DNA from: Nitrosophilus labii
GTDB lineage: Bacteria > Campylobacterota > Campylobacteria > Campylobacterales > Nitratiruptoraceae
Assembly (NCBI RefSeq): GCF_014466985.1
Contig: NZ_AP022826.1
Coordinates: 1,240,001 to 1,304,000 of the forward strand
Length of the DNA stretch: 64,000 nucleotides
Reading direction: 5' to 3'
Part shown: piece after piece, positions 1-64,000 of the stretch
Numbering within the stretch: the first letter of the stretch is position 1
How the letters are laid out: each line of letters starts with the position of its first letter
Position numbers and translations under genes: made by a program
Notes under the pieces: generated by a model
Database searches by the model: none
Told to the model about the DNA's origin: nothing
The model's input: the letters and a program-made list of their open reading frames with translations, nothing else

Positions 1-735
1 ATCAAAAGAGATTTTTACTTTAAATTTATGTGTCATAGGGTTTGAAGCCGGAATTATGGAAGTAATCTTTCCTTTTGCTCTAAATTTTACCGACGGGATA
101 AAAACTTCAGCCTCTTTTCCTATTTTTACCACATTAAGATTGCTCTCGCTTATCTCCACTAAAACTTTTAGATTATCCAAAGAGGTAATCACAAGAGCGG
201 GCATTCCCGGAATCGCAATCTGTCCCTCTTTTATGTTTTTCTGGATAACAACTGCATCGTTTGGGGCTTTTAGTTTTAGATATTCATACTGGTGATTAAC
301 CTCTTCAAGTTTAGCTTTTGCTTGGGCAAGCTGTTTTTTTGCTATCTCAACCATATCTTTTGTATTTTTAAACATCAGCTCCATATTTTCAAGCTCATAT
401 TTTGCCACCATACCTTTTTCAAAAAGTCTTTTGTGTCTTTCGTAGTTAAGTCTCACGTTGTGAAGCATATTTTCATTCATCTGTACCGCAAGCCTCGCTT
501 GCTGAATCATCAATTCTACTTGAGATTTAGCTAGATCAATCTCTTTACTGTCTATAGTGTATAAAAGCTCACCTTTTTTGACATAATCTCCCTCATTTAC
601 ATAAACTTTTTCTACAAATCCCATAAACCTACTAGCAATCATCTTTGTATCATCGCTGATTACCGTACCCGATAACTTAAGTTCACCCGCAAACAGGGAC
701 GAAATCATCATCAAAAACAGTGCAATTTTTTTCAT
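1..735 (-). CDS. RND-type efflux periplasmic adaptor (membrane fusion protein), C-terminus beyond window
   Basis: The minus-strand frame opens at an ATG at 735 that directly abuts the tolC-like stop codon, with GGAG just upstream, and runs off the window after about 245 residues. The protein starts with a signal-peptide-like stretch (MKKIALFLMMISSLFAG). A biotinyl-lipoyl-like half follows (GFVEKVYVNEGDYVKKGELL, about 40-60), then an alpha-helical hairpin rich in Q, K and E (about 70-150), the second lipoyl half and the start of a beta-barrel. This is the HlyD/AcrA layout of a periplasmic adaptor linking an inner-membrane pump to a TolC-type channel. The adjacent outer-membrane gene supports that; the pump gene would lie beyond the left edge. 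The substrate cannot be predicted. Confidence 0.85.
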   Translation of the reverse strand, partial: MKKIALFLMMISSLFAGELKLSGTVISDDTKMIASRFMGFVEKVYVNEGDYVKKGELLYTIDSKEIDLAKSQVELMIQQARLAVQMNENMLHNVRLNYERHKRLFEKGMVAKYELENMELMFKNTKDMVEIAKKQLAQAKAKLEEVNHQYEYLKLKAPNDAVVIQKNIKEGQIAIPGMPALVITSLDNLKVLVEISESNLNVVKIGKEAEVFIPSVKFRAKGKITSIIPASNPMTHKFKVKISFD

Positions 736-2154
736 CTACTCTCCTTTATCCAATAAACTCTCTAACATAAATACTTTTTCGTTTCTTTGGGTTTTTACTT
801 TTAAAAGTTCAAGCAAAGACTGAATCTCTTCTGAATGTTTTATCAATACGTCGCTGATTTTTACAAGTCCCTCTTTATATTTTTCTTCATAATGCTCATA
901 TACTCTTTTAGAAAATTCAAACTCTTTTGTTTTGGCTTTAACATCAAAATCTTTGCTTTTTACTTCGGTAATAATTTGTCTTATTTTAAGAGCTAACCCT
1001 CTTTTTGCAAGATTATACTGCTCTAACATTTTCATCTTTTCTATCTTTGCTTTTTGTACCTGAGCGGTAGTTTCCCCGCCATTAAAAAGATTCCATTTAA
1101 GTTGTGCGCCTATAGTGTAGGCATCTTTATCGAAAAAGTCATTAAAAGGTACGTTATCGGCACTTCCATACTCACCAAAAGCTCCGATAGTAGGATAATA
1201 TCCGCTTTTTTGAAGTTTTACGTTCATATCGGTTATCTTAAGTCCCATTTTAACCTTTTTCATATCTATCGTTTTTTCTACTAACTCTTCAGGAGAACCT
1301 TGAGGAAGTTTTGCAAGCTCTTCAGTATGGGCAATAGAATCAACCTTTTCTCCTATCAAAAACTCCAAAAATTGATAGGCAAGCTCCCTGTTTAGTTTAG
1401 CTTGATTAAGATAACTAAGGACTTCAGCTTTTTTAGCTTGAACTTCTAAAAGATCTGTATCTTTTGCATATCCTTCACTCATAAAAGCTTTAATTATGTC
1501 TTCAAGCTTATCTATATTGGCTTTTAGTTTTTCAAGATTTCTGATATAGTTTTCAACCAAAGTTATATCGTAAAAAGTCTTTTTTGTTTGATAAATCTTT
1601 TCATTTATAATCTTTTTAGTATCTAATGAGCTCATCTTCTCCATAGCTTTGGAGATCTTTTCATATTGGGCCAGTTTATAACCAGTAAAGAGAGGAACCA
1701 TGTATGAGATTTTACTTTGGAAATGGTTTCTAGCGTCTGGGTTATTTAGATCATCCGGCGCCGTATCAAGAAGCATGTTTTGCATTGTGGGATTAGACAT
1801 GATTGTTGTAAAAGCTCCAAAATTACCTCCGGCCATCTGCAATGCCTGTCCCACTCCTCCTAAAAAATCACTAAAACCAAAATCCCTAAAAGTGGCTTCC
1901 CGAGACTGTAGCTTAAATCCAAAAACATTACCGGCATCGTTACTTCTCAAAGCGTTAAAAGTATAATCTAAAGTTCCATAATTGTAACTTTTTGCAATTT
2001 TCGTTTTAAATTTTGCAATCTCTTCTTCAAACTTTGCTATTTTTATCTCATTATTGTTCTTTTTTAAAAGCTTTATAGCCTCGTCCAACTTCAAATTTTC
2101 TACACCGGCAAAGAGTGAAACAAATGTAAAAGCAAATAAAAGAAAATATCTCAT
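736..2154 (-). CDS. TolC-family outer-membrane efflux protein
   Basis: The protein has 472 residues. I chose the ATG at 2154 because it gives a signal peptide (MRYFLLFAFTFVSLFAG) and has GGAGG five bases upstream; an in-frame start 57 bases earlier would put a charged extension before the signal. Two long alpha-helical halves, with coiled-coil-like segments around 170-250 and 390-470, match the outer-membrane efflux protein fold, which trimerises into a channel-tunnel. The motif LKWNLFNGGET near residue 350 is the typical beta-strand entry of the second repeat. It is translated just ahead of the adaptor gene, so the two probably form one efflux operon. The family is firm; the transported compound is unknown. 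Confidence 0.85.
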   Translation of the reverse strand: MRYFLLFAFTFVSLFAGVENLKLDEAIKLLKKNNNEIKIAKFEEEIAKFKTKIAKSYNYGTLDYTFNALRSNDAGNVFGFKLQSREATFRDFGFSDFLGGVGQALQMAGGNFGAFTTIMSNPTMQNMLLDTAPDDLNNPDARNHFQSKISYMVPLFTGYKLAQYEKISKAMEKMSSLDTKKIINEKIYQTKKTFYDITLVENYIRNLEKLKANIDKLEDIIKAFMSEGYAKDTDLLEVQAKKAEVLSYLNQAKLNRELAYQFLEFLIGEKVDSIAHTEELAKLPQGSPEELVEKTIDMKKVKMGLKITDMNVKLQKSGYYPTIGAFGEYGSADNVPFNDFFDKDAYTIGAQLKWNLFNGGETTAQVQKAKIEKMKMLEQYNLAKRGLALKIRQIITEVKSKDFDVKAKTKEFEFSKRVYEHYEEKYKEGLVKISDVLIKHSEEIQSLLELLKVKTQRNEKVFMLESLLDKGE

Positions 2155-2296
2155 AAAATCCTCCAAATATATATTTTCATACAAAAATGACCATATCTTA
2201 AACTTTAACAAAAATGTAGTAATAGATTATATACTATTATCCTTAATTATTGATTAATATTATATTTTTAATAAGAAATTTTTATTGGATTGAAAG

Positions 2297-2319
2297 ACGA
2301 AACGGAAGTACCGTTTCGT
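2297..2319 (-). terminator. Hairpin at the end of serA
   Basis: A 9-bp perfect stem (ACGAAACGG with CCGTTTCGT, 5-base loop) overlaps the serA stop codon. On the minus strand it is followed by only a weak T-rich stretch, so it may be a terminator or an mRNA-stabilising hairpin. Confidence 0.5.
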
Positions 2320-3908
2320 TAAAGTATAGCATAAGACACGGAGATACAAGCCTCTAAATCTTCAAGTTCACGCAACGTCTCTTTAGTAACCTCATCATCA
2401 ACTATAATAACCGCCAATGCTAGACCGTGATTATCTCGTCCTAGTCTAAAATCGGCTATATTGATATTATGTTTGGCTAAAATCATACCAACTTGTCCGA
2501 TAACTCCAGGAACATCGGTGTTTTTAAAAAGAATCATCTTTCCTTTAGGTTCAACATCTAACGCAAAATTGTTTATCTCAACTATTCTTTGAACGGTCTC
2601 TTCAAATATTGTTCCGCCTATTTCTATTACATCTTTATCTGTTGTAAGTTTAACACTGATTTTATTTTTATATCCACTCATATTTGGATTTACTACACTC
2701 TTTATCTCTATACTTCTCTCTTTAGCGACAAATTCGGCATTAACGTAGTTTACGCTTTCACCTAGAGACTCTTTTAATGCGCCTACTACTACGAAAGTGG
2801 TTAAAGATTTTATATACTCACCGATTTCACCTTCGGCAACAACTTTAATAGATTTAAATACGCCTTTATTTACTTGAGCCGCTAAAAAACCTATCTTTTG
2901 AGCAAGTTCTAGATATGGTCTTACAAAAGGAGGTATCTCATCCTCTTTTATAGGAAGATTTAAAGCGTTTGGATAACTGCTTCCTCTAACAGCCTCCAAA
3001 GCCTGTTCGGCCGCTTGAATGGCAATCTTTTCTTGTGACTCGATAGTATTGGCTCCAAGATGAGGAGTCACGGTTACGTTATCTAGCTCTAAAAGTTTGT
3101 TGTCAACTGCAGGTTCTTTTGTAAAAACATCAATACCGGCAAACCTTATTTTACCGCTTTTAAGTCCTTCATAAAGTGCATCTTCATTGTATAGACCGCC
3201 TCTTGCACAGTTGATAAGAACCACTCCGTCTTTCATTTTTGCAATCTCTTCACGGTCTATCATATTGATAGTCTCTTTGTTTTTAGGGGTGTGTATCGTT
3301 ATGATATCGCATTTTAAGATATCATCAAAATTTTTAGTATATTTTATACCAAGATCTGTCGCTTTTTCAGGCGGAATATACGGGTCATAAGCTATAACTT
3401 CCATCTCAAAAGCTTTTGCTCTTATTCCTACGCGGCTTCCAATATTTCCAAAACCTATGATTCCTAGTTTCTTACCTTTTAACTCAGTCCCCAGCCAGTT
3501 TTCTCTTTTCCAAATTCTCTCTAATTTTAGCTGATTATGCGCATAAGGAAAAGCTCTTACACAACTAAGCATATGAGCCATCGTTAGTTCTACAGCCGCA
3601 ATCGTATTAGCGGTGGGAACATTCATAACTATGATCCCTCTTCTGCTGCAACCTTCTATATCCACGTTGTCAACGCCAACACCTGCTCTAACAATCGCTT
3701 TTAGATTTTTTGCAGCTTCTAAAAAAGGCTCATCTACAGGTGTAGGACTTCTTGTTATAACTACATCAGCATCTTTTATAACTTCATAAAGAGGTTCACC
3801 TTTAGGCACATCTGCAGCATTTATAACTTCTATATCTTGCTCTTTATTTAAAAGTTCAAAACCTTTTTGATGAATATGATCACAAACTACAATCTTTTTT
3901 TTACTCAT
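2319..3908 (-). CDS. serA: D-3-phosphoglycerate dehydrogenase
   Basis: This enzyme oxidises 3-phosphoglycerate to 3-phosphohydroxypyruvate with NAD, the first step of serine synthesis in the cytoplasm. Its 529 residues match the long, ACT-containing class. Visible features are the Rossmann motif GIIGFGNIG (149-157), the catalytic set R236 (in NCARGG), E265 (in DVFTKEP) and H283 (in TPHLGANT), an intervening domain, and a C-terminal ACT domain (about 455-529) of the kind that binds serine for feedback control. It is the last gene of the pheS-to-serA run, nine bases after rpsA, and ends in a hairpin. Confidence 0.97.
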   Translation of the reverse strand: MSKKKIVVCDHIHQKGFELLNKEQDIEVINAADVPKGEPLYEVIKDADVVITRSPTPVDEPFLEAAKNLKAIVRAGVGVDNVDIEGCSRRGIIVMNVPTANTIAAVELTMAHMLSCVRAFPYAHNQLKLERIWKRENWLGTELKGKKLGIIGFGNIGSRVGIRAKAFEMEVIAYDPYIPPEKATDLGIKYTKNFDDILKCDIITIHTPKNKETINMIDREEIAKMKDGVVLINCARGGLYNEDALYEGLKSGKIRFAGIDVFTKEPAVDNKLLELDNVTVTPHLGANTIESQEKIAIQAAEQALEAVRGSSYPNALNLPIKEDEIPPFVRPYLELAQKIGFLAAQVNKGVFKSIKVVAEGEIGEYIKSLTTFVVVGALKESLGESVNYVNAEFVAKERSIEIKSVVNPNMSGYKNKISVKLTTDKDVIEIGGTIFEETVQRIVEINNFALDVEPKGKMILFKNTDVPGVIGQVGMILAKHNINIADFRLGRDNHGLALAVIIVDDEVTKETLRELEDLEACISVSYAIL

Positions 3909-3917
3909 CCCAGCCCT

Positions 3918-5579
3918 TTAGTTATTATCGAGTTTGTCTTTTATTATTTCACCTAAAGTGATCTTTTCATCATCTTTGTTAATCTCTTTTAACGCCTCTT
4001 TCTCTTTTATTTTAGAAAGTCTCCTAACTGATAGCCTTATTTTGTCCCTATTTACATCTATCATAGAGATAACTCCCTCTATATCGTCGCCTGCATTTAG
4101 ATCATCTTTTTTAAGAGGTGCTAAATCCTCATTTCTTATAAGTGCATCAACACCGCGTTCTAGTTCCACAAAGACTCCGAAATCTTTGATATCTTTTAAT
4201 TTTCCTTTTACAATATCACCTACTTTTTTATCTTTGGCGTAAATTTGCAAAGGTGACTCCATAACAGCTTTTCTGCTCAAAGAGATCTTTTCGTTATCTT
4301 TATCTATTTTTACGATTTTTACTTCAACTTCATCACCGACACTTAAAATATCTTTAGCTTTTGATTTTTCCCAGCTAACATCTTGATTATGAAGCAAACC
4401 TTCTACATTTCCGATTTTTACAAATGCGCCAAAATCTGTCAAAGAGGTAATAGACCCTTTAACAACATCACCCTCTTTGTAATTTTTCAAAAACTCTTCA
4501 AAAGGTTTTGGCAAAAGATTTTTCAAAGATACTCTAAGTTTCCTATTTTGAGCATCTATCTCTATAACTTCCACATCTATCTCATCACCAATATTTAAAT
4601 AGTCCTTCGGATGTTTTACTTTTTTGTCCCAGCTTATCTCTGATATATGTAAAAATCCCTCTACGTCGTTTCCAAGATCGACAAAAACTCCATAAGGCTC
4701 AATATTACTTACAGTAACATTTATAGTGTCTCCAACTTCAAGCTCATCTTTTATCTCGTTCCAAGGATCGGGTTGCGTAGCTTTGATAGAAAGTGATAGT
4801 CTGTTTTTCTCTTCGTCATAATTTATAGCTTTTACATTAACTTTTTCGCCTTCGTTGTAATATTTAGCCGGATTTACTGGCCCCTTATAGCTAATCTCAT
4901 TATAATGGACTAAACCTTCAACACCTGGGGCTACTTCAACAAACATTCCATAATTAGTAATTTTTTTGATAATTCCTTCAACTATCTTGTCTTCTTTCAT
5001 TAACTCTTTAATTATCTCTTTTCTCTTTTTTCTCTCATCTTCGATATATTTTTTTCTAGAGATAACTATAGAGTTGCTATTTTCGTCTATTTTAACAATT
5101 TTAGCTTTTATTTTTCTTCCGGTTTCCGCTTTTTTAAGATAAGAGAGCGAATTTGGTAAGAAAAACTGGACTCCATCATTCTCTACCGTATAACCGCCTC
5201 TGTTCTTACCTGTTATTTTTCCCTCTATAACAATATCTTCAAAATTATCTTTATACTCTTTTATAAACTCTGCTGTTTTGGCTTTAGCCATAGCTTTTTT
5301 ATGAGATATGATAGGTCTTTCGTTTCTAAAGCCTGAAACAATAACTTTGATAGTGTCACCAACTTTATACAGAAGATTTCCTTCTTCATCTTTTATTTCG
5401 TTGATATTTAAAATACCCTCTTGTTTCTCACCAATATCTACCAATACTCTCTCTTCATCTTGAATCTCCACTATATGTCCGTCAAGAAGTTTTGACTCAC
5501 TCTTTTTAAACGACTCCTCAAGCATTGAAGCAAAATCTTCGCTTGATTCACCACTACCTATTAATTCCTCTCTATCCAT
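3918..5579 (-). CDS. rpsA: 30S ribosomal protein S1
   Basis: The protein has 553 residues and about six consecutive S1/OB-fold repeats, roughly at 32-98, 115-180, 197-265, 282-352, 369-437 and 455-525. The later repeats carry the characteristic G-F-V-x-hydrophobic strand, for example YGMFVEV, YGVFVDL and FGAFVKI. S1 binds mRNA on the small subunit and helps position leaders for initiation. The length fits the six-domain proteobacterial form. It lies between ispH and serA, the order also known from Campylobacter, and its last repeat is followed by a short charged tail. Confidence 0.97.
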   Translation of the reverse strand: MDREELIGSGESSEDFASMLEESFKKSESKLLDGHIVEIQDEERVLVDIGEKQEGILNINEIKDEEGNLLYKVGDTIKVIVSGFRNERPIISHKKAMAKAKTAEFIKEYKDNFEDIVIEGKITGKNRGGYTVENDGVQFFLPNSLSYLKKAETGRKIKAKIVKIDENSNSIVISRKKYIEDERKKRKEIIKELMKEDKIVEGIIKKITNYGMFVEVAPGVEGLVHYNEISYKGPVNPAKYYNEGEKVNVKAINYDEEKNRLSLSIKATQPDPWNEIKDELEVGDTINVTVSNIEPYGVFVDLGNDVEGFLHISEISWDKKVKHPKDYLNIGDEIDVEVIEIDAQNRKLRVSLKNLLPKPFEEFLKNYKEGDVVKGSITSLTDFGAFVKIGNVEGLLHNQDVSWEKSKAKDILSVGDEVEVKIVKIDKDNEKISLSRKAVMESPLQIYAKDKKVGDIVKGKLKDIKDFGVFVELERGVDALIRNEDLAPLKKDDLNAGDDIEGVISMIDVNRDKIRLSVRRLSKIKEKEALKEINKDDEKITLGEIIKDKLDNN

Positions 5580-5611
5580 TCTTCTTTCCTTAATTTTTTT
5601 AAATTTCGCTA

Positions 5612-6445
5612 TTATACTTTAAATTCCCTTATTTTGCCAATAACCCTCTGGATTATCCAATCGGGAGTAGAAGCTCCCGCTGTGACTCCACAAAGTTTTT
5701 TACCTTCAAACCACTCTTTTTCAAGTTCACTCTCATCCTCAATAAGATAGCTGTCATGACAATTTTCTTTGCATATTTTATATAACTGTTTAGTATTAGA
5801 CGAGTTTTTACCGCCTATCACTATCATTATATCCGCCTCTTTGGAGAGCTCTTTTGCAGCATCTTGATTATCAAAAGTAGCATTGCAGATAGTGTTAAAA
5901 ACTCTTACCTCTTTATAGTGATGCATAAGATAATTAACAATTTGTTGATACTCTTCAAACTTTCTTGTTGTTTGAGCAACAGTTGCCACTTTCTCTTTAA
6001 GTCTTATTCCCTCTAATTCTTCTACACTAAGTACAACAACCGGGTCTTTCGCGTAACTCATAACTCCTTTGATTTCCGGATGGTTTATATCTCCAAAAAT
6101 CACAATACTATATCCTTCTTCACTCATCTGCTCCACTATTTGCTGGGGCTTAGTAACAAAAGGACAAGTTGCGTCTATGATATTGTCTGTTTTTTCTTTA
6201 AGCTTTTTTAGTTTATCTTTAGGAATACCGTGTGTTCTAATAACGACAGTATCGCCCTCTTTAGCTTCGTCAATATCCTCTATAAGTCCTACATTGAACT
6301 CATCTTTGAGCCTCTCTATCTCTTTTTTATTATGGATAAGAGGACCTAAAGTATTGCTATTTTGCGTCTGTTCAGCTATTTTGATAGCTCTTTTTACCCC
6401 AAAACAAAATCCGTAACTTTTAGCTAATCTAATCTCCAACTTCAA
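5612..6445 (-). CDS. ispH: 4-hydroxy-3-methylbut-2-enyl diphosphate reductase (LytB)
   Basis: IspH carries out the last step of the MEP isoprenoid pathway, reducing HMBPP to IPP and DMAPP with an iron-sulfur cluster. The three conserved cluster cysteines are visible: C14 ([10 protein letters not shown]), C94 ([10 protein letters not shown]) and C187 ([11 protein letters not shown]). Substrate-pocket histidines are in THG (72) and NHPE (122), and TAGASTP is near the C-terminus. The 277-residue length is slightly short but complete for the epsilon type. Its start overlaps the end of aroA by 17 bases, suggesting translational coupling. Confidence 0.97.
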
Positions 6446-7724
6446 CCTCTGCTATCTCTTTTAAAATATCCACAAAATTTGGAAAAGATGTAGCTATACA
6501 CTCCACATCTTCCACTCTCATACCGCAAAGAAGTCCGGCTATCAAAAAACTCATAGCGATTCTATGATCACCAAAACTATCAATGACAGCCTCTTTAAAC
6601 TCTCCTCCCTCTATCTCATAGCCATCTTCAAACTCTTTTACCTCAATGCCACATTTTCTAAGATTTTCAACTACGCTTTTTATACGATCACTCTCTTTTA
6701 CTCTAAGTTCCTTTGCGTTTTTTACAACACTTTTCCCTTCCGCTACAGCCATAGCAATGGATAGTGCGGGAAGTTCGTCAATAAGCCAAGAGATATTTTC
6801 GCTAACTTCCACACCTCTTAACTTACAAGATTGAACAACTATATCGCCTATAGGTTCGTAAACGCTCTCTTTTTCTATAAACTCAACCTTAGCGCCCATT
6901 CTTTTTAAAATCTTATAAGCTTCAACTCTTGTGGGATTTAAAGTGATATCTTTTAAAACCACTCTGCTTCCAGGAACTATAGCAGCGGCAACAGCAAAGA
7001 AAAATCCGCTGGAAGGATCTGCCGGAACTCTTATATTTAAAGGCTCTAATGGCCTCTTTAAAGAATGTATTATAACTTCATAACCATTTTTAGTTATTTT
7101 TGTCTTTAGTTCGGCTCCCATACCTTTTAGCATTCTCTCTGTATGATCTCTACTTAATTCAGGCTCTTTAAATAAAGAGATCCCATCTCCCTTTAAAGCA
7201 GCCAGTATAAGTGCGCTTTTGACTTGAGCCGAAGCGATTTTACTTTCATACTCAAAACTTTTGAGTTTAGAGCCTCTTATTGCTATAGGTGCCAGATTTC
7301 CATCTTCTCTACCATCTATTTTGGCACCAATCTTTTTTAAAGGTTCTGTTACTCTTTTCATAGGACGGCGCCTTAGATATTTGTCACCAGTTAAAACAAA
7401 AAAACCGTCCATTCCGGCTAAAAGACCGCAAAACAGCCTCATACCCGTCCCTGAATTTCCACAATCCAAAATATCATCTGGTTCTTTATACTCTTTTGGA
7501 GTTATGGTTATAACAGAGCCTTCTTTGTTTATATCAGCACCAAGTTTTGAAACGATATTAAGTGTGTTAAGTGTATCTTCAGCCAACAAAAAATTTTTTA
7601 TATGCGAGGGTTTATCACTTAAAAGCGAAAACATTGCACATCTGTGAGATATAGACTTATCAGGGGCGATAGAATCTATTTTTAGTTCAAAAGAGTCCGC
7701 TTTTTTTACTTTTATATAACTCAT
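6429..7724 (-). CDS. aroA: 3-phosphoshikimate 1-carboxyvinyltransferase (EPSP synthase)
   Basis: AroA joins shikimate-3-phosphate with PEP to make EPSP in the chorismate pathway. Its 431 residues include the N-terminal DKSISHR motif (22-28) that binds phosphate and shikimate, NSGTGMRL (90-97), and the DPSSGFFF segment of the second domain. Near the C-terminus, KESDRI and GDHRIAMS are typical signatures. It overlaps the pheT stop by four bases and ispH by 17, so it is an internal gene of a tightly coupled operon. Confidence 0.97.
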
Positions 7725-10066
7725 CTAAGCTCCGCATTTATCTGGGTTTTTAAAATATCCAATAAACTTTGCATTATAGTACCTATCTCATCTTCACTCA
7801 ATGTCTTTTCATCTGATTGAACAACAAATCTTATCGTCAAACTCTTTTTATCCCCAAGCTTCTCACTTTCATAAATATCTACAGGATAAAATCTTTTCAC
7901 CTCTTTCGGCAGATTCTTTTTTAAAATCTCTTTAATTTTTAAAAATTGTATATCTTTATCTACCAAAACACTCAAATCTCTAAAAGCTACTTGATATTTT
8001 GAATACTCTTTTGCTTCTTTCAAACTGTATGGAATCTTCTCAAAATCAAGTTCGCAAATATATGTAACCGGTAATTCAAGTTCTTTTTGACACTGGATAT
8101 GCAATTTGTAAACTTTTCCCAAAACAGTACCGTTTTTCAAAATATTTGCGGATTGAAAAGTGTGCATAAGACTATTTTGAACATTACACTTTTCAAGCTC
8201 AAAATCTCCTATTATTGAAGAGATTTTTTTTACAAACGTATCAAAATCAACTTCGTCCGGCTTTCCGTGGTTAGAAACACTATCTTCTTCTTTAATACCG
8301 CTGAAAATCAGTGCAAAAGATGTGGATTCATTTCTATTTTCATCAAAAATTGTTCCTATTTCAAAAAGTCTTATACCTCTTTTTCCATTTTTTACATTAT
8401 TTACAACTTGCTCTAAGAGTCCAGGAATTAAAGATGTTCTTAAAGTGTTTAAATCGTTGGTTATCGGATTTATAAGATCTAATTCGTTTTTTACGATTTT
8501 TAAACCATACTTCTTCAATTTCTCTTTATCGGTAAAAATATAATTAGTTGTTTCATAAAAACCTGCCGAAACCGCTTTGGTTCTTAAATCTTTTCTCTTT
8601 TTAAAATCTCTCATCGCCTCATTTATGCGATTTTTCTCTTCAAATTTAAAAGGTTTCGGCTCTATGTTGTCTATTCCGATGAATCTTACACACTCTTCGG
8701 CAATATCTTGTTCATTTTTTATATCATGCCTAAAGGGAGCAATTTTTATCACTAGATTTTTATCTTCACTTTTTACAATACTAAATCCAAGTTTTACCAA
8801 AATATTTACTATTTTATTATGGGATACTTCCTGTCCAATAAGCTTTGAAAGATTGTCTAGATTCACATTTATTGTCTGAGTCTCTTTATCTTTTAATATT
8901 TCGTGTGTTCCTGAAAATATATCTATATCACTATACTCTTTAACAAGATAACAAAAATAGTCCATCCCCATATAGAGATCTGGGTTACTACCACGACTAC
9001 TTCTGTAATATACCCAATCCGTATCTATTTTGTTTTTTTTACACGCTTCATAATATTTTTTTGCAAGTAGTTCAGGGTCTGTATAGCTAGCTTCAATTAT
9101 AAAATATGGATCTTCTTTTGACGGTTTAGACTCTTTTATTTGATTTATACCAATAATAGAGACTTTTTTATCATTAAATACAGCATCCATAAAGTTTTCA
9201 TCTTTCTTTATCTCAATCAATGCATCATTATCTTTTTTAAATATATTGTATCCATAACTTCTAAGGATGGTTCCTACAGAGTATGTAGTATAAAACGCAA
9301 GGTTTTCGATCTCGTTTTTTAGATCCTCTTCTATAAAGCCAAGTCTAACTCTGATTTTCAAAGGGTTTTTATAATCTTTTTTGGAAAAGACTTTATATAA
9401 CAAACTTGAATCACACTCTTCATGCTTAATATGTAGAACTCTTCCTATACCTAGCTGCATCTTTTCATTATTATCAAATACTATATCCTCAATATTTTTA
9501 ACAGAAATATCAAAAGCAGCACTTAGTTCTCGTGCTATACCATAAATACTTAGGCAATCGCCTCTATTTGCGGTTAGCTCTATATCGATAATCTCATCAT
9601 TTAATATTTTATACTCTCTAATCTCTTTTCCAAGTTCTAGTTTACCTATACTCTCATCTAAAATCATTATTCCGTCTTCAAGTTTAGGCAGGCCTATCTC
9701 TGTTGATGAACAGATCATTCCTTCACTATCTACGCCTCTGAGTTTAGCAGGCTTTATTTTAAAATCTCCAGGTAAAATCGTACCTACCAAAGCTACAGGT
9801 ACATACTGATCTTTAGCCACATTTTTTGCACCGCACACAATCTGTTTTATTCCATCGCCTACATCAACTTTGCAAACAGAAAGTTTATCAGCGTTAGGAT
9901 GTTTTTCACACTCTAAAACTTTTCCCACGACTACTTTTGAAGGAATATCTATCTTTTTATATTCAGCAACTTCAAGTCCTATAGAGTTTAATTTTTTAAT
10001 GATCTCTTCGGTTGTAATACCTGAAATATCTAACCACTCTTGTAACCAACTTCTTGAAATTATCAT
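7721..10066 (-). CDS. pheT: Phenylalanine--tRNA ligase beta subunit
   Basis: This is the large subunit of the alpha2-beta2 phenylalanyl-tRNA synthetase (781 residues). It opens with the usual [11 protein letters not shown] segment, followed by the EMAP-type tRNA-binding domain (about 39-147). A shortened B3/B4 editing region, the B5 DNA-binding-like domain (about 395-470), the degenerate core fold and the C-terminal FDX-ACB anticodon-binding domain (about 690-781) follow. It begins four bases inside pheS and ends four bases inside aroA. The sequence is diverged but every block is in order. Confidence 0.96.
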
Positions 10067-11055
10067 CTAAACTGCTCCAATAGTCTTAAATCTCCTTCAA
10101 AAAGACTTCTAAGATCTGGGATTTTGTGTATAAGCATAGCAAATCTCTCAACTCCCAATCCAAAAGCATATCCGCTTACCTCTTTATAGCCTACAGCTTC
10201 AAAAACATTAGGGTCCACCATACCGCATCCTAAGACCTCAAGCCATCCAGTTTGTGAACAGACTCTACACCCTTTGCCTTTGCAAAAAATACAGCTTATA
10301 TCTACTTCTGCAGAAGGCTCAGTAAACGGGAAAAAACTCGGTCTGTATCTGATATCCACTTCTCCAAACATATGATGCAAAAAGTCGCTCAATATATATT
10401 TAAGATTTGCAAAGCTTACTTCCCCTTTTTTATCAACCAAAAGACCCTCTACTTGATGAAACATAGGAGTGTGAGTCAGATCAAAATCTCTTCTAAATAC
10501 AGCTCCTGGACTTATCATTCGTATAGGTGGTTTGTGTTTTTGCATTGTTCTTATCTGTACTGGAGAAGTGTGTGTTCTCAAAAGTTTTTCATCTTTAAAA
10601 TAAAAGGTATCTTGCATATCTCTTGCCGGATGGTATTTAGGAAGATTTAGAGCTTCGAAATTGTGGAAGTCGTCTTCTACTAGTGGTCCAGTTTCTATGG
10701 AAAAGTTCATAGAAACAAAATATTCTATGATTCTATCAAGAGTATCTTGTACTGGATGTAGTGCTCCTTTATTATTGTAAGGGGAAAATAAAGAGACATC
10801 TATCTCATCTTTTTTAAGCTCTTCATCGAGTACTTTTTTCTCCAGTTCATCTCTCTTTTTAGCTATTAATTCATTAAACTTTATCTTAACTTCATTCAAC
10901 TCTTTAGCTACTTTTGGTTTCTCTTCGTTTGAAAGTGTTTTTAATTTCGCAAACTCTTTGGCTAAAATTCCTTTTTTACCAAATATAGCAATTCGTATCT
11001 TTTCCAGCTCTTCCAAATCTAAAGCTTCAGCTATTTTTTTAATCCACTCTTCCAA
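10063..11055 (-). CDS. pheS: Phenylalanine--tRNA ligase alpha subunit
   Basis: The catalytic subunit charging tRNA-Phe has 330 residues. It has an N-terminal coiled-coil arm (about 1-95), the class II motif 2 region ([30 protein letters not shown]) and motif 3 ([12 protein letters not shown]) near the C-terminus. [12 protein letters not shown] is a hallmark of PheS. A short cysteine-rich stretch ([12 protein letters not shown], near 255) is common in bacterial PheS. It is first in the minus-strand operon, divergent from the HIT gene across a 128-base AT-rich gap that must hold its promoter. Confidence 0.97.
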
Positions 11056-11183
11056 AAAACACCCCTAATTTTTGGTTTTGCAAATGATATTACAAATATT
11101 ATTATAAAAAGATAAGATATAATATTAGCGTATTATTATTTTAGCCCGGATTTAATCAAGTTTATTTAATAAAAGGAGAGATA

Positions 11184-11543
11184 ATGTGTATTTTTTGTAA
11201 AATCGTAAATGGCGAGATTCCTTCTAACAAAGTTTTGGAAAACGAAGAGTTTATGGCTTTTCACGATATCAGCCCAAAAGCTCCGATTCATGTTTTGATA
11301 ATTCCTAAACAGCATATCGAAAACTTTCAAAGTACTCCAAGCGAAATAATGGCTAAAATGACACCCTTCATTCAGGAAGTGGCAAAAACTCTATCTCTAG
11401 ACAAAACAGGATATAGGTTAATTGTAAATAACGGCGAAGATGGAGGGCAAGAAGTTATGCATCTTCATTTTCATATATTAGGAGGAACAAAACTTCTTTG
11501 GCCTTATCTAGCACCCGAAAAAGAGGCTAAAAAGTATGTATAA
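11184..11543 (+). CDS. HIT-family purine nucleoside phosphoramidase-like protein (HinT type)
   Basis: This is a small cytoplasmic nucleotide hydrolase of 119 residues. The histidine triad is complete: H93, H95 and H97 in VMHLHFHILGG. The N-terminal CIFCKIVNGEIPS and HVLIIPKQH segments are standard for the HinT branch, whose members hydrolyse AMP-lysine and aminoacyl-adenylates. An excellent ribosome site (GGAGAG) sits eight bases before the ATG, and a TATAAT at 11118-11123 could be its -10 box. It is read away from pheS and closed by a hairpin terminator. Confidence 0.93.
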   Translation: MCIFCKIVNGEIPSNKVLENEEFMAFHDISPKAPIHVLIIPKQHIENFQSTPSEIMAKMTPFIQEVAKTLSLDKTGYRLIVNNGEDGGQEVMHLHFHILGGTKLLWPYLAPEKEAKKYV

Positions 11544-11549
11544 CTCTAT

Positions 11550-11588
11550 GAGCAGCAGCTAGGATTTCGTTTTGCTGCTCAATTTTAC
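11550..11588 (+). terminator. Terminator between the HIT gene and argH
   Basis: An 8-9 bp stem (GAGCAGCA with TGCTGCTC) lies just after the HIT stop and is followed by AATTTT. The gene on the other side, argH, converges on it and may share it. Confidence 0.6.
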
Positions 11589-11595
11589 CTTCTGT

Positions 11596-12981
11596 TTATT
11601 CCTTTTCTTTTAACCATTTTTCAAAAAATTCTATCTGCTTTTCAACCTGTGAAACAGAAGTGGCACCCAAAGAGTTCCTAGAGTTCATAGAGTGCTCCAA
11701 TTTTAAATACTCTAAAACATCCTCTTGTATCCTATCATCTATACTTTTAAGCTCTTCGAAACTAAGATCACTAATATCTTTTCCTCTACTCTCTGCAAGC
11801 GCTACGGCACGTCCTGTTATAAAATGAGCTTCCCTAAAAGGTATTCCACATTTTTCAACAAGATAATCGGCTAGATCAGTAGCTGTTAAATGTCCTATTT
11901 TAGCTGCTTTATACATATTTTCTTCATTTATATGCATAGTTTTTAAAACTTCATTTAAAATTACTAAACTAATTTCAGCTGTTTTAACACTATCAAAAAC
12001 ACCCTCTTTATCCTCTTGCATATCTTTATTGTATGCTAGCGGTAATCCTTTCATAACTGTTAAAAGTGATATTAAGTTACCATACGTTCTACCTGTTTTT
12101 CCTCTTAAAAGCTCTGGAACATCTGGATTTTTCTTTTGCGGCATTATGGAACTTCCAGTTGCGTAATCATCACTAATAGTAATAAATTTAAACTCATAAC
12201 TTGACCAAATAATAAGCTCCTCTGCAAGTCTTGAAATATGCATCATAAGCGTTGCGATATTAAAAAGTATCTCTAACGCAAAATCTCTATCGCTTACCGT
12301 ATCTAAGCAGTTTATAGTTGTAGATTTAAATCCAAGCTCTTTCGCAACCATTTCTCTATCTATCGGATGAGGAGTTCCAGCTAAAGCGGCACATCCCAAA
12401 GGAGAGTAGCTGTTTCTTTCATAAGAACTTTCAAACCTTTCAATATCTCTTTTAAACATAGAAGCGTAAGCTAGCATATGATATGAAAATGAGATAGGCT
12501 GTGCATGCTGAAGATGTGTCATTCCAGGAAGAATCGTATTTTTGTGTTTTTTTGATATATCTAACAAAGTATGTACGAGATTTTTTATCAAAGAAGATAA
12601 TTCTTTGTCTTTTCTAAGTACATAAAGTCTAAAATCCAAAGCTACCTGATCATTTCTACTTCTTGCAGTATGAAGCTTTTTGCCAGCATATCCAATCTTT
12701 TCTGTAAGTCTCTTTTCGATAGCCATATGAATATCTTCATCAGATATATTAAACCCAAATTTTCCTTCTTCTATCTCTGTTTCTATCTCTTTCAAACCTT
12801 TTACAATATCTTTCAACTCACTATCAGTTAAAATACCTCTTTTATTGAGCATTTTTGCATGAGCAATAGAGCCTTTAATATCCTCTTTATAAAGTTCTTT
12901 ATCGAACATAAGTGAAGCATTAAATTCATCTAGGAGTTTAGAAGTCTCTTTTTCAAAACGGCCTGACCACATTTTAGCCAT
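11596..12981 (-). CDS. argH: Argininosuccinate lyase
   Basis: ArgH cleaves argininosuccinate to arginine and fumarate, the last step of arginine synthesis. Its 461 residues are the usual length. The fumarase/aspartase superfamily signature [12 protein letters not shown] is at about 274-285. [13 protein letters not shown] (about 104-116) and the TGRAVALAE segment are further markers. It starts with an ATG (MAKMWSGRF) and stands alone between the HIT gene and a small cytochrome gene, with about 55 bases on its upstream side. Confidence 0.97.
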
Positions 12982-13036
12982 AAATCACCTCTTTTTTTGA
13001 GGCAATTTTATCTAAAAAAATACAAAAGTTCAAAAA

Positions 13037-13366
13037 TCAATCACTACATGCTGGAACATTACCGCTATCAGCCGCATATTTTTTAAAGAAATCTAAAAGG
13101 TGTTTTTTCTTTTTTTCAAATCTTTTACTATTTAAATACTTCATTGCATTTTTATCTTTAATATGTATTTTTTTTAACATTGATGCATTATTAGCAAAAA
13201 GTTCTATCCACTCATCAGTTGTTTTTGCCTTTGAAACTTTAGTGCCACTGCCATGACATACTTTACATATTTTCATATACTCTTTTTGGCCTTTGTAAAC
13301 TGAGGCATGCGCATTAATCCCAATAGAGATAACAGCAATTATTAAAAAAGAAATTAATAGTCTCAT
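13037..13366 (-). CDS. Small periplasmic c-type cytochrome
   Basis: This 109-residue protein has a clear signal peptide (about 1-21) and one haem-attachment motif, CKVCH (34-38). The rest is lysine-rich and mostly helical, ending in CSD. It fits a monohaem class I-like cytochrome exported to the periplasm. The distal ligand is uncertain: candidates are the methionines near 64 and 75. Many Campylobacterota carry such small cytochromes for respiratory electron transfer, but the partner cannot be named. It sits between argH and the end of the rRNA operon, with no co-transcribed neighbour evident. Confidence 0.75.
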   Translation of the reverse strand: MRLLISFLIIAVISIGINAHASVYKGQKEYMKICKVCHGSGTKVSKAKTTDEWIELFANNASMLKKIHIKDKNAMKYLNSKRFEKKKKHLLDFFKKYAADSGNVPACSD

Positions 13367-13614
13367 TTCATACCTCTTCCAAATTGAACTTTGTAATTAT
13401 CTTACATTAGAAAAAATTATAATTAGCTTATAAATTGATTTTTTTCATAAACAAATCCAAACTTGTTAGTAAAGGTGTTTTTGATAATACTAAATAGAAA
13501 ATAAAAAGAAAATTTTGAATTAGTTGAAGATATATGCAATTTCAGATAGCTAGATTACTATTTAAATATTTTGGGAGACAAACTTGTGAGTTTTGCAGTA
13601 GTGTATCAATATTC
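13367..13614. other. Gap after the rRNA operon, no gene seen
   Basis: These 248 AT-rich bases lie between the 5S 3' end and the cytochrome gene. I see no open frame of note and no convincing rRNA terminator hairpin with a T-run. The cytochrome promoter must also lie here. Confidence 0.5.
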
Positions 13615-13733
13615 CGCCTGGCGCCGACCTACTTTTCCACACCCGGAGGGTGCAGTATCATCAGCGATGCGGAGCTTAGCTTCTAGGTTCGAAATGGGTC
13701 TAGGCGTTTCCTCCGCTCTATAGGCACCAGGAC
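13615..13733 (-). rRNA. rrf: 5S ribosomal RNA
   Basis: The ends pair as expected for 5S helix I (CCTGGTGCC at the 5' end with GGCGCCAGG at the 3' end), and the internal block with GGTTCGAAATGGGT on the plus strand is the complement of conserved 5S sequence. Length is about 119. It is the last gene of the operon and lies about 470 bases after the 23S, much farther than usual, because of the element at 13935-14199. Ends are accurate to a few bases. Confidence 0.93.
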
Positions 13734-13774
13734 AGAAATACTCAATCTTCCTTGGAAGACTCAGTATTTCTGTA

Positions 13775-13865
13775 ATTTGGAATTAGGAATTGGGAATTTG
13801 GAATTGGAGAAATTTTTTTCTAATTTCTAGTTCCTAATTCCCAATTACTAATTACTAATTACTAT
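13775..13865. repeat. Inverted heptamer array A (23S-5S spacer)
   Basis: The left arm (13775-13808) reads in 7-base steps AATTAGG, AATTGGG, AATTTGG, AATTGGA. The right arm (13821-13865) reads TTCCTAA, TTCCCAA, TTACTAA, TTACTAA. The arms are complementary over most of their length, so the transcript can form a long hairpin. Confidence 0.85.
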
Positions 13866-13878
13866 TTTTTAAAGAAAT

Positions 13879-13933
13879 CAATCCATTGTTTATAGTCTAA
13901 GGTTAGAAGTATCTCAGTAAGGCGGCAGTGCGT
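13879..13933 (-). other. Pre-23S processing stem, 3' strand
   Basis: Two blocks pair with blocks on the 5' side of 23S. Positions 13909-13933 match the complement of 17191-17215 at 24 of 25 bases. Positions 13879-13902 match the complement of 17308-17331 at 23 of 24. Together they form the double-stranded stalk that RNase III normally cuts to release 23S. Confidence 0.88.
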
Positions 13934-13934
13934 A

Positions 13935-14199
13935 GGGTCTCTCTATAGAGAATTTATATCTCATAGAAAAGAGAGTAATAGTAAGATTTAGTAAAAAATT
14001 TATGAAGGCTTATAAATATAAGTAAAATAAATTTTTTGCTAAAGATTGCTGTTAATCTCTTTTCCCTATGGGCTTTAAAATTTCTATTTATCTATTTCGT
14101 TATTGCTCCTCGTTTATGATTACATAAACTTCGTCGCAATTCCTTATATCTAAATGAAATTTTAAAGCTATGAGGTATAAATCCTCTATAGAGAGACCC
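13935..14199 (-). other. 265-bp hairpin element inserted next to the 23S 3' end
   Basis: The ends form an inverted repeat, 13935-13966 with 14168-14199, identical at 30 of 32 bases. Inside is a second perfect 13-bp stem (14072-14084 with 14156-14168) and an apical hairpin holding the boxes ATTGCTCCTCGT (14102-14113) and CGTCGCAATT (14132-14141). The element separates the 23S 3' end from its own processing stem. It shares length, architecture and boxes with the intervening sequence in the 16S gene at 19334-19601, but the two apical boxes come in the opposite order. No protein is encoded. Confidence 0.85.
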
Positions 14200-14200
14200 T

Positions 14201-17177
<2,977 letters not shown>

Positions 17178-17190
17178 ACTTATTCTAAAG

Positions 17191-17331
17191 CGCACTGCCG
17201 CCTTACTCAGATACTTTTTCGTAATTCGTTGCTCGTAACTCGTAATTTGAATTACTTTTACGAATCATATCTTACACTATTGAGTAAGGCTGAAATTGTT
17301 TCTTTACCTTAGACTTTAAACAATGGATTGT
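17191..17331 (-). other. Pre-23S processing stem, 5' strand, with heptamer array B
   Basis: Inner (17191-17215) and outer (17308-17331) blocks pair with 13879-13933. Between them, 17220-17247 reads CGTAATT, CGTTGCT, CGTAACT, CGTAATT, another 7-base array, followed by a weaker inverted copy up to about 17265. Confidence 0.82.
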
Positions 17332-17393
17332 CAAATAACTCTTTAGACTATTAAAGTCTAAACCAAATCTTCCTTTGAAGACTTGATTTAAAC

Positions 17394-17477
17394 TTTGGAA
17401 TTGGGAATTTGGAATTTGGAATTGGGCTGTTTTTGTTTCTTTTTCACTAATTCCTAATTACTAATTCCCAATTACTA
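17394..17477. repeat. Inverted heptamer array C (tRNA-Ala to 23S spacer)
   Basis: The left arm 17394-17426 is built of GGAATTT- and GGAATTG-type 7-mers. The right arm 17446-17477 is built of ACTAATT-, CCTAATT- and CCCAATT-type 7-mers. It is nearly the same consensus as array A on the other side of 23S. Confidence 0.83.
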
Positions 17478-17480
17478 TAA

Positions 17481-17556
17481 TGGTGGAGAATAGCGGGATC
17501 GAACCGCTGACCTCCTGCGTGCAAAGCAGGCGCTCTCCCAGCTGAGCTAATTCCCC
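17481..17556 (-). tRNA. tRNA-Ala (anticodon TGC)
   Basis: This 76-base cloverleaf starts GGGGAATTAGCTCAG, has the anticodon loop CTTTGCACG, the T-arm GGTTCGATCC and a genomically encoded CCA (complement of 17481-17483). It is the second spacer tRNA, in the order common for bacterial rRNA operons. Confidence 0.97.
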
Positions 17557-17561
17557 TTCCT

Positions 17562-17636
17562 GGTTGATAGTTGATGGTTTATGGTTTATAGTTCTTATCC
17601 TCTTTACTATCAACTATCTACTATTAACTATCAACT
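17562..17636. repeat. Inverted heptamer array D (between the two tRNAs)
   Basis: The left arm 17562-17593 reads GGTTGAT, AGTTGAT, GGTTTAT, GGTTTAT. The right arm 17606-17636 reads ACTATCA, ACTATCT, ACTATTA, ACTATCA. The arms are complementary and would fold into a hairpin between the tRNAs in the precursor. Confidence 0.87.
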
Positions 17637-17656
17637 GCAAAGCTTTGCTTTACAAT

Positions 17657-17732
<76 letters not shown>

Positions 17733-17738
17733 TTATTT

Positions 17739-17820
17739 GGTGAATGGTTGATGGTGAATGGTTGATGGTTGACAGCAATGTACTATCAACTATCAACTAT
17801 CAACTATTCACTATCAACTA
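17739..17820. repeat. Inverted heptamer array E (16S to tRNA-Ile spacer)
   Basis: The left arm 17739-17773 reads GGTGAAT, GGTTGAT, GGTGAAT, GGTTGAT, GGTTGAC. The right arm 17782-17820 reads ACTATCA three times, then ACTATTC and ACTATCA. It is the most regular of the arrays. Confidence 0.88.
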
Positions 17821-17823
17821 ATC

Positions 17824-17859
17824 TAGCTCACCCCTGATAAGGACATAAGAATTAGCTCA
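17824..17859 (+). other. tRNA-like fragments in reverse orientation
   Basis: On the plus strand, opposite to the tRNAs, TAGCTCA (17824-17830) and CACCCCTGATAAGG (17829-17842) match tRNA-Ile D-stem and anticodon-arm sequence. GAATTAGCTCA (17849-17859) matches the 5' part of tRNA-Ala. The precursor RNA therefore carries segments complementary to both downstream tRNAs. Confidence 0.6.
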
Positions 17860-17887
17860 CACTATTCCCTCTATCTACTTTTGTCAT

Positions 17888-17898
17888 GTTAAAGAACA
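17888..17898 (-). promoter_or_regulatory. boxA-like antitermination site in the spacer
   Basis: The minus strand reads TGTTCTTTAAC, close to the bacterial boxA consensus TGCTCTTTAACA, just after 16S where boxA of the Nus antitermination system is expected. Confidence 0.55.
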
Positions 17899-17908
17899 AA
17901 TAATCTCT

Positions 17909-17929
17909 CAAAACTGGACAAGCTAAAAG
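17909..17929 (-). other. Pre-16S processing stem, 3' strand
   Basis: This block is the near-perfect complement of 19882-19902 in the leader; a 19-base core differs at one position. The pair forms the stalk that encloses pre-16S. Confidence 0.83.
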
Positions 17930-18015
17930 TACTCTTCCTTTAAGCCCACAAGAGCTAGAGTGTGAGACTCTAACTCTTAACCTAAAGAAATGAATCTTTA
18001 GGATCGTACTCTCTA

Positions 18016-19823
<1,808 letters not shown>

Positions 19824-19881
19824 AATTTATAGAAAAGTCTTATCCATAAAACTTAATTACTCAAAGGCTTAAAAGAATTTC

Positions 19882-19964
19882 CTTTTAGCTTATCCAGTTT
19901 TCAAAGATCATTATCATTGTCTATAAAAAAGAACTCTCTAACACTTATAAACTCTATAAGTGTT
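19882..19964 (-). other. 16S leader: processing stem and hairpin
   Basis: Positions 19882-19902 pair with 17909-17929 on the far side of 16S. Upstream in the leader, 19940-19949 and 19955-19964 form a perfect 10-bp hairpin (AACACTTATA with TATAAGTGTT). There is no T-run, so it is not a classical terminator. Confidence 0.75.
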
Positions 19965-20015
19965 ATTTGAACTCTTTTTTTCTAAAACTCTAAGCTTCCC
20001 CAATCAAGGGTCGAA

Positions 20016-20044
20016 ATTATATTAAAATTTTAAAATCTTGTCAA
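20016..20044 (-). promoter_or_regulatory. rRNA operon promoter, consensus sigma-70
   Basis: The minus strand has a perfect -35 TTGACA (complement of 20039-20044), a 17-base AT-rich spacer and a perfect -10 TATAAT (complement of 20016-20021), about 190 bases upstream of 16S. It is the only consensus-perfect promoter I see in the window, as expected for a strongly expressed rRNA operon. Confidence 0.9.
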
Positions 20045-20062
20045 GAGCAACTAAATAAAGCT

Positions 20063-20262
20063 AATAGTCTATAGACAATAGACTATAGTAAATAACCTAT
20101 AGTCGGTAGTCGCTAAACCGCAATCAAATATATTAAGCTACAAACCTTATTTAAAAATCTATAATCTAAAATCAGACGATATACAATAGACTTTAAACTT
20201 CAAACTTTAGACTTTAGACTTTAGACTTTAAGCTTGAAACTTTAAGCTCTTAACTTGAAACC
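20063..20262. repeat. Heptamer arrays F upstream of the rRNA promoter
   Basis: First block: TAGTCTA, TAGACAA, TAGACTA, TAGTAAA, TAACCTA, TAGTCGG, TAGTCGC (20063-20112). A middle stretch reads AATCTAT, AATCTAA, AATCAGA. A last block reads ACTTTAA, ACTTCAA, ACTTTAG three times, ACTTTAA, GCTTGAA and so on (20190-20262). The 20045-20338 gap holds nothing else that I recognise apart from a small CCGC/GCGG hairpin near 20290. Confidence 0.8.
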
Positions 20263-20338
20263 CAACAATCTCAAACTATTTAAAGAACTCGCCGCCAAAA
20301 GCGGATGGAAGTATAAAAAATAATCGCTTAAAACTAGA

Positions 20339-21085
20339 TTAAATTAGATGTGCGTAGCCTGTCTCAGGTTCTATTGCAATAGTAAATTTATCGTTACAAT
20401 TTGTATCAAAGCAAAAGTTGATTTTCACAGTTTCTCTTAACGGCTTCTTTTCAGCATCAAAGGGATTTACAGTTCCATTATCGACTCCGGCTAAACCTTC
20501 GTTAAAATATGGTCTTCCTAGATAATCGAAAAGTATTCTAACTCTATCTCCTAAATTTGCATTGATTACAGAAGAGCGATAGTTTCTAGGTTCAACTACT
20601 ATCTTTTTAATACCAAAAGTAAGGGTAAGATTTAACCATGTATTTACTTTTTCTCTTGGAGGATACTGATTTGAACTTAATTCACTCCAGTTGCCAACTA
20701 GATATTTACCAGTACCTGGGTCTATTGCAATTTCATCAAAGTCTGTTTCAACACCTTTATCAAAACAGCTTGTTGAGCCATCATCAGGAGAGTCGCTAAA
20801 AATTTCATAAAACAGATTGTCTCCCGTATTGGTAAAATATATCTGCCAACGCTGTTTATAATAATATTTGCTTCTTTGCGTCTCTTTAACTGATGTATTA
20901 ATAGGATAAGGTTGGAAAATATCATTCATTAATGCTAAATGTTGTGTATATCTTATGTGTGAGAGTATTTGATCAGCAGCTTCTTGCTTTCTATCATCAT
21001 CTATACGGGGAATAGCTACAGCAGTTATAATACCAACTACCGCTATGACAATGATTGCTTCATAGAGGGTAAATGCCTTTCGCAT
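20339..21085 (-). CDS. Type IV pilin-like / pseudopilin protein
   Basis: The protein has 248 residues. The ATG at 21085 gives MRKA followed by FTLYEAIIVIAVVGIITAVAIP, a class III prepilin leader with cleavage before F5, E9 in the expected fifth mature position and one hydrophobic helix. The remainder looks like a GspH/FimT-type minor pseudopilin head, with two cysteine pairs late in the sequence (near 124 and 224-229). An upstream in-frame start would add a charged extension and is unlikely. It follows aclA after a strong hairpin. No other pilus gene is in the window, so its role (pilus tip, secretion or DNA uptake) is open. Confidence 0.7.
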   Translation of the reverse strand: MRKAFTLYEAIIVIAVVGIITAVAIPRIDDDRKQEAADQILSHIRYTQHLALMNDIFQPYPINTSVKETQRSKYYYKQRWQIYFTNTGDNLFYEIFSDSPDDGSTSCFDKGVETDFDEIAIDPGTGKYLVGNWSELSSNQYPPREKVNTWLNLTLTFGIKKIVVEPRNYRSSVINANLGDRVRILFDYLGRPYFNEGLAGVDNGTVNPFDAEKKPLRETVKINFCFDTNCNDKFTIAIEPETGYAHLI

Positions 21086-21095
21086 TTTATACCTT

Positions 21096-21129
21096 TGTGG
21101 ATAATCGGCTTTATGCCGATTATACCACA
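21096..21129 (-). other. Strong intercistronic hairpin between aclA and the pilin gene
   Basis: A 14-bp stem with one bulged base (TGTGGATAATCGGC with its complement) closes a TTTAT loop. It follows the aclA stop directly and lacks a T-run. It could protect the acl mRNA 3' end or separate expression of the two genes. Confidence 0.6.
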
Positions 21130-21132
21130 AGA

Positions 21133-22977
21133 TTATTTAATTTCTTCTGCCTTTTGTACATCATACAATATATCATCAAATGGATGTCTATACATAGGCA
21201 TACCTAGTCTCTTTTCATCAAGAATATGCCCAATAAATCCAATTGTTCTTCCTAAAATAAAAAATGCGTTCAACGTTCCACTTTCAATAAATTCATTAAT
21301 CTCTTCTTCAGTGTAACCCAAAGCTCTCCACATATCTACCATTAAGATACCTATAGTCCCGTCAACGTTTAAGATAAGATTATCTTTTTTAGACGTTGTT
21401 AGTTTTTCAACTTCTAAAGCGTACTCTAATAGTGGAGTTGATGGGAAGTGATCTTTTGCAAATTTTTTCAGTCCCTCTACCCTTTTATCCGGATTTCTAA
21501 CAGATTTTATTCTATGACCAATTCCAGGGATAGGAACTCCTTGTTTTTTCATATAGTTAACAAACTCTTTTGGGCTCATATTGTTATCATGAGCATATTT
21601 AAAGTAGTAAGCAGCTCCATCTATAGCACCGCCAAATCTAGGTCCGATTGTTAAAAGACCAGTTACCAAAGATTCAACAACACTCTTTCCTGCACGTGCA
21701 GTAACTTTTGCATTGTGTGCTCCTGAAACTGCAGGTCCGTGATCTGCAACCGTTTTTATAACAGTCTCGATGAAGTCAACAGCCCATCTAGGATAAACTT
21801 TTTTAAACCAAAGAAGACTTACTACATCACCGATTGTTTTTCCTGTATCTGGGGTTGCAACAGAGCTAATAGGATATCCTGCATATGTTGCCTCTTCACC
21901 TCTGTCATCACTAATAGTACAAATAAAGTTTTTAGGTTTTCTAATCTTTCCAGCTTTTAAAGCTTTTGCAAAATCTTCAGGAACATTTGGAACTTCAGGC
22001 TCTTCGATATCTTTAATAATTCCTTTACCTTTCAACTCCTCATATACGCCTTTAATAACATGCGGCAGATCGTTGAAACTGTCAGGAACATGTATCCCAG
22101 CCTCTCTCATTGCTCTGTTTTTAGCAATAGCAGTCTCTTCGTCTGCATTTGCACTAGCACCTGCGTGTCCAAATTGAACGCCACTTGAAAAATGTTGAGC
22201 AATAGTTCCTATACACCAAGCGATAATAGGCTTTTTAATCTTTCCACTTTTTACTGCTTCAATAACTTTATACTCTTCACGTCCACCTACTTCACCAAGC
22301 AAAAGCATATATTTGACATTTGGATCTTGTTCCATTCTTAAAAGATGATCGATAAATACAGAACCAACAAATCTATCACCACCTATGGCAACACCATCAG
22401 CTATACCATCTGCATTTAGCGCAATGATGTTTGAGAGCTCATTAAAAAGACCGCCACTTCTTGTAACAAGTCCGCAGCTACCAGGTCTGTGAAGTTTTGA
22501 TTTTACAATATTGTCAATTGTACCACCAATGTTTGCAACCTTGAATGCCCCAGGAGTTATAGCACCCACAGTAGCAGGTCCAATGATAAGCACACCCTTG
22601 TCTCTTGCTGTTTTATTCATAATTCTTGCAAGTCTTTCAGGAATACCTTCTGCAGTAATCATAATAGTTTTAAACTGATCATAGCCTAATGCATCCATAG
22701 TTACATCGTATGCAGTTCTAAAAGATGCAAAGTTCAAAAGTACATCTGCATTAGGATGAGCTGCAGCAGCTTCAGCTGTACTTCTATATATAGGTATCAT
22801 TACCTCTTCAGTTCCAAAAAAGAATTTATCAAATTTGTTAGAACTTGTCGGAGCAACAATTGCCGCAACAGACGGTTTTTCTCTTTTTATAATATAGTCA
22901 TAATCCAACATTCTTTGGATTGCGTTTCTATTGTTATTCCAAAATATCGCTTGAGTATCTCTAGTAAATAGTCCCAT
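21133..22977 (-). CDS. aclA: ATP-citrate lyase alpha (large) subunit
   Basis: With AclB it cleaves citrate, using ATP and CoA, to acetyl-CoA and oxaloacetate, the key step of the reductive TCA cycle. Its 614 residues comprise a SucD-like CoA-ligase half (about 1-340) and a citrate-synthase-like half (about 345-614). The phosphorylated histidine is H271 in FGHAGASANADEE, and GIGHRIKSVRNPDKRV marks the citrate-synthase-like active site. GGAG precedes the ATG. It starts 11 bases after aclB ends, so the two are surely co-transcribed. The length matches the two-subunit enzyme of Campylobacterota and Chlorobi. Confidence 0.95.
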   Translation of the reverse strand: MGLFTRDTQAIFWNNNRNAIQRMLDYDYIIKREKPSVAAIVAPTSSNKFDKFFFGTEEVMIPIYRSTAEAAAAHPNADVLLNFASFRTAYDVTMDALGYDQFKTIMITAEGIPERLARIMNKTARDKGVLIIGPATVGAITPGAFKVANIGGTIDNIVKSKLHRPGSCGLVTRSGGLFNELSNIIALNADGIADGVAIGGDRFVGSVFIDHLLRMEQDPNVKYMLLLGEVGGREEYKVIEAVKSGKIKKPIIAWCIGTIAQHFSSGVQFGHAGASANADEETAIAKNRAMREAGIHVPDSFNDLPHVIKGVYEELKGKGIIKDIEEPEVPNVPEDFAKALKAGKIRKPKNFICTISDDRGEEATYAGYPISSVATPDTGKTIGDVVSLLWFKKVYPRWAVDFIETVIKTVADHGPAVSGAHNAKVTARAGKSVVESLVTGLLTIGPRFGGAIDGAAYYFKYAHDNNMSPKEFVNYMKKQGVPIPGIGHRIKSVRNPDKRVEGLKKFAKDHFPSTPLLEYALEVEKLTTSKKDNLILNVDGTIGILMVDMWRALGYTEEEINEFIESGTLNAFFILGRTIGFIGHILDEKRLGMPMYRHPFDDILYDVQKAEEIK

Positions 22978-22988
22978 AAATTCTCTCC

Positions 22989-24320
22989 TTATGCTTTTGC
23001 TTTATCTGCTTCAAGAGCCATTCTAACAATATCAGTAATATGAGTTTCCGGCCCATAAACTTCTATTGGCAAGCTTAGTCTATCTGCTGCCTCTTTAATA
23101 TCTTTAAGACCTTTTTCATAATTTGGACCACCACGTCTTACGTAAATTCTAACACCAACATTTTTCATTTTATCCGCATATTTTTCAAAAGCTTGAATTA
23201 TACCTGTAAATGTTTTGGCCACATCAGTAAAGTTTGCTATAGCTCCACCTATGATAAGTATTTTGTCTCTGCCTTGTTGATCTTTTTCTCTTGTCATCAA
23301 ATCAAGAACTGTTTCGGTATAAAATCTAGTTTCATCAGTAGTAGGACCACCGGAATATTCACCGTAGTTGGCCAAATCTTCAACACCACCTGCAAGGTCA
23401 GCTATGGTATCAGCATATACAACAGAAGCACCACCACCTGCAACCAAAGTCCAGATTCTACCTTTAGGATTCAAAACGGTAAGCTTAAGTGAAGCACCGC
23501 TCTTTGCATCAGCTTCTGCAATAGCCTCTTCTTCAGGAGTTTTTTCTTCCATACCAAAAGGTGTAGGAAACTCTACATCTCCCCAGATATCTTTCATCAT
23601 AAATCCAGCTGTATCATCAAGTCTTGCCACAAGGTCAAGAAGATAAACATTGTCGCCAACAATCACAACAGGGTTGATTTCAAGATATGCAAAGTTTAAC
23701 TCTTTAAAAAATTTATAAAAACCTACTGCAAAATTTGCATAAACATCTTTTTTGTCTGAAGGGATATCAGAAGGAATATTCTCTTTTATTATTTTTTCAA
23801 TCTCTTCATCTGAAGCATCTATAGGTATTTTGACCTCAACAACTTTATCCCAGTTTTCTTCAACTTCGACACCGCCATGAGCACTCATATAAAGAACATC
23901 ATAGTTTTCATCTAAAGTTGTTGCGGCAATATAATACTCCTCATCTTCAGAGTGTGGAGTAAAAGGCTCTACTATAAAGTGTGTCAGAATACCTTTTTGT
24001 CCACTTAATAGAGTAGTTTCGGTACTTCTTTTTTCATCTATCCATTTTGCGGCATCTTCTAAAGTAACGTCCCCAGGTTTGTTAACTTTAAAAAGAACTA
24101 AATTGTTTTTTCCTCTTTTCCCGAAGAGCATATCAGGTTTCGCAACTAATGCCTTATCTTTTAGCCATTTATACTCAGGCTCTTGGGCAATTTTAAGAAG
24201 TTCTTCGCCACTTCTTACCAATACTGATTCGAAAGGATATTTTAAAGGGGCAAAATAATTATCCCAGTTTTTAGCAAAAAGTTTTTTGCCATCATATTCA
24301 CGTATCGCTCTTTGAGCCAT
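22989..24320 (-). CDS. aclB: ATP-citrate lyase beta (small) subunit
   Basis: This 443-residue subunit resembles the succinyl-CoA synthetase beta chain, with an ATP-grasp-like N-terminal part (LFGKRGKNNLVLFK, near 65-80; NPVVIVGDNVYLLDLVARLDD, near 218-238) and a C-terminal flavodoxin-like domain (GRIWTLVAGGGASVVYADTIAD). I chose the ATG at 24320, giving MAQRAIREYDGKKL and preceded by GGAGATGG. An in-frame start at 24389 lies inside a heptamer repeat and would add 23 unrelated residues. It is first gene of the acl operon. Confidence 0.94.
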   Translation of the reverse strand: MAQRAIREYDGKKLFAKNWDNYFAPLKYPFESVLVRSGEELLKIAQEPEYKWLKDKALVAKPDMLFGKRGKNNLVLFKVNKPGDVTLEDAAKWIDEKRSTETTLLSGQKGILTHFIVEPFTPHSEDEEYYIAATTLDENYDVLYMSAHGGVEVEENWDKVVEVKIPIDASDEEIEKIIKENIPSDIPSDKKDVYANFAVGFYKFFKELNFAYLEINPVVIVGDNVYLLDLVARLDDTAGFMMKDIWGDVEFPTPFGMEEKTPEEEAIAEADAKSGASLKLTVLNPKGRIWTLVAGGGASVVYADTIADLAGGVEDLANYGEYSGGPTTDETRFYTETVLDLMTREKDQQGRDKILIIGGAIANFTDVAKTFTGIIQAFEKYADKMKNVGVRIYVRRGGPNYEKGLKDIKEAADRLSLPIEVYGPETHITDIVRMALEADKAKA

Positions 24321-24332
24321 TCCATCTCCTTT

Positions 24333-24405
24333 AATAGTGTATAGTGCGCAAGCTCGTAGTGCATAGTGTATAGTTTTAAAACTACACACTACACACTACG
24401 AACCA
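24333..24405. repeat. Inverted heptamer array G upstream of aclB
   Basis: One side carries ATAGTGT, ATAGTGC, (8 bases), GTAGTGC, ATAGTGT, ATAGTT. The other carries ACTACAC, ACTACAC, ACTACGA, ACCACTC. The arms meet at GTTTTAAAAC and would form a hairpin in the aclB leader if transcription starts upstream. Confidence 0.8.
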
Positions 24406-24479
24406 CTCACTTATTTTGTGCAATTGTAACATTCTTAAAAATATAAAGATATAAAAATAACAAATGAAAAAAAGAAACT

Positions 24480-25670
24480 TTACTTATTGTTTATTTTTGA
24501 AACATAATAGTTTCTCAAGATTATATTTTTGTGTCGAATCGAAACTTTTTTACTAAAAGGATAAATTTTTCTTTCACTTAAAAGATAATCTTCGCATCTA
24601 TTGATACCGTAAAATTTAAGCTGATTTTGTAGTTTAGTATCGTAGGTTTTTACACAATCAATTCCCATTGTTTTAAGTTTATTGGCAAGCTCTTTTGATA
24701 TATGAAAATTATAAGCAAAATGTTTTTTAGGATTCTCTAAGAGAGTATAAAGATGCTTATTAAATATTAACACAAGATCGTTTAATACTAAACTACCAAC
24801 TACGACAAAAAATAATATTTTATGTTTTTTTCTAAATTGAGGCACCCTTACTCTATAACTTGATAGAAATTCTCTTACCATAAAGATTACGCCGATCAAA
24901 ACAAACGGTGCAAAATCTTCAAAACTTATTTTTTGCCTAAAGGAAAGAAGAAGCGAAAAAATAAAAGCTATAAAAGAGATAAACCAGATAATATCCCTTT
25001 TTCCTTTTATTAAAATCCTATATATTGCGTAAAAGAAGTAAATAAATACAAATGGAGAAAAGATAGCTGAATAGATAGCGAAAGTATCTAAAAAGTAGTT
25101 TTTTGGTTTTCCGCTAACGTCAAAACCAAAAATATACATAGAAAATGCAAAAAAGACCAATGACAAGATTAATGTTAAATTATCTTTTTTATATATGGAA
25201 TAAAAAAAGAGGGCCAAAAAGAATATCGCAAATGAGTTATCTATAAATAGCATTATAGGAAAAAGTACATAAGCTTTTTTATCAAACTTTATATAAAAAT
25301 ATAAAAACAGAAGTGTAAAAAAGATAACTAAAGGAGCTTCATTCACAACTAAAGATGAGCTTATAAAACCAGGGAGTATCGAAAATATAGTTGCGGCTAA
25401 AAAAGCGTCTAGCTCTTTTTTTAAAACTTTAGTAGATATATCAAAAAAAAGCAATATATTTGCTATATTTGTAGTAATAAAAAATAGTCTTAAAGAGAGA
25501 TCATTTTGTCCTAATAATGAGCAGATAAAATTTGTAATATAGTGTAAAAGATAGCCCTCTTCATAAAAGATAAGAGCCTCTTTTGGAGAAATTGATAAAG
25601 TTGATGAAAGATACGCTAAAACAAAAAAGTAAAACAGAAGATAAGTATATAAAATATATTTATATCTCAT
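24480..25670 (-). CDS. Polytopic membrane protein, GT-C glycosyltransferase-like
   Basis: The protein has 396 residues and about ten hydrophobic segments. An acidic pair (E35, E37) follows the first membrane helix, and a C-terminal soluble tail of about 80 residues (KTMGIDCVKTYDTKLQNQLKFYGINRCEDY) follows the last. That layout resembles GT-C glycosyltransferases of the ArnT/PMT type, which use lipid-linked sugars, but I cannot see a decisive motif. It overlaps the trpG/pabA-like gene by four bases and is the last gene of a four-gene run. Confidence 0.55.
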   Translation of the reverse strand: MRYKYILYTYLLFYFFVLAYLSSTLSISPKEALIFYEEGYLLHYITNFICSLLGQNDLSLRLFFITTNIANILLFFDISTKVLKKELDAFLAATIFSILPGFISSSLVVNEAPLVIFFTLLFLYFYIKFDKKAYVLFPIMLFIDNSFAIFFLALFFYSIYKKDNLTLILSLVFFAFSMYIFGFDVSGKPKNYFLDTFAIYSAIFSPFVFIYFFYAIYRILIKGKRDIIWFISFIAFIFSLLLSFRQKISFEDFAPFVLIGVIFMVREFLSSYRVRVPQFRKKHKILFFVVVGSLVLNDLVLIFNKHLYTLLENPKKHFAYNFHISKELANKLKTMGIDCVKTYDTKLQNQLKFYGINRCEDYLLSERKIYPFSKKVSIRHKNIILRNYYVSKINNK

Positions 25671-26236
25671 AATTTTAGAAAATTGTCTATTATCTTATGA
25701 CCATATTGACTCATTATCGATTCAGGATGAAATTGAACTCCGTAAATAGGTCTATCTTTTATCTGCAAAGCCATAATCTCTTTATCATCTTTGCTATATG
25801 CCGTAACTTCTATTTCTGCAGGAAGTTCATCCTGTTTTACTACCAAAGAGTGATATCTTGTAGCTATAAAATCATTTGGAATATCATTAAATATAGGAGT
25901 ATCCTTTACAACTTCAATCATAGAAGTTTTTCCGTGCATCATATTTTTAGCTCTTATAATCTCTGCACCAAAAGCTTCAGCGATAGCCTGATGGCCTAAA
26001 CAGATCCCAAAAATAGGTTTTTTATCTTTAAAATATTTTATAACATCCAAACTTATTCCAGCCTCTTTTGGTGTAGCAGGCCCAGGAGAGATGATAATCT
26101 TTTCAGGATTTAATCTCTCTATCTCCTTAATTTTCATTTCATCATTTCTAATAACCTTCAAATCGGCACCTAACTCTAGGCAATATTGAACTATATTATA
26201 AGTGAAACTGTCATAGTTGTCTATCATCAAAATCAT
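25667..26236 (-). CDS. Glutamine amidotransferase, anthranilate/aminodeoxychorismate synthase component II
   Basis: This class I glutaminase (189 residues) feeds ammonia to a chorismate-using partner. The catalytic triad is visible: C79 in GICLGHQA, H170 and E172 in FHPES. MILMIDNYDSFTYN is the classic TrpG/PabA N-terminus. No trpE or pabB lies next to it, so tryptophan or folate use cannot be separated; one subunit may serve both. It starts two bases after the phosphoribosyltransferase gene ends. Confidence 0.9.
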   Translation of the reverse strand: MILMIDNYDSFTYNIVQYCLELGADLKVIRNDEMKIKEIERLNPEKIIISPGPATPKEAGISLDVIKYFKDKKPIFGICLGHQAIAEAFGAEIIRAKNMMHGKTSMIEVVKDTPIFNDIPNDFIATRYHSLVVKQDELPAEIEVTAYSKDDKEIMALQIKDRPIYGVQFHPESIMSQYGHKIIDNFLKL

Positions 26237-26237
26237 C

Positions 26238-26684
26238 TTAAACCTTTAAATCAGTAGTCCAAAAAAAATCTATCCAATCTTGAGCGTATTTTACAAAAAA
26301 ATCTGGTTTAAAATCTGCACCCTTTTTATAAAAAATAGCAGCCGTTTTTATATCTGTTCTTGGATATCTATCTTTAATTATCTTTACAACCTCTCTCATT
26401 GTTTCGCCACTGTCTATTATATCATCTACTATCAAAATTTTTTTTCTTCTACGTAAATCAGGAAGATTAAAAATCATCACACCTTCTAGTTTTTTAGTAT
26501 CTTCATAACCAATAGAGTTTATTGTATATACATCTCTTATACCAAAATACTCTCCTAGCATATGGGCTATACTCATACCCCCTCTTGCAATCGCAATAAT
26601 CGTATCAAAATCGAAATCTATACTTTTTGCCAATTTTTTCAGATCTTCTCTAAACTCCTCATATGGATAATAGACTTTTTTCAT
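26238..26684 (-). CDS. Purine-type phosphoribosyltransferase
   Basis: This 148-residue type I phosphoribosyltransferase has the PRPP loop LIVDDIIDSGET (84-95) and an IAIARGGMSIAHML segment (30-43) that binds pyrophosphate. Family resemblance is to Gpt/Hpt-like enzymes that attach ribose-5-phosphate to a purine base. It abuts mqnE (one-base overlap of stop and start). The futalosine pathway releases adenine, so purine salvage beside mqnE is plausible, but that link is inference. Confidence 0.8.
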   Translation of the reverse strand: MKKVYYPYEEFREDLKKLAKSIDFDFDTIIAIARGGMSIAHMLGEYFGIRDVYTINSIGYEDTKKLEGVMIFNLPDLRRRKKILIVDDIIDSGETMREVVKIIKDRYPRTDIKTAAIFYKKGADFKPDFFVKYAQDWIDFFWTTDLKV

Positions 26685-27745
26685 TACCAGACTTTCAGTT
26701 CATTATAAAGACTATCTCTCTCAACAGGTATAAAACCGCTATCTTTTATAAGATACACAAACTCCTCCAAAGGCATACCGTATCTGCTAGAAGCCCCGGC
26801 TGCGCTTTGAATAGCCTCTCTTTCTATCGTTCCGTCTAAATCGTCCGCCCCAAACTCTTGAGCTATTAAGGCTAGATTTATAGTTGAAGTAGCCCAATAC
26901 GCTTTTATATGTGGAATATTGTCTAAAATCAATCTAGAGATAGCTATAGTTTTTAGATACTCCTGTCCCGTTACAAAATCTTTCACATTTAGATAGTTGT
27001 TTTCTCTTTGATATATTAGTGGAATAAAACAGTTAAAGCCTCCGGTCTTATCCTGCAAATTTCTTAGTCTTAACATATGTTCAACACGATGTTCTCTTTT
27101 TTCCACATGCCCAAAGAGCATAGTGGCATTGCTTTTTCTTCCTCTTTGGTGCCAAAGTCTGTGTATTTCAAGCCATTCATCAGAGCTAACTTTTCCTTTG
27201 CAGATATAACTCCTTACCTCTTCATCGAATATTTCCGCACCGCCACCAGGCATACTGTCAACACCGTTTTCAATCATCATATCTATCATCTCTTCATATG
27301 TGTAACCATACTCTTTAGCCAAAAAGTTTATTTCTGCCGCGGTAAGCGCTTTTACGTGTATATGTGGAAAGTTCGCTTTTATCTTTTTAAATATCCCCAT
27401 ATACCACTCAAGACCGGCTTTGTCATTATGAGCAGAGACTATATGAACCTCTTTAACTCCTCTTTTGCTAGCCTCTTCTACTATAGAAAGAATCTCTTCG
27501 TGACTCATGGTATAGGGATTTGGGTTTTTTCTGTTTGCGCTAAAAGCACAAAATTTGCAGATATCTTTGCAAATATTTGTAGGATTTATATGACGATTGA
27601 TATTGAAAAAGCTCTTTTTACCGTAAAGTTTTTCTCTTTTTTTAAAAGCATATTTTCCAAGAGTAAAAATATCTAGTTCATAAAGTTTAATGCTATCTTC
27701 AAATTCTAGTCTTTCACCGCTCTCTAGCTTTTCTATAATATCCAT
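26684..27745 (-). CDS. mqnE: Aminofutalosine synthase, radical SAM
   Basis: MqnE joins 3-enolpyruvoyl-benzoate with a SAM-derived adenosyl radical to give aminofutalosine, an early step in menaquinone synthesis. Its 353 residues hold the radical-SAM cluster motif C59-x3-C63-x2-C66 (NICKDICKFC). HVKALTAAEI, DSMPGGGAEIF and NATMLFGHVE are MqnE-type signatures that separate it from MqnC and from CofH. The futalosine route is standard in Campylobacterota. It is first in its operon, divergent from glnD. Confidence 0.93.
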   Translation of the reverse strand: MDIIEKLESGERLEFEDSIKLYELDIFTLGKYAFKKREKLYGKKSFFNINRHINPTNICKDICKFCAFSANRKNPNPYTMSHEEILSIVEEASKRGVKEVHIVSAHNDKAGLEWYMGIFKKIKANFPHIHVKALTAAEINFLAKEYGYTYEEMIDMMIENGVDSMPGGGAEIFDEEVRSYICKGKVSSDEWLEIHRLWHQRGRKSNATMLFGHVEKREHRVEHMLRLRNLQDKTGGFNCFIPLIYQRENNYLNVKDFVTGQEYLKTIAISRLILDNIPHIKAYWATSTINLALIAQEFGADDLDGTIEREAIQSAAGASSRYGMPLEEFVYLIKDSGFIPVERDSLYNELKVW

Positions 27746-27846
27746 TCTTTTCCTTTGTAACTGCTAGCCTGATAGCTCGTATGCATTAGCGCAATTATAC
27801 AAAAAAAGAGTATAATTTTGAAAAACTTCAAAAAGGTCTAAATAGA

Positions 27847-30372
27847 ATGGATCTAAAACTAAAAATTGAAGAGCTGTTAAATCAAAACGCCTCGGAGCTT
27901 GAGATATCAAAAACGCTAAGAGAGTATATAAAAAACTATTTTAAAACTTTGGATAAACTTTTCGAAAAGAGCCAAGGCAAGGACTTTCTAGTAAAACACA
28001 CAAAATATATCGACTCCATTATACTCTCTATCTATAAAGTGGCGGTTAGAAAAATGTTTGGACTCTACACGCCTATGAGCAACTCTGTTCCTATTGCATT
28101 GATAGCTCTTGGTAGTTACGGTAGAGAGCAGATGGCACCCTACTCAGATATTGATCTGATGATAGTTTATGAAAATGTAGAAGGCTATAATGTAAAAGCT
28201 CTCATTGAAAAGATTTTATACATAATTTGGGATACAAAACTAAAACTTGGACATAGAGTTCACAAGCTAAACGAGCTTTTAGAGGTTTCAAGAGAAGATG
28301 AAACTATAAAAACCGCTTTAATAGAGTCTAGATTTATATGCGGTTCAAAATATCTTTGGTTTAAAGTAGAAAATGAATTAAATAGGATAAGATACGATAA
28401 CCAAAAAGAGTTTATTTTTAAAAAGTTAAAAGAGGCTCAAAAAAGAAGAGAAAAGTACCCTATCTCCATGGAACCTAACATAAAAGAGGGTGTTGGCTCT
28501 TTAAGAGATGCGAATCTTCTTTTTTGGATAGCCAATATACTATATGGTATTAAAACATTAAAGGATTTAACTGGAAAGCTTTTTAGCGATGAAGAGTACA
28601 AAGATTTCAGAATAGCGCTTGAGTGGCTTTTTCGTATAAGAGCCGCTCTTCATCTTTGTGCAAAGAAAAAAAAAGATAGACTGCTTTTGCAATATATTCC
28701 TGACGTTGCGAAAAAATTGTCCATTAAAAGCAAAAACGAAAAAAAAGCTCAACAGATTCTGGTCTCAAGAACTTTGCAGGCTCTTCATACAATTGACTCT
28801 TTTTCGCAGATGTTTTCCAAAAAGATGATAAGAAAATTTCTTTATGACCCCAAAAACATATCTCTACTCAGAAAAAAAAGAGTTAATAAATATCTTTATA
28901 TATGCAATAACAAAATATACTCCTCATTTTATACCAAAGAGAGAGCTTTAAAAGATTTTTTAGCAGTATTGGAGTTTTGCAATTTTAAAGAGTATGATTC
29001 AAGTTTTATTCACTTTACAAAAAGTGTAAGATTCTCAAAAAATCTCGATAAAAAAAGCAGGGCATTGATAAAAAAACTTTTTTTCAAAGAAAATCTTTAT
29101 CCCATCTTAAAACTTCTTTACGATTCAGATCTTTTACCCGTAGTTATACCTCCATTAAAAAAAGTTATGTTTTTACCGCAATTTGATGGATATCATCACT
29201 ATCCTGTAGATATCCATTTGCTATATACCATAAAATATCTTGAAAATATAGAAGACGATTTCATTAAAGAGATATACGAAAAACTCACAAAAACTGAAAA
29301 AGCCCTCTTAAAACTAGCGGCATTTTTACACGATGCAGGCAAAGGAAGAATCCAAGAACATAGCGAAGTTGGAGCGAAACTTTTTAGGGTTTTTTCAAAA
29401 AAGATAGGATTTAGTGATGAAATGACAGAACTTGGAAGCCTTTTGATAAAATACCATGTTTCTATGAGCAATACCGCCTACAGAGAAGATATTTACAACG
29501 AAAAAACACTCTTTTCGTTCACAGCTAAACTTAAAACCAAAAAAGCTTTAGACTTGCTGTATATTCTTACATATGCAGATATCAATGCCGTGGGAAAAGA
29601 GATATATACCTCCTACAATGCAAGACTACTTAAAGAGCTTTATTTAATGGCTAGTGAGACATTTGAGAAAAAAGAGATTTTGGAAGAGAGTGCAAAGAGA
29701 CTAAAAAAAGAAGCGGCTTTGAAAAGAAACCAAAGATTTTTGAATCTTCCTAAGATTTTGCAAAAAAAGATACTATCTATAGAATCTAACCTCTTTTTTA
29801 TTAAACATAAAGTTGACGAGATTATAGAAATATCATTAATGGCCTATCAAACAGAAGATTATCAATATAAAATAAAAAATGATGAGTACCTAAGTATCGA
29901 AATAATAAGAAAAGCACCTTTAAACCTAGGTTTTCTTCTAGGAAAACTAAGCTTTTTAGATGTGGCCTCTATGGAGGTTTTTAAACTATTTGATGATATA
30001 AAATATTTCAAAATAGAATTTTTAGAAAAAGTGGACGAAGGAAATCTAAGCTTCATACAAAAAATAGTAAAAGACTCTTTCGATATGAGCAGAAAAATAA
30101 CCCTCAAAAGACCAGAAATAAAGAAAGAAGAGATTAAGATAAATTGTGAGCACTCCAATACTTATGCGTCACTCTTTTTAAATGTAAAAAATCAAAAGGG
30201 TCTTCTCGCATTTATCGCAACACTTTTTGACAAATACGGTATAGAGATAGCTACCGCAAAGGTTCATACCATAAAAAATAGAGCAAGAGATCTTTTTTTA
30301 ATAGAAAAGAATGGAAACTTTTGCAATAATAAAGAAGAAATTATAAAAATTTTAACGGACGGTGAAACTTAA
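27847..30372 (+). CDS. glnD: Bifunctional PII uridylyltransferase/uridylyl-removing enzyme-like protein
   Basis: The 841-residue protein has the GlnD order of domains. A nucleotidyltransferase domain has GSYGRE (89-94) with acidic D101 and D103. A GlnE-type middle helical part follows. An HD domain carries HDAGKG at about 495. The C-terminal ACT domain (about 775-841, LLAFIATLFDKYGIEIATAKV) senses glutamine. Only one ACT copy is obvious where the enterobacterial enzyme has two; the first may be degenerate near 680-740. Its stop shares a base with the glmS start (TAATG), so the two are translationally coupled. Confidence 0.85.
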   Translation: MDLKLKIEELLNQNASELEISKTLREYIKNYFKTLDKLFEKSQGKDFLVKHTKYIDSIILSIYKVAVRKMFGLYTPMSNSVPIALIALGSYGREQMAPYSDIDLMIVYENVEGYNVKALIEKILYIIWDTKLKLGHRVHKLNELLEVSREDETIKTALIESRFICGSKYLWFKVENELNRIRYDNQKEFIFKKLKEAQKRREKYPISMEPNIKEGVGSLRDANLLFWIANILYGIKTLKDLTGKLFSDEEYKDFRIALEWLFRIRAALHLCAKKKKDRLLLQYIPDVAKKLSIKSKNEKKAQQILVSRTLQALHTIDSFSQMFSKKMIRKFLYDPKNISLLRKKRVNKYLYICNNKIYSSFYTKERALKDFLAVLEFCNFKEYDSSFIHFTKSVRFSKNLDKKSRALIKKLFFKENLYPILKLLYDSDLLPVVIPPLKKVMFLPQFDGYHHYPVDIHLLYTIKYLENIEDDFIKEIYEKLTKTEKALLKLAAFLHDAGKGRIQEHSEVGAKLFRVFSKKIGFSDEMTELGSLLIKYHVSMSNTAYREDIYNEKTLFSFTAKLKTKKALDLLYILTYADINAVGKEIYTSYNARLLKELYLMASETFEKKEILEESAKRLKKEAALKRNQRFLNLPKILQKKILSIESNLFFIKHKVDEIIEISLMAYQTEDYQYKIKNDEYLSIEIIRKAPLNLGFLLGKLSFLDVASMEVFKLFDDIKYFKIEFLEKVDEGNLSFIQKIVKDSFDMSRKITLKRPEIKKEEIKINCEHSNTYASLFLNVKNQKGLLAFIATLFDKYGIEIATAKVHTIKNRARDLFLIEKNGNFCNNKEEIIKILTDGET

Positions 30373-32183
30373 TGTGTGGAATAGTAGGATATATCGGAAG
30401 TAATGATATAAAAAATTTTTTGCTTCAAGGCTTAAAAGAGCTTGAATACAGGGGTTACGACAGCGCAGGACTAGCTGTTATAGAAAAAGACTCAATGCAA
30501 GTTTTTAAAGCTGTAGGAAAGATAAAAAACCTCGAAGAAAAAACCAAAGATTTTAAAACAAAAAATTTTGGTATAGGTATAGCCCATACCAGATGGGCAA
30601 CACATGGTAAGCCGACAGAATTAAACGCACATCCCCATTTAGGAGAGTTTAGTTACGTAGTTCATAACGGCATTATAGAAAACTATAAAGAACTAAAAAC
30701 AGAACTTGAAGAAAACGGATACAACTTTATAAGTCAGACCGATACCGAAACTATAGTCCATCTTTTTGAAGATTATTATAAAAAAAGCAAAAGCCCTTTT
30801 GAAGCGTTTGAGAAAACAGTTTCTAAACTCGATGGTGCATACGCTATTTTGCTTATAACAAAAGCGGCACCCGATACTATATTTTTCGCTAAAAACGGCT
30901 CTCCGCTCATTATCGGAAAAAATGAAAAAAATGAGATATTTTTTGCATCTTCCGATGCTCCCTTGATAGGATATGCAAAAGAGGTTGCATATCTAGAAGA
31001 TCATATTTACGGATATGTGAATAAAGAGGGAATAAAAACATTTTTGGAAAAAGAAGAGAAAAATCTAGAATTTAAACCTTTAACAGCAAATAAAGAGTTA
31101 GCGCAAAAAGGCGGTTTTAGATTTTTTATGGAAAAAGAGATATATGAACAATCAAGAGTAATTAGTGAAACTATGATGGGTAGAGTAAAAGCGGATAAAA
31201 TCGAGTTTGAAGAGATTGAGGAAGGTTTTTTCACAGAGATTGAAAATATCAAAATATGCGCCTGCGGTACAAGCTACCACGCAGGGCTTAGCGCAAGCTA
31301 TCTATTTGAGAGGCTCTCAAAAATCCCGACAAACGTAGAGATTGCCAGTGAGTTTAGATATAAAGAGCCCATTTTAAACAAAAAAACTCTTTTTATAGTT
31401 ATCAGCCAAAGCGGGGAAACTGCCGATACTTTAGAAGCTCTTAAGATGGCAAAAAATGCGGGTCTTAAAACTTTGGCTATCTGTAACGTTGACAACTCGT
31501 CAATTGTAAGGATGGCCGATAGAACAATTCTTACAAGAGCGGGGATAGAAAAAGGAGTAGCTAGTACTAAAGCATTTGCCACTCAGATGATGGTTTTATG
31601 GATGCTAAGTCTTTATCTTGCACAAAAAAGAGCTACTCTAGATAAAGAGTCTATCTCAAAAGAGATAGACTCTATGCTTCATATCCCAAAAGTATTAGTG
31701 GTTGAAACCTCTTTGCACGAAAAGATAAAAAGATTATCAAAAAGATATCTTCACGGACACGGATTTTTTTACATAGGAAGAGATATTTTCTATCCCCTAG
31801 CGCTTGAGGGAGCATTGAAACTAAAGGAGATAAGTTATCTTCACGCAGAAGGATATCCTGCTGGAGAGATGAAACATGGTCCCATCGCTTTGGCTGATCC
31901 TGAACTTTTTACGATAGCTCTTATGCCCAAAAACCTACTTTATGATAAGATAAAAAGCAACGTAGAAGAGTTAAGCGCTAGAGACTCCACAATCCTTGCG
32001 ATAAGTCCATTGGAGTTTGATATAGCTGATGATTTTATCAAAATAAAAGAGTATAATCATTATATGTTAGAATATTTTGAAATGATGTTAATAATACAGC
32101 TTTTGGCTCTTGAGATTGCAACAAGACTTGGAAACGATGTAGATATGCCAAGAAATCTTGCGAAAAGCGTTACCGTGGAGTAG
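30372..32183 (+). CDS. glmS: Glutamine--fructose-6-phosphate aminotransferase (isomerizing)
   Basis: GlmS makes glucosamine-6-phosphate, the entry to peptidoglycan and LPS amino sugars. Its 603 residues start MCGIVGYIG, with C2 as the glutaminase nucleophile. HTRWATHG (75-82) belongs to the glutaminase domain, two SIS sugar-isomerase domains follow (about 285-420 and 455-595), and the end is PRNLAKSVTVE. No glmS ribozyme can be present, because the gene starts directly in the glnD stop. The flgN-like gene begins immediately after the stop codon. Confidence 0.97.
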   Translation: MCGIVGYIGSNDIKNFLLQGLKELEYRGYDSAGLAVIEKDSMQVFKAVGKIKNLEEKTKDFKTKNFGIGIAHTRWATHGKPTELNAHPHLGEFSYVVHNGIIENYKELKTELEENGYNFISQTDTETIVHLFEDYYKKSKSPFEAFEKTVSKLDGAYAILLITKAAPDTIFFAKNGSPLIIGKNEKNEIFFASSDAPLIGYAKEVAYLEDHIYGYVNKEGIKTFLEKEEKNLEFKPLTANKELAQKGGFRFFMEKEIYEQSRVISETMMGRVKADKIEFEEIEEGFFTEIENIKICACGTSYHAGLSASYLFERLSKIPTNVEIASEFRYKEPILNKKTLFIVISQSGETADTLEALKMAKNAGLKTLAICNVDNSSIVRMADRTILTRAGIEKGVASTKAFATQMMVLWMLSLYLAQKRATLDKESISKEIDSMLHIPKVLVVETSLHEKIKRLSKRYLHGHGFFYIGRDIFYPLALEGALKLKEISYLHAEGYPAGEMKHGPIALADPELFTIALMPKNLLYDKIKSNVEELSARDSTILAISPLEFDIADDFIKIKEYNHYMLEYFEMMLIIQLLALEIATRLGNDVDMPRNLAKSVTVE

Positions 32184-32546
32184 ATGATGAAAAAGACTGA
32201 AGAGTTGTTAAAAAATTTTTTAGAACTGTTAAAAAAAGAGAATAGACTCTTAATTGAGAGTTTAGGAAGTAAAGAGGCCTCAGAAGATCTTTTAGAGACT
32301 ATCAAAAATAAAGAGTATGTTTTATCTGAGATTTTATCGTTAGAAAAAAAAGATGTTGAACCTTTTGAAGAACTGTTAATAAATATAGAAAACTTTACCC
32401 AAAGAAACAAAATACTTGCCAATGGCAATATAGAATTTATCAACGAGGTTTTTGAAGCTATATTTGAAGAAAATAGTACAAAACAGTATACTAAAGACGG
32501 ATCTTTGGAAACAAAAAGAGAAACCATACTAAACAAAAAAGCTTAA
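32184..32546 (+). CDS. FlgN-like flagellar chaperone
   Basis: This 120-residue, mostly helical, charged protein directly follows glmS and directly precedes flgK. Its size, heptad-rich N-terminus (ELLKNFLELLKKENRLLIESL) and position match FlgN, the export chaperone that holds FlgK and FlgL. Sequence conservation in this family is poor, so position carries much of the weight. Its last codons overlap the region holding the sigma-28 promoter of flgK. Confidence 0.65.
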   Translation: MMKKTEELLKNFLELLKKENRLLIESLGSKEASEDLLETIKNKEYVLSEILSLEKKDVEPFEELLINIENFTQRNKILANGNIEFINEVFEAIFEENSTKQYTKDGSLETKRETILNKKA

Positions 32547-32557
32547 ATACCGATAAT
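32530..32557 (+). promoter_or_regulatory. Sigma-28 (FliA) promoter of flgK
   Basis: TAAA at 32530-32533 and CCGATAAT at 32550-32557, separated by 16 bases, match the TAAA-N15-GCCGATAA consensus. flgK starts 24 bases after the -10 element. Confidence 0.82.
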
Positions 32558-32580
32558 TAAAAAAACAAAAAAGGACAAAT

Positions 32581-33993
32581 ATGTCTCTTTTTAGCAACCT
32601 TTCAATAGGTTCTCAAGCATTAATAAGTTTTCAAAAAGGTATTAACGTAGTTAACAAGAATATGACTAACGTTTATACTGAAGGATATAAAAGAGAAATA
32701 CCAACTTTTTCTAACTTTCCTACAGCAGGTGTTGATTTTGACGAAGCTAAAAGAGTTTATGATGACAGACTTTTAAATAGACTAATAGCTACAAATCAAG
32801 AAAAATCCTATTATGAAACTCTTAATTCAAATTTAGGAGATATAGAACAAATTTTTAATGATATAAATGGAAATGGATTTGGTGAGACTTTAGATAATTT
32901 TTTCTACTCTATGAATGATGTTATTACATCTCCAGATAATCTTGCCTCAAGAGATAGTTTTTTATATGCCTCTCAAACTTTAACAGGAAGAATAAGAGAA
33001 AGTTACGAAGAACTTTCAAATATTAGAGAAAATAATCAAAAAAGTATTCAATATGATATTGATCAATTAAACGATAAATTACAATCTATAGCAAAAATTA
33101 ACGAAAATATAAAAATGAATCAAAACAATGATAGTGCTTTAAACAATAGCTTAAATGAAAGAGACAAGTTACTAAATGAAATTAGTGGATACATTGATAC
33201 CAAAGTTGTATTTAACTCAGACGGTACTGTAGATCTTTTCAGTGCCAAAGGACATGCTTTGGTATTATATGATAAATCTTTTAGTCTTAGCTTTAAAACA
33301 GAACCTCAAACCGTTTCTATAACCGATCCGGATACTGGAGATATTCTAACATATACTAAAAATTTATCACAAATTTTAATTAATGGAAACAATCTTACAC
33401 AAGAGTTTCAAAGAGGAAGCTTAGGAGGAAAATTGGCTACAGAAAAAGGTCTAGACGAAACTATATATAATCTAAATATTTTTACTTTTAAATTTGCCAA
33501 TGAGATAAACTCCATTCACAGCTCGGGTTTTGATCTTAATGGTAATGCCGGTGAAAATCTATTTATAAATGAAAATAGTTTGAATACAACTAATATTGAT
33601 GCTTCAAATATAAAACTGAACATTTCAGATCCATCAAAAGTTGCTGCCTCTGACTCAACTACAGACACACATAGCAACAATGAAAATATGAAAACAATGC
33701 TTAATTTAAAAGAGAATAGTTTTACTTTTTTACAAAATCAAACATTTAACGAGTTTTACAACTCATCTATAGTTGCAGACATAGGACTGAAAAAAAATCA
33801 TATTGACAATTTATTTAACGAAAAAAACTCACTATATGAAAGTACCAAAGCAAAACTGGAGGAAATAAGCGGTGTAAATATGGATGAAGAGCTTATTAGA
33901 CTTTCTCAGTTACAAAGAAGTTATGAAGCAAGTGCAAGAATAATAACAGTAACAGATGAGCTTTTGCAAACTGTTATGGGATTGGTCGACTAA
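32581..33993 (+). CDS. flgK: Flagellar hook-associated protein 1
   Basis: FlgK forms the first junction ring between hook and filament. The N-terminal rod-like segment (SNLSIGSQALISFQKGINVVNKNMTNVYTEGYKRE) and C-terminal helix (EELIRLSQLQRSYEASARIITVTDELLQTVM) are the paired D0 helices found in all axial proteins. At 470 residues it is short, so the outer domain is reduced. It is preceded by the FlgN-like gene and a sigma-28 promoter. Confidence 0.93.
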   Translation: MSLFSNLSIGSQALISFQKGINVVNKNMTNVYTEGYKREIPTFSNFPTAGVDFDEAKRVYDDRLLNRLIATNQEKSYYETLNSNLGDIEQIFNDINGNGFGETLDNFFYSMNDVITSPDNLASRDSFLYASQTLTGRIRESYEELSNIRENNQKSIQYDIDQLNDKLQSIAKINENIKMNQNNDSALNNSLNERDKLLNEISGYIDTKVVFNSDGTVDLFSAKGHALVLYDKSFSLSFKTEPQTVSITDPDTGDILTYTKNLSQILINGNNLTQEFQRGSLGGKLATEKGLDETIYNLNIFTFKFANEINSIHSSGFDLNGNAGENLFINENSLNTTNIDASNIKLNISDPSKVAASDSTTDTHSNNENMKTMLNLKENSFTFLQNQTFNEFYNSSIVADIGLKKNHIDNLFNEKNSLYESTKAKLEEISGVNMDEELIRLSQLQRSYEASARIITVTDELLQTVMGLVD

Positions 33994-34018
33994 AATTTTT
34001 TTAAAATCTACCGATAAT
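33991..34018 (+). promoter_or_regulatory. Sigma-28 (FliA) promoter of flgL
   Basis: TAAA (33991-33994), a 16-base gap and CCGATAAT (34011-34018) repeat the pattern seen before flgK. The TAA of the -35 TAAA is the flgK stop codon. Confidence 0.82.
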
Positions 34019-34040
34019 AAAAAAAATATAAGGTTTGAGT

Positions 34041-34985
34041 ATGAGGATAAGTGATAGCTATATTTACAATAACTTCTTAAGATACGATGCCGCGAGACAG
34101 AAAGATATAGCTAGATATACAAATGAATTATCTTCAGGTAAAAGAATACTAAACCCTTCTGACGATCCTCTTTCTAATGCTCAATCACTTCAATTCAAAT
34201 CAATAAAAAGTGATCTAGATGGATACCTAAAAAATCTAGATATCGTACGGAATACCCAGCAAATAGCAGAATCATCATTAACTAGCATTGTAGATTCTGC
34301 TCAAGAAGTTAGAGCGGAAATAGTAAGACTTTCAAATACCGGTGTAATAGATATGGAAGATGCTGAGATATTAAAAGACTATTTTGTAGGAATGAGAGAT
34401 TATATTGTCAATCAGGCAAATACACAAATAGGTGATAAGTATCTTTTTTCAGGTGTATCTTCGCAAAATGCTCCAATAGACGCAAATGGGGTTTATCAAG
34501 GTTCCGATATAGAAACAACGGTTCCGATAGCTAAAAATATCGAAGTTCCAGTTAGATACAATGGAAGAAACTATTTAGGAATAGATAATAACGACGATAA
34601 AATGATTTTAGTTAAAGTAATAGACAAAGTTGTAGAAATTATAGATAATGCAAAAAACGGAACTGGCTCTTTAAACGATATAAATAGCGCAAATGCTATA
34701 ACCGTAAATGGAACTAACATGAATATTTTAGAAGGATTTGATATAGGACTAAACTCTGTTTTACAATATAGGTCGATAATAGGTAATCAAAATAAGATTG
34801 TCGAAGATATAAAAACTCAACACGAAATGTTCAAAGTTAATTATTCCAACCTAATATCACGGCTAGAAGATGTTGACTATACAAGCGCTATTTCAGAACT
34901 TGAAAAATCAAAAGTGGCTTACGAAGCTACTATAGCCTCTTTTACTCAAAACAAAGATCTATCTCTTCTAAAATACTTTAAATAG
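34041..34985 (+). CDS. flgL: Flagellar hook-associated protein 3
   Basis: FlgL is the second junction protein, under the filament (314 residues). I prefer the ATG at 34041 (MRISDSYIYNNFLRYD) to the TTG at 34035 because AAGG at 34030 is then correctly spaced. The N-terminal flagellin-like domain includes LSSGKRILNPSDDPLSNAQ, and the C-terminal helix is SAISELEKSKVAYEATIASF. It converges on the fliT-like gene with a one-base gap. Confidence 0.93.
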   Translation: MRISDSYIYNNFLRYDAARQKDIARYTNELSSGKRILNPSDDPLSNAQSLQFKSIKSDLDGYLKNLDIVRNTQQIAESSLTSIVDSAQEVRAEIVRLSNTGVIDMEDAEILKDYFVGMRDYIVNQANTQIGDKYLFSGVSSQNAPIDANGVYQGSDIETTVPIAKNIEVPVRYNGRNYLGIDNNDDKMILVKVIDKVVEIIDNAKNGTGSLNDINSANAITVNGTNMNILEGFDIGLNSVLQYRSIIGNQNKIVEDIKTQHEMFKVNYSNLISRLEDVDYTSAISELEKSKVAYEATIASFTQNKDLSLLKYFK

Positions 34986-34986
34986 T

Positions 34987-35241
34987 TTAAATATTATATT
35001 TTTTGAGACTCTCTTTGTCTTTTATAGATTTTACAATTTCAGATTGAGACTCTTTAGCTTTTATTATCATCTCGTCAACCGCATTTTTCAAAAAAACCTT
35101 TTCTTCTTCGTTTAGGTTTATAAAATCTATACTTTTGATTTCCTCACTCAATAATAAGAGTTTATCGTACTCTTTTTTTTGGATAGCTAAAAAAACTTTA
35201 TCCACAATATTTTTTAGATTTTTGATTCTATTCCCTCCCAC
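34987..35241 (-). CDS. Small FliT-like protein downstream of fliS
   Basis: This 84-residue charged helical protein starts with a GTG 28 bases inside fliS. Position after fliD-fliS and the size match FliT, the chaperone for FliD, but I see no firm sequence signature. The start is uncertain, because no ATG lies near the expected place. Confidence 0.5.
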   Translation of the reverse strand: MGGNRIKNLKNIVDKVFLAIQKKEYDKLLLLSEEIKSIDFINLNEEEKVFLKNAVDEMIIKAKESQSEIVKSIKDKESLKKYNI

Positions 35242-35582
35242 CCTTCTTTTAGATTTTCTAAAATTTCGATTAGATCATCGATTAATTGCTTATCATTTTT
35301 AGCATGCACTGTTACCAAAGATCTATCTATAAAGTCATACAACATATGAAGATTTTTTGCTATTTCTCCACCCTGTTCAAAATCTAAAGATGAATCTAAT
35401 GCTTTTATTATATCCGTAACTCTGGAAATATGTTCTATTTTAGATTTCAAATCATTATTATCTATATCTTCTTTAATCTCTTTTAAAGATATAATCGCTT
35501 TTTCATATAACAAAATTATCTGTTTTAATGGTGAAGCAGTTTCTACACTATTCTTAATATAAGCATCCAACGGATTTGCCAT
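35214..35582 (-). CDS. fliS: Flagellar export chaperone FliS
   Basis: FliS wraps the C-terminus of unpolymerised flagellin and prevents premature assembly. The 122-residue helical bundle has the typical opening NPLDAYIKNSVETASPLKQIILLYEKAI and the later GGEIAKNLHMLYDFIDRSL block. It lies 20 bases after fliD, in the usual fliD-fliS order. Confidence 0.93.
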   Translation of the reverse strand: MANPLDAYIKNSVETASPLKQIILLYEKAIISLKEIKEDIDNNDLKSKIEHISRVTDIIKALDSSLDFEQGGEIAKNLHMLYDFIDRSLVTVHAKNDKQLIDDLIEILENLKEGWEGIESKI

Positions 35583-35602
35583 AAACTATTCCTTAAATTT
35601 AA

Positions 35603-36952
35603 TTATTGTGTAGTATTTGTCGTAGAACTAGGTAATAAAGAGGTAAGTCTTGCACTTACGTCATTCATTTCAGCCATAAATTGATCAAGCCATACGAACT
35701 GTTTTTTCAAAGTTTCCATCTCAGAATCTATTCTTTTCGCTAAAGAGACTATAGAGTCTTCAATATAACTAATCTGTCTATCAAAACTTTTATCCTTATC
35801 GTCTAAAGGACTATCATAACCGGTAATATAGTTTAGATAATCACCTAAACTGCTATTTAACTGCTCAATCTTTGTTTTTACCACATCTGGATTGGTCTGT
35901 AACTGACTATCAAGCTCCGCACTATCTAAAGAAATTTTTCCAGTTGTATAATCCACGCTCAAAATACCAATCTCAAAAAGAGGATCAAATCCTTGAAATA
36001 TGGAAGATCTTATCTGTTGTACAGTAGAGTCGCCAGATAAAGGAGCGCCTTGGGCAGTATACTGTGTTACAAAATCCACTATTGAATTATATCCATCCAC
36101 AAACTCTTGTAAAGAGCTTTTAACCCCTTCGTAATCATTATCTATTGTTACATCAACTCCGACCGTAGATGTAGATAAAAGATCTATTCTTAATCCACTT
36201 ACTACATTATCAAAACTGTTTGTAGAACTCTCAACAGTCTGACCGTAAATATCTATTTGCGCGTTTTGCGCACTCTGTACATTGCTTGCCGTATAAGCCG
36301 ATCCCAATTGCAATTGATCTAAAAGATCGCCGCTTCCGGTCTCTGTGATACTTATAGTATTATCCGCACCAGTGTCAGCACCGGATAAAAGCAATCTATA
36401 ATTTGTTCCATCAAAAAAAATCGATGCTTGGGCGCTAGTTTGAGCACTATTTATAGCATCGGCAATCTCTTGTAAAGTTGAAGGTTTAGTAGTATCTGCG
36501 GTATCGGTATCATAATCAATAGTAGCTACAACATTGCCTGCATAACTTATCTCTATTGTTCCTGCAGTAGTAGCAACAGCAACGGTATCTTTATCTGTTA
36601 CTCCAGCTTGTGAAAGCCATACGTCGTTTTGAGCAAGTTGTTTTGAAGTAATATTTAAACTTGTTTCACTAATTTTTGTAGGATCCGTAACGGTAGCGGT
36701 TAAAACAGACTCGTTAGAAACAAAAACACTTTTTTGTTCAAAAGCGGTAGATTCAGTAAGCTTTTCAAATGTGGCGTTAAAATTATCTAAAAGTTGCGCA
36801 TAGTTTTGATAAGAGTATTTTTTATTATAAATTTTTGCCTCTTTCTCTTGCAATATTGCAACTTGTTGATTCTTAAGCTCTTGGTACTTATCCAAAATTG
36901 ATTGATAATCAAACTGGCCGCTAAGATTACTTAGATATATTTCTCCCGCCAT
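35603..36952 (-). CDS. fliD: Flagellar filament cap protein
   Basis: FliD caps the growing filament and helps flagellin fold into place. Its 449 residues show the N-terminal block with FDYQSILDKY, a variable middle (about 100-330) and the C-terminal FliD domain (SVDYTTGKISLD followed by long helices). The coiled-coil end (SIVSLAKRIDSEMETLKKQF) is typical. It sits 11 bases after flaG. Confidence 0.92.
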   Translation of the reverse strand: MAGEIYLSNLSGQFDYQSILDKYQELKNQQVAILQEKEAKIYNKKYSYQNYAQLLDNFNATFEKLTESTAFEQKSVFVSNESVLTATVTDPTKISETSLNITSKQLAQNDVWLSQAGVTDKDTVAVATTAGTIEISYAGNVVATIDYDTDTADTTKPSTLQEIADAINSAQTSAQASIFFDGTNYRLLLSGADTGADNTISITETGSGDLLDQLQLGSAYTASNVQSAQNAQIDIYGQTVESSTNSFDNVVSGLRIDLLSTSTVGVDVTIDNDYEGVKSSLQEFVDGYNSIVDFVTQYTAQGAPLSGDSTVQQIRSSIFQGFDPLFEIGILSVDYTTGKISLDSAELDSQLQTNPDVVKTKIEQLNSSLGDYLNYITGYDSPLDDKDKSFDRQISYIEDSIVSLAKRIDSEMETLKKQFVWLDQFMAEMNDVSARLTSLLPSSTTNTTQ

Positions 36953-36963
36953 TTTTTGTCCTT

Positions 36964-37338
36964 TTAGGCTTTTTCATTGAAAAGAAGTCCAGTCACCTCG
37001 TCAATATATTTAGCTATCTTTAAGACAACGTCAGGAGGGAGTTGCCTTATAACCTCTTTCGATTCACTATCTATGATTTTTACTACCTGTATACCAGTAT
37101 CTTCATCCATCTCTATCTTAAGTTGCGAATTTAACATGCTCATCTTTTTATTGAGTTCATCTATAGATTTTTTTATTATATCTTCTTGCATTTTAGGCTC
37201 TAATGTTTCAAACATTTCCTTCAGATCTTTTTGCTGATTTTGTTCTCTGTTTTGATTTTGAATCTCTTTTTGATTTTCTACATTCTGAGACTGCATCTGT
37301 AAAGCGGCACTTGTAGAGTTTACAGCTTTTACGTCCAT
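36964..37338 (-). CDS. flaG: FlaG family protein
   Basis: The 124-residue protein has a glutamine/asparagine-rich N-terminus (QNVENQKEIQNQNREQNQQKD) and the FlaG domain at the C-terminus, including DSESKEVIRQLPPDVVLKIAKYIDE. FlaG influences filament length in Campylobacter and Pseudomonas, though its mechanism is unsettled. It lies between flagellin and fliD. Confidence 0.88.
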   Translation of the reverse strand: MDVKAVNSTSAALQMQSQNVENQKEIQNQNREQNQQKDLKEMFETLEPKMQEDIIKKSIDELNKKMSMLNSQLKIEMDEDTGIQVVKIIDSESKEVIRQLPPDVVLKIAKYIDEVTGLLFNEKA

Positions 37339-37350
37339 CTTTTTCTCCTA

Positions 37351-37396
37351 AAAGTCATTTGGCCAAAGCTTTTTAAAGCATTGGCCAAATGACTTT
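37351..37396 (-). other. Long perfect hairpin before flaG
   Basis: A 16-bp perfect stem (AAAGTCATTTGGCCAA with its complement) closes a 14-base loop, 13 bases upstream of the flaG start. It is in the flaG leader. Without a T-run it is more likely an RNA-structure or regulator site than a terminator. Confidence 0.6.
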
Positions 37397-37409
37397 ATAT
37401 ATTATAACA

Positions 37410-37432
37410 CAAAAGAGGTAACACCTCTTTTG
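37410..37432 (-). terminator. Flagellin gene terminator
   Basis: A 10-bp perfect stem (CAAAAGAGGT with ACCTCTTTTG, 3-base loop) sits four bases after the flagellin stop and is followed on the minus strand by TGTTATAAT. The T-run is short; the position makes it a likely terminator. Confidence 0.65.
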
Positions 37433-37435
37433 CGA

Positions 37436-38308
37436 TTATCTAAGAAGCTGTAGAACTAACTGAGACTGCTGATTTGCTTGAGCAAGCATACTCATACCAG
37501 ACTGCATCAAGATGTTGTTTTTAGTAAATTCACTCATCTCTTTTGCAAAGTCAACGTTTCTAATTCTTCCTTCTGCATCAGAAGTATTTACTCTTTGAGT
37601 TTCATTGTTAGAGATAATTTTTTCAAGTTCAATCTGTTTTGAACCAAATTTTGCGGCTAAATTATCCACTGCCGATATGAGATCATCAACAGTTTGAACT
37701 GCTGTGTTTGCCGCACTCTGACTTGTTACATCTATAGTATAAGTATTAGCTCCAACAGTTACTTTTGAAGCAGCAGTACCCGTTAGTGTTGCAACACTTA
37801 CATAACCAATTGCCGCATTAATCGTTAACTCTTGATCAGTTCTTCCACCATAATGAATTTTGAAATCACTCGTACCGGTAGTAGCAACGGCGGTAACAAA
37901 TATGTTTAGACCATTAAACTCGGTATCTGTAAAGATTTTCCCAACAACATCAACTAAATGGTTAATATCTTGTTGAATTGCTTCTCTTGAATTGTCATCA
38001 GAAGTATTTGAAGCCTGAATAACTTTGGCTTTTACATCATTTAGGATATTGTAAACCTCACTCAAACTACCTTGTGCTATTTGAGCTATACTCACCCCGT
38101 CTTGTGCGTTTCTTGTTCCTTGATCTAAAGATACTGCGTAAGTTTTAAGCTGATCTGCTATATAAAGACCTGCCGCATCATCAGCTGCCCTATTGATTCT
38201 ATAGCCCGTAGCCAACCTCTCCATATTCTTATTCATAGCCTGTTCAGTCTTTAGCAAATTTGCATGCGTAAAATCAGACTGAAAATTGTAGTTTATTTTA
38301 AGTGCCAT
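37436..38308 (-). CDS. Flagellin
   Basis: The filament subunit has 290 residues, short for a flagellin. The conserved ends are intact: MALKINYNFQ with LATGYRINRAADDAAGLYIAD, and a C-terminal NVDFAKEMSEFTKNNILMQSGMSMLAQANQQSQ helix. The variable middle is only about 80 residues (about 130-210), so the surface domains are largely missing. The stretch aligned with the TLR5-contact region of Salmonella FliC reads LNDVKAKV (89-96). It has AGGAGG before the ATG and a sigma-28 promoter, and the flagellin modification gene maf lies upstream. It is the only flagellin in this window. Confidence 0.95.
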   Translation of the reverse strand: MALKINYNFQSDFTHANLLKTEQAMNKNMERLATGYRINRAADDAAGLYIADQLKTYAVSLDQGTRNAQDGVSIAQIAQGSLSEVYNILNDVKAKVIQASNTSDDNSREAIQQDINHLVDVVGKIFTDTEFNGLNIFVTAVATTGTSDFKIHYGGRTDQELTINAAIGYVSVATLTGTAASKVTVGANTYTIDVTSQSAANTAVQTVDDLISAVDNLAAKFGSKQIELEKIISNNETQRVNTSDAEGRIRNVDFAKEMSEFTKNNILMQSGMSMLAQANQQSQLVLQLLR

Positions 38309-38338
38309 TTTGAACCTCCTAATTTTTTTACATTTTTA

Positions 38339-38365
38339 TTATCGGAAGTTCAAAAAAAATTTTTA
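38339..38365 (-). promoter_or_regulatory. Sigma-28 (FliA) promoter of flagellin
   Basis: On the minus strand, TAAA (complement of 38362-38365) and CCGATAA (complement of 38339-38345) are separated by 16 bases, as at flgK and flgL. The -35 overlaps the maf stop codon. Confidence 0.84.
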
Positions 38366-40312
38366 GCAGTTTAACTCATCTTTTAATCTTTTTTTTGCTT
38401 CATCTAAAAATCTAAGTATATTTTTTTTAAACATTTCTGCCAATTTTGCCTGCATGTAAGAATCTTTTAAATTCATAATATATAAATAATGGAAAGAGAT
38501 CATATGATAAATAGTCCCTCTGACTAAAATGTAAAACATTTCATTAGTTTTTCTTAAATCGTTTTCAATTTTTTGATAGATTTTAAATAGAATATTATAA
38601 TAATCGGACTCATTAAATTTTTTTGCTTTTATTATTAAATTTTCATCTACAAACTTTCTAATTTCATCAAACAAAAAAAATAATTCATCAATTTTGTTCT
38701 CTATAAAATGTTTAAACTCTTTTTTGTATAAATTATTTGCAAAATTTGACTCAAAATTTTCTAAAATCTCTTCTTTTTTATTCGATATTTTTTCAATAAA
38801 GATTTCTTCTGCTTCTAAAGGTGTTGTACCCTCTATTTTCGCTCCATCTGCTGTATTATAAACGGTAATATCCGGATAGAGTCTTAATAGCTTCTCTATA
38901 TTTTTTCTCGCCATTTCAAAAATCCTAGTAGTAAAAACTCTTCCTACAAAATTTCCATCAACTTCTTTATAAGAATCCATGGTTTCAGTTTTAAATTGGC
39001 TTTCTTTTTTATAATAAACGCTATCTTTCGCATGGTGTTTACTTCTATCTTTAAAACCTAAATCAGTTCCAAAAAGATATATAGTTTTAAATCCCAAATG
39101 CAAACCTAACGCTAATGCCATATTGGTGACTGTTGGCGTCATAAACTCTATTTTTGGAAAATTATAAAAATTAAAAAAGAGATTTGCACCACTATCAGGA
39201 AATCTAGGCATCATATAATTCTTACTGCCTAATTTAAAAACATCAGGATACATAGGATTAACGCCTATTATATTAACCTCTTTCAACTCTTCTAAAGAAG
39301 CATTGTCTAAAAGTGCATCATAAGTATGTTTCATCCTCTCTATAACAATCTCGTAATCAGGTTTAACTCCGTTTTTTAACAATGGCCTAAGAGCAGTACC
39401 ACATGAAAAAATCACGGCACTATTTTTATATTTTTTTATAGTTTTTATGGCATCTTCTAAAGATGGACCAGAAGCTACAATAAAAAGAGGTAATTCATCA
39501 TTCAATTTGTTTTTTCCAGTATAAATTGGAATTTTATTTTTAATATTGATTAAAGTATTTTTTATTGAAATTAATTCATCATCAAAAAAACCCCATTTAG
39601 AGTTCTCCTCCAAAATTAAATTTTTTAACTCTATTTTAAATTTTTCCAAAATATTGGTATTGTAATGAATATATAAAAATACTCTATACGTAAACGTTTC
39701 GTTGATTCTGTGAAGTTTATTAACTGTAGCATAAGCTAGTTTATCAGGATCAGTGCCTAAAACAATACTAATACTGGTTTTTTCGAACAATTTTTCCCAT
39801 TCAACTGTATATAATGATGCAATAAAAACCTCTATTTTCTCTTCGACCAATATTAAAATTTCTATCTTTTTATTTTCAAGCAGTTTTTCTATATGAAAAC
39901 CAAGTCCAATACCGTATACAATTAAAAAAAAGAGACTTTTTTTATCTTTTATTAAAACTTCTTCGTTCTTATCTTTGATATCCATAAAATTTTCTACAAT
40001 TTTTTTTAAATATTTTTCTTGAAGAGGTTTTTTGTAGTATTTTGGTGGTTTATCTGGAATAAGGTTAAAAGATTCGATAGGAGAATTCAAAAAATTATCT
40101 ATTTTACTATCTAAACTATCCAAATAGTCATCCGGATAAAACAGATTTCCATCAATTTTTAAATTTATACCATTTTTTGTATTTAATATTTCGATGTTTT
40201 CCGTTGATTGATTTTTAATCAAAAAATATATATCAGGGTAATATTTTTTAAAAAATCTAATATTTCTTTTATATCTCTTTATAAAACTTCTATCCATATC
40301 TTTCCTTTGCAA
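38363..40312 (-). CDS. Motility accessory factor (Maf/DUF115), flagellin glycosylation
   Basis: The 649-residue protein belongs to the Maf family, which transfers nonulosonic acids such as pseudaminic or legionaminic acid onto flagellin in Campylobacter, Helicobacter and Aeromonas. The DUF115 core shows IVASGPSLEDAI (about 280), GTDLGFKDRSKHHAKDS and a C-terminal long-helix region. It lies immediately upstream of flagellin, the usual place for its target. No sugar synthesis genes are in the window, so the sugar is unknown. Confidence 0.85.
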   Translation of the reverse strand: MQRKDMDRSFIKRYKRNIRFFKKYYPDIYFLIKNQSTENIEILNTKNGINLKIDGNLFYPDDYLDSLDSKIDNFLNSPIESFNLIPDKPPKYYKKPLQEKYLKKIVENFMDIKDKNEEVLIKDKKSLFFLIVYGIGLGFHIEKLLENKKIEILILVEEKIEVFIASLYTVEWEKLFEKTSISIVLGTDPDKLAYATVNKLHRINETFTYRVFLYIHYNTNILEKFKIELKNLILEENSKWGFFDDELISIKNTLINIKNKIPIYTGKNKLNDELPLFIVASGPSLEDAIKTIKKYKNSAVIFSCGTALRPLLKNGVKPDYEIVIERMKHTYDALLDNASLEELKEVNIIGVNPMYPDVFKLGSKNYMMPRFPDSGANLFFNFYNFPKIEFMTPTVTNMALALGLHLGFKTIYLFGTDLGFKDRSKHHAKDSVYYKKESQFKTETMDSYKEVDGNFVGRVFTTRIFEMARKNIEKLLRLYPDITVYNTADGAKIEGTTPLEAEEIFIEKISNKKEEILENFESNFANNLYKKEFKHFIENKIDELFFLFDEIRKFVDENLIIKAKKFNESDYYNILFKIYQKIENDLRKTNEMFYILVRGTIYHMISFHYLYIMNLKDSYMQAKLAEMFKKNILRFLDEAKKRLKDELNC

Positions 40313-40385
40313 TAAGAGCTTTTTATAAATTACTTTAAAATATAATTTTAGCTAAAATATATTTCAAAAGCGGTAAGGAATTATT

Positions 40386-41591
40386 ATGAAGATTTTTTCA
40401 CTATGTATATATAACAAAAATCATAAGTTTGATTTTGATAATTTTCTAAATAATCTATGTGATAATGAAAAATATATATTAGAAATATTATATTGTGGGA
40501 GAAGTGACAAAAAAGAGATAATCTCCCTCAATCTAGAAAATATCAATGAAACAGCTTTTAGAAATTCATGTATCGAAAAAGCTAAAGGAGAATATTTAGT
40601 TTGGATCTCTTCCTCTACGGAATTGGAAGAATCTACACTAGATGAATATTATGAAACAATAATGGAAACAAATGCAGATATTATTTATCCAAACGAAATA
40701 CAAGTTTTGGATACCGAAGAAAAGATTAAAAACTTCTCGGACTGGTTTGAAAAAGAGAAAGAGCTTTTACAAGCTTTAGATTTAGAAGAATACTTACCAA
40801 AATGGGGTATTGCTATAAAAAAGGAAAAGCTAAATAGATTTAACGGATTTGAAAAAAAATACGGATCTGAAGCTTTTTACGCTTTTGTATATAAAAATTT
40901 AAAAAATCTCTCTTTAAAACTTTCTCAAGAAAGTTTTATTATAAACAAACATATTAAAAATGAAAATCAAGATTTTACGTATAAAAGTCTGATTCTTAGG
41001 GATATAATAAAACAAAATGATATAAAAGAACTATTTCTAAAATTAAACTGGAAAAATGAAAATATCGCTCTTGCTACCGCTTATACTCTAATAGGAGAAA
41101 AACTTTACTATTATGGAGATTTTTTCAATGCATCAAACTTTTTTAGACAAGCACTTATCAGTTTTCACAATCAAGAAACATTAAAAAGATTAATCGAGTC
41201 TTACTATCAAATGGGCTTGTTTGAAGAAGCAAAAAAAATGCTAAAAACACAAGAGAGTAATGAAGATATTTTAAACGAATTCAATTACAAAATAGAAAAA
41301 GCCGAGAAACTTATTTTAGAACTTGAAAAACTTGTACAAACTAAAAATATCTCTGATATTGTCAAAATAAAAAAAGATATTTTTGAATTCTATCAAGGAG
41401 CACCGATTCAAAATATATTTGGAGTTGTGATGTATAATAACGGTAAAATAGAAGATTCTTACAAATATTTTTACAAAGCAGTAACAATGAACCCTCTAGA
41501 TCATGATATAATAAGTAATATTGTCGGAGTTGCAAAAAAACTAAAGAAAGAAGAAGAAGTTATAAGTTTAATAGAAAGATTAACTAAATAA
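40386..41591 (+). CDS. Glycosyltransferase-like protein with TPR tail
   Basis: The 401-residue protein is divergent from maf. The N-terminal half looks like a GT-A/GT2 fold: a leading strand (MKIFSLCIYNKNHK), then FRNSCIEKAKGEYLVWISSST (about 59-79), the place where a GT2 enzyme has its acidic metal motif, although no clear DxD is visible. The C-terminal half has TPR-like helices (YYYGDFFNASNFFRQALISF; DSYKYFYKAVTMNPLDHDI). With maf it may modify flagellin or another surface glycan, but an inactive GT domain is possible. Confidence 0.55.
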   Translation: MKIFSLCIYNKNHKFDFDNFLNNLCDNEKYILEILYCGRSDKKEIISLNLENINETAFRNSCIEKAKGEYLVWISSSTELEESTLDEYYETIMETNADIIYPNEIQVLDTEEKIKNFSDWFEKEKELLQALDLEEYLPKWGIAIKKEKLNRFNGFEKKYGSEAFYAFVYKNLKNLSLKLSQESFIINKHIKNENQDFTYKSLILRDIIKQNDIKELFLKLNWKNENIALATAYTLIGEKLYYYGDFFNASNFFRQALISFHNQETLKRLIESYYQMGLFEEAKKMLKTQESNEDILNEFNYKIEKAEKLILELEKLVQTKNISDIVKIKKDIFEFYQGAPIQNIFGVVMYNNGKIEDSYKYFYKAVTMNPLDHDIISNIVGVAKKLKKEEEVISLIERLTK

Positions 41592-41601
41592 AGGATAAGT
41601 T

Positions 41602-42666
41602 TTGGGAGAAACTCTTTCTAGATTTGAAACTCTTAAACTAGCAGCCGAACATTGGACTCAAACAGATCTAACAACCATACTTATCATTGTTTTTTTTATT
41701 TTAGGGGTAATGGTGATCTTAGTCGGAGGAATACTCCTTCAAAAAATAATGAGATCTAAGAATACACATAACTACTTTTTCAGTTATGCAAAAGAAAAAG
41801 GCCTTACGGATAAGGAAGCTAAACTATTGTGGGACTACTCTTTAAAAATGGGTAGAGATCCATTACTGGTATTAGAATTCAAATCTCCCTTTGAAAAAGT
41901 TGTAGATCTATATATTAGAACAGACCCCAACGCAAAAGAGAGTTTAGTACAGGATATGAGAAAAAAGCTAGGTTTCAACGTCATTCACGATTTTATACCT
42001 CTTTCATTATCAAAAGATATCGAGATGTTTCAAAACGGGAAAATGATTATAGATGGAAAACAAGCCGTAGATGTTGCACTTTATGATAAAGATGAAAAAT
42101 TTATGTATTGGCTTTTAATAGATGTAAAAAGTCGAGAGGGTATTTCACCTGGAACTCCTGTTAAAATAACTTTCTTAAGAAAAAACGATGCTATATACAA
42201 TTTTGAATCATCTGTTTTAGAAGTTATTAATGAAGGAAATAATATCGTTATCAAACTTCCTCATACATTCGAGATGACGCGAATCCAGCGAAGAGAATTT
42301 CCTAGAGTAGAAGTAGATTTACCAGCAATGCTTGGAGAAACAAGAGTTATTAACGAAAAAGAAGAAATTATTTGGCATAGCGGAAGAATAGTTGATATTA
42401 GCGCTATGGGGGCAAAATTTTGCGTACCTTTGGAAAATAGGGATGATATCAAAATATCCGTAGGTGATGATATAAAAATAAAATTTGAATTAAATAATGT
42501 AAAATATGATTTAGAAGCAAGTGTAGAAAATAGAGATGAGAGAGAAGTAGCTTTATGTTTTGGATTGAAGTTTAAAAATGCAAAAGATAAAATAAAAGAT
42601 CAAATTTTTAATTTTGTGCAAAAAGAGCAAAGAAAATTGGCTAAAATTGCTAAGGTACAAAAATAA
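41602..42666 (+). CDS. Membrane-anchored PilZ-domain protein
   Basis: The 354-residue protein starts at a TTG with AAGGAT upstream; no in-frame ATG precedes the membrane helix at about 24-47. A cytoplasmic region and a C-terminal PilZ domain follow. The c-di-GMP contacts are present: R231-x3-R235 (RREFPR) and D265-x-S267-x2-G270 (DISAMG). It likely binds c-di-GMP at the inner membrane. Its place among flagellar genes suggests a motor brake or assembly role similar to YcgR/FlgZ, which is inference. Confidence 0.8.
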   Translation: MGETLSRFETLKLAAEHWTQTDLTTILIIVFFILGVMVILVGGILLQKIMRSKNTHNYFFSYAKEKGLTDKEAKLLWDYSLKMGRDPLLVLEFKSPFEKVVDLYIRTDPNAKESLVQDMRKKLGFNVIHDFIPLSLSKDIEMFQNGKMIIDGKQAVDVALYDKDEKFMYWLLIDVKSREGISPGTPVKITFLRKNDAIYNFESSVLEVINEGNNIVIKLPHTFEMTRIQRREFPRVEVDLPAMLGETRVINEKEEIIWHSGRIVDISAMGAKFCVPLENRDDIKISVGDDIKIKFELNNVKYDLEASVENRDEREVALCFGLKFKNAKDKIKDQIFNFVQKEQRKLAKIAKVQK

Positions 42667-42667
42667 A

Positions 42668-43081
42668 ATGGACACCAAAAACCGACTTTTTATAAAAAAG
42701 AAAGATTTTGAAATCAATAACTTAAAAAATGAGATAAAAGAGCTAGCAAACAAAATTGAGACTTTAGAAAAAAAAATATCGCAAAATATAGAGACGTACG
42801 TCAATAGAGAAAATAAAAAGTTTCAAGAGCCAATGGCATTAATTCTGAAGGAACTTTTTTTATCTACTCTTTTAAAAGAGAATGAGTATTTAAAAAGAGA
42901 AAAAACGAAAATATCATCAATTTTGAAAAAAAAACAAGAAGAGCTATCAATACTTTTAGGAGAAAAAAAGGCTTTTGAGTCATATTTACAGAAAAAAAAA
43001 AGAGAAAAAGAGTTAAAAGAGAACGAAATTGAAAATAGGCTTGCAAATGAGATTTTTTTACGTAATTTTTCTAATAAGTAG
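42668..43081 (+). CDS. FliJ-like coiled-coil protein
   Basis: The 137-residue protein is almost entirely heptad helix, rich in lysine and glutamate. The ATG at 42668 lies one base after the PilZ gene stop; an in-frame start inside that gene is less likely. Two long helices with a short turn near residue 60 are the FliJ pattern, the export ATPase stalk, and no other fliJ is in the window. Coiled coils are easy to misassign, so this rests on shape and neighbourhood. Confidence 0.55.
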   Translation: MDTKNRLFIKKKDFEINNLKNEIKELANKIETLEKKISQNIETYVNRENKKFQEPMALILKELFLSTLLKENEYLKREKTKISSILKKKQEELSILLGEKKAFESYLQKKKREKELKENEIENRLANEIFLRNFSNK

Positions 43082-43496
43082 CTTTAACTTTTCTCAAACG
43101 CTTCTTTTCGCTCAAGCTGAAATTAAAGAGATAAAGATAGAAATAGAAAAGTTAATAAAACTAAAAAAAGAGGTTGAAGCAAAAATAGAAAAAAATAGAG
43201 AACTTTTAAAAAAAATAGAACAAGAACAAGAAAAATTAAAAACCGCGCAAGAAAATCTTAAAAAATTACAAGAAGAGATGAGAAAAGATAAATACAAAAA
43301 ATTGGCAAAAGCTTTTGAAGGAATGGAGCCAGAAATGGCTGGAGAAAAACTTTCAAAACTTGACGATCCCGTCAAAGCCGCGTATATTTTATACAACATG
43401 AAAGCTAAAGCCGCAGGAGAGGCTTTAAACTTTGTAGAACCAAAAAGAGTAAGTCAAATAGTAAAAATTTTAACAGATTTAAAAAATAGAAAATGA
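43047..43496 (+). CDS. MotE-like periplasmic coiled-coil chaperone
   Basis: The 149-residue protein has a signal peptide (MRFFYVIFLISSFNFSQTLLFAQ), a long coiled coil (about 25-85) and a C-terminal MgtE-N-like domain (KLAKAFEGMEPEMAGEKLSKLDDPVKAAYILYNM). This is the MotE/FlgX architecture; in alphaproteobacteria and Campylobacter such proteins stabilise the motor stator. The ATG at 43047 lies 35 bases inside the FliJ-like gene. An in-frame TTG 18 bases earlier would add residues before the signal. Confidence 0.72.
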   Translation: MRFFYVIFLISSFNFSQTLLFAQAEIKEIKIEIEKLIKLKKEVEAKIEKNRELLKKIEQEQEKLKTAQENLKKLQEEMRKDKYKKLAKAFEGMEPEMAGEKLSKLDDPVKAAYILYNMKAKAAGEALNFVEPKRVSQIVKILTDLKNRK

Positions 43497-45019
43497 GTAA
43501 AAAAAATATTTTAAAAATATTCATATTTTTTTCTATCTACTCTATTTTTAACTTAATCCTTTTTTTCTATTTTCAGCAAGACAAAGAAAATAGAATTGAG
43601 CTCTATTTTCAACAAAAAGTAGATAAACTTTTTTCAGAATACAGAGCTACACAAAACGGATTTAAAATGCTTAGTAACTTTGTTTGCGATAATATAAACA
43701 ATAGGGAGGATATTTTACAACTTATCTATAAATTAAAAACTTCTGACAATAGAACAAAAAATATATTAAGAAAAAAACTTTTTAAAAAACTTAAAAAATA
43801 TTACACTCTACTTAAAAAGTATAGATTTTACTATTTAACTCTCTATTATCCGAATGGAAAAGTCTTTTTAAGAATGCATCAACCTTATAAATATGGAGAT
43901 AGCCTCTATACCAAAAATAGTTCCTTAGATTTTATAAAAAATACTCCTTTTTTGATAAATGAGATAGAAACGGGAATAATATACAATTATCAACTCTTTT
44001 ATAAAGGGAAATTATTGGCCCTTATAAAAACATCCATATCTTACGACGTACTAAAACAAGAACTTACAAAACTCTTCAACAGCGACTATGAATATATTTT
44101 AAAAAGAGAGTTTATATCAAAAAGCACTTTAAGAACCGGTCATAAACTATTTATTCAAAGTGATATCAACGAAAAATTTTTTTATGAGGAAACCTCTATA
44201 AAAAGAGACAGATCTAGAGTTACAAATCAGACTATAAATAAAATAAATCTAGTAATAAAAGATAGAATAAAAGACAAATTAAGTCTTGAAAAAAACTTCG
44301 CTGAAGCTGTAAAGATAGATGAAAAATACTATGTAGTTACCTTTTTAACTATATCTCCTTTTCAAAAAAAGAATTATAATATAGGCTATCTTATCTCTTA
44401 TGAACAAGATAACACTTATGAAATTTTTGATTCCGTATTTTGGCATAACATTATCTTAGGAAATATCATAATTATCTTGATATTAATCTTTATATTTTAC
44501 GTTTTACAGATGAATGAAAAACTAAAACTAATTGCATCAACTGATAAACTTACTGGCCTCTTTAATAGAAACAAGTTTTACGAAATTATCTCAAATGAAA
44601 TTGAGAGGGTAAAAAGATATAAACGTCCACTATCGCTAATCATATTTGATATAGACCATTTTAAAAAAATCAACGATACATTTGGTCATAATATTGGAGA
44701 TTATGTACTAAAAACGATTGCCGAAATTATCAAAAAAAATATTAGAATAAATGACACTCCTTTTAGATGGGGTGGAGAAGAGTTTATCGTACTTACTCCT
44801 GAAACTGACATAAACGGCGCTACAACATTTGCCGAAAAACTAAGAGAAGCTGTGGAAAATTATAAATTTGACAAAGTCGTAAAAGTAACTATAAGTCTAG
44901 GCGTAGCCGAATATGACCCTAAAAGAGATAAAGATATCGATTCTCTTATAAACAGGGCGGATGAAGCGCTTTATAAATCTAAAGAATTAGGAAGAAACAG
45001 AGTTACAATTGCTGATTAA
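43493..45019 (+). CDS. Sensor diguanylate cyclase (GGDEF)
   Basis: The 508-residue protein makes c-di-GMP from two GTP. A membrane helix (about 8-28), a periplasmic region of about 290 residues that looks like a Cache-type sensor, a second helix (about 320-345) and the GGDEF domain follow in order. The active site is RWGGEEF, and the RIND motif five residues before it is an intact inhibitory I-site, so product feedback is expected. It overlaps the MotE-like gene by four bases and converges on flhB with a four-base overlap. Confidence 0.9.
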   Translation: MSKKNILKIFIFFSIYSIFNLILFFYFQQDKENRIELYFQQKVDKLFSEYRATQNGFKMLSNFVCDNINNREDILQLIYKLKTSDNRTKNILRKKLFKKLKKYYTLLKKYRFYYLTLYYPNGKVFLRMHQPYKYGDSLYTKNSSLDFIKNTPFLINEIETGIIYNYQLFYKGKLLALIKTSISYDVLKQELTKLFNSDYEYILKREFISKSTLRTGHKLFIQSDINEKFFYEETSIKRDRSRVTNQTINKINLVIKDRIKDKLSLEKNFAEAVKIDEKYYVVTFLTISPFQKKNYNIGYLISYEQDNTYEIFDSVFWHNIILGNIIIILILIFIFYVLQMNEKLKLIASTDKLTGLFNRNKFYEIISNEIERVKRYKRPLSLIIFDIDHFKKINDTFGHNIGDYVLKTIAEIIKKNIRINDTPFRWGGEEFIVLTPETDINGATTFAEKLREAVENYKFDKVVKVTISLGVAEYDPKRDKDIDSLINRADEALYKSKELGRNRVTIAD

Positions 45020-46065
45020 AGAGATTTTGATTTATAAATTTTAGCTAAAATTTTTGCTATGGCTTGATAAAGATTTTCGGGTATTATGTCTCCAACTTCG
45101 CAACTCTCATACAAACTTCTAGCTAAAGCCGGATTTTCTTCAACAGGTATATTATGTTCTTTGGCCTTTTCTTTTATCTTTAAAGCAATATTGTCTTTAC
45201 CTTTTGCTATTACTTTAGGCGCCTGCATTTTACCTCTTTTGTATTCAAGTGCTACCGCATAGTGAGTAGGGTTTGTAATAACCACATCGGCTTTAGTAAC
45301 TTCAGCCATCATTCTCGTTAAACTCATTTCTCTCTGTTTTTTCCTAATTGCAGCTTTTACCTGAGGATTCCCTTCATAAAGTTTTTGCTCCTCTTTTATC
45401 TCATGTTTACTCATTTTTATATTTTCTTCATACTCGTGCCTTCTAAAAATATAATCGATTACTCCAATAGGTATCGATAAAATAGCAAAAGCAAAAATCA
45501 TTATAAGAGTATATTTTAGTAAGATATACGCTTCTTTATTGACTGCAACCATAGAAAATCTAAATACATCTTCTAAAAGAGTCTTAACCAAAAAATATGC
45601 AACAACTGTAGCAACCAATAATTTCAAAATATTTTTAAATAGTTCAAAAACAGTTTTAAGTGAAAAGAGTCTTTGCAGTCCCGAGATAGGATTTAGCTTG
45701 TCGAGTTTAGGAGTTAAAGGTTTTAAGGTAAAAATTAATCCAAACTGTGCAACATTTGAGATAATTCCCACTATAAAAAGCGTCAAAAATACTGGAAATA
45801 TTAAAATACCCAAAACATATAAAGTCTCTGTTATAGTCAATCTATTTTCGCTAACTATTAAATATAGCGGATTTGAAAAGATGTAGCCAAAATAGGAGCG
45901 TAACTTTTCATACGCAAAAGGAAAATAGAATATAAAAAAAAGAAATATAACCAATAAAGATGCAGAGATCGGTATATCTTGACTCTTTGGTACCTGCCCC
46001 TCTTCTTTTGCCTTCTCTCGCCTCCGGGGGGTTGCTTTTTCGGTTTTACTTGGATCTTTTGCCAT
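45016..46065 (-). CDS. flhB: Flagellar export gate protein FlhB
   Basis: FlhB controls the switch from rod/hook to filament export. The 349-residue protein has four membrane helices (about 33-52, 82-104, 143-164, 185-205) and the cytoplasmic domain with the self-cleaving NPTH site at 265-268. The short N-terminus starts MAKDPSKTEKATPRRREKAKEEGQVPKS, the family opening. It is the last gene of the long flagellar run, four bases after fliR. Confidence 0.96.
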   Translation of the reverse strand: MAKDPSKTEKATPRRREKAKEEGQVPKSQDIPISASLLVIFLFFIFYFPFAYEKLRSYFGYIFSNPLYLIVSENRLTITETLYVLGILIFPVFLTLFIVGIISNVAQFGLIFTLKPLTPKLDKLNPISGLQRLFSLKTVFELFKNILKLLVATVVAYFLVKTLLEDVFRFSMVAVNKEAYILLKYTLIMIFAFAILSIPIGVIDYIFRRHEYEENIKMSKHEIKEEQKLYEGNPQVKAAIRKKQREMSLTRMMAEVTKADVVITNPTHYAVALEYKRGKMQAPKVIAKGKDNIALKIKEKAKEHNIPVEENPALARSLYESCEVGDIIPENLYQAIAKILAKIYKSKSL

Positions 46066-46068
46066 AAC

Positions 46069-46842
46069 TTATCCTACAAACTTAATCACGCCGATATAAT
46101 CTTCACCCATTCTCTGCAATAAAGTTACTATAATATATACCAATACGCTACTGCCAAAAGCTATTGCAGCCAATCCTACAAATATCTGCATCGGAAGACC
46201 GACTATAAAAACATTTATCTGAGGTATAAGTCTATTTACTAGAGCTAATGCTACGTTTAACAAAAACAGAATCAAAGCAAAAGGAAATGCTATCTGAAAA
46301 CCCATAATAAAAATATATGAAGATTTTTCTATGATAAACTGCCAAATACCATTATTAACATAAAAAATATCTAATGGCAGATATTGAAAACTTATAACTA
46401 TAGCACCTATAACATACTGGTAGCTGTCAGTAACAAAAAATATAAAATAAAAAAGCAAAATAAAAAATCTGTTCAATATTGAAATTTGTCCAAAAGAGGG
46501 GTCAAAAACATTCACTACAGTCAACCCCATAAAATAACTTATAATCTCAGCCGCATAAGATAAAGCGGATATAAAAATATTTACTAAAATACCTAAACTA
46601 AATCCTATAAATAGCTCTTTTAGTACAAGTAGTAATAGTTCAAAAAAAGAAAAACTTGTTAAATCTACATCTAAATTTACAGTAGAGGCTATATAAAAAG
46701 AAAAAGTCACTACAAGAAGAAGTTTTATATTGGTTGGTATCATTGAAGTATTCAACAAAGGAAAACTCAAAAAAAGCGCTATTACTCTTGTAAAAATCAA
46801 TCCTATTTCCAAAGCCTCTTTAGGAGTTATTAACGGATTCAT
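46069..46842 (-). CDS. fliR: Flagellar export gate protein FliR
   Basis: The 257-residue hydrophobic protein has about six membrane segments, the family opening (hydrophobic helix, then FTRVIALFLSFPLLN) and IPQINVFIVGLPMQIFVGL late in the chain, a FliR signature. It is part of the FliP5Q4R1 core. It overlaps fliQ by four bases. Confidence 0.95.
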   Translation of the reverse strand: MNPLITPKEALEIGLIFTRVIALFLSFPLLNTSMIPTNIKLLLVVTFSFYIASTVNLDVDLTSFSFFELLLLVLKELFIGFSLGILVNIFISALSYAAEIISYFMGLTVVNVFDPSFGQISILNRFFILLFYFIFFVTDSYQYVIGAIVISFQYLPLDIFYVNNGIWQFIIEKSSYIFIMGFQIAFPFALILFLLNVALALVNRLIPQINVFIVGLPMQIFVGLAAIAFGSSVLVYIIVTLLQRMGEDYIGVIKFVG

Positions 46843-47108
46843 TGCAATATCGTAAATAGATTTTGGAACGTCTCTTTAAAATACTCTGTAAGTAAAATAA
46901 ACATCCAAGAACCAAACACTATCATAGCTCCTACAGTTGCTACAATTTTCGGTATAAAAGTTATAGTCATCTCATGAATCTGCGTAGCCGCCTGAAAAAT
47001 ACTTATCAAAAGACCTACGATAAACGCAGTCAATAAAACTGGCCCACCTACTATAACTGCCGTTTTTAACATCTGTTCAACCAACGTTATAGCTTGATCT
47101 ACGCTCAT
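46839..47108 (-). CDS. fliQ: Flagellar export gate protein FliQ
   Basis: I place the start at the ATG 47108, overlapping the fliP stop by four bases, to give 89 residues, the standard FliQ length; an upstream in-frame start at 47147 would add 13 residues. Two membrane helices flank a short loop containing AATQIHEMTITFIPKI, the typical FliQ motif. Confidence 0.94.
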   Translation of the reverse strand: MSVDQAITLVEQMLKTAVIVGGPVLLTAFIVGLLISIFQAATQIHEMTITFIPKIVATVGAMIVFGSWMFILLTEYFKETFQNLFTILQ

Positions 47109-47857
47109 TTGTAACTCTCTATTAAAGCTTTTATCAAAAGTTCCCATCCGTCGGCCAATATAAACAAAATCAACTTAAAAGGCAACGATATCATCATCGG
47201 CGGTATCATCATCATTCCCATTGACATCAAGATACTAGCCACCAAAAGATCAATAACCAAAAAAGGCAAAAATATTATAAAAACAACTTCAAAAGCGACT
47301 TTGATTTCACTAACCAAAAAGGCGGGTATTAAAGTAAAAAGTTCTAATTCTTCCGGACTTTGAGGTTTTTTATTTGATAAATCTATAAAAAGTTTAAGAT
47401 CCTCTTTTCTAGTGTTTTTAAGCATAAACTCTTTTATTGGTCCTTTTGCTCTTTGTATAGCCTCAATATCATTTATCTCTTTATTCATATATGGAGTTAT
47501 CGCATTACTGTTTATCTCCGTAAAAACAGGTTTCATTATAAAAAATGTCAAAAAAAGAGACAAAGCTATTATTACCTGATTTGGAGGAGACTGCGGAATC
47601 CCTAATGCATGTCTTAAAAGTGACAAAACTATAACGATACGCGTAAAAGAGGTAATCGTAATCAAAAGAGCGGGAGCAAGGCTTAAAAGGGTTATTAAAA
47701 AAAGAATTTTTAAAGAAACGTCGATGTCTTTTAACCCAGACAAAGTATCTTCAACAACTCCACCAAAAACTGTTAAAGGAAAAAAAATTAAAAATACAAA
47801 CAGTGTAGTATTAAGTTTCAAACTTTGAGTTTTGAGTTTATAGCTCTTTTTTTTCAT
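47105..47857 (-). CDS. fliP: Flagellar export gate protein FliP
   Basis: The 250-residue protein has a cleavable-looking N-terminus, a hydrophobic segment with SFTRIVIVLSLLRHALGIPQSPPNQV (about 66-91), the typical EVVFIIFLPFLVIDLLVASILMSMGMMMIPP stretch, and LPFKLILFILADGWELL. All are FliP signatures. Its first codons overlap fliO by 20 bases and are unusual: they encode KSYKLKTQSLKLNTT from a 7-base repeat (47803-47843). Confidence 0.95.
   Translation of the reverse strand: MKKKSYKLKTQSLKLNTTLFVFLIFFPLTVFGGVVEDTLSGLKDIDVSLKILFLITLLSLAPALLITITSFTRIVIVLSLLRHALGIPQSPPNQVIIALSLFLTFFIMKPVFTEINSNAITPYMNKEINDIEAIQRAKGPIKEFMLKNTRKEDLKLFIDLSNKKPQSPEELELFTLIPAFLVSEIKVAFEVVFIIFLPFLVIDLLVASILMSMGMMMIPPMMISLPFKLILFILADGWELLIKALIESYK
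47803..47843. repeat. Heptamer repeat inside the start of fliP
   Basis: The plus strand reads AGTATTA, AGTTTCA, AACTTTG, AGTTTTG, AGTTTAT, the same 7-base style as the intergenic arrays. It encodes the segment just before the FliP signal helix (YKLKTQSLKLN). Seven-base units keep frame only every three copies. Confidence 0.65.
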
Positions 47858-48161
47858 TTGCTATCCTGTTAAACTCATCACTCATCACTTTATTATCATC
47901 AATATCAACTTCTTCCCACTCTTTTAGTTTTTTTATACCGTTCTCATCAATCGATAGGAAAAAAAAACTCTTTTTTATCTTTACTAATACCAACCCTTTG
48001 TTTCTAGAAAAATAATGCGATTCTATTATTTTTATGTTTTTATCTCTATTTGAAGATATTTTTAAACCATATTTATTGATATAATAATAAATAACATATA
48101 TAAATATAACTATTATAGAAAAGGTGGCTAGAAATTTGAGAGTCTCTTGAGTCTCAAGCAA
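47838..48161 (-). CDS. fliO: Flagellar protein FliO
   Basis: The 107-residue protein has one N-terminal membrane helix (about 10-27) and a short basic cytoplasmic part with KNIKIIESHYFSRNKGLVLVKI, the FliO signature strand. It helps FliP assemble. It overlaps both fliN and fliP. Confidence 0.82.
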   Translation of the reverse strand: MLETQETLKFLATFSIIVIFIYVIYYYINKYGLKISSNRDKNIKIIESHYFSRNKGLVLVKIKKSFFFLSIDENGIKKLKEWEEVDIDDNKVMSDEFNRIANEKKEL

Positions 48162-48420
48162 GGTCTATGATCCTCACCCCGTATTTATCATTTGCAACAA
48201 CCATTTCACCTATTGCAAAACTTTGATTGTTGATATAAACATTAATATAACCTTCTATATTAGAGTCTAACTTTAAAACGTCTCCTTCTTTTAAAGAGAC
48301 TATCTCAAAAAGCATTTTTTTTGTACTACCTACACTAACGTTTACTTTAAGTTGTACATCATTCAAAAAAGAAAGGTCTTGTATAAAAGATTCTATTTTT
48401 TTTGTTTCTTCGCTTTTCAC
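48154..48420 (-). CDS. fliN: Flagellar switch protein FliN (short)
   Basis: The 88-residue protein is essentially one SpoA domain: FLNDVQLKVNVSVGSTKKMLFEIVSLKEGDVLKLD and INNQSFAIGEMVVANDKYGVRI are the paired strands. FliN forms the lower C-ring and docks FliH. It is shorter than the 100-140 residues usual, having lost most of the N-terminal extension. The neighbour that normally precedes it, fliM, is not here. Confidence 0.9.
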   Translation of the reverse strand: MKSEETKKIESFIQDLSFLNDVQLKVNVSVGSTKKMLFEIVSLKEGDVLKLDSNIEGYINVYINNQSFAIGEMVVANDKYGVRIIDLA

Positions 48421-48433
48421 AAATACTCCTAAA

Positions 48434-48949
48434 CTAAGCCGTTTGAATCACAAAATCTGTAAAATAGACATTTTTTACACCACCAATTGGCAAAATAGCG
48501 TTAATTCTCTTTATAATCTCCTCTTTTAACTCTTCTATCCCTTCAGCGGTTTTAAGTTCTTTTGAACTCTTGGTAAACAACAAAGTAGTAATTGCATCTT
48601 TTATTTGTGGTAGTCTTTTTTCAAGTTCCATTTTGATCTTTTCATCTTGAACTTCTAAAACAATCGTTATTTTTAAATATCTATCCGCATCTCTATCTTG
48701 AAGGTTTACTATAAACGTCCCCACATCAAACTGAATACCCAACTCTTCGACGTTTTTTATCTCTTCTACAATTTTTTCCGCTTTTTTTTCGTTTTTTTTC
48801 TCTTCCTCTTGTTTATCAAGAACTAAAAATTTATATGCCGCGCCGCCGCCGGCTCCAATGATTATCAAAAGAAGAAGCAAAATGATTATAAGTTTCTTTT
48901 TACCACCTTTTTTCTCTTCTTGCTCTTGCTCTTTAGCCTCTTCAGCCAT
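48434..48949 (-). CDS. fliL: Flagellar basal body-associated protein FliL
   Basis: The 171-residue protein has a short charged N-terminus, one membrane helix (about 17-40, IIILLLLLIIIGAGGGAAY), a charged linker and the stator-binding periplasmic domain (FIVNLQDRDADRYLKITIVLEVQD). FliL forms a ring around stator units. It is 13 bases before fliN, and a terminator separates it from flgE upstream. Confidence 0.94.
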   Translation of the reverse strand: MAEEAKEQEQEEKKGGKKKLIIILLLLLIIIGAGGGAAYKFLVLDKQEEEKKNEKKAEKIVEEIKNVEELGIQFDVGTFIVNLQDRDADRYLKITIVLEVQDEKIKMELEKRLPQIKDAITTLLFTKSSKELKTAEGIEELKEEIIKRINAILPIGGVKNVYFTDFVIQTA

Positions 48950-49011
48950 CCAAACCCTTTTTGTTAAATATCAGATATAAAATAGAAAAAGATTATCTCA
49001 TATCTAATATT

Positions 49012-49044
49012 TAAAAACGATAAAAGGGCTTAAACCCTCTTATC
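49012..49044 (-). terminator. Terminator at the end of flgE
   Basis: The stem GATAAAAGGG/CCCTCTTATC (49019-49044) overlaps the flgE stop and is followed on the minus strand by GTTTTTAAA. It divides the flagellar run into flgD-flgE and fliL-flhB portions. Confidence 0.7.
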
Positions 49045-50644
49045 TTTTGATGTCCATTGTGGTTTGTAAGATTTGATCTGAAGTTGTTATGGTTTTTGCA
49101 TTTGCTTGGTACGCTCTTTGAGCGGTAATAAGGTTTATAAACTCTTGGGATATATCAACGTTACTCATCTCAAGCATTCCGCTTCTTATTTTGCTTATAA
49201 CTCCACCTGGTACTATTATCGGTGTAAATGTTTGCTGATTTGGAAGATATAAACTATTTCCTTTTCTGACTAACATCTCTTTATCTTTAAAAGTTGCAAC
49301 GGCAAGTCTAGCTATATCTTTTACCTGTCCGTTGGTATATGTAGCTTTTATAACTCCCTCTTCGCTAACGGACATACTAAGAAGATCTCCTTTTCCGCTT
49401 CCGTTTTGCTGTGCATAAAATATAAAATCACTGTCAAGTTGAGTTAAATTTATAAAATCTTCCAAAATCTGCGTATCTACAGCACCTGTATTTAAATATC
49501 TACTCTCAGGATTAGAGTAATCTATAACCGCGGTTTGAATATTTGTCAAATCGGTTATGGCAGCTGTCGTAGCGTTATTAAAGTCTTGATATTTTAGAGT
49601 TAAAGTACTATTGTTGTTTCCATCTCCGGCTGCTCCTATAATTGTTATTTTCCCATCATCGTAACTTATGGTACCTTTTATTTCACCGGTATTTATATCT
49701 ATAATATTTCCGGCACCGTCGTCATTCCACTGTACGGTATTTCCGTTTTGATCTTGACTTATATATACAGAGCCTGGTAAAACAGGTGTTCCTCCACCTA
49801 CCGTAAAAACTCCATCATCACTATTTTCAGTAGCGGTCGCGGGATCGTTTAAATTAGGGATCGATACATATTGCCCGGATGTTAATTCACCTTTACCGTT
49901 AAAAGTAAGTTCAACGGAAGCGTAATTATTTGTTCCGTCCGTATATAAAACCGCTCTATCATCTATCTGCGAATATACTTTCCACGTATTTATATCGGTT
50001 TTAACAAAATAGTGCTTTAGAGTATGAGAAGTACCCAAGCTATCATAAGTTGTTATAGTATTAACATAATGGTAAGTATTTGGATCACTCGGATCAAAAG
50101 TTGCCGTAATAGCCTGTACATTTGCATCTAAATTTGCGGGGTTTTCAAATTTTATACTGTCTGTATTAGTAGGAGATAACGAGTTAGGGATATTTATACT
50201 TCCCATAGCTCCAGCGATATTTCCTCCTTCATCAAGAGTCCATCCTTGCAGTTTATAACCGTTTGGATCTATCACATCTCCATTGGCATCTATTCTAAAA
50301 TCTCCGGCTCTAGTATAATAGACCAAATCCGCGGTAGGATTTTTAACCATAAAAAAGCCTTCCCCGTCTAAAGCCAGAGCAAGAGGAGAATTAGTAGTTT
50401 GAAACGTACCTTGCGAAAAATCTTTAATGGTAGAAGCCGCTAACGAACCTCCACCAATTTCACTATTTTTAGGAACGCCGCTAGTAGAGTATGTTGTTAA
50501 CGAACTAGAAATTAAATCTTGAAAATTTACCCGTTCTTGCTTAAAACCTATAGTATTTACATTTGCTATATTATCTGAAATCACGGAAAGCCAGGTTTTA
50601 TTAGAATTTAGACCTGTATTTCCGGTATAAAAAGCCTGCAACAT
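49040..50644 (-). CDS. flgE: Flagellar hook protein
   Basis: The 534-residue hook subunit has the D0 start (LQAFYTGNTGLNSNKTWLSVISDNIANVNTIGFKQE), middle domains rich in D, N, T and G, and the D0 end (EFINLITAQRAYQANAKTITTSDQILQTTM). The length matches the larger hook proteins of Campylobacterota. It starts one base after flgD ends. Confidence 0.95.
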   Translation of the reverse strand: MLQAFYTGNTGLNSNKTWLSVISDNIANVNTIGFKQERVNFQDLISSSLTTYSTSGVPKNSEIGGGSLAASTIKDFSQGTFQTTNSPLALALDGEGFFMVKNPTADLVYYTRAGDFRIDANGDVIDPNGYKLQGWTLDEGGNIAGAMGSINIPNSLSPTNTDSIKFENPANLDANVQAITATFDPSDPNTYHYVNTITTYDSLGTSHTLKHYFVKTDINTWKVYSQIDDRAVLYTDGTNNYASVELTFNGKGELTSGQYVSIPNLNDPATATENSDDGVFTVGGGTPVLPGSVYISQDQNGNTVQWNDDGAGNIIDINTGEIKGTISYDDGKITIIGAAGDGNNNSTLTLKYQDFNNATTAAITDLTNIQTAVIDYSNPESRYLNTGAVDTQILEDFINLTQLDSDFIFYAQQNGSGKGDLLSMSVSEEGVIKATYTNGQVKDIARLAVATFKDKEMLVRKGNSLYLPNQQTFTPIIVPGGVISKIRSGMLEMSNVDISQEFINLITAQRAYQANAKTITTSDQILQTTMDIKR

Positions 50645-50645
50645 C

Positions 50646-51299
50646 TTATCCTCCTATCTGACTTATACTATTTAAATCTATACTTCCATACTCGTAAAGA
50701 GCAACTATATTTTCACCGTCTCTTTCTATACCAGTCACTAACGCGGTTGAATACACGGAAGCTTCAACATTTTCTTCCCCATTTCTCGCAATAACAGCTA
50801 CAGAGTAGTATCCTGTACCTAAAGAAGCCTCGTCAATCTCATAGGGATAAATAGTTCCTGCACTTAAATTTGCAAATGTATCACTTTTTACCACGTTTCC
50901 TTCATTATCATAAATATATACATCAACTATATCACCATTTTCGGCAAGCCTAAACTCTATTTTTCCAGTTCCATTTTCTATATAAGTCGTATTTCCCTCA
51001 TATATAATTTTTTCATTAATGAGATTAGACGCTTGAAGCAAAAGTGTTGAAGAACTACCAGATGTCAACGTCTGTACCGCTTCTTCAAAATTATTCATGG
51101 TCTCAAGCTGTCTCAAACTTAAAGTATCATCTATAAACTGGCTAATATCTTCAGCTTCAAAAGGATCTTGATATTGAAAATTTGCCAATAATACTTTCAA
51201 AAAATCCTCTTGAGACATCTGAGAATTGTCATAATTTGCATCAACTACTTGAATCTGTTCCCCAGTAAAATCTGTAATGGTACCGATGACATTATCCAT
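50646..51299 (-). CDS. flgD: Flagellar hook assembly (cap) protein FlgD
   Basis: The 217-residue protein has the N-terminal export and cap block (QEDFLKVLLANFQYQDPFEAEDISQFIDDTLSLRQLETM) and a C-terminal Ig-like FlgD domain (IYDNEGNVVKSDTF). FlgD scaffolds hook polymerisation. About 110 non-coding bases separate it from fliI, so it may have its own promoter. Confidence 0.93.
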   Translation of the reverse strand: MDNVIGTITDFTGEQIQVVDANYDNSQMSQEDFLKVLLANFQYQDPFEAEDISQFIDDTLSLRQLETMNNFEEAVQTLTSGSSSTLLLQASNLINEKIIYEGNTTYIENGTGKIEFRLAENGDIVDVYIYDNEGNVVKSDTFANLSAGTIYPYEIDEASLGTGYYSVAVIARNGEENVEASVYSTALVTGIERDGENIVALYEYGSIDLNSISQIGG

Positions 51300-51408
51300 A
51301 GATGATCCTTTTGTTACATAATTAAAAGCCTATTTTACGGATTATTTACTAATTTTATCTAAAGAAAATTAAAAAAATATAAAGAAAAGGCCTATTTTGG
51401 GTGTTTTT

Positions 51409-52710
51409 TTACAAATTTATATCGATTTTTGAGACAAGTTTTAAAAGTTGTTCAAAACTCTCTTCCAAAGTAACTCTTTCTTCTACACTCTGTTTAAGAT
51501 ACTCTTCCCAATCTTTATGAAATTTTATAGCAGTATCTATTTTTTTAGATGTGCCACTACGGTATAGACCAAGAGTTATCATCTCTTCAGACTCTCTATA
51601 TATCGATTCTAACTCAAAATATTTCGACTGAACTTCCAATATCTCTTCATTTACTATTTGCGGCGTTAATCTACTTATACTTTTTAAAACGTCAATTGAC
51701 GGAAAGATTCTTTTTTGAGCCAAACCCCTTGATAATAGTATATGTCCATCCAAAAATCCTACCGCGGCGTCTGCTACGGGATCCATAGATACTTCATCAC
51801 CCTCGATCAAAACCGTATATATACCGGTTATACTCCCTTTTCCCGAAAATGTTCCCGCTTGTTCTATGATTTTTGGCAATAGTGAAAAAACTGAAGGGGT
51901 ATAGCCTTTAGTAGTAGGAGGCTCCCCTATAGCCAAACCAATTTCTCTTTGAGCCATCGCTAATCTTGTTAAAGAGTCAACTAAAAAAAGCACATCTTTA
52001 CCCAAATTTGAAAAATAGTTGGCAATAGCTATCGCAGAATAAACAGCTCTAATCTTAGCAAGTGGAGTCTGATCGGAAGTGGCAACCACGACTACCGATT
52101 TTTTAAGTCCTTCCTTGCCTAGATTGTCTTCTATAAACTCTCTAACTTCTCGCCCTCTTTCGCCTATCAATGCAATTACGTTAACATCAGTTTTAGTAAA
52201 CCTAGAAATCATTCCAAGAAGAGTGCTCTTTCCAATGCCAGCTCCAGCAAATATTCCTATTCTTTGACCTTTGCCGACGGTTAAAAGACCATTTATACTT
52301 CTTATACCCATATCTAGCGGTTCTGTAATTCTCTCACGTTTTAAAGGATTTATAGGATCGTTTTTTAAGTAGTAAAAGTTAGAATAAACTACGCTCTCTT
52401 TATTTAACGGATTGCCAAAAGGATCTATTACGGTCCCCAAAAGGTCATTGCCTACACCTACACTTATTGGTTCAAGTTTAGCCTCCACAAAGCTACCTAC
52501 TTTAACACCCCTAGTGTCATCATAAGCCATAAGAAGCGTTTTGTTATCTTTAAAACCTACTATCTCCGCTTCGATACCATTTTCAAATATACATGAATCC
52601 CCTATCGATACTTTAGGAAGAATCGCCTCTATAACTGGTCCGCTAACACCAACTATCTTCCCCTTTACTTTATATTTAGGTAAACTTTTTAATCTCTCTT
52701 TTAATTTCAT
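51409..52710 (-). CDS. fliI: Flagellum-specific ATPase FliI
   Basis: The export ATPase has 433 residues, Walker A GAGIGKS (156-162), VIALIGERGREV, the DSLTRLAMAQREIGLA segment and the SLLPKIIEQAG block, all matching the F1-like type III ATPases. The N-terminus before about residue 20 is short. It overlaps fliH by 35 bases; the exact start is less sure than the identity. Confidence 0.96.
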   Translation of the reverse strand: MKLKERLKSLPKYKVKGKIVGVSGPVIEAILPKVSIGDSCIFENGIEAEIVGFKDNKTLLMAYDDTRGVKVGSFVEAKLEPISVGVGNDLLGTVIDPFGNPLNKESVVYSNFYYLKNDPINPLKRERITEPLDMGIRSINGLLTVGKGQRIGIFAGAGIGKSTLLGMISRFTKTDVNVIALIGERGREVREFIEDNLGKEGLKKSVVVVATSDQTPLAKIRAVYSAIAIANYFSNLGKDVLFLVDSLTRLAMAQREIGLAIGEPPTTKGYTPSVFSLLPKIIEQAGTFSGKGSITGIYTVLIEGDEVSMDPVADAAVGFLDGHILLSRGLAQKRIFPSIDVLKSISRLTPQIVNEEILEVQSKYFELESIYRESEEMITLGLYRSGTSKKIDTAIKFHKDWEEYLKQSVEERVTLEESFEQLLKLVSKIDINL

Positions 52711-53344
52711 CTTTTAATACTTCAATTTTCTCTTTAAAACTGTTTTCCAACTTAAAATCATAAAACTCTATTATAAAATCGCCCTCTTTTAAAGAGTCGT
52801 CTACATCTACTTTTATATTTGTAAAACTTTTTTTAACCTTTTCATACAATTTTTTTGATACTTTAATCTCTAACGGCAAAGACTCTTTAAACTCTAATAT
52901 TATTTGAGTTATAGCTTCTTTTAAATTTTCAACATTTGAGTTTTGAATATATAAAAACTCAAAAACCTCACCTAAATTATCAAGGATAATACTACTCAAT
53001 CTATTTAGATAGTCTTGATGTTTTAATGAAAGTTCATGTTCTATTTTTTTGTAGTTCTGAGATAAATCTTCTAATTGAGACTCTTTTTGCGCTATAAGTT
53101 CTTTTTTAATCTCTTCAATTTTTTTATTTAACTCCTCCTCTTTCTCTTTTGTGCCTTGAACATATCCTTTCTGAAAAAACTCTTTTTTGCTATTTTCCAA
53201 TAATTCTTGATAATTTTTTTCAATATCTAATATTTTCTCTTGATAAAACTTTTCTACTTCTTGTAAAGTTTTTTCATTTTGAATATCGCTATCTTTTAAC
53301 TCGTTTATATTTTTTAATTTTCCAAAATCATCCAATTCCAGCAT
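52676..53344 (-). CDS. fliH: Flagellar assembly protein FliH
   Basis: FliH holds FliI and links it to the gate and FliN. I take the ATG at 53344 (MLELDDFGKLKNINE), just after the fliF stop, giving 222 residues; an in-frame ATG at 53368 inside fliF is also possible. A long coiled coil (about 35-120) and a C-terminal V-ATPase-E-like domain are visible. Place between fliF and fliI supports the call. Confidence 0.82.
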   Translation of the reverse strand: MLELDDFGKLKNINELKDSDIQNEKTLQEVEKFYQEKILDIEKNYQELLENSKKEFFQKGYVQGTKEKEEELNKKIEEIKKELIAQKESQLEDLSQNYKKIEHELSLKHQDYLNRLSSIILDNLGEVFEFLYIQNSNVENLKEAITQIILEFKESLPLEIKVSKKLYEKVKKSFTNIKVDVDDSLKEGDFIIEFYDFKLENSFKEKIEVLKDEIKREIKKFT

Positions 53345-53346
53345 TA

Positions 53347-54939
53347 TCAGATCTCTTCTTTCATCCATTTACTAATCATTGAAGCTATTAGTTCCGGATT
53401 TTCATCAATCATTTGTAAAATCTTCTGATAAGAGGGTTCGGATTCTAGATCCAAAAGCAAATTCTCTTCTTCTCGTACTTTACTCATCTCTTTAAATGTC
53501 TCTTCCAAAGCAGCTTTTTCTTGAGCAATCTTAGCCTCTTTTTTTGCTTTGGAAGCTTTTATTATAAAAACTATCAACAAAACTAAAAGGACAAGAGCTA
53601 AACCGCCGACAGCAAGTAGTAAAGTCATATCTTTTTTAGATATATCTTGATTCTCATCTTCCATAACGAGAGGAGCTTCAAAAGGAACGCTTACTACCGT
53701 TATTTTATCTCCACGTTTAGGATCAAAGCCAACTGCACTTTTTATGAGCTCTTCATAAGAAGTAAGCTCCTCTTTGCTTCTTGGAACGAAAACTTTTGTT
53801 TCTGTACCGTTGGAGTCTTTTTTAGTTATGTATTTTCCATCTATCAACACGCCTACGCTTAGCTTTTTAATTTTAAACATATTTCTCTGTGTATCGATTA
53901 AAGATTTAGAAATATTATAATTTGTGGTTACATCTTTTTTGCTCTTATCTAAAGTCAAGTTGTTTTGATTAGTGTTTATAACGGGAGGCACATTGGTAGG
54001 TGTTCCAGGGGCTCCAATCTGTTTTTGTGAAAAGCCTTTCTCTTTCTCTTGAATTTTTCTTTCACTAACTACGGCTACTCTATCGGGATCGTATAGCTCT
54101 TCTTGCTCTCTTATTTTGGCACTCTCAATCTCAGCGGTAGCTCTAACTACGACTTTTTGAGGTCCTATTGCTTTAGCCAGCATAGACTGAATTCTTTTTT
54201 CTATATCTCTTTCTATTTTCTTTTTCAAATCTACCGCATCTAAAATCTTTTCGTTTTTCTCTTCCGTTAAAATATCGGACAAAACTCGTCCCCTGTTATC
54301 CACTACTGTTACATTTTCCGGTTTTAGTTTGGATACGGCATGAGAGACTAAAAAAACTATCGCTTTTACTTGTTCGGAAGTAAGATCCCTTCCTGGCCTT
54401 AATTTTACTATAACAGAGGCTTTTGCCTCATCTTCGTCTCTTGCAAATATTGAACTTTGAGGTAAAGCGATATTCACCTTAGCACTGCTTACAGCGTCGA
54501 TTTTTTGAATAGTCCTAGTAAGTTCACCCTCTATTGCTCTTAAATAGTTTACATTTTCTTGAAAATGGGTTGCGCCCATCTTAGGCTCTTCAAAAATCTC
54601 AAAACCTACGACTTTAGAAGAGGGCAAGCCTTTTGCCGCAAGTTTCAATCTTACATCGTATATCTTGTTTTTAGGAACTAAAATAATAGTCCCTTCTCCT
54701 TCGACTTTATAAGGAATACGCTCCTCTTGCAAAATGGTGAGTATACTTCCGGCATCCTCGGGATTAAGGTGCGTATATAAAACTCCATACTCCTCTTGGT
54801 TGATGTTTTTTAAAAAAACAATGGACAATAAAACTACTATCGACGTAATTCCAAGCCCTATAAAAACTCTTTTTAAAAATTTTTCATCTTTAAAAGATTC
54901 AGAAAGTTTTTGAGTAATATTTTTTATATCAAAAGCCAA
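53347..54939 (-). CDS. fliF: Flagellar MS-ring protein FliF
   Basis: The 530-residue protein has membrane helices at about 25-45 and 433-458 with the ring-building periplasmic region between. Signatures include YGVLYTHLNPEDAGSI, FQENVNYLRAIEGELTRTIQKIDAVSSAKVNIALP and SVIVKLRPGRDLTSEQV. The C-terminal tail (QKILQMIDENPELIASMISKWMKEEI) is the FliG-binding segment. In many relatives fliG follows directly; here fliH does. Confidence 0.96.
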   Translation of the reverse strand: MAFDIKNITQKLSESFKDEKFLKRVFIGLGITSIVVLLSIVFLKNINQEEYGVLYTHLNPEDAGSILTILQEERIPYKVEGEGTIILVPKNKIYDVRLKLAAKGLPSSKVVGFEIFEEPKMGATHFQENVNYLRAIEGELTRTIQKIDAVSSAKVNIALPQSSIFARDEDEAKASVIVKLRPGRDLTSEQVKAIVFLVSHAVSKLKPENVTVVDNRGRVLSDILTEEKNEKILDAVDLKKKIERDIEKRIQSMLAKAIGPQKVVVRATAEIESAKIREQEELYDPDRVAVVSERKIQEKEKGFSQKQIGAPGTPTNVPPVINTNQNNLTLDKSKKDVTTNYNISKSLIDTQRNMFKIKKLSVGVLIDGKYITKKDSNGTETKVFVPRSKEELTSYEELIKSAVGFDPKRGDKITVVSVPFEAPLVMEDENQDISKKDMTLLLAVGGLALVLLVLLIVFIIKASKAKKEAKIAQEKAALEETFKEMSKVREEENLLLDLESEPSYQKILQMIDENPELIASMISKWMKEEI

Positions 54940-54949
54940 AAACGATCTC

Positions 54950-55240
54950 CTAAACTTGCATTCTCATAATTTCTTGATAACTTTCAAGAGCTTTATTTCT
55001 GATTTCGGTTAATAACCTCAAAGAGATATCCGCTTTTTCTATTTGAAACATCAACTCTTCAAGATTTGAAACATCTCCGTTTATCAGTTTCTCTTCAGCA
55101 ACTCCGGCATTTTTGAGCTCATTATTAACATCGGAAATAAAATCTTTTAAAATATCGTCGAAACCTTTTGTCTCTACGTTCTTAAACTCTTTATTCTTCT
55201 CAAATGGTATAAACTCACCGTTAATGGAAGATATTTTCAT
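54950..55240 (-). CDS. fliE: Flagellar hook-basal body protein FliE
   Basis: The 96-residue protein ends with KADISLRLLTEIRNKALESYQEIMRMQV, the FliE C-terminal signature. It adapts the MS ring to the rod. It lies after flgB-flgC and 10 bases before fliF. The 97-base gap upstream of it contains a possible degenerate repeat but no gene. Confidence 0.93.
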   Translation of the reverse strand: MKISSINGEFIPFEKNKEFKNVETKGFDDILKDFISDVNNELKNAGVAEEKLINGDVSNLEELMFQIEKADISLRLLTEIRNKALESYQEIMRMQV

Positions 55241-55337
55241 CTTTCATCCTTTTTAACGTATAATTGAGAAATAAGGAGTAAAGCGCATAATTAACATACA
55301 ACTCCCTATCACTACTTTATTCATTGCGCTCACACTT

Positions 55338-55760
55338 TTATACTCTTATAATCTCCAAAGATTTCAAAAGCATATCTTTGTGAGTATTAAACGCCGTTAA
55401 GTTTGCCTCATATGTTCTCATAGCCGAAATCATATCTACCATCTCTCTCATCGGATCTACATTGGGTAACTTTACAAAACCCTTTTCATCTGCTAAAGGA
55501 TTCGTGGGATCGAATTTCATCTTAAACGGTGAAGGATCTTCTAAAACCTCTTTTACTCTTACTTGTGCTAATGGAATACTGTTTTGTTTTTCTATCTCTT
55601 GATCCATTACAGCTTCAAACACGGGTATTTTCCTACGATAAGGCAAACCCTCCTTATCTTTTGTGGAGTTCACGTTTGCGAGGTTGCTAGAGACTATATC
55701 TATTCTTACTTTTTGCGCCGACATTCCAGTAGTAGCGATTTCCAAACCTTTAAACAACAT
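55338..55760 (-). CDS. flgC: Flagellar basal-body rod protein FlgC
   Basis: The 140-residue rod protein has the N-terminal axial helix (LEIATTGMSAQKVRIDIVSSNLANVNSTKDKEGLPYRRK) and the C-terminal EMVDMISAMRTYEANLTAFNTHKDMLLKSLEI helix. It starts two bases after flgB. Confidence 0.95.
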   Translation of the reverse strand: MLFKGLEIATTGMSAQKVRIDIVSSNLANVNSTKDKEGLPYRRKIPVFEAVMDQEIEKQNSIPLAQVRVKEVLEDPSPFKMKFDPTNPLADEKGFVKLPNVDPMREMVDMISAMRTYEANLTAFNTHKDMLLKSLEIIRV

Positions 55761-55762
55761 CT

Positions 55763-56140
55763 TTATCTCCCTGTAATGACAAGTTTCAACTTAGCAAACT
55801 CTTTTTTCATAGTTTCCACCATTGATTTATACATAATAGAACTTTCCGCTAACTTAGCAAGCTCTTTTTGAATATCTACTTTATTTTTATCATAACCTTC
55901 ATAAGAGTCTAACTCTATTAGTTTTTTATCTACTCTTTCGCCAAAAAATGGATCGATATGTTTGGAGTTCTCTTTTTTAAGTTTTATCTGGTCGTCTAAA
56001 ACTTTCTCAAAAACAAGATCTTTTGATTTGTATCCCGGTGTATCGGCATTAGCAATATTACTCTGAATAACTTTTGTTCTATCTAGATAATAAGAAGCCA
56101 TTTTAGAGAGTTCATCTACACCTTTAAACATCTCACTCAT
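55763..56140 (-). CDS. flgB: Flagellar basal-body rod protein FlgB
   Basis: The 125-residue proximal rod protein shows SYYLDRTKVIQSNIANADTPGYKSKDLVFEKVL and a C-terminal helix block. It overlaps the upstream TPR gene by eight bases, tying that gene to the flagellar operon. Confidence 0.94.
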   Translation of the reverse strand: MSEMFKGVDELSKMASYYLDRTKVIQSNIANADTPGYKSKDLVFEKVLDDQIKLKKENSKHIDPFFGERVDKKLIELDSYEGYDKNKVDIQKELAKLAESSIMYKSMVETMKKEFAKLKLVITGR

Positions 56141-58142
56141 TTTCGTTCCTTAAACTGAGCTTTTCAGCCTCATAGATATTTATCGCTATTTTTGCCCACA
56201 AATCATCACATTTTTTAATATTCTCTATTAAATCTTGAGCATATTGCATTTTACCAGTTCTAATATAAGATATTGCTAATAAAGAGTTTATGTAGCAACT
56301 ATTTTTTAAATTTTGTGCGATAGGTTCCAATATCTTTATAAGATATCTGTATTTGGAATTTTCTATAAGTTTTTCGGAATATTTTTTAACAAACTTTTGT
56401 ACTACCACATTTTTTTCAAAATTTTTAGCTATCTTTGATGAATATCTCTTCAAAAACTCAAACGGAACTTCTTTATTTGTTAATAAATCTGAATATTTTG
56501 ACAATATTACAGCTTCAAAATCCGTAACTTTACATATTTCTTTACTTTTTCTCATCATATACAAACATTTTTCGTCACTTTTATCGCTCATTAAGCAATT
56601 TTTGCCATAAAATTTATAATATCTACATTCTCTTTTTTTAATTTTATCTAAAACTTTCATACTGTTTTCATAATCTTCACTATCATATAAAGCCTCGGCA
56701 AGCAAAAATCTATTTTGATCCGTATTCCATTTATCTAATATAAATTTTAAAAGAGCAAGCCTTTTACTCTCTTTTTTACATTTTTTTAAACTTTGGGCAA
56801 TTTTAATTAAAACATTTTGATAAAAAACGTTTTTAAAAAATTTCTCATTGGCAAAATAGAGTTTACAAAGTCTTTCAGGCTCCAAAACTAAAAGATAGCT
56901 ACTCCAGAGATCTTTTATATACTCTTTTTGCTCATAATCCATTCTGTCCGGAGACAGCAAAGAGAGCTCCCAACCAAGACGTTCATAAAGCTTATTGCTA
57001 TTTAGTTTAAAAGTTATAACTCCAAAATTTGCAAGAGCGTATCGGCCAATATAATTAGTTCTATTTTTGACTAAAGTTTTTACTACAAAAACCTCGGAAT
57101 TTTTAATAAACTCGTTCTCTTCAAAAAAATCTGAAAACATTTTCTTAAACTTTTCGTCTCGATACATTAAAGATATAAGTTTAAGTTTTGCCACCATAGC
57201 TTCATTGGATTTTGGGTATTTACTAACAAGTTGATAGTAATAATTTACAGCGGTTTTTATATCTCCTTTTTTAAGTCCTATATCCCCCATGCGTAGTAAA
57301 ACTTTATTTAAAACCTCTCTATTTTTTATAAGATTTAATATCCTTCTAAAGAGTTGTTCGGCAAATTTTATATCACCTTTTCTGTAAGCTGTTTCTGCAA
57401 CTAAATAATAATAATTTGGATTATCGATTAGATAAGATTCAAACTCCCTGTACGTTTTTAAAAAGTATTTAAATGCCTCTTCATATTTTTCATCTACAAA
57501 AAGCTGCATACCTTTTAAAAATTCAACCTCTTTTTTCTGCTCTTTTTTAAGATGAGTCATATTTAATACAATGGTATATTTCGTAACTAAATCAAGTTTT
57601 TTAAGCCAAACCGCAACTCTTAAAATACCTATAATACTATTTGTCTGCTCTTCCTCTTTTTCTGTTTTTTGCAAAGATCTTTTATAGTGAGCCAAAGCTT
57701 TTTCATAAAACTCCAGCGTTTCGTAAATACGCCCTTTAGTATAATAATATTCCCAGCCGAGATTGTTCTTTTTTGAAGCATAAAGATTAAGATATGAATC
57801 TGCTGTCCACAAATATTTTTTGACTCCGGTTCTTTTAGCTATTTGTAGATAGACTTTCCCCAACATCAAAAGGCTTTTTTTATAAAAAAGGGATTTTGGG
57901 TTTTTCAAAATCTGTAAAAATTCATCTAACGCTTCGTAGTATGAACCTAACGAATAATCGCGAAGAGCATTTTTAAAAATAAAAGCTTCTAATTTTTCTC
58001 TTTTTTTATTTTCACTTGTAATACTATTTTCGGTACTATTTGCCTCTTTCAATAAGTCGGTTCTATTTGAGTCTTCATAGTTTTGGGAATAAGAAAGCGT
58101 ATATAGTAAAAAAAGTAAGATTAATCTACTAAGCCATGACAT
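56133..58142 (-). CDS. Periplasmic TPR-repeat protein, possible PflA-like motor accessory
   Basis: The 669-residue protein has a signal peptide (MSWLSRLILLFLLYTLSYSQ) and helical repeats along almost its full length. Clear TPR-like units include YYEALDEFLQILKN, FYEKALAHYKRSLQ, YEEAFKYFLKTY and DIKTAVNYYYQLVSKYPKSNEAM. PflA of Campylobacter and Helicobacter, a periplasmic TPR scaffold for the stator ring, has this layout and a similar size, so PflA is the best guess. Positional support is strong (it overlaps fliK and flgB) but no specific motif proves it. Confidence 0.65.
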   Translation of the reverse strand: MSWLSRLILLFLLYTLSYSQNYEDSNRTDLLKEANSTENSITSENKKREKLEAFIFKNALRDYSLGSYYEALDEFLQILKNPKSLFYKKSLLMLGKVYLQIAKRTGVKKYLWTADSYLNLYASKKNNLGWEYYYTKGRIYETLEFYEKALAHYKRSLQKTEKEEEQTNSIIGILRVAVWLKKLDLVTKYTIVLNMTHLKKEQKKEVEFLKGMQLFVDEKYEEAFKYFLKTYREFESYLIDNPNYYYLVAETAYRKGDIKFAEQLFRRILNLIKNREVLNKVLLRMGDIGLKKGDIKTAVNYYYQLVSKYPKSNEAMVAKLKLISLMYRDEKFKKMFSDFFEENEFIKNSEVFVVKTLVKNRTNYIGRYALANFGVITFKLNSNKLYERLGWELSLLSPDRMDYEQKEYIKDLWSSYLLVLEPERLCKLYFANEKFFKNVFYQNVLIKIAQSLKKCKKESKRLALLKFILDKWNTDQNRFLLAEALYDSEDYENSMKVLDKIKKRECRYYKFYGKNCLMSDKSDEKCLYMMRKSKEICKVTDFEAVILSKYSDLLTNKEVPFEFLKRYSSKIAKNFEKNVVVQKFVKKYSEKLIENSKYRYLIKILEPIAQNLKNSCYINSLLAISYIRTGKMQYAQDLIENIKKCDDLWAKIAINIYEAEKLSLRNENE

Positions 58143-60282
58143 CTATCTTGCTTCTTGCTTTTCTTTCAATAGAGGTATTTTGATAAGAAGTTATATATAC
58201 TTTTTTCTCTTTATCTCTTATTTGGATATTAAAGTTTCTAAATCCACTCTCTTTTAAAATAGTTCTTATCTCGCCTTCAAGACCATTGGTAAACAAAATA
58301 TACCCCCCCGAATTTAATGTGAGCGTAAGATGATTGTTTTTTAAAGCCGCATTTACTATAACGTCATTCATTTTAAACGTAAAACTATTTTTTTGATTGT
58401 AAGAAGAGTTTTTCATCTCTAAGGTTTCGTTACGGCTATAGTTTTCGAACGACTCACTATCTCCACCGCTATTTGAAAAATCGTTGCTAGAAGAGGTATT
58501 ATTCGCGTTTGTGTTTTGAATATTGTTGTAACTATCCAAATCTCTGTTTTTATACAAAGAGCTCTCTTTAAACCGATCTTTTTTTTGCAACATTTGATCA
58601 TAACTGTTTATAGTTAAGACTTCATTATCTATGTTCGTTTCTATATTTTCTAAAATATCGGCTCTATCTTTTTTCGTATTTTTTTCCGAAACATCCCTTA
58701 TAAATGCGGTATCTTTTCTGTTTTTAGCTGTTTTTATATCTATTTTATCGACTTTATACTCATTTTTTATATTTTTAAGGGAATCTTTTTTATTACTTAA
58801 TGTATCAAATACATCATAATCAAAACTCTTTTTTTCGCTATTTACCAAAAACTCATCATCTTTAAAATTTTTGCTATATGATTCTAAATTTTTTTCAAAA
58901 TTATCTCTCTTTATATATTTTATAAAATTTCTATTCTCAAGATTTTGAGATTTTAAAGTGTCGTTGAAGTCTATCGTCTCTTTGTTTTTTAAAATCTTCT
59001 CCTCTGCCGCCTTATAATTGCCGGATAAATCTTTAGTTTTATTGTCTCCATCAAAAACAGCTCCCACTTCTTTATCATTAACCCTTTTTATATTTATGAT
59101 ACCATCTTTCTTGTCTATTTTTTCTATCTTATTTATCCCTTTTCCCTCAAAAATCACCCTTTCTACTCTTTGCAATACATACTCTTCATTATCTTTTACA
59201 ACTCTACTTGCCCCACTTTTCATCTTGATAGCATCATTTTTTTCTAAATCATCTCTCCTTTTATTTTTTAACCAAATTTCATCTTTGCTACTAAAAACCT
59301 TATCTTCTACCCCTTTATAATTACCAGATAAATCTTTAGTTTTATTGTCTCCATCAAAAACAGCTCCCACTTCTTTATCATTAACCCTCTTTATATTTGT
59401 GATACTATCTTTCTTGTCTATTTTTTCTATCTTATTTATCCAATTCTCCCCGATAGCCAGCTTATTATCTCTTTGTAATATACTCTCTTCGCCATTTTTT
59501 AAAACTTTACTAGCTTCTCTTTTCACTTCATCTTTTTCTAAATTAACTCTTTTTATATCTTTTCTAAAATCTCTTTTGTTCTCAAGGTTTTGAGATTTTA
59601 AACTGTCGTTGATATCTACCGCCTCTTTTTTTCTAAAAATCTTCTCCTCTACTTCCACCTTATAATTGCCGGATAAATCTTTAGTTTTATTGCCCCTTCC
59701 CAAAAAAACATTTATCTCTTTATCAACAATACTCTTACTATTAGTGCTACTATCTTTCTTGTCTTTTTTTTCTATTACTATTACTTCTTTAACTTTTTCT
59801 TTACTAACTATTTTTTTTATATTCTCGCTATTTTTAAAATAATCGTTTTGTGAGAATTGCGTATTAAAATTTGATATTTGTTGTTCAGTAGAAGATTGAG
59901 AAGATAGATTTTGTATTTGATTAAACTCTTTTTTTGAAAGTTTTTTACTCTCCTCTAGCTCTTTGCTAATTTTATTATCTTTGTAAATGTGGGCTTCTTG
60001 ATCTATTGTTACTTGTTTCATATCTTGAATAAGCTTATAATTTTCGCTTTTTTGGTTCTTTTTATTTAAAACATAAAAGCTGTTTCTAGTTTCTATATCT
60101 TCAATATTTAAACTTTGTAAATGTTTTTGATAATTAAACTCGTTAATTTTTATATTTTCATTACTTAAATCTTTCCTTAAAAACTCTTCAAAATCGGCAA
60201 CACTATTTTGAAGAGCTATATTTTTATCATCTTTAAATTGTTTTTTTGGCGTTAAATCAAGCAAAACATTGAAAAAACTCAT
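58129..60282 (-). CDS. fliK: Flagellar hook-length control protein FliK
   Basis: The 717-residue protein is lysine/asparagine-rich and largely unstructured, with a globular C-terminal domain (about 640-700, VIVNAALKNNHLTLTLNSGGYILFTNGLEGEIRTILKESGF), the FliK export-switch domain. The body holds three copies of a roughly 100-residue repeat (58810-59767). In FliK the length of the extended part sets hook length, so copy number may matter. It overlaps fliA by four bases and the TPR gene by 14. Confidence 0.82.
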   Translation of the reverse strand: MSFFNVLLDLTPKKQFKDDKNIALQNSVADFEEFLRKDLSNENIKINEFNYQKHLQSLNIEDIETRNSFYVLNKKNQKSENYKLIQDMKQVTIDQEAHIYKDNKISKELEESKKLSKKEFNQIQNLSSQSSTEQQISNFNTQFSQNDYFKNSENIKKIVSKEKVKEVIVIEKKDKKDSSTNSKSIVDKEINVFLGRGNKTKDLSGNYKVEVEEKIFRKKEAVDINDSLKSQNLENKRDFRKDIKRVNLEKDEVKREASKVLKNGEESILQRDNKLAIGENWINKIEKIDKKDSITNIKRVNDKEVGAVFDGDNKTKDLSGNYKGVEDKVFSSKDEIWLKNKRRDDLEKNDAIKMKSGASRVVKDNEEYVLQRVERVIFEGKGINKIEKIDKKDGIINIKRVNDKEVGAVFDGDNKTKDLSGNYKAAEEKILKNKETIDFNDTLKSQNLENRNFIKYIKRDNFEKNLESYSKNFKDDEFLVNSEKKSFDYDVFDTLSNKKDSLKNIKNEYKVDKIDIKTAKNRKDTAFIRDVSEKNTKKDRADILENIETNIDNEVLTINSYDQMLQKKDRFKESSLYKNRDLDSYNNIQNTNANNTSSSNDFSNSGGDSESFENYSRNETLEMKNSSYNQKNSFTFKMNDVIVNAALKNNHLTLTLNSGGYILFTNGLEGEIRTILKESGFRNFNIQIRDKEKKVYITSYQNTSIERKARSKIDVMA
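58810..59767 (-). repeat. Three internal repeats in fliK
   Basis: Units begin at about 59767, 59428 and 59125. Each starts near DKKD and contains DNKTKDLSGNYK or GNKTKDLSGNYK; the second and third also share RVNDKEVGAVFDGDNKTK. DNA identity between the second and third copies is high over more than 100 bases, suggesting recent duplication. Confidence 0.85.
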
Positions 60283-60923
60283 AAAATTTGCTCCGATTTT
60301 TCAAGTATTTTTTTAATCTTTACAATTGCTTGCGCTTTTAGCTGGGAAACTCTCGATTGCGATATATTTAAATGTTGTGAAATCTCTTTTGGATCTCTCT
60401 CTTCAAAATAATACATCTGTATAGCTTTCCTCTCTTTTTCGTTTAAGTGAGTCATAGCCTCAACCAAAATTTCTCTCATTTCCGACACAATAGCCTCTTC
60501 TTCCGGTCCTTTATCTTCCGAAACTAACGTATCTACTATCTTTAAAGAACTATCTTCGTTACCAAGAGCTTTTTCCATACTAATCATTATAGCCAAATTT
60601 GATAAAGGAATAACTTTATCTGGATTTTCTTCTTTCTCCTTTTTAATTTTATCTCTCATAGTTCTTGGAACAATATGTAAAGATCTAAGATAATCCAATA
60701 TCTCTCCCCTTATCTTTATATACGCATATGTTGAGAATTTTGCCTTATCTTCCTCATATTTGTCAATAGCTTTTATCAATCCTATAACACCGGTATTAAC
60801 AAGTTCGTCAAAATCTATCCCGCAATCTTTTGGCAATTTGAAATATATCTTACTTGCAACCTTTTTAATGAGAGGAGTGTTTTCTAAAATGATTCTATGT
60901 TTCTCTTCTTTAGTTATTTTCAT
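60279..60923 (-). CDS. fliA: RNA polymerase sigma factor FliA (sigma-28)
   Basis: The 214-residue protein shows sigma region 2 (GIDFDELVNTGVIGLIKAIDKYEEDKAKFSTYAYIKIRGEILDYLRSL), a short region 3 and a region 4 helix-turn-helix (DPKEISQHLNISQSRVSQLKAQAI). It drives late flagellar genes; matching promoters precede flgK, flgL and flagellin here. No flgM, its anti-sigma factor, is visible in the window. It overlaps flhG by four bases. Confidence 0.95.
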   Translation of the reverse strand: MKITKEEKHRIILENTPLIKKVASKIYFKLPKDCGIDFDELVNTGVIGLIKAIDKYEEDKAKFSTYAYIKIRGEILDYLRSLHIVPRTMRDKIKKEKEENPDKVIPLSNLAIMISMEKALGNEDSSLKIVDTLVSEDKGPEEEAIVSEMREILVEAMTHLNEKERKAIQMYYFEERDPKEISQHLNISQSRVSQLKAQAIVKIKKILEKSEQIL

Positions 60924-61783
60924 TTTTTTCGCTTTTTACCTAAAAAATCGAATACTTTTTCCCAAAAATTACTGTTTATTTCTTTTATAGGCTCTTGGGC
61001 CTCTAGTGCACATATTTTTCTCATCTCCAAACTAAATGGATCGTTTGGTAAAATCTTTACGATCAACTCTTTCCTTTTTACGCATTTTTTGAGATTTTGA
61101 GTGATAGGCAAAAATCCCAACATTTCCAACTCAATACCTAAAAACTTATTTGCGGAAAGCTTTAGTTTATTAAAAGTATTGATAGCCTCTTCTCTATTTT
61201 TTGACATATTAATAACTGTTTTAAAATTATTATAGCCATAAATATTATAAATAGACTTAATTAAAGCATATGCATCCATTAATGCGGTAGGTTCAGGAGT
61301 AGTTACTATATAAGCTCTACTTGATGCTCTCAAAAACGAAGCTATTTTTTCATTTATTCCGGCACCCGTATCTATTATCACATAATCGTAGCGATAAGAT
61401 ATACTCTCTAAAGCGTTTATTAACATCGATATAGACATCTCATCCATATCATCCAAAGAATCTATACCCGAAAAACCCAAAATAGTATCAAAACCTTCCG
61501 ACTTTACTATCAAATCTTCAATATTTTCACCGTTAAATAGATTTTTTAGATTTTTTGATGGATCACTATTTAAGAGGATATGAATATTTGCCATTCCAAT
61601 ATCGGCATCTATAAGTAAAACTCGTTTTTTAAAATAGTTTGCCATGGTAAAAGCGAAATTAACGCTAAAATTTGTTTTTCCCACTCCGCCTTTACCACTA
61701 GCGACTGTTATAAATTTACTGTTTTTAACGTTTCTCTCTTTTTTTACAAGTTCTCTTAAACCTTTAGCTTGATCTTCCATCAC
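60920..61783 (-). CDS. flhG: Flagellar number regulator FlhG (YlxH), MinD-like ATPase
   Basis: The 287-residue protein has the N-terminal DQAKGLR motif (4-10) that stimulates FlhF GTPase, the deviant Walker A KGGVGKT (31-37) and the VLLIDADIGMANIHILL switch region. FlhG limits flagellar number and links it to the poles. It follows flhF with a four-base overlap. Confidence 0.95.
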   Translation of the reverse strand: MMEDQAKGLRELVKKERNVKNSKFITVASGKGGVGKTNFSVNFAFTMANYFKKRVLLIDADIGMANIHILLNSDPSKNLKNLFNGENIEDLIVKSEGFDTILGFSGIDSLDDMDEMSISMLINALESISYRYDYVIIDTGAGINEKIASFLRASSRAYIVTTPEPTALMDAYALIKSIYNIYGYNNFKTVINMSKNREEAINTFNKLKLSANKFLGIELEMLGFLPITQNLKKCVKRKELIVKILPNDPFSLEMRKICALEAQEPIKEINSNFWEKVFDFLGKKRKK

Positions 61784-62931
61784 TCACCCAATATATAGTT
61801 TGCTACTCTTTCAGGATTTAAAAGTCTTATATCTTCAGGTACTCTTTGTCCCGTACTTATAAATGAGACCGGAATATCCATCTTAATTGGAAGATTTAAA
61901 AGTATTCCGGGTTTATACGTTTCATCAATTTTAGTAAAAAAAATTGAATTTATAGGAAAAAATGTCCTATATCTATTTACTATCTCGACAGCCTCACTAT
62001 TTTTATAATTGCAACTTATAACTAAAGATATATCGATAAGATCGTTTCCCCCTCCTAAAATCTCTTTCATCTCTCCTAGTCTCCAATAATCATAATGGCT
62101 TCTTCCAACTGTATCTATTAAAACTATATCGATATTTGACATATTTGAAAGAGTTTTTCGCAAATTTTTTGAGTCTGTAACCGCAAAAAAAGGAATATTG
62201 AGTATATTAGCATAAGCTCTAGCTTGTTGAATAGCTCCTACTTTAAAAGTATCTATACTTATAACCGCTACTTTTAGATTTTGATTTATTACAAGTTCGG
62301 AGGCGATTTTAAATAGATTAGTAGTTTTCCCCACACCCGTAGGTCCAACAAAAGCTTTTACTTTCAATCCTCCCTTTTGAATCTTTAAAGGGCCGGTAAA
62401 CTTTATTTTTTTCTGAACTCCCTTAATAATAGCTTCTTTAAAAAAAGAGGTGTTTAGATCAAACTTATTTGTATCTATATCCAAACCGCAAGCTTCTCTA
62501 ACTAATGTTTTGGCAATTTTCGGCTCAACCTCTTTTTTTAATAGAGTATTGATAAGTTCTAATGCATCTCCGGTAAACTCTTCAAACTCCTCTGTTGAAG
62601 CTATAACCTGTTCGTTATGAGGAGGAGTTGGAAATATTTCGGGCTGAGAAGTTTTAAGTGATGCTATTTTTTTATCTATCATAGCTTCAATCTTAGCTAG
62701 AAATCGATCTATCTCCTCATTTTTTTCCTCTTTTGCCAACATATCCAAAAAACCTTCTTGAGGAGTTGGTACTTCTACAAAAAGTATATATTTTTTACGT
62801 TTTTTAAAAGGAAATAGACTTTTTTCCTCTTCGACTTCATAACTCAAAATCTTTAAATCATTGCCCAACTCTCTTTTTGCTTCTTCTATCAAAGCGTCAA
62901 GGTCATATCCTTCATATCTATTTATTTTCAT
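61780..62931 (-). CDS. flhF: Flagellar biosynthesis GTPase FlhF
   Basis: The 383-residue SRP-family GTPase positions new flagella at the pole. I prefer the ATG at 62931 (MKINRYEGYDL, with GAGG upstream) to the TTG nine bases earlier. It has an N-terminal basic domain, a linker with proline-rich stretch, and the NG domain with G1 GPTGVGKT (196-203), VISIDTFKVGAIQQA and DTVGRSH. It overlaps flhA by 14 bases. Confidence 0.95.
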   Translation of the reverse strand: MKINRYEGYDLDALIEEAKRELGNDLKILSYEVEEEKSLFPFKKRKKYILFVEVPTPQEGFLDMLAKEEKNEEIDRFLAKIEAMIDKKIASLKTSQPEIFPTPPHNEQVIASTEEFEEFTGDALELINTLLKKEVEPKIAKTLVREACGLDIDTNKFDLNTSFFKEAIIKGVQKKIKFTGPLKIQKGGLKVKAFVGPTGVGKTTNLFKIASELVINQNLKVAVISIDTFKVGAIQQARAYANILNIPFFAVTDSKNLRKTLSNMSNIDIVLIDTVGRSHYDYWRLGEMKEILGGGNDLIDISLVISCNYKNSEAVEIVNRYRTFFPINSIFFTKIDETYKPGILLNLPIKMDIPVSFISTGQRVPEDIRLLNPERVANYILGE

Positions 62932-64000
62932 TAACCTCAACCTTACCTAAAATATTCAGTTTGGTATTAGGTTCTATCTCAGAATAAGATATAACCGCAA
63001 CATTACTTAAATATGGCTCTATTATCTTCTTTACAAATCTTCTAACACTAGCGGAAGATATCAGTACCGGAGTAGACTGATGCAATACAAACTTCTCAAT
63101 ATACCCGGAAATCTGTTTAACAATTTCTTGCATAATAAACGGATCTAACGGCGGAATAGCACCTTCAAACTCTTTTATTTTTTCTAATATATAGTTTTCA
63201 AGTTTAGTACCCAACGTAATAGCGTACAATTTACCCTCTTTTGCGTACAAAGAGGTAATCAATCTAGATAAAGATTGTCTTACCAATTCAGTTAAAATAT
63301 CTGGATCGGTAGTTTTGTTGACGTTATCAGATAACGACTCTATAATGGATAAAAGATCCTTTATAGGTATATTTTCTCTTAATAGATTTTGTAAAACTCT
63401 ATGAAGTATTGAGTATGAAACCTGTTCAGGTACTATCTCTTTTACAATAGGATATTTTTTCGCCAGTGCTTCGACTAACTCTTTTGTTTCGCTTCTTCCT
63501 AAAATCTCATATGCATGAGACTTTATAGTTTCCGAAATATGTGTAATAACAACCGTAGGAATATCGACAACGGTATATCCTAACATTTTGGCTTTGTCTT
63601 TTAGATTCTCATTTATCCAATACGCTTTAAGACCGAAGGTAGGTTCTTTTGTCTCCTTGCCCCCTATAGGACCTTTTGTAGAACCTGTATCGATAGCTAA
63701 AACTTTTCCGGTTTCAACTTCGCCTTTTGTGATTTCCACATCTTTTATCAAGATCCTATATCCTCCTGGCTTTAACTCCAAATTATCTTTAATATGGATA
63801 AGCGGAATTATGAGTCCAAGTTCTTTGCTTAACTGTTTTCTTAACGACTTTATTCTTTTAATTATCTCTCCATTTTGATTTTCATCCACAAAAGGTATCA
63901 AAGAGTAACCAATCTCTAAAGTTATAGTTTCAGGCTGAGAAATAAGATCTTCAGGAGCTTCTGTTTCCTTTGCCTCTTTTATAATCTCTTGAGCTTTCTT
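62918..64000 (-). CDS. flhA: Flagellar export gate protein FlhA, C-terminal cytoplasmic part (5' end beyond window)
   Basis: The open frame enters from the right edge and runs 360 residues to a TAG at 62918. It covers the FlhA cytoplasmic nonamer-ring domain: LEIGYSLIPFVDENQNG, the LGYTVVDIPTVVITHISETIKSHAYEILGRSETKELV block and the C-terminal DPFIMQEIVKQISGYIEKF with LISSASVRRFVKKIIEPYL. The membrane half lies outside the window. It is the first visible gene of the long flagellar run. Confidence 0.95.
   Translation of the reverse strand, partial: KKAQEIIKEAKETEAPEDLISQPETITLEIGYSLIPFVDENQNGEIIKRIKSLRKQLSKELGLIIPLIHIKDNLELKPGGYRILIKDVEITKGEVETGKVLAIDTGSTKGPIGGKETKEPTFGLKAYWINENLKDKAKMLGYTVVDIPTVVITHISETIKSHAYEILGRSETKELVEALAKKYPIVKEIVPEQVSYSILHRVLQNLLRENIPIKDLLSIIESLSDNVNKTTDPDILTELVRQSLSRLITSLYAKEGKLYAITLGTKLENYILEKIKEFEGAIPPLDPFIMQEIVKQISGYIEKFVLHQSTPVLISSASVRRFVKKIIEPYLSNVAVISYSEIEPNTKLNILGKVEVNENK

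Follow-up and report, generated by a model that had tools for sequence, protein, structure and literature searches.

Does the 265-bp hairpin that lies between the 3' end of the 23S rRNA gene and the 23S processing stem of Nitrosophilus labii belong to the rRNA operon, or is it a mobile element that has taken up residence there? The stretch of DNA analyzed here, 64,000 nucleotides in length and termed the window, contains an rRNA operon on the minus strand, in the order 16S, tRNA-Ile plus tRNA-Ala, 23S, and 5S. The organism, described as 'Nitratiruptor labii' HRV44 and now named Nitrosophilus labii, has a published chromosome of 1,990,315 bp (PMC7728183), and its genome carries three rRNA operons. 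A preliminary description of the window had regarded the hairpin, here called E23, as kin to a hairpin inside the 16S gene, here called E16, and had interpreted the pair as a small mobile or recombining RNA hairpin and not as chance spacer DNA.

RESULTS

Structure of the element at the 23S 3' edge

E23 has exact ends (GGGTCTC...GAGACCC; boundary sequences, GGGTCTCTCTATAGAG...CTCTATAGAGAGACCC) and is located between the 23S 3' end at position 14201 and the processing stem (Table 1). Its RNA fold had an energy of -102.9 kcal/mol, compared to -42.1 ± 4.5 kcal/mol for dinucleotide shuffles (z = -13.4), and comprised an outer stem of ∼32 bp, a hairpin A with a perfect 13-bp inner stem, a CCCAWAGGG box, and a hairpin B. 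These results confirmed both the placement and the architecture given in the preliminary description. The outer stems had also been thought to match their sites. This did not hold for the 23S stem, which matched a family terminal repeat (GGGYRCCTCTA) and not its rRNA site; that of E16 was the only outer stem without a known family end.

Table 1. Positions of the rRNA genes and of the parts of the two elements in the window
Feature	Position	Strand	Basis or remark
5S rRNA gene	13616-13731	-	rRNA operon
23S processing stem, 3' arm, directly outside E23	13907-13932	-	inverted repeat, fold
E23, MITE-like hairpin element	13935-14199	-	265 bp; operon 1 copy identical; R2, 106.7 bits
E23 outer stem, 3' arm/terminal inverted repeat	13935-13967	-	same inverted repeat as 5' arm
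E23 hairpin B, most conserved part; paired AATCTTT/AAATCTT loop strands	13966-14065	-	covariation
E23 conserved CCCATAGGG box	14064-14072	-	alignments, R2 match
E23 hairpin A, 13-bp inner stem plus two stacked GAGGR/ACGAA internal loops	14073-14168	-	fold, alignments
E23 outer stem, 5' arm/terminal inverted repeat, GGGTCTCTCTATAGAGG...	14167-14199	-	94% complementary inverted repeat
23S rRNA gene	14201-17176	-	Rfam RF02541
23S processing stem, 5' arm	17191-17216	-	inverted repeat, fold; operon 3 element directly inside equivalent arm
16S rRNA gene carrying E16	18017-19822	-	Rfam RF00177
E16, second family member, in 16S helix 10 region	19333-19602	-	270 bp; identical in 3/3 operons; R2, 70.9 bits at 19352-19475

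As E23 is outside the mature 23S rRNA, it is a spacer insertion and not an intervening sequence, a term for inserts within mature rRNA. The element did not match any Rfam family at gathering score, including the group I and group II intron models, and a known RNA family was rejected on this basis. A coding or homing insert was rejected because E23 is too small for an ORF; 265 bp of near-complete self-pairing leaves no room for the S23 protein. A search for a phage source gave no match. A chance spacer palindrome was rejected by the shuffles and by the covariance models described below.

The spacers and flanks of the operon were rich in A+T-rich repeats with a 7/14-nt period (GGAATTGGGAATTT, CTAATTACTAATTA, ACTATCAACTATC, and CTTTAGACTTTAGA). 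These were present at positions 13762-13864, 17214-17260, 17373-17477, 17561-17819, and 20060-20250, and several formed inverted pairs.

Relationship of the 16S and 23S elements

E16 also folded far more stably than its shuffles (z = -15.1) and had the outer stem, hairpin A, CCCAWAGGG box, and hairpin B in common with E23. Alignment of the two elements gave a local score of 42 versus 21.0 ± 2.9 for shuffles and a global score of 34.5 versus -13.5 ± 6.3, with 0 of 500 dinucleotide shuffles reaching either score. Two covariance models were utilized: R1, which covers the CCCAWAGGG box and hairpin B, and R2, which was constructed, with its alignment guided by R1, from 35 copies taken outside this genus, in other genera and in Bacteroidota. 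Over the 64-kb window, R2 detected E23 with 106.7 bits (E = 7e-25) and E16 with 70.9 bits (E = 9e-16); besides these and a 43-bit match to the opposite strand of E16 (19459-19583, plus strand), nothing was below an E value of 0.2. The antisense match suggests that the element is pseudosymmetric, and hairpins A and B look like the products of an ancient inverted duplication.

The proposed kinship was therefore borne out, with no drop of the likeness to background in shuffled alignments, and convergence of A+T-rich hairpins was contradicted by both the R2 E values and the alignments. The 'swapped' boxes required a different reading. The GAGGR/ACGAA internal loops of hairpin A are present as two stacked loops in E23 and as one in E16 and, on our reading of the alignments, this difference in number would fit the apparent swap.

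E16 is a hairpin insert inside an rRNA gene that is missing from relatives and in these respects is an intervening sequence. Other 16S intervening sequences were not detected in family-bearing genomes, the 16S being contiguous in all 24 from which this gene was recovered.

Occupied and empty sites in rRNA operons

Searches of the N. labii genome with R1 gave six strong matches, and all six intact copies were within rRNA operons; three were inside the 16S genes, and the other three bordered 23S, two of them at its 3' edge and one at its 5' edge. The 3'-edge elements of operons 1 and 2 were identical in sequence. In operon 3, the 3' edge was empty (GGCTTAACTAATTACAATGCACTGCC) and a 301-bp version with 81% identity was found at the 23S 5' edge (chromosome positions 1531455-1531755), having GGGTGCC../..GGCACCC ends and a 30-bp tandem duplication in hairpin B. 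Comparison of the outer stems of the 3'-edge and operon 3 versions detected double compensating changes at three positions. Folding of the joined flanks indicated that the two 23S edges are one place in the precursor, where the terminal helix of 23S meets the processing stem. Insertions were in the sense orientation at all three site types.

The 23S 3' edge and the 16S helix 10 site were empty in every relative with readable sites, and R2 gave no match on the rRNA operons of relatives. Insertion-free sites, which the preliminary description had proposed to look for, were thus present both in the same genome (operon 3 3' edge) and in relatives. A clear target-site duplication was not detected at any of the three rRNA insertions, window copies included, and these insertions may have arrived, or have been trimmed, by another route.

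A dispersed family outside rRNA

Relatives outside rRNA were detected by BLAST in genomes of the same genus. R1 identified two intergenic copies in G003 and at least eight in G004, and the element was present in two of four other same-genus genomes. Across the order Campylobacterales, 105 of 399 genomes, representing 31 of 87 genera, had R1 matches (E ≤ 0.001), so that the covariance search extended well beyond the two copies first noticed. When 84,980 species were scanned by pattern, those returned were for the most part Campylobacterales, together with several Bacteroidota. Eight Bacteroidota genomes had 2 to 12 copies each, and three genomes with pattern matches only had none. A type IX secretion sorting domain, which is typical of Bacteroidota, was encoded beside one of these copies. 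The family hence spans two phyla, with misbinning of MAGs as the remaining caveat. An rRNA-specific element was rejected by the intergenic homologues; residence in rRNA operons is peculiar to N. labii, other genomes having their copies mostly between genes. The family is apparently unnamed and previously undescribed, as no description was found in Rfam or in the mostly open-access literature searched by sequence strings and by topic. A further copy was observed in an unannotated gap of NZ_CP087125.1 (95747-95921), deposited as a linear 395-kb plasmid of Sulfurovum mangrovi.

Partial copies were also detected. G004 had 58 exact terminal-repeat motifs, compared to 0 for a reversed control, and these were mostly at contig ends; the assembly therefore breaks within these repeats. 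The N. labii genome had four isolated terminal-repeat motifs elsewhere, one joined to half an element, and we read these as relics. Isolated element ends of 12 to 15 bp were observed upstream of genes at N. labii chromosome positions 994757 and 1380147 and at G002:C114:27533, with one end at an orthologous place in two species; these are either relics or an independent motif.

Signatures of mobility

Among 86 distinct copies with both ends, the mode of length was 264 to 278 bp and most had terminal inverted repeats, as MITEs do, in the form of ∼32-bp stems. The element also resembles MITEs in being short, multicopy, intergenic, and without an ORF. None of 74 copies was inside an ORF, and there was no preferred orientation of these copies relative to genes (>>, 18; <<, 20; <>, 8; ><, 7). 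The ends of the 86 copies fell into three classes, GGGCACCTCTAA (GGGC), AACCTGAGTTCGAC (AACC), and GAGACCACTGCACA, plus singletons, and one core thus bears several unrelated terminal repeats. Direct repeats of exactly 3 bp flanked 24 of 33 AACC-class copies (shuffle mean, 3.4; maximum, 11), and direct repeats of exactly 4 bp flanked 9 of 24 GGGC-class copies (shuffle mean, 2.1; maximum, 7). Target-site duplications of fixed length, a further trait of MITEs, were therefore present in the family but not at the window copies themselves. In seven copies, the terminal repeats were close to perfect but were unique to the copy and resembled none of the main end classes, which suggests that ends have been replaced repeatedly.

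Judged from these sequence signatures, the family is mobile. The preliminary view of a small mobile hairpin was upheld in this respect and refined in another: terminal inverted repeats and target-site duplications are DNA-level signatures, and we therefore regard the element as DNA based, with an RNA form that also folds, and not as a mobile RNA. An autonomous partner was sought as a 400- to 3,500-bp pair of any of the three end types; none was found in the fetched loci or in complete genome G024, a limited sample. A surviving autonomous partner is not present for every MITE. As this sample yielded no transposon sharing these ends, the term 'MITE-like' is used.

Conservation of the core

In an alignment of 53 distinct copies, 93.1% of cells could pair, compared to 67.8% after shuffling; two-sided changes were present at 29 of 34 pairs, and the covariation score was 0.611 versus ≤0.143 for slid controls. 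The 35-copy set without this genus gave the same covariation result. Unpaired motifs were also conserved, namely, CCCAWAGGG, AATCTTT/AAATCTT, and GAGGC...ACGAAG, the last occurring in order in 30 of 77 hairpin A regions versus 0.8 in shuffles. Conservation of this strength is unusual for a pure MITE.

DISCUSSION

We consider it highly probable that E23 is a non-autonomous MITE-like DNA transposon, moved in trans and resident in rRNA operons, whose hairpin would be removed from the transcript. The element would be a near-symmetric multibranched hairpin core (∼265 bp) bounded by ∼32-bp terminal inverted repeats. Because both the end classes and the target duplications differ, several transposases, a different one for each end class, would move the one core in trans. 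In N. labii, the element may have entered 16S a single time, gene conversion then carrying the insert to every operon. It would also have entered an edge of 23S, the 3' edge in operons 1 and 2 and the 5' edge in operon 3, with conversion homogenizing the copies of operons 1 and 2. Intact copies elsewhere in the genome were presumably lost; our preferred reading is that conversion among operons would preserve the rRNA copies while single copies decay.

The transcript is predicted to fold as an isolated long helix. Next to 23S, this helix would be a third arm at the point where the end helix meets the processing stem; in 16S, that of E16 would extend helix 10. RNase III, whose cutting of other intervening sequences has been described (PMC4990558, PMC11270868), would cut the ∼32-bp outer stems, and trimming would then remove the arm. 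A 23S-edge copy would leave with the spacer, giving normal 23S ends, and removal of E16 would leave the 16S split at helix 10. The element may be tolerated in rRNA because RNase III probably excises the hairpin, and may persist in these operons because its transcript folds into an isolated, removable helix.

The very strong covariation, the conserved internal-loop motifs, and the sense orientation at all three rRNA site types could also be explained if the core were a functional structured RNA with a regulatory or processing role, spread through use by the host, to which the terminal repeats were secondary. We find this unlikely: the 74 copies lack an orientation preference relative to genes, the element is present in just two of the four other same-genus genomes, and the N. 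labii genome contains decayed remnants. Furthermore, the antisense strand also fits R2 (43 bits), and structure alone is hence no proof of RNA function. A cis-regulatory RNA, suspected from five same-genus sense copies upstream of genes, was unsupported by the 74-copy orientation count.

The placement of E23 exactly at the junction of the 23S end helix with the processing stem, and the preservation of outer-stem pairing by double changes between operons, would be expected of a host rRNA-processing device, that is, a normal 23S maturation stem of this operon that is hairpin-shaped by happenstance. However, such a device should not be missing from the 3' edge of operon 3 and from all relatives read, and intergenic homologues in other genomes contradict it, which makes this reading very improbable. 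We give practically no credence to a classical rRNA intervening sequence that has no kin outside rRNA and resembles the 16S insert through convergence of A+T-rich hairpins. The length, A+T richness, hairpin, and 16S helix 10 site are as in Campylobacter and Helicobacter (PMC3335488), but the R2 E values and the alignments relative to shuffles argue against this reading, and the many non-rRNA relatives effectively refute it.

Within the preferred reading of a MITE-like transposon, the family poses a second question, why the ends vary around a single conserved hairpin core. It is possible, although we rather doubt it, that the core is itself active, as a structured module (folded single-stranded DNA or RNA) that is accepted by unrelated transposases, trades ends, and crosses phyla. 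If so, the family would represent a novel type of mobile structured element, from which some rRNA intervening sequences would descend. A published account lists transposition as only one hypothesis for the origin of such sequences, which it considers to 'remain unclear' (PMC4990558). Non-rRNA relatives that bear terminal repeats and target duplications can now be shown for a 16S intervening sequence and for two inserts at 23S edges; the question of origin is therefore directly testable, and N. labii offers a direct example of how bacterial rRNA intervening sequences can arise.

The family has in common with bacterial MITEs its short length, lack of an ORF, terminal inverted repeats, target-site duplications, multiple copies, and intergenic location. 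It differs in the presence of a single multibranched core under several unrelated terminal-repeat classes in two phyla, in the retention of a covarying structure, and in that a cognate transposon was not seen in the limited sample. Rickettsia palindromic elements are small palindromic repeats that also enter RNA genes, and Neisseria NEMIS repeats are small palindromic repeats whose transcripts are cut by RNase III; compared by description only, the present family differs from both in its larger, multibranched core and in the swapping of its ends. The 23S intervening sequence of Coxiella and Leptospira, which carries the S23p ORF and for which an origin as a transposition remnant is one published hypothesis (PMC4990558), is like E16 a hairpin-bounded insert in an rRNA gene, but the present family lacks an ORF, occupies another site, and has identifiable terminal repeats and target duplications. 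The intervening sequences of Campylobacter and Helicobacter are, like E16 and E23, A+T-rich hairpins with a long end stem, and their 16S insertion is, like E16, in the vicinity of helix 10, but the present family has relatives outside rRNA and E23 is at the edge of, not inside, the mature rRNA. The order scan with R1 gave no match in two families, which we guess to be those of Campylobacter and Helicobacter, and kinship with their intervening sequences is not implied. A parallel in arrangement is H. fennelliae, in which a 355-bp 16S intervening sequence at position 175 and a 271-bp 23S intervening sequence have 26 bp in common and were read as possibly derived from a common ancestral element (PMC3335488); as in N. 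labii, kin copies are present in the 16S and 23S of one species.
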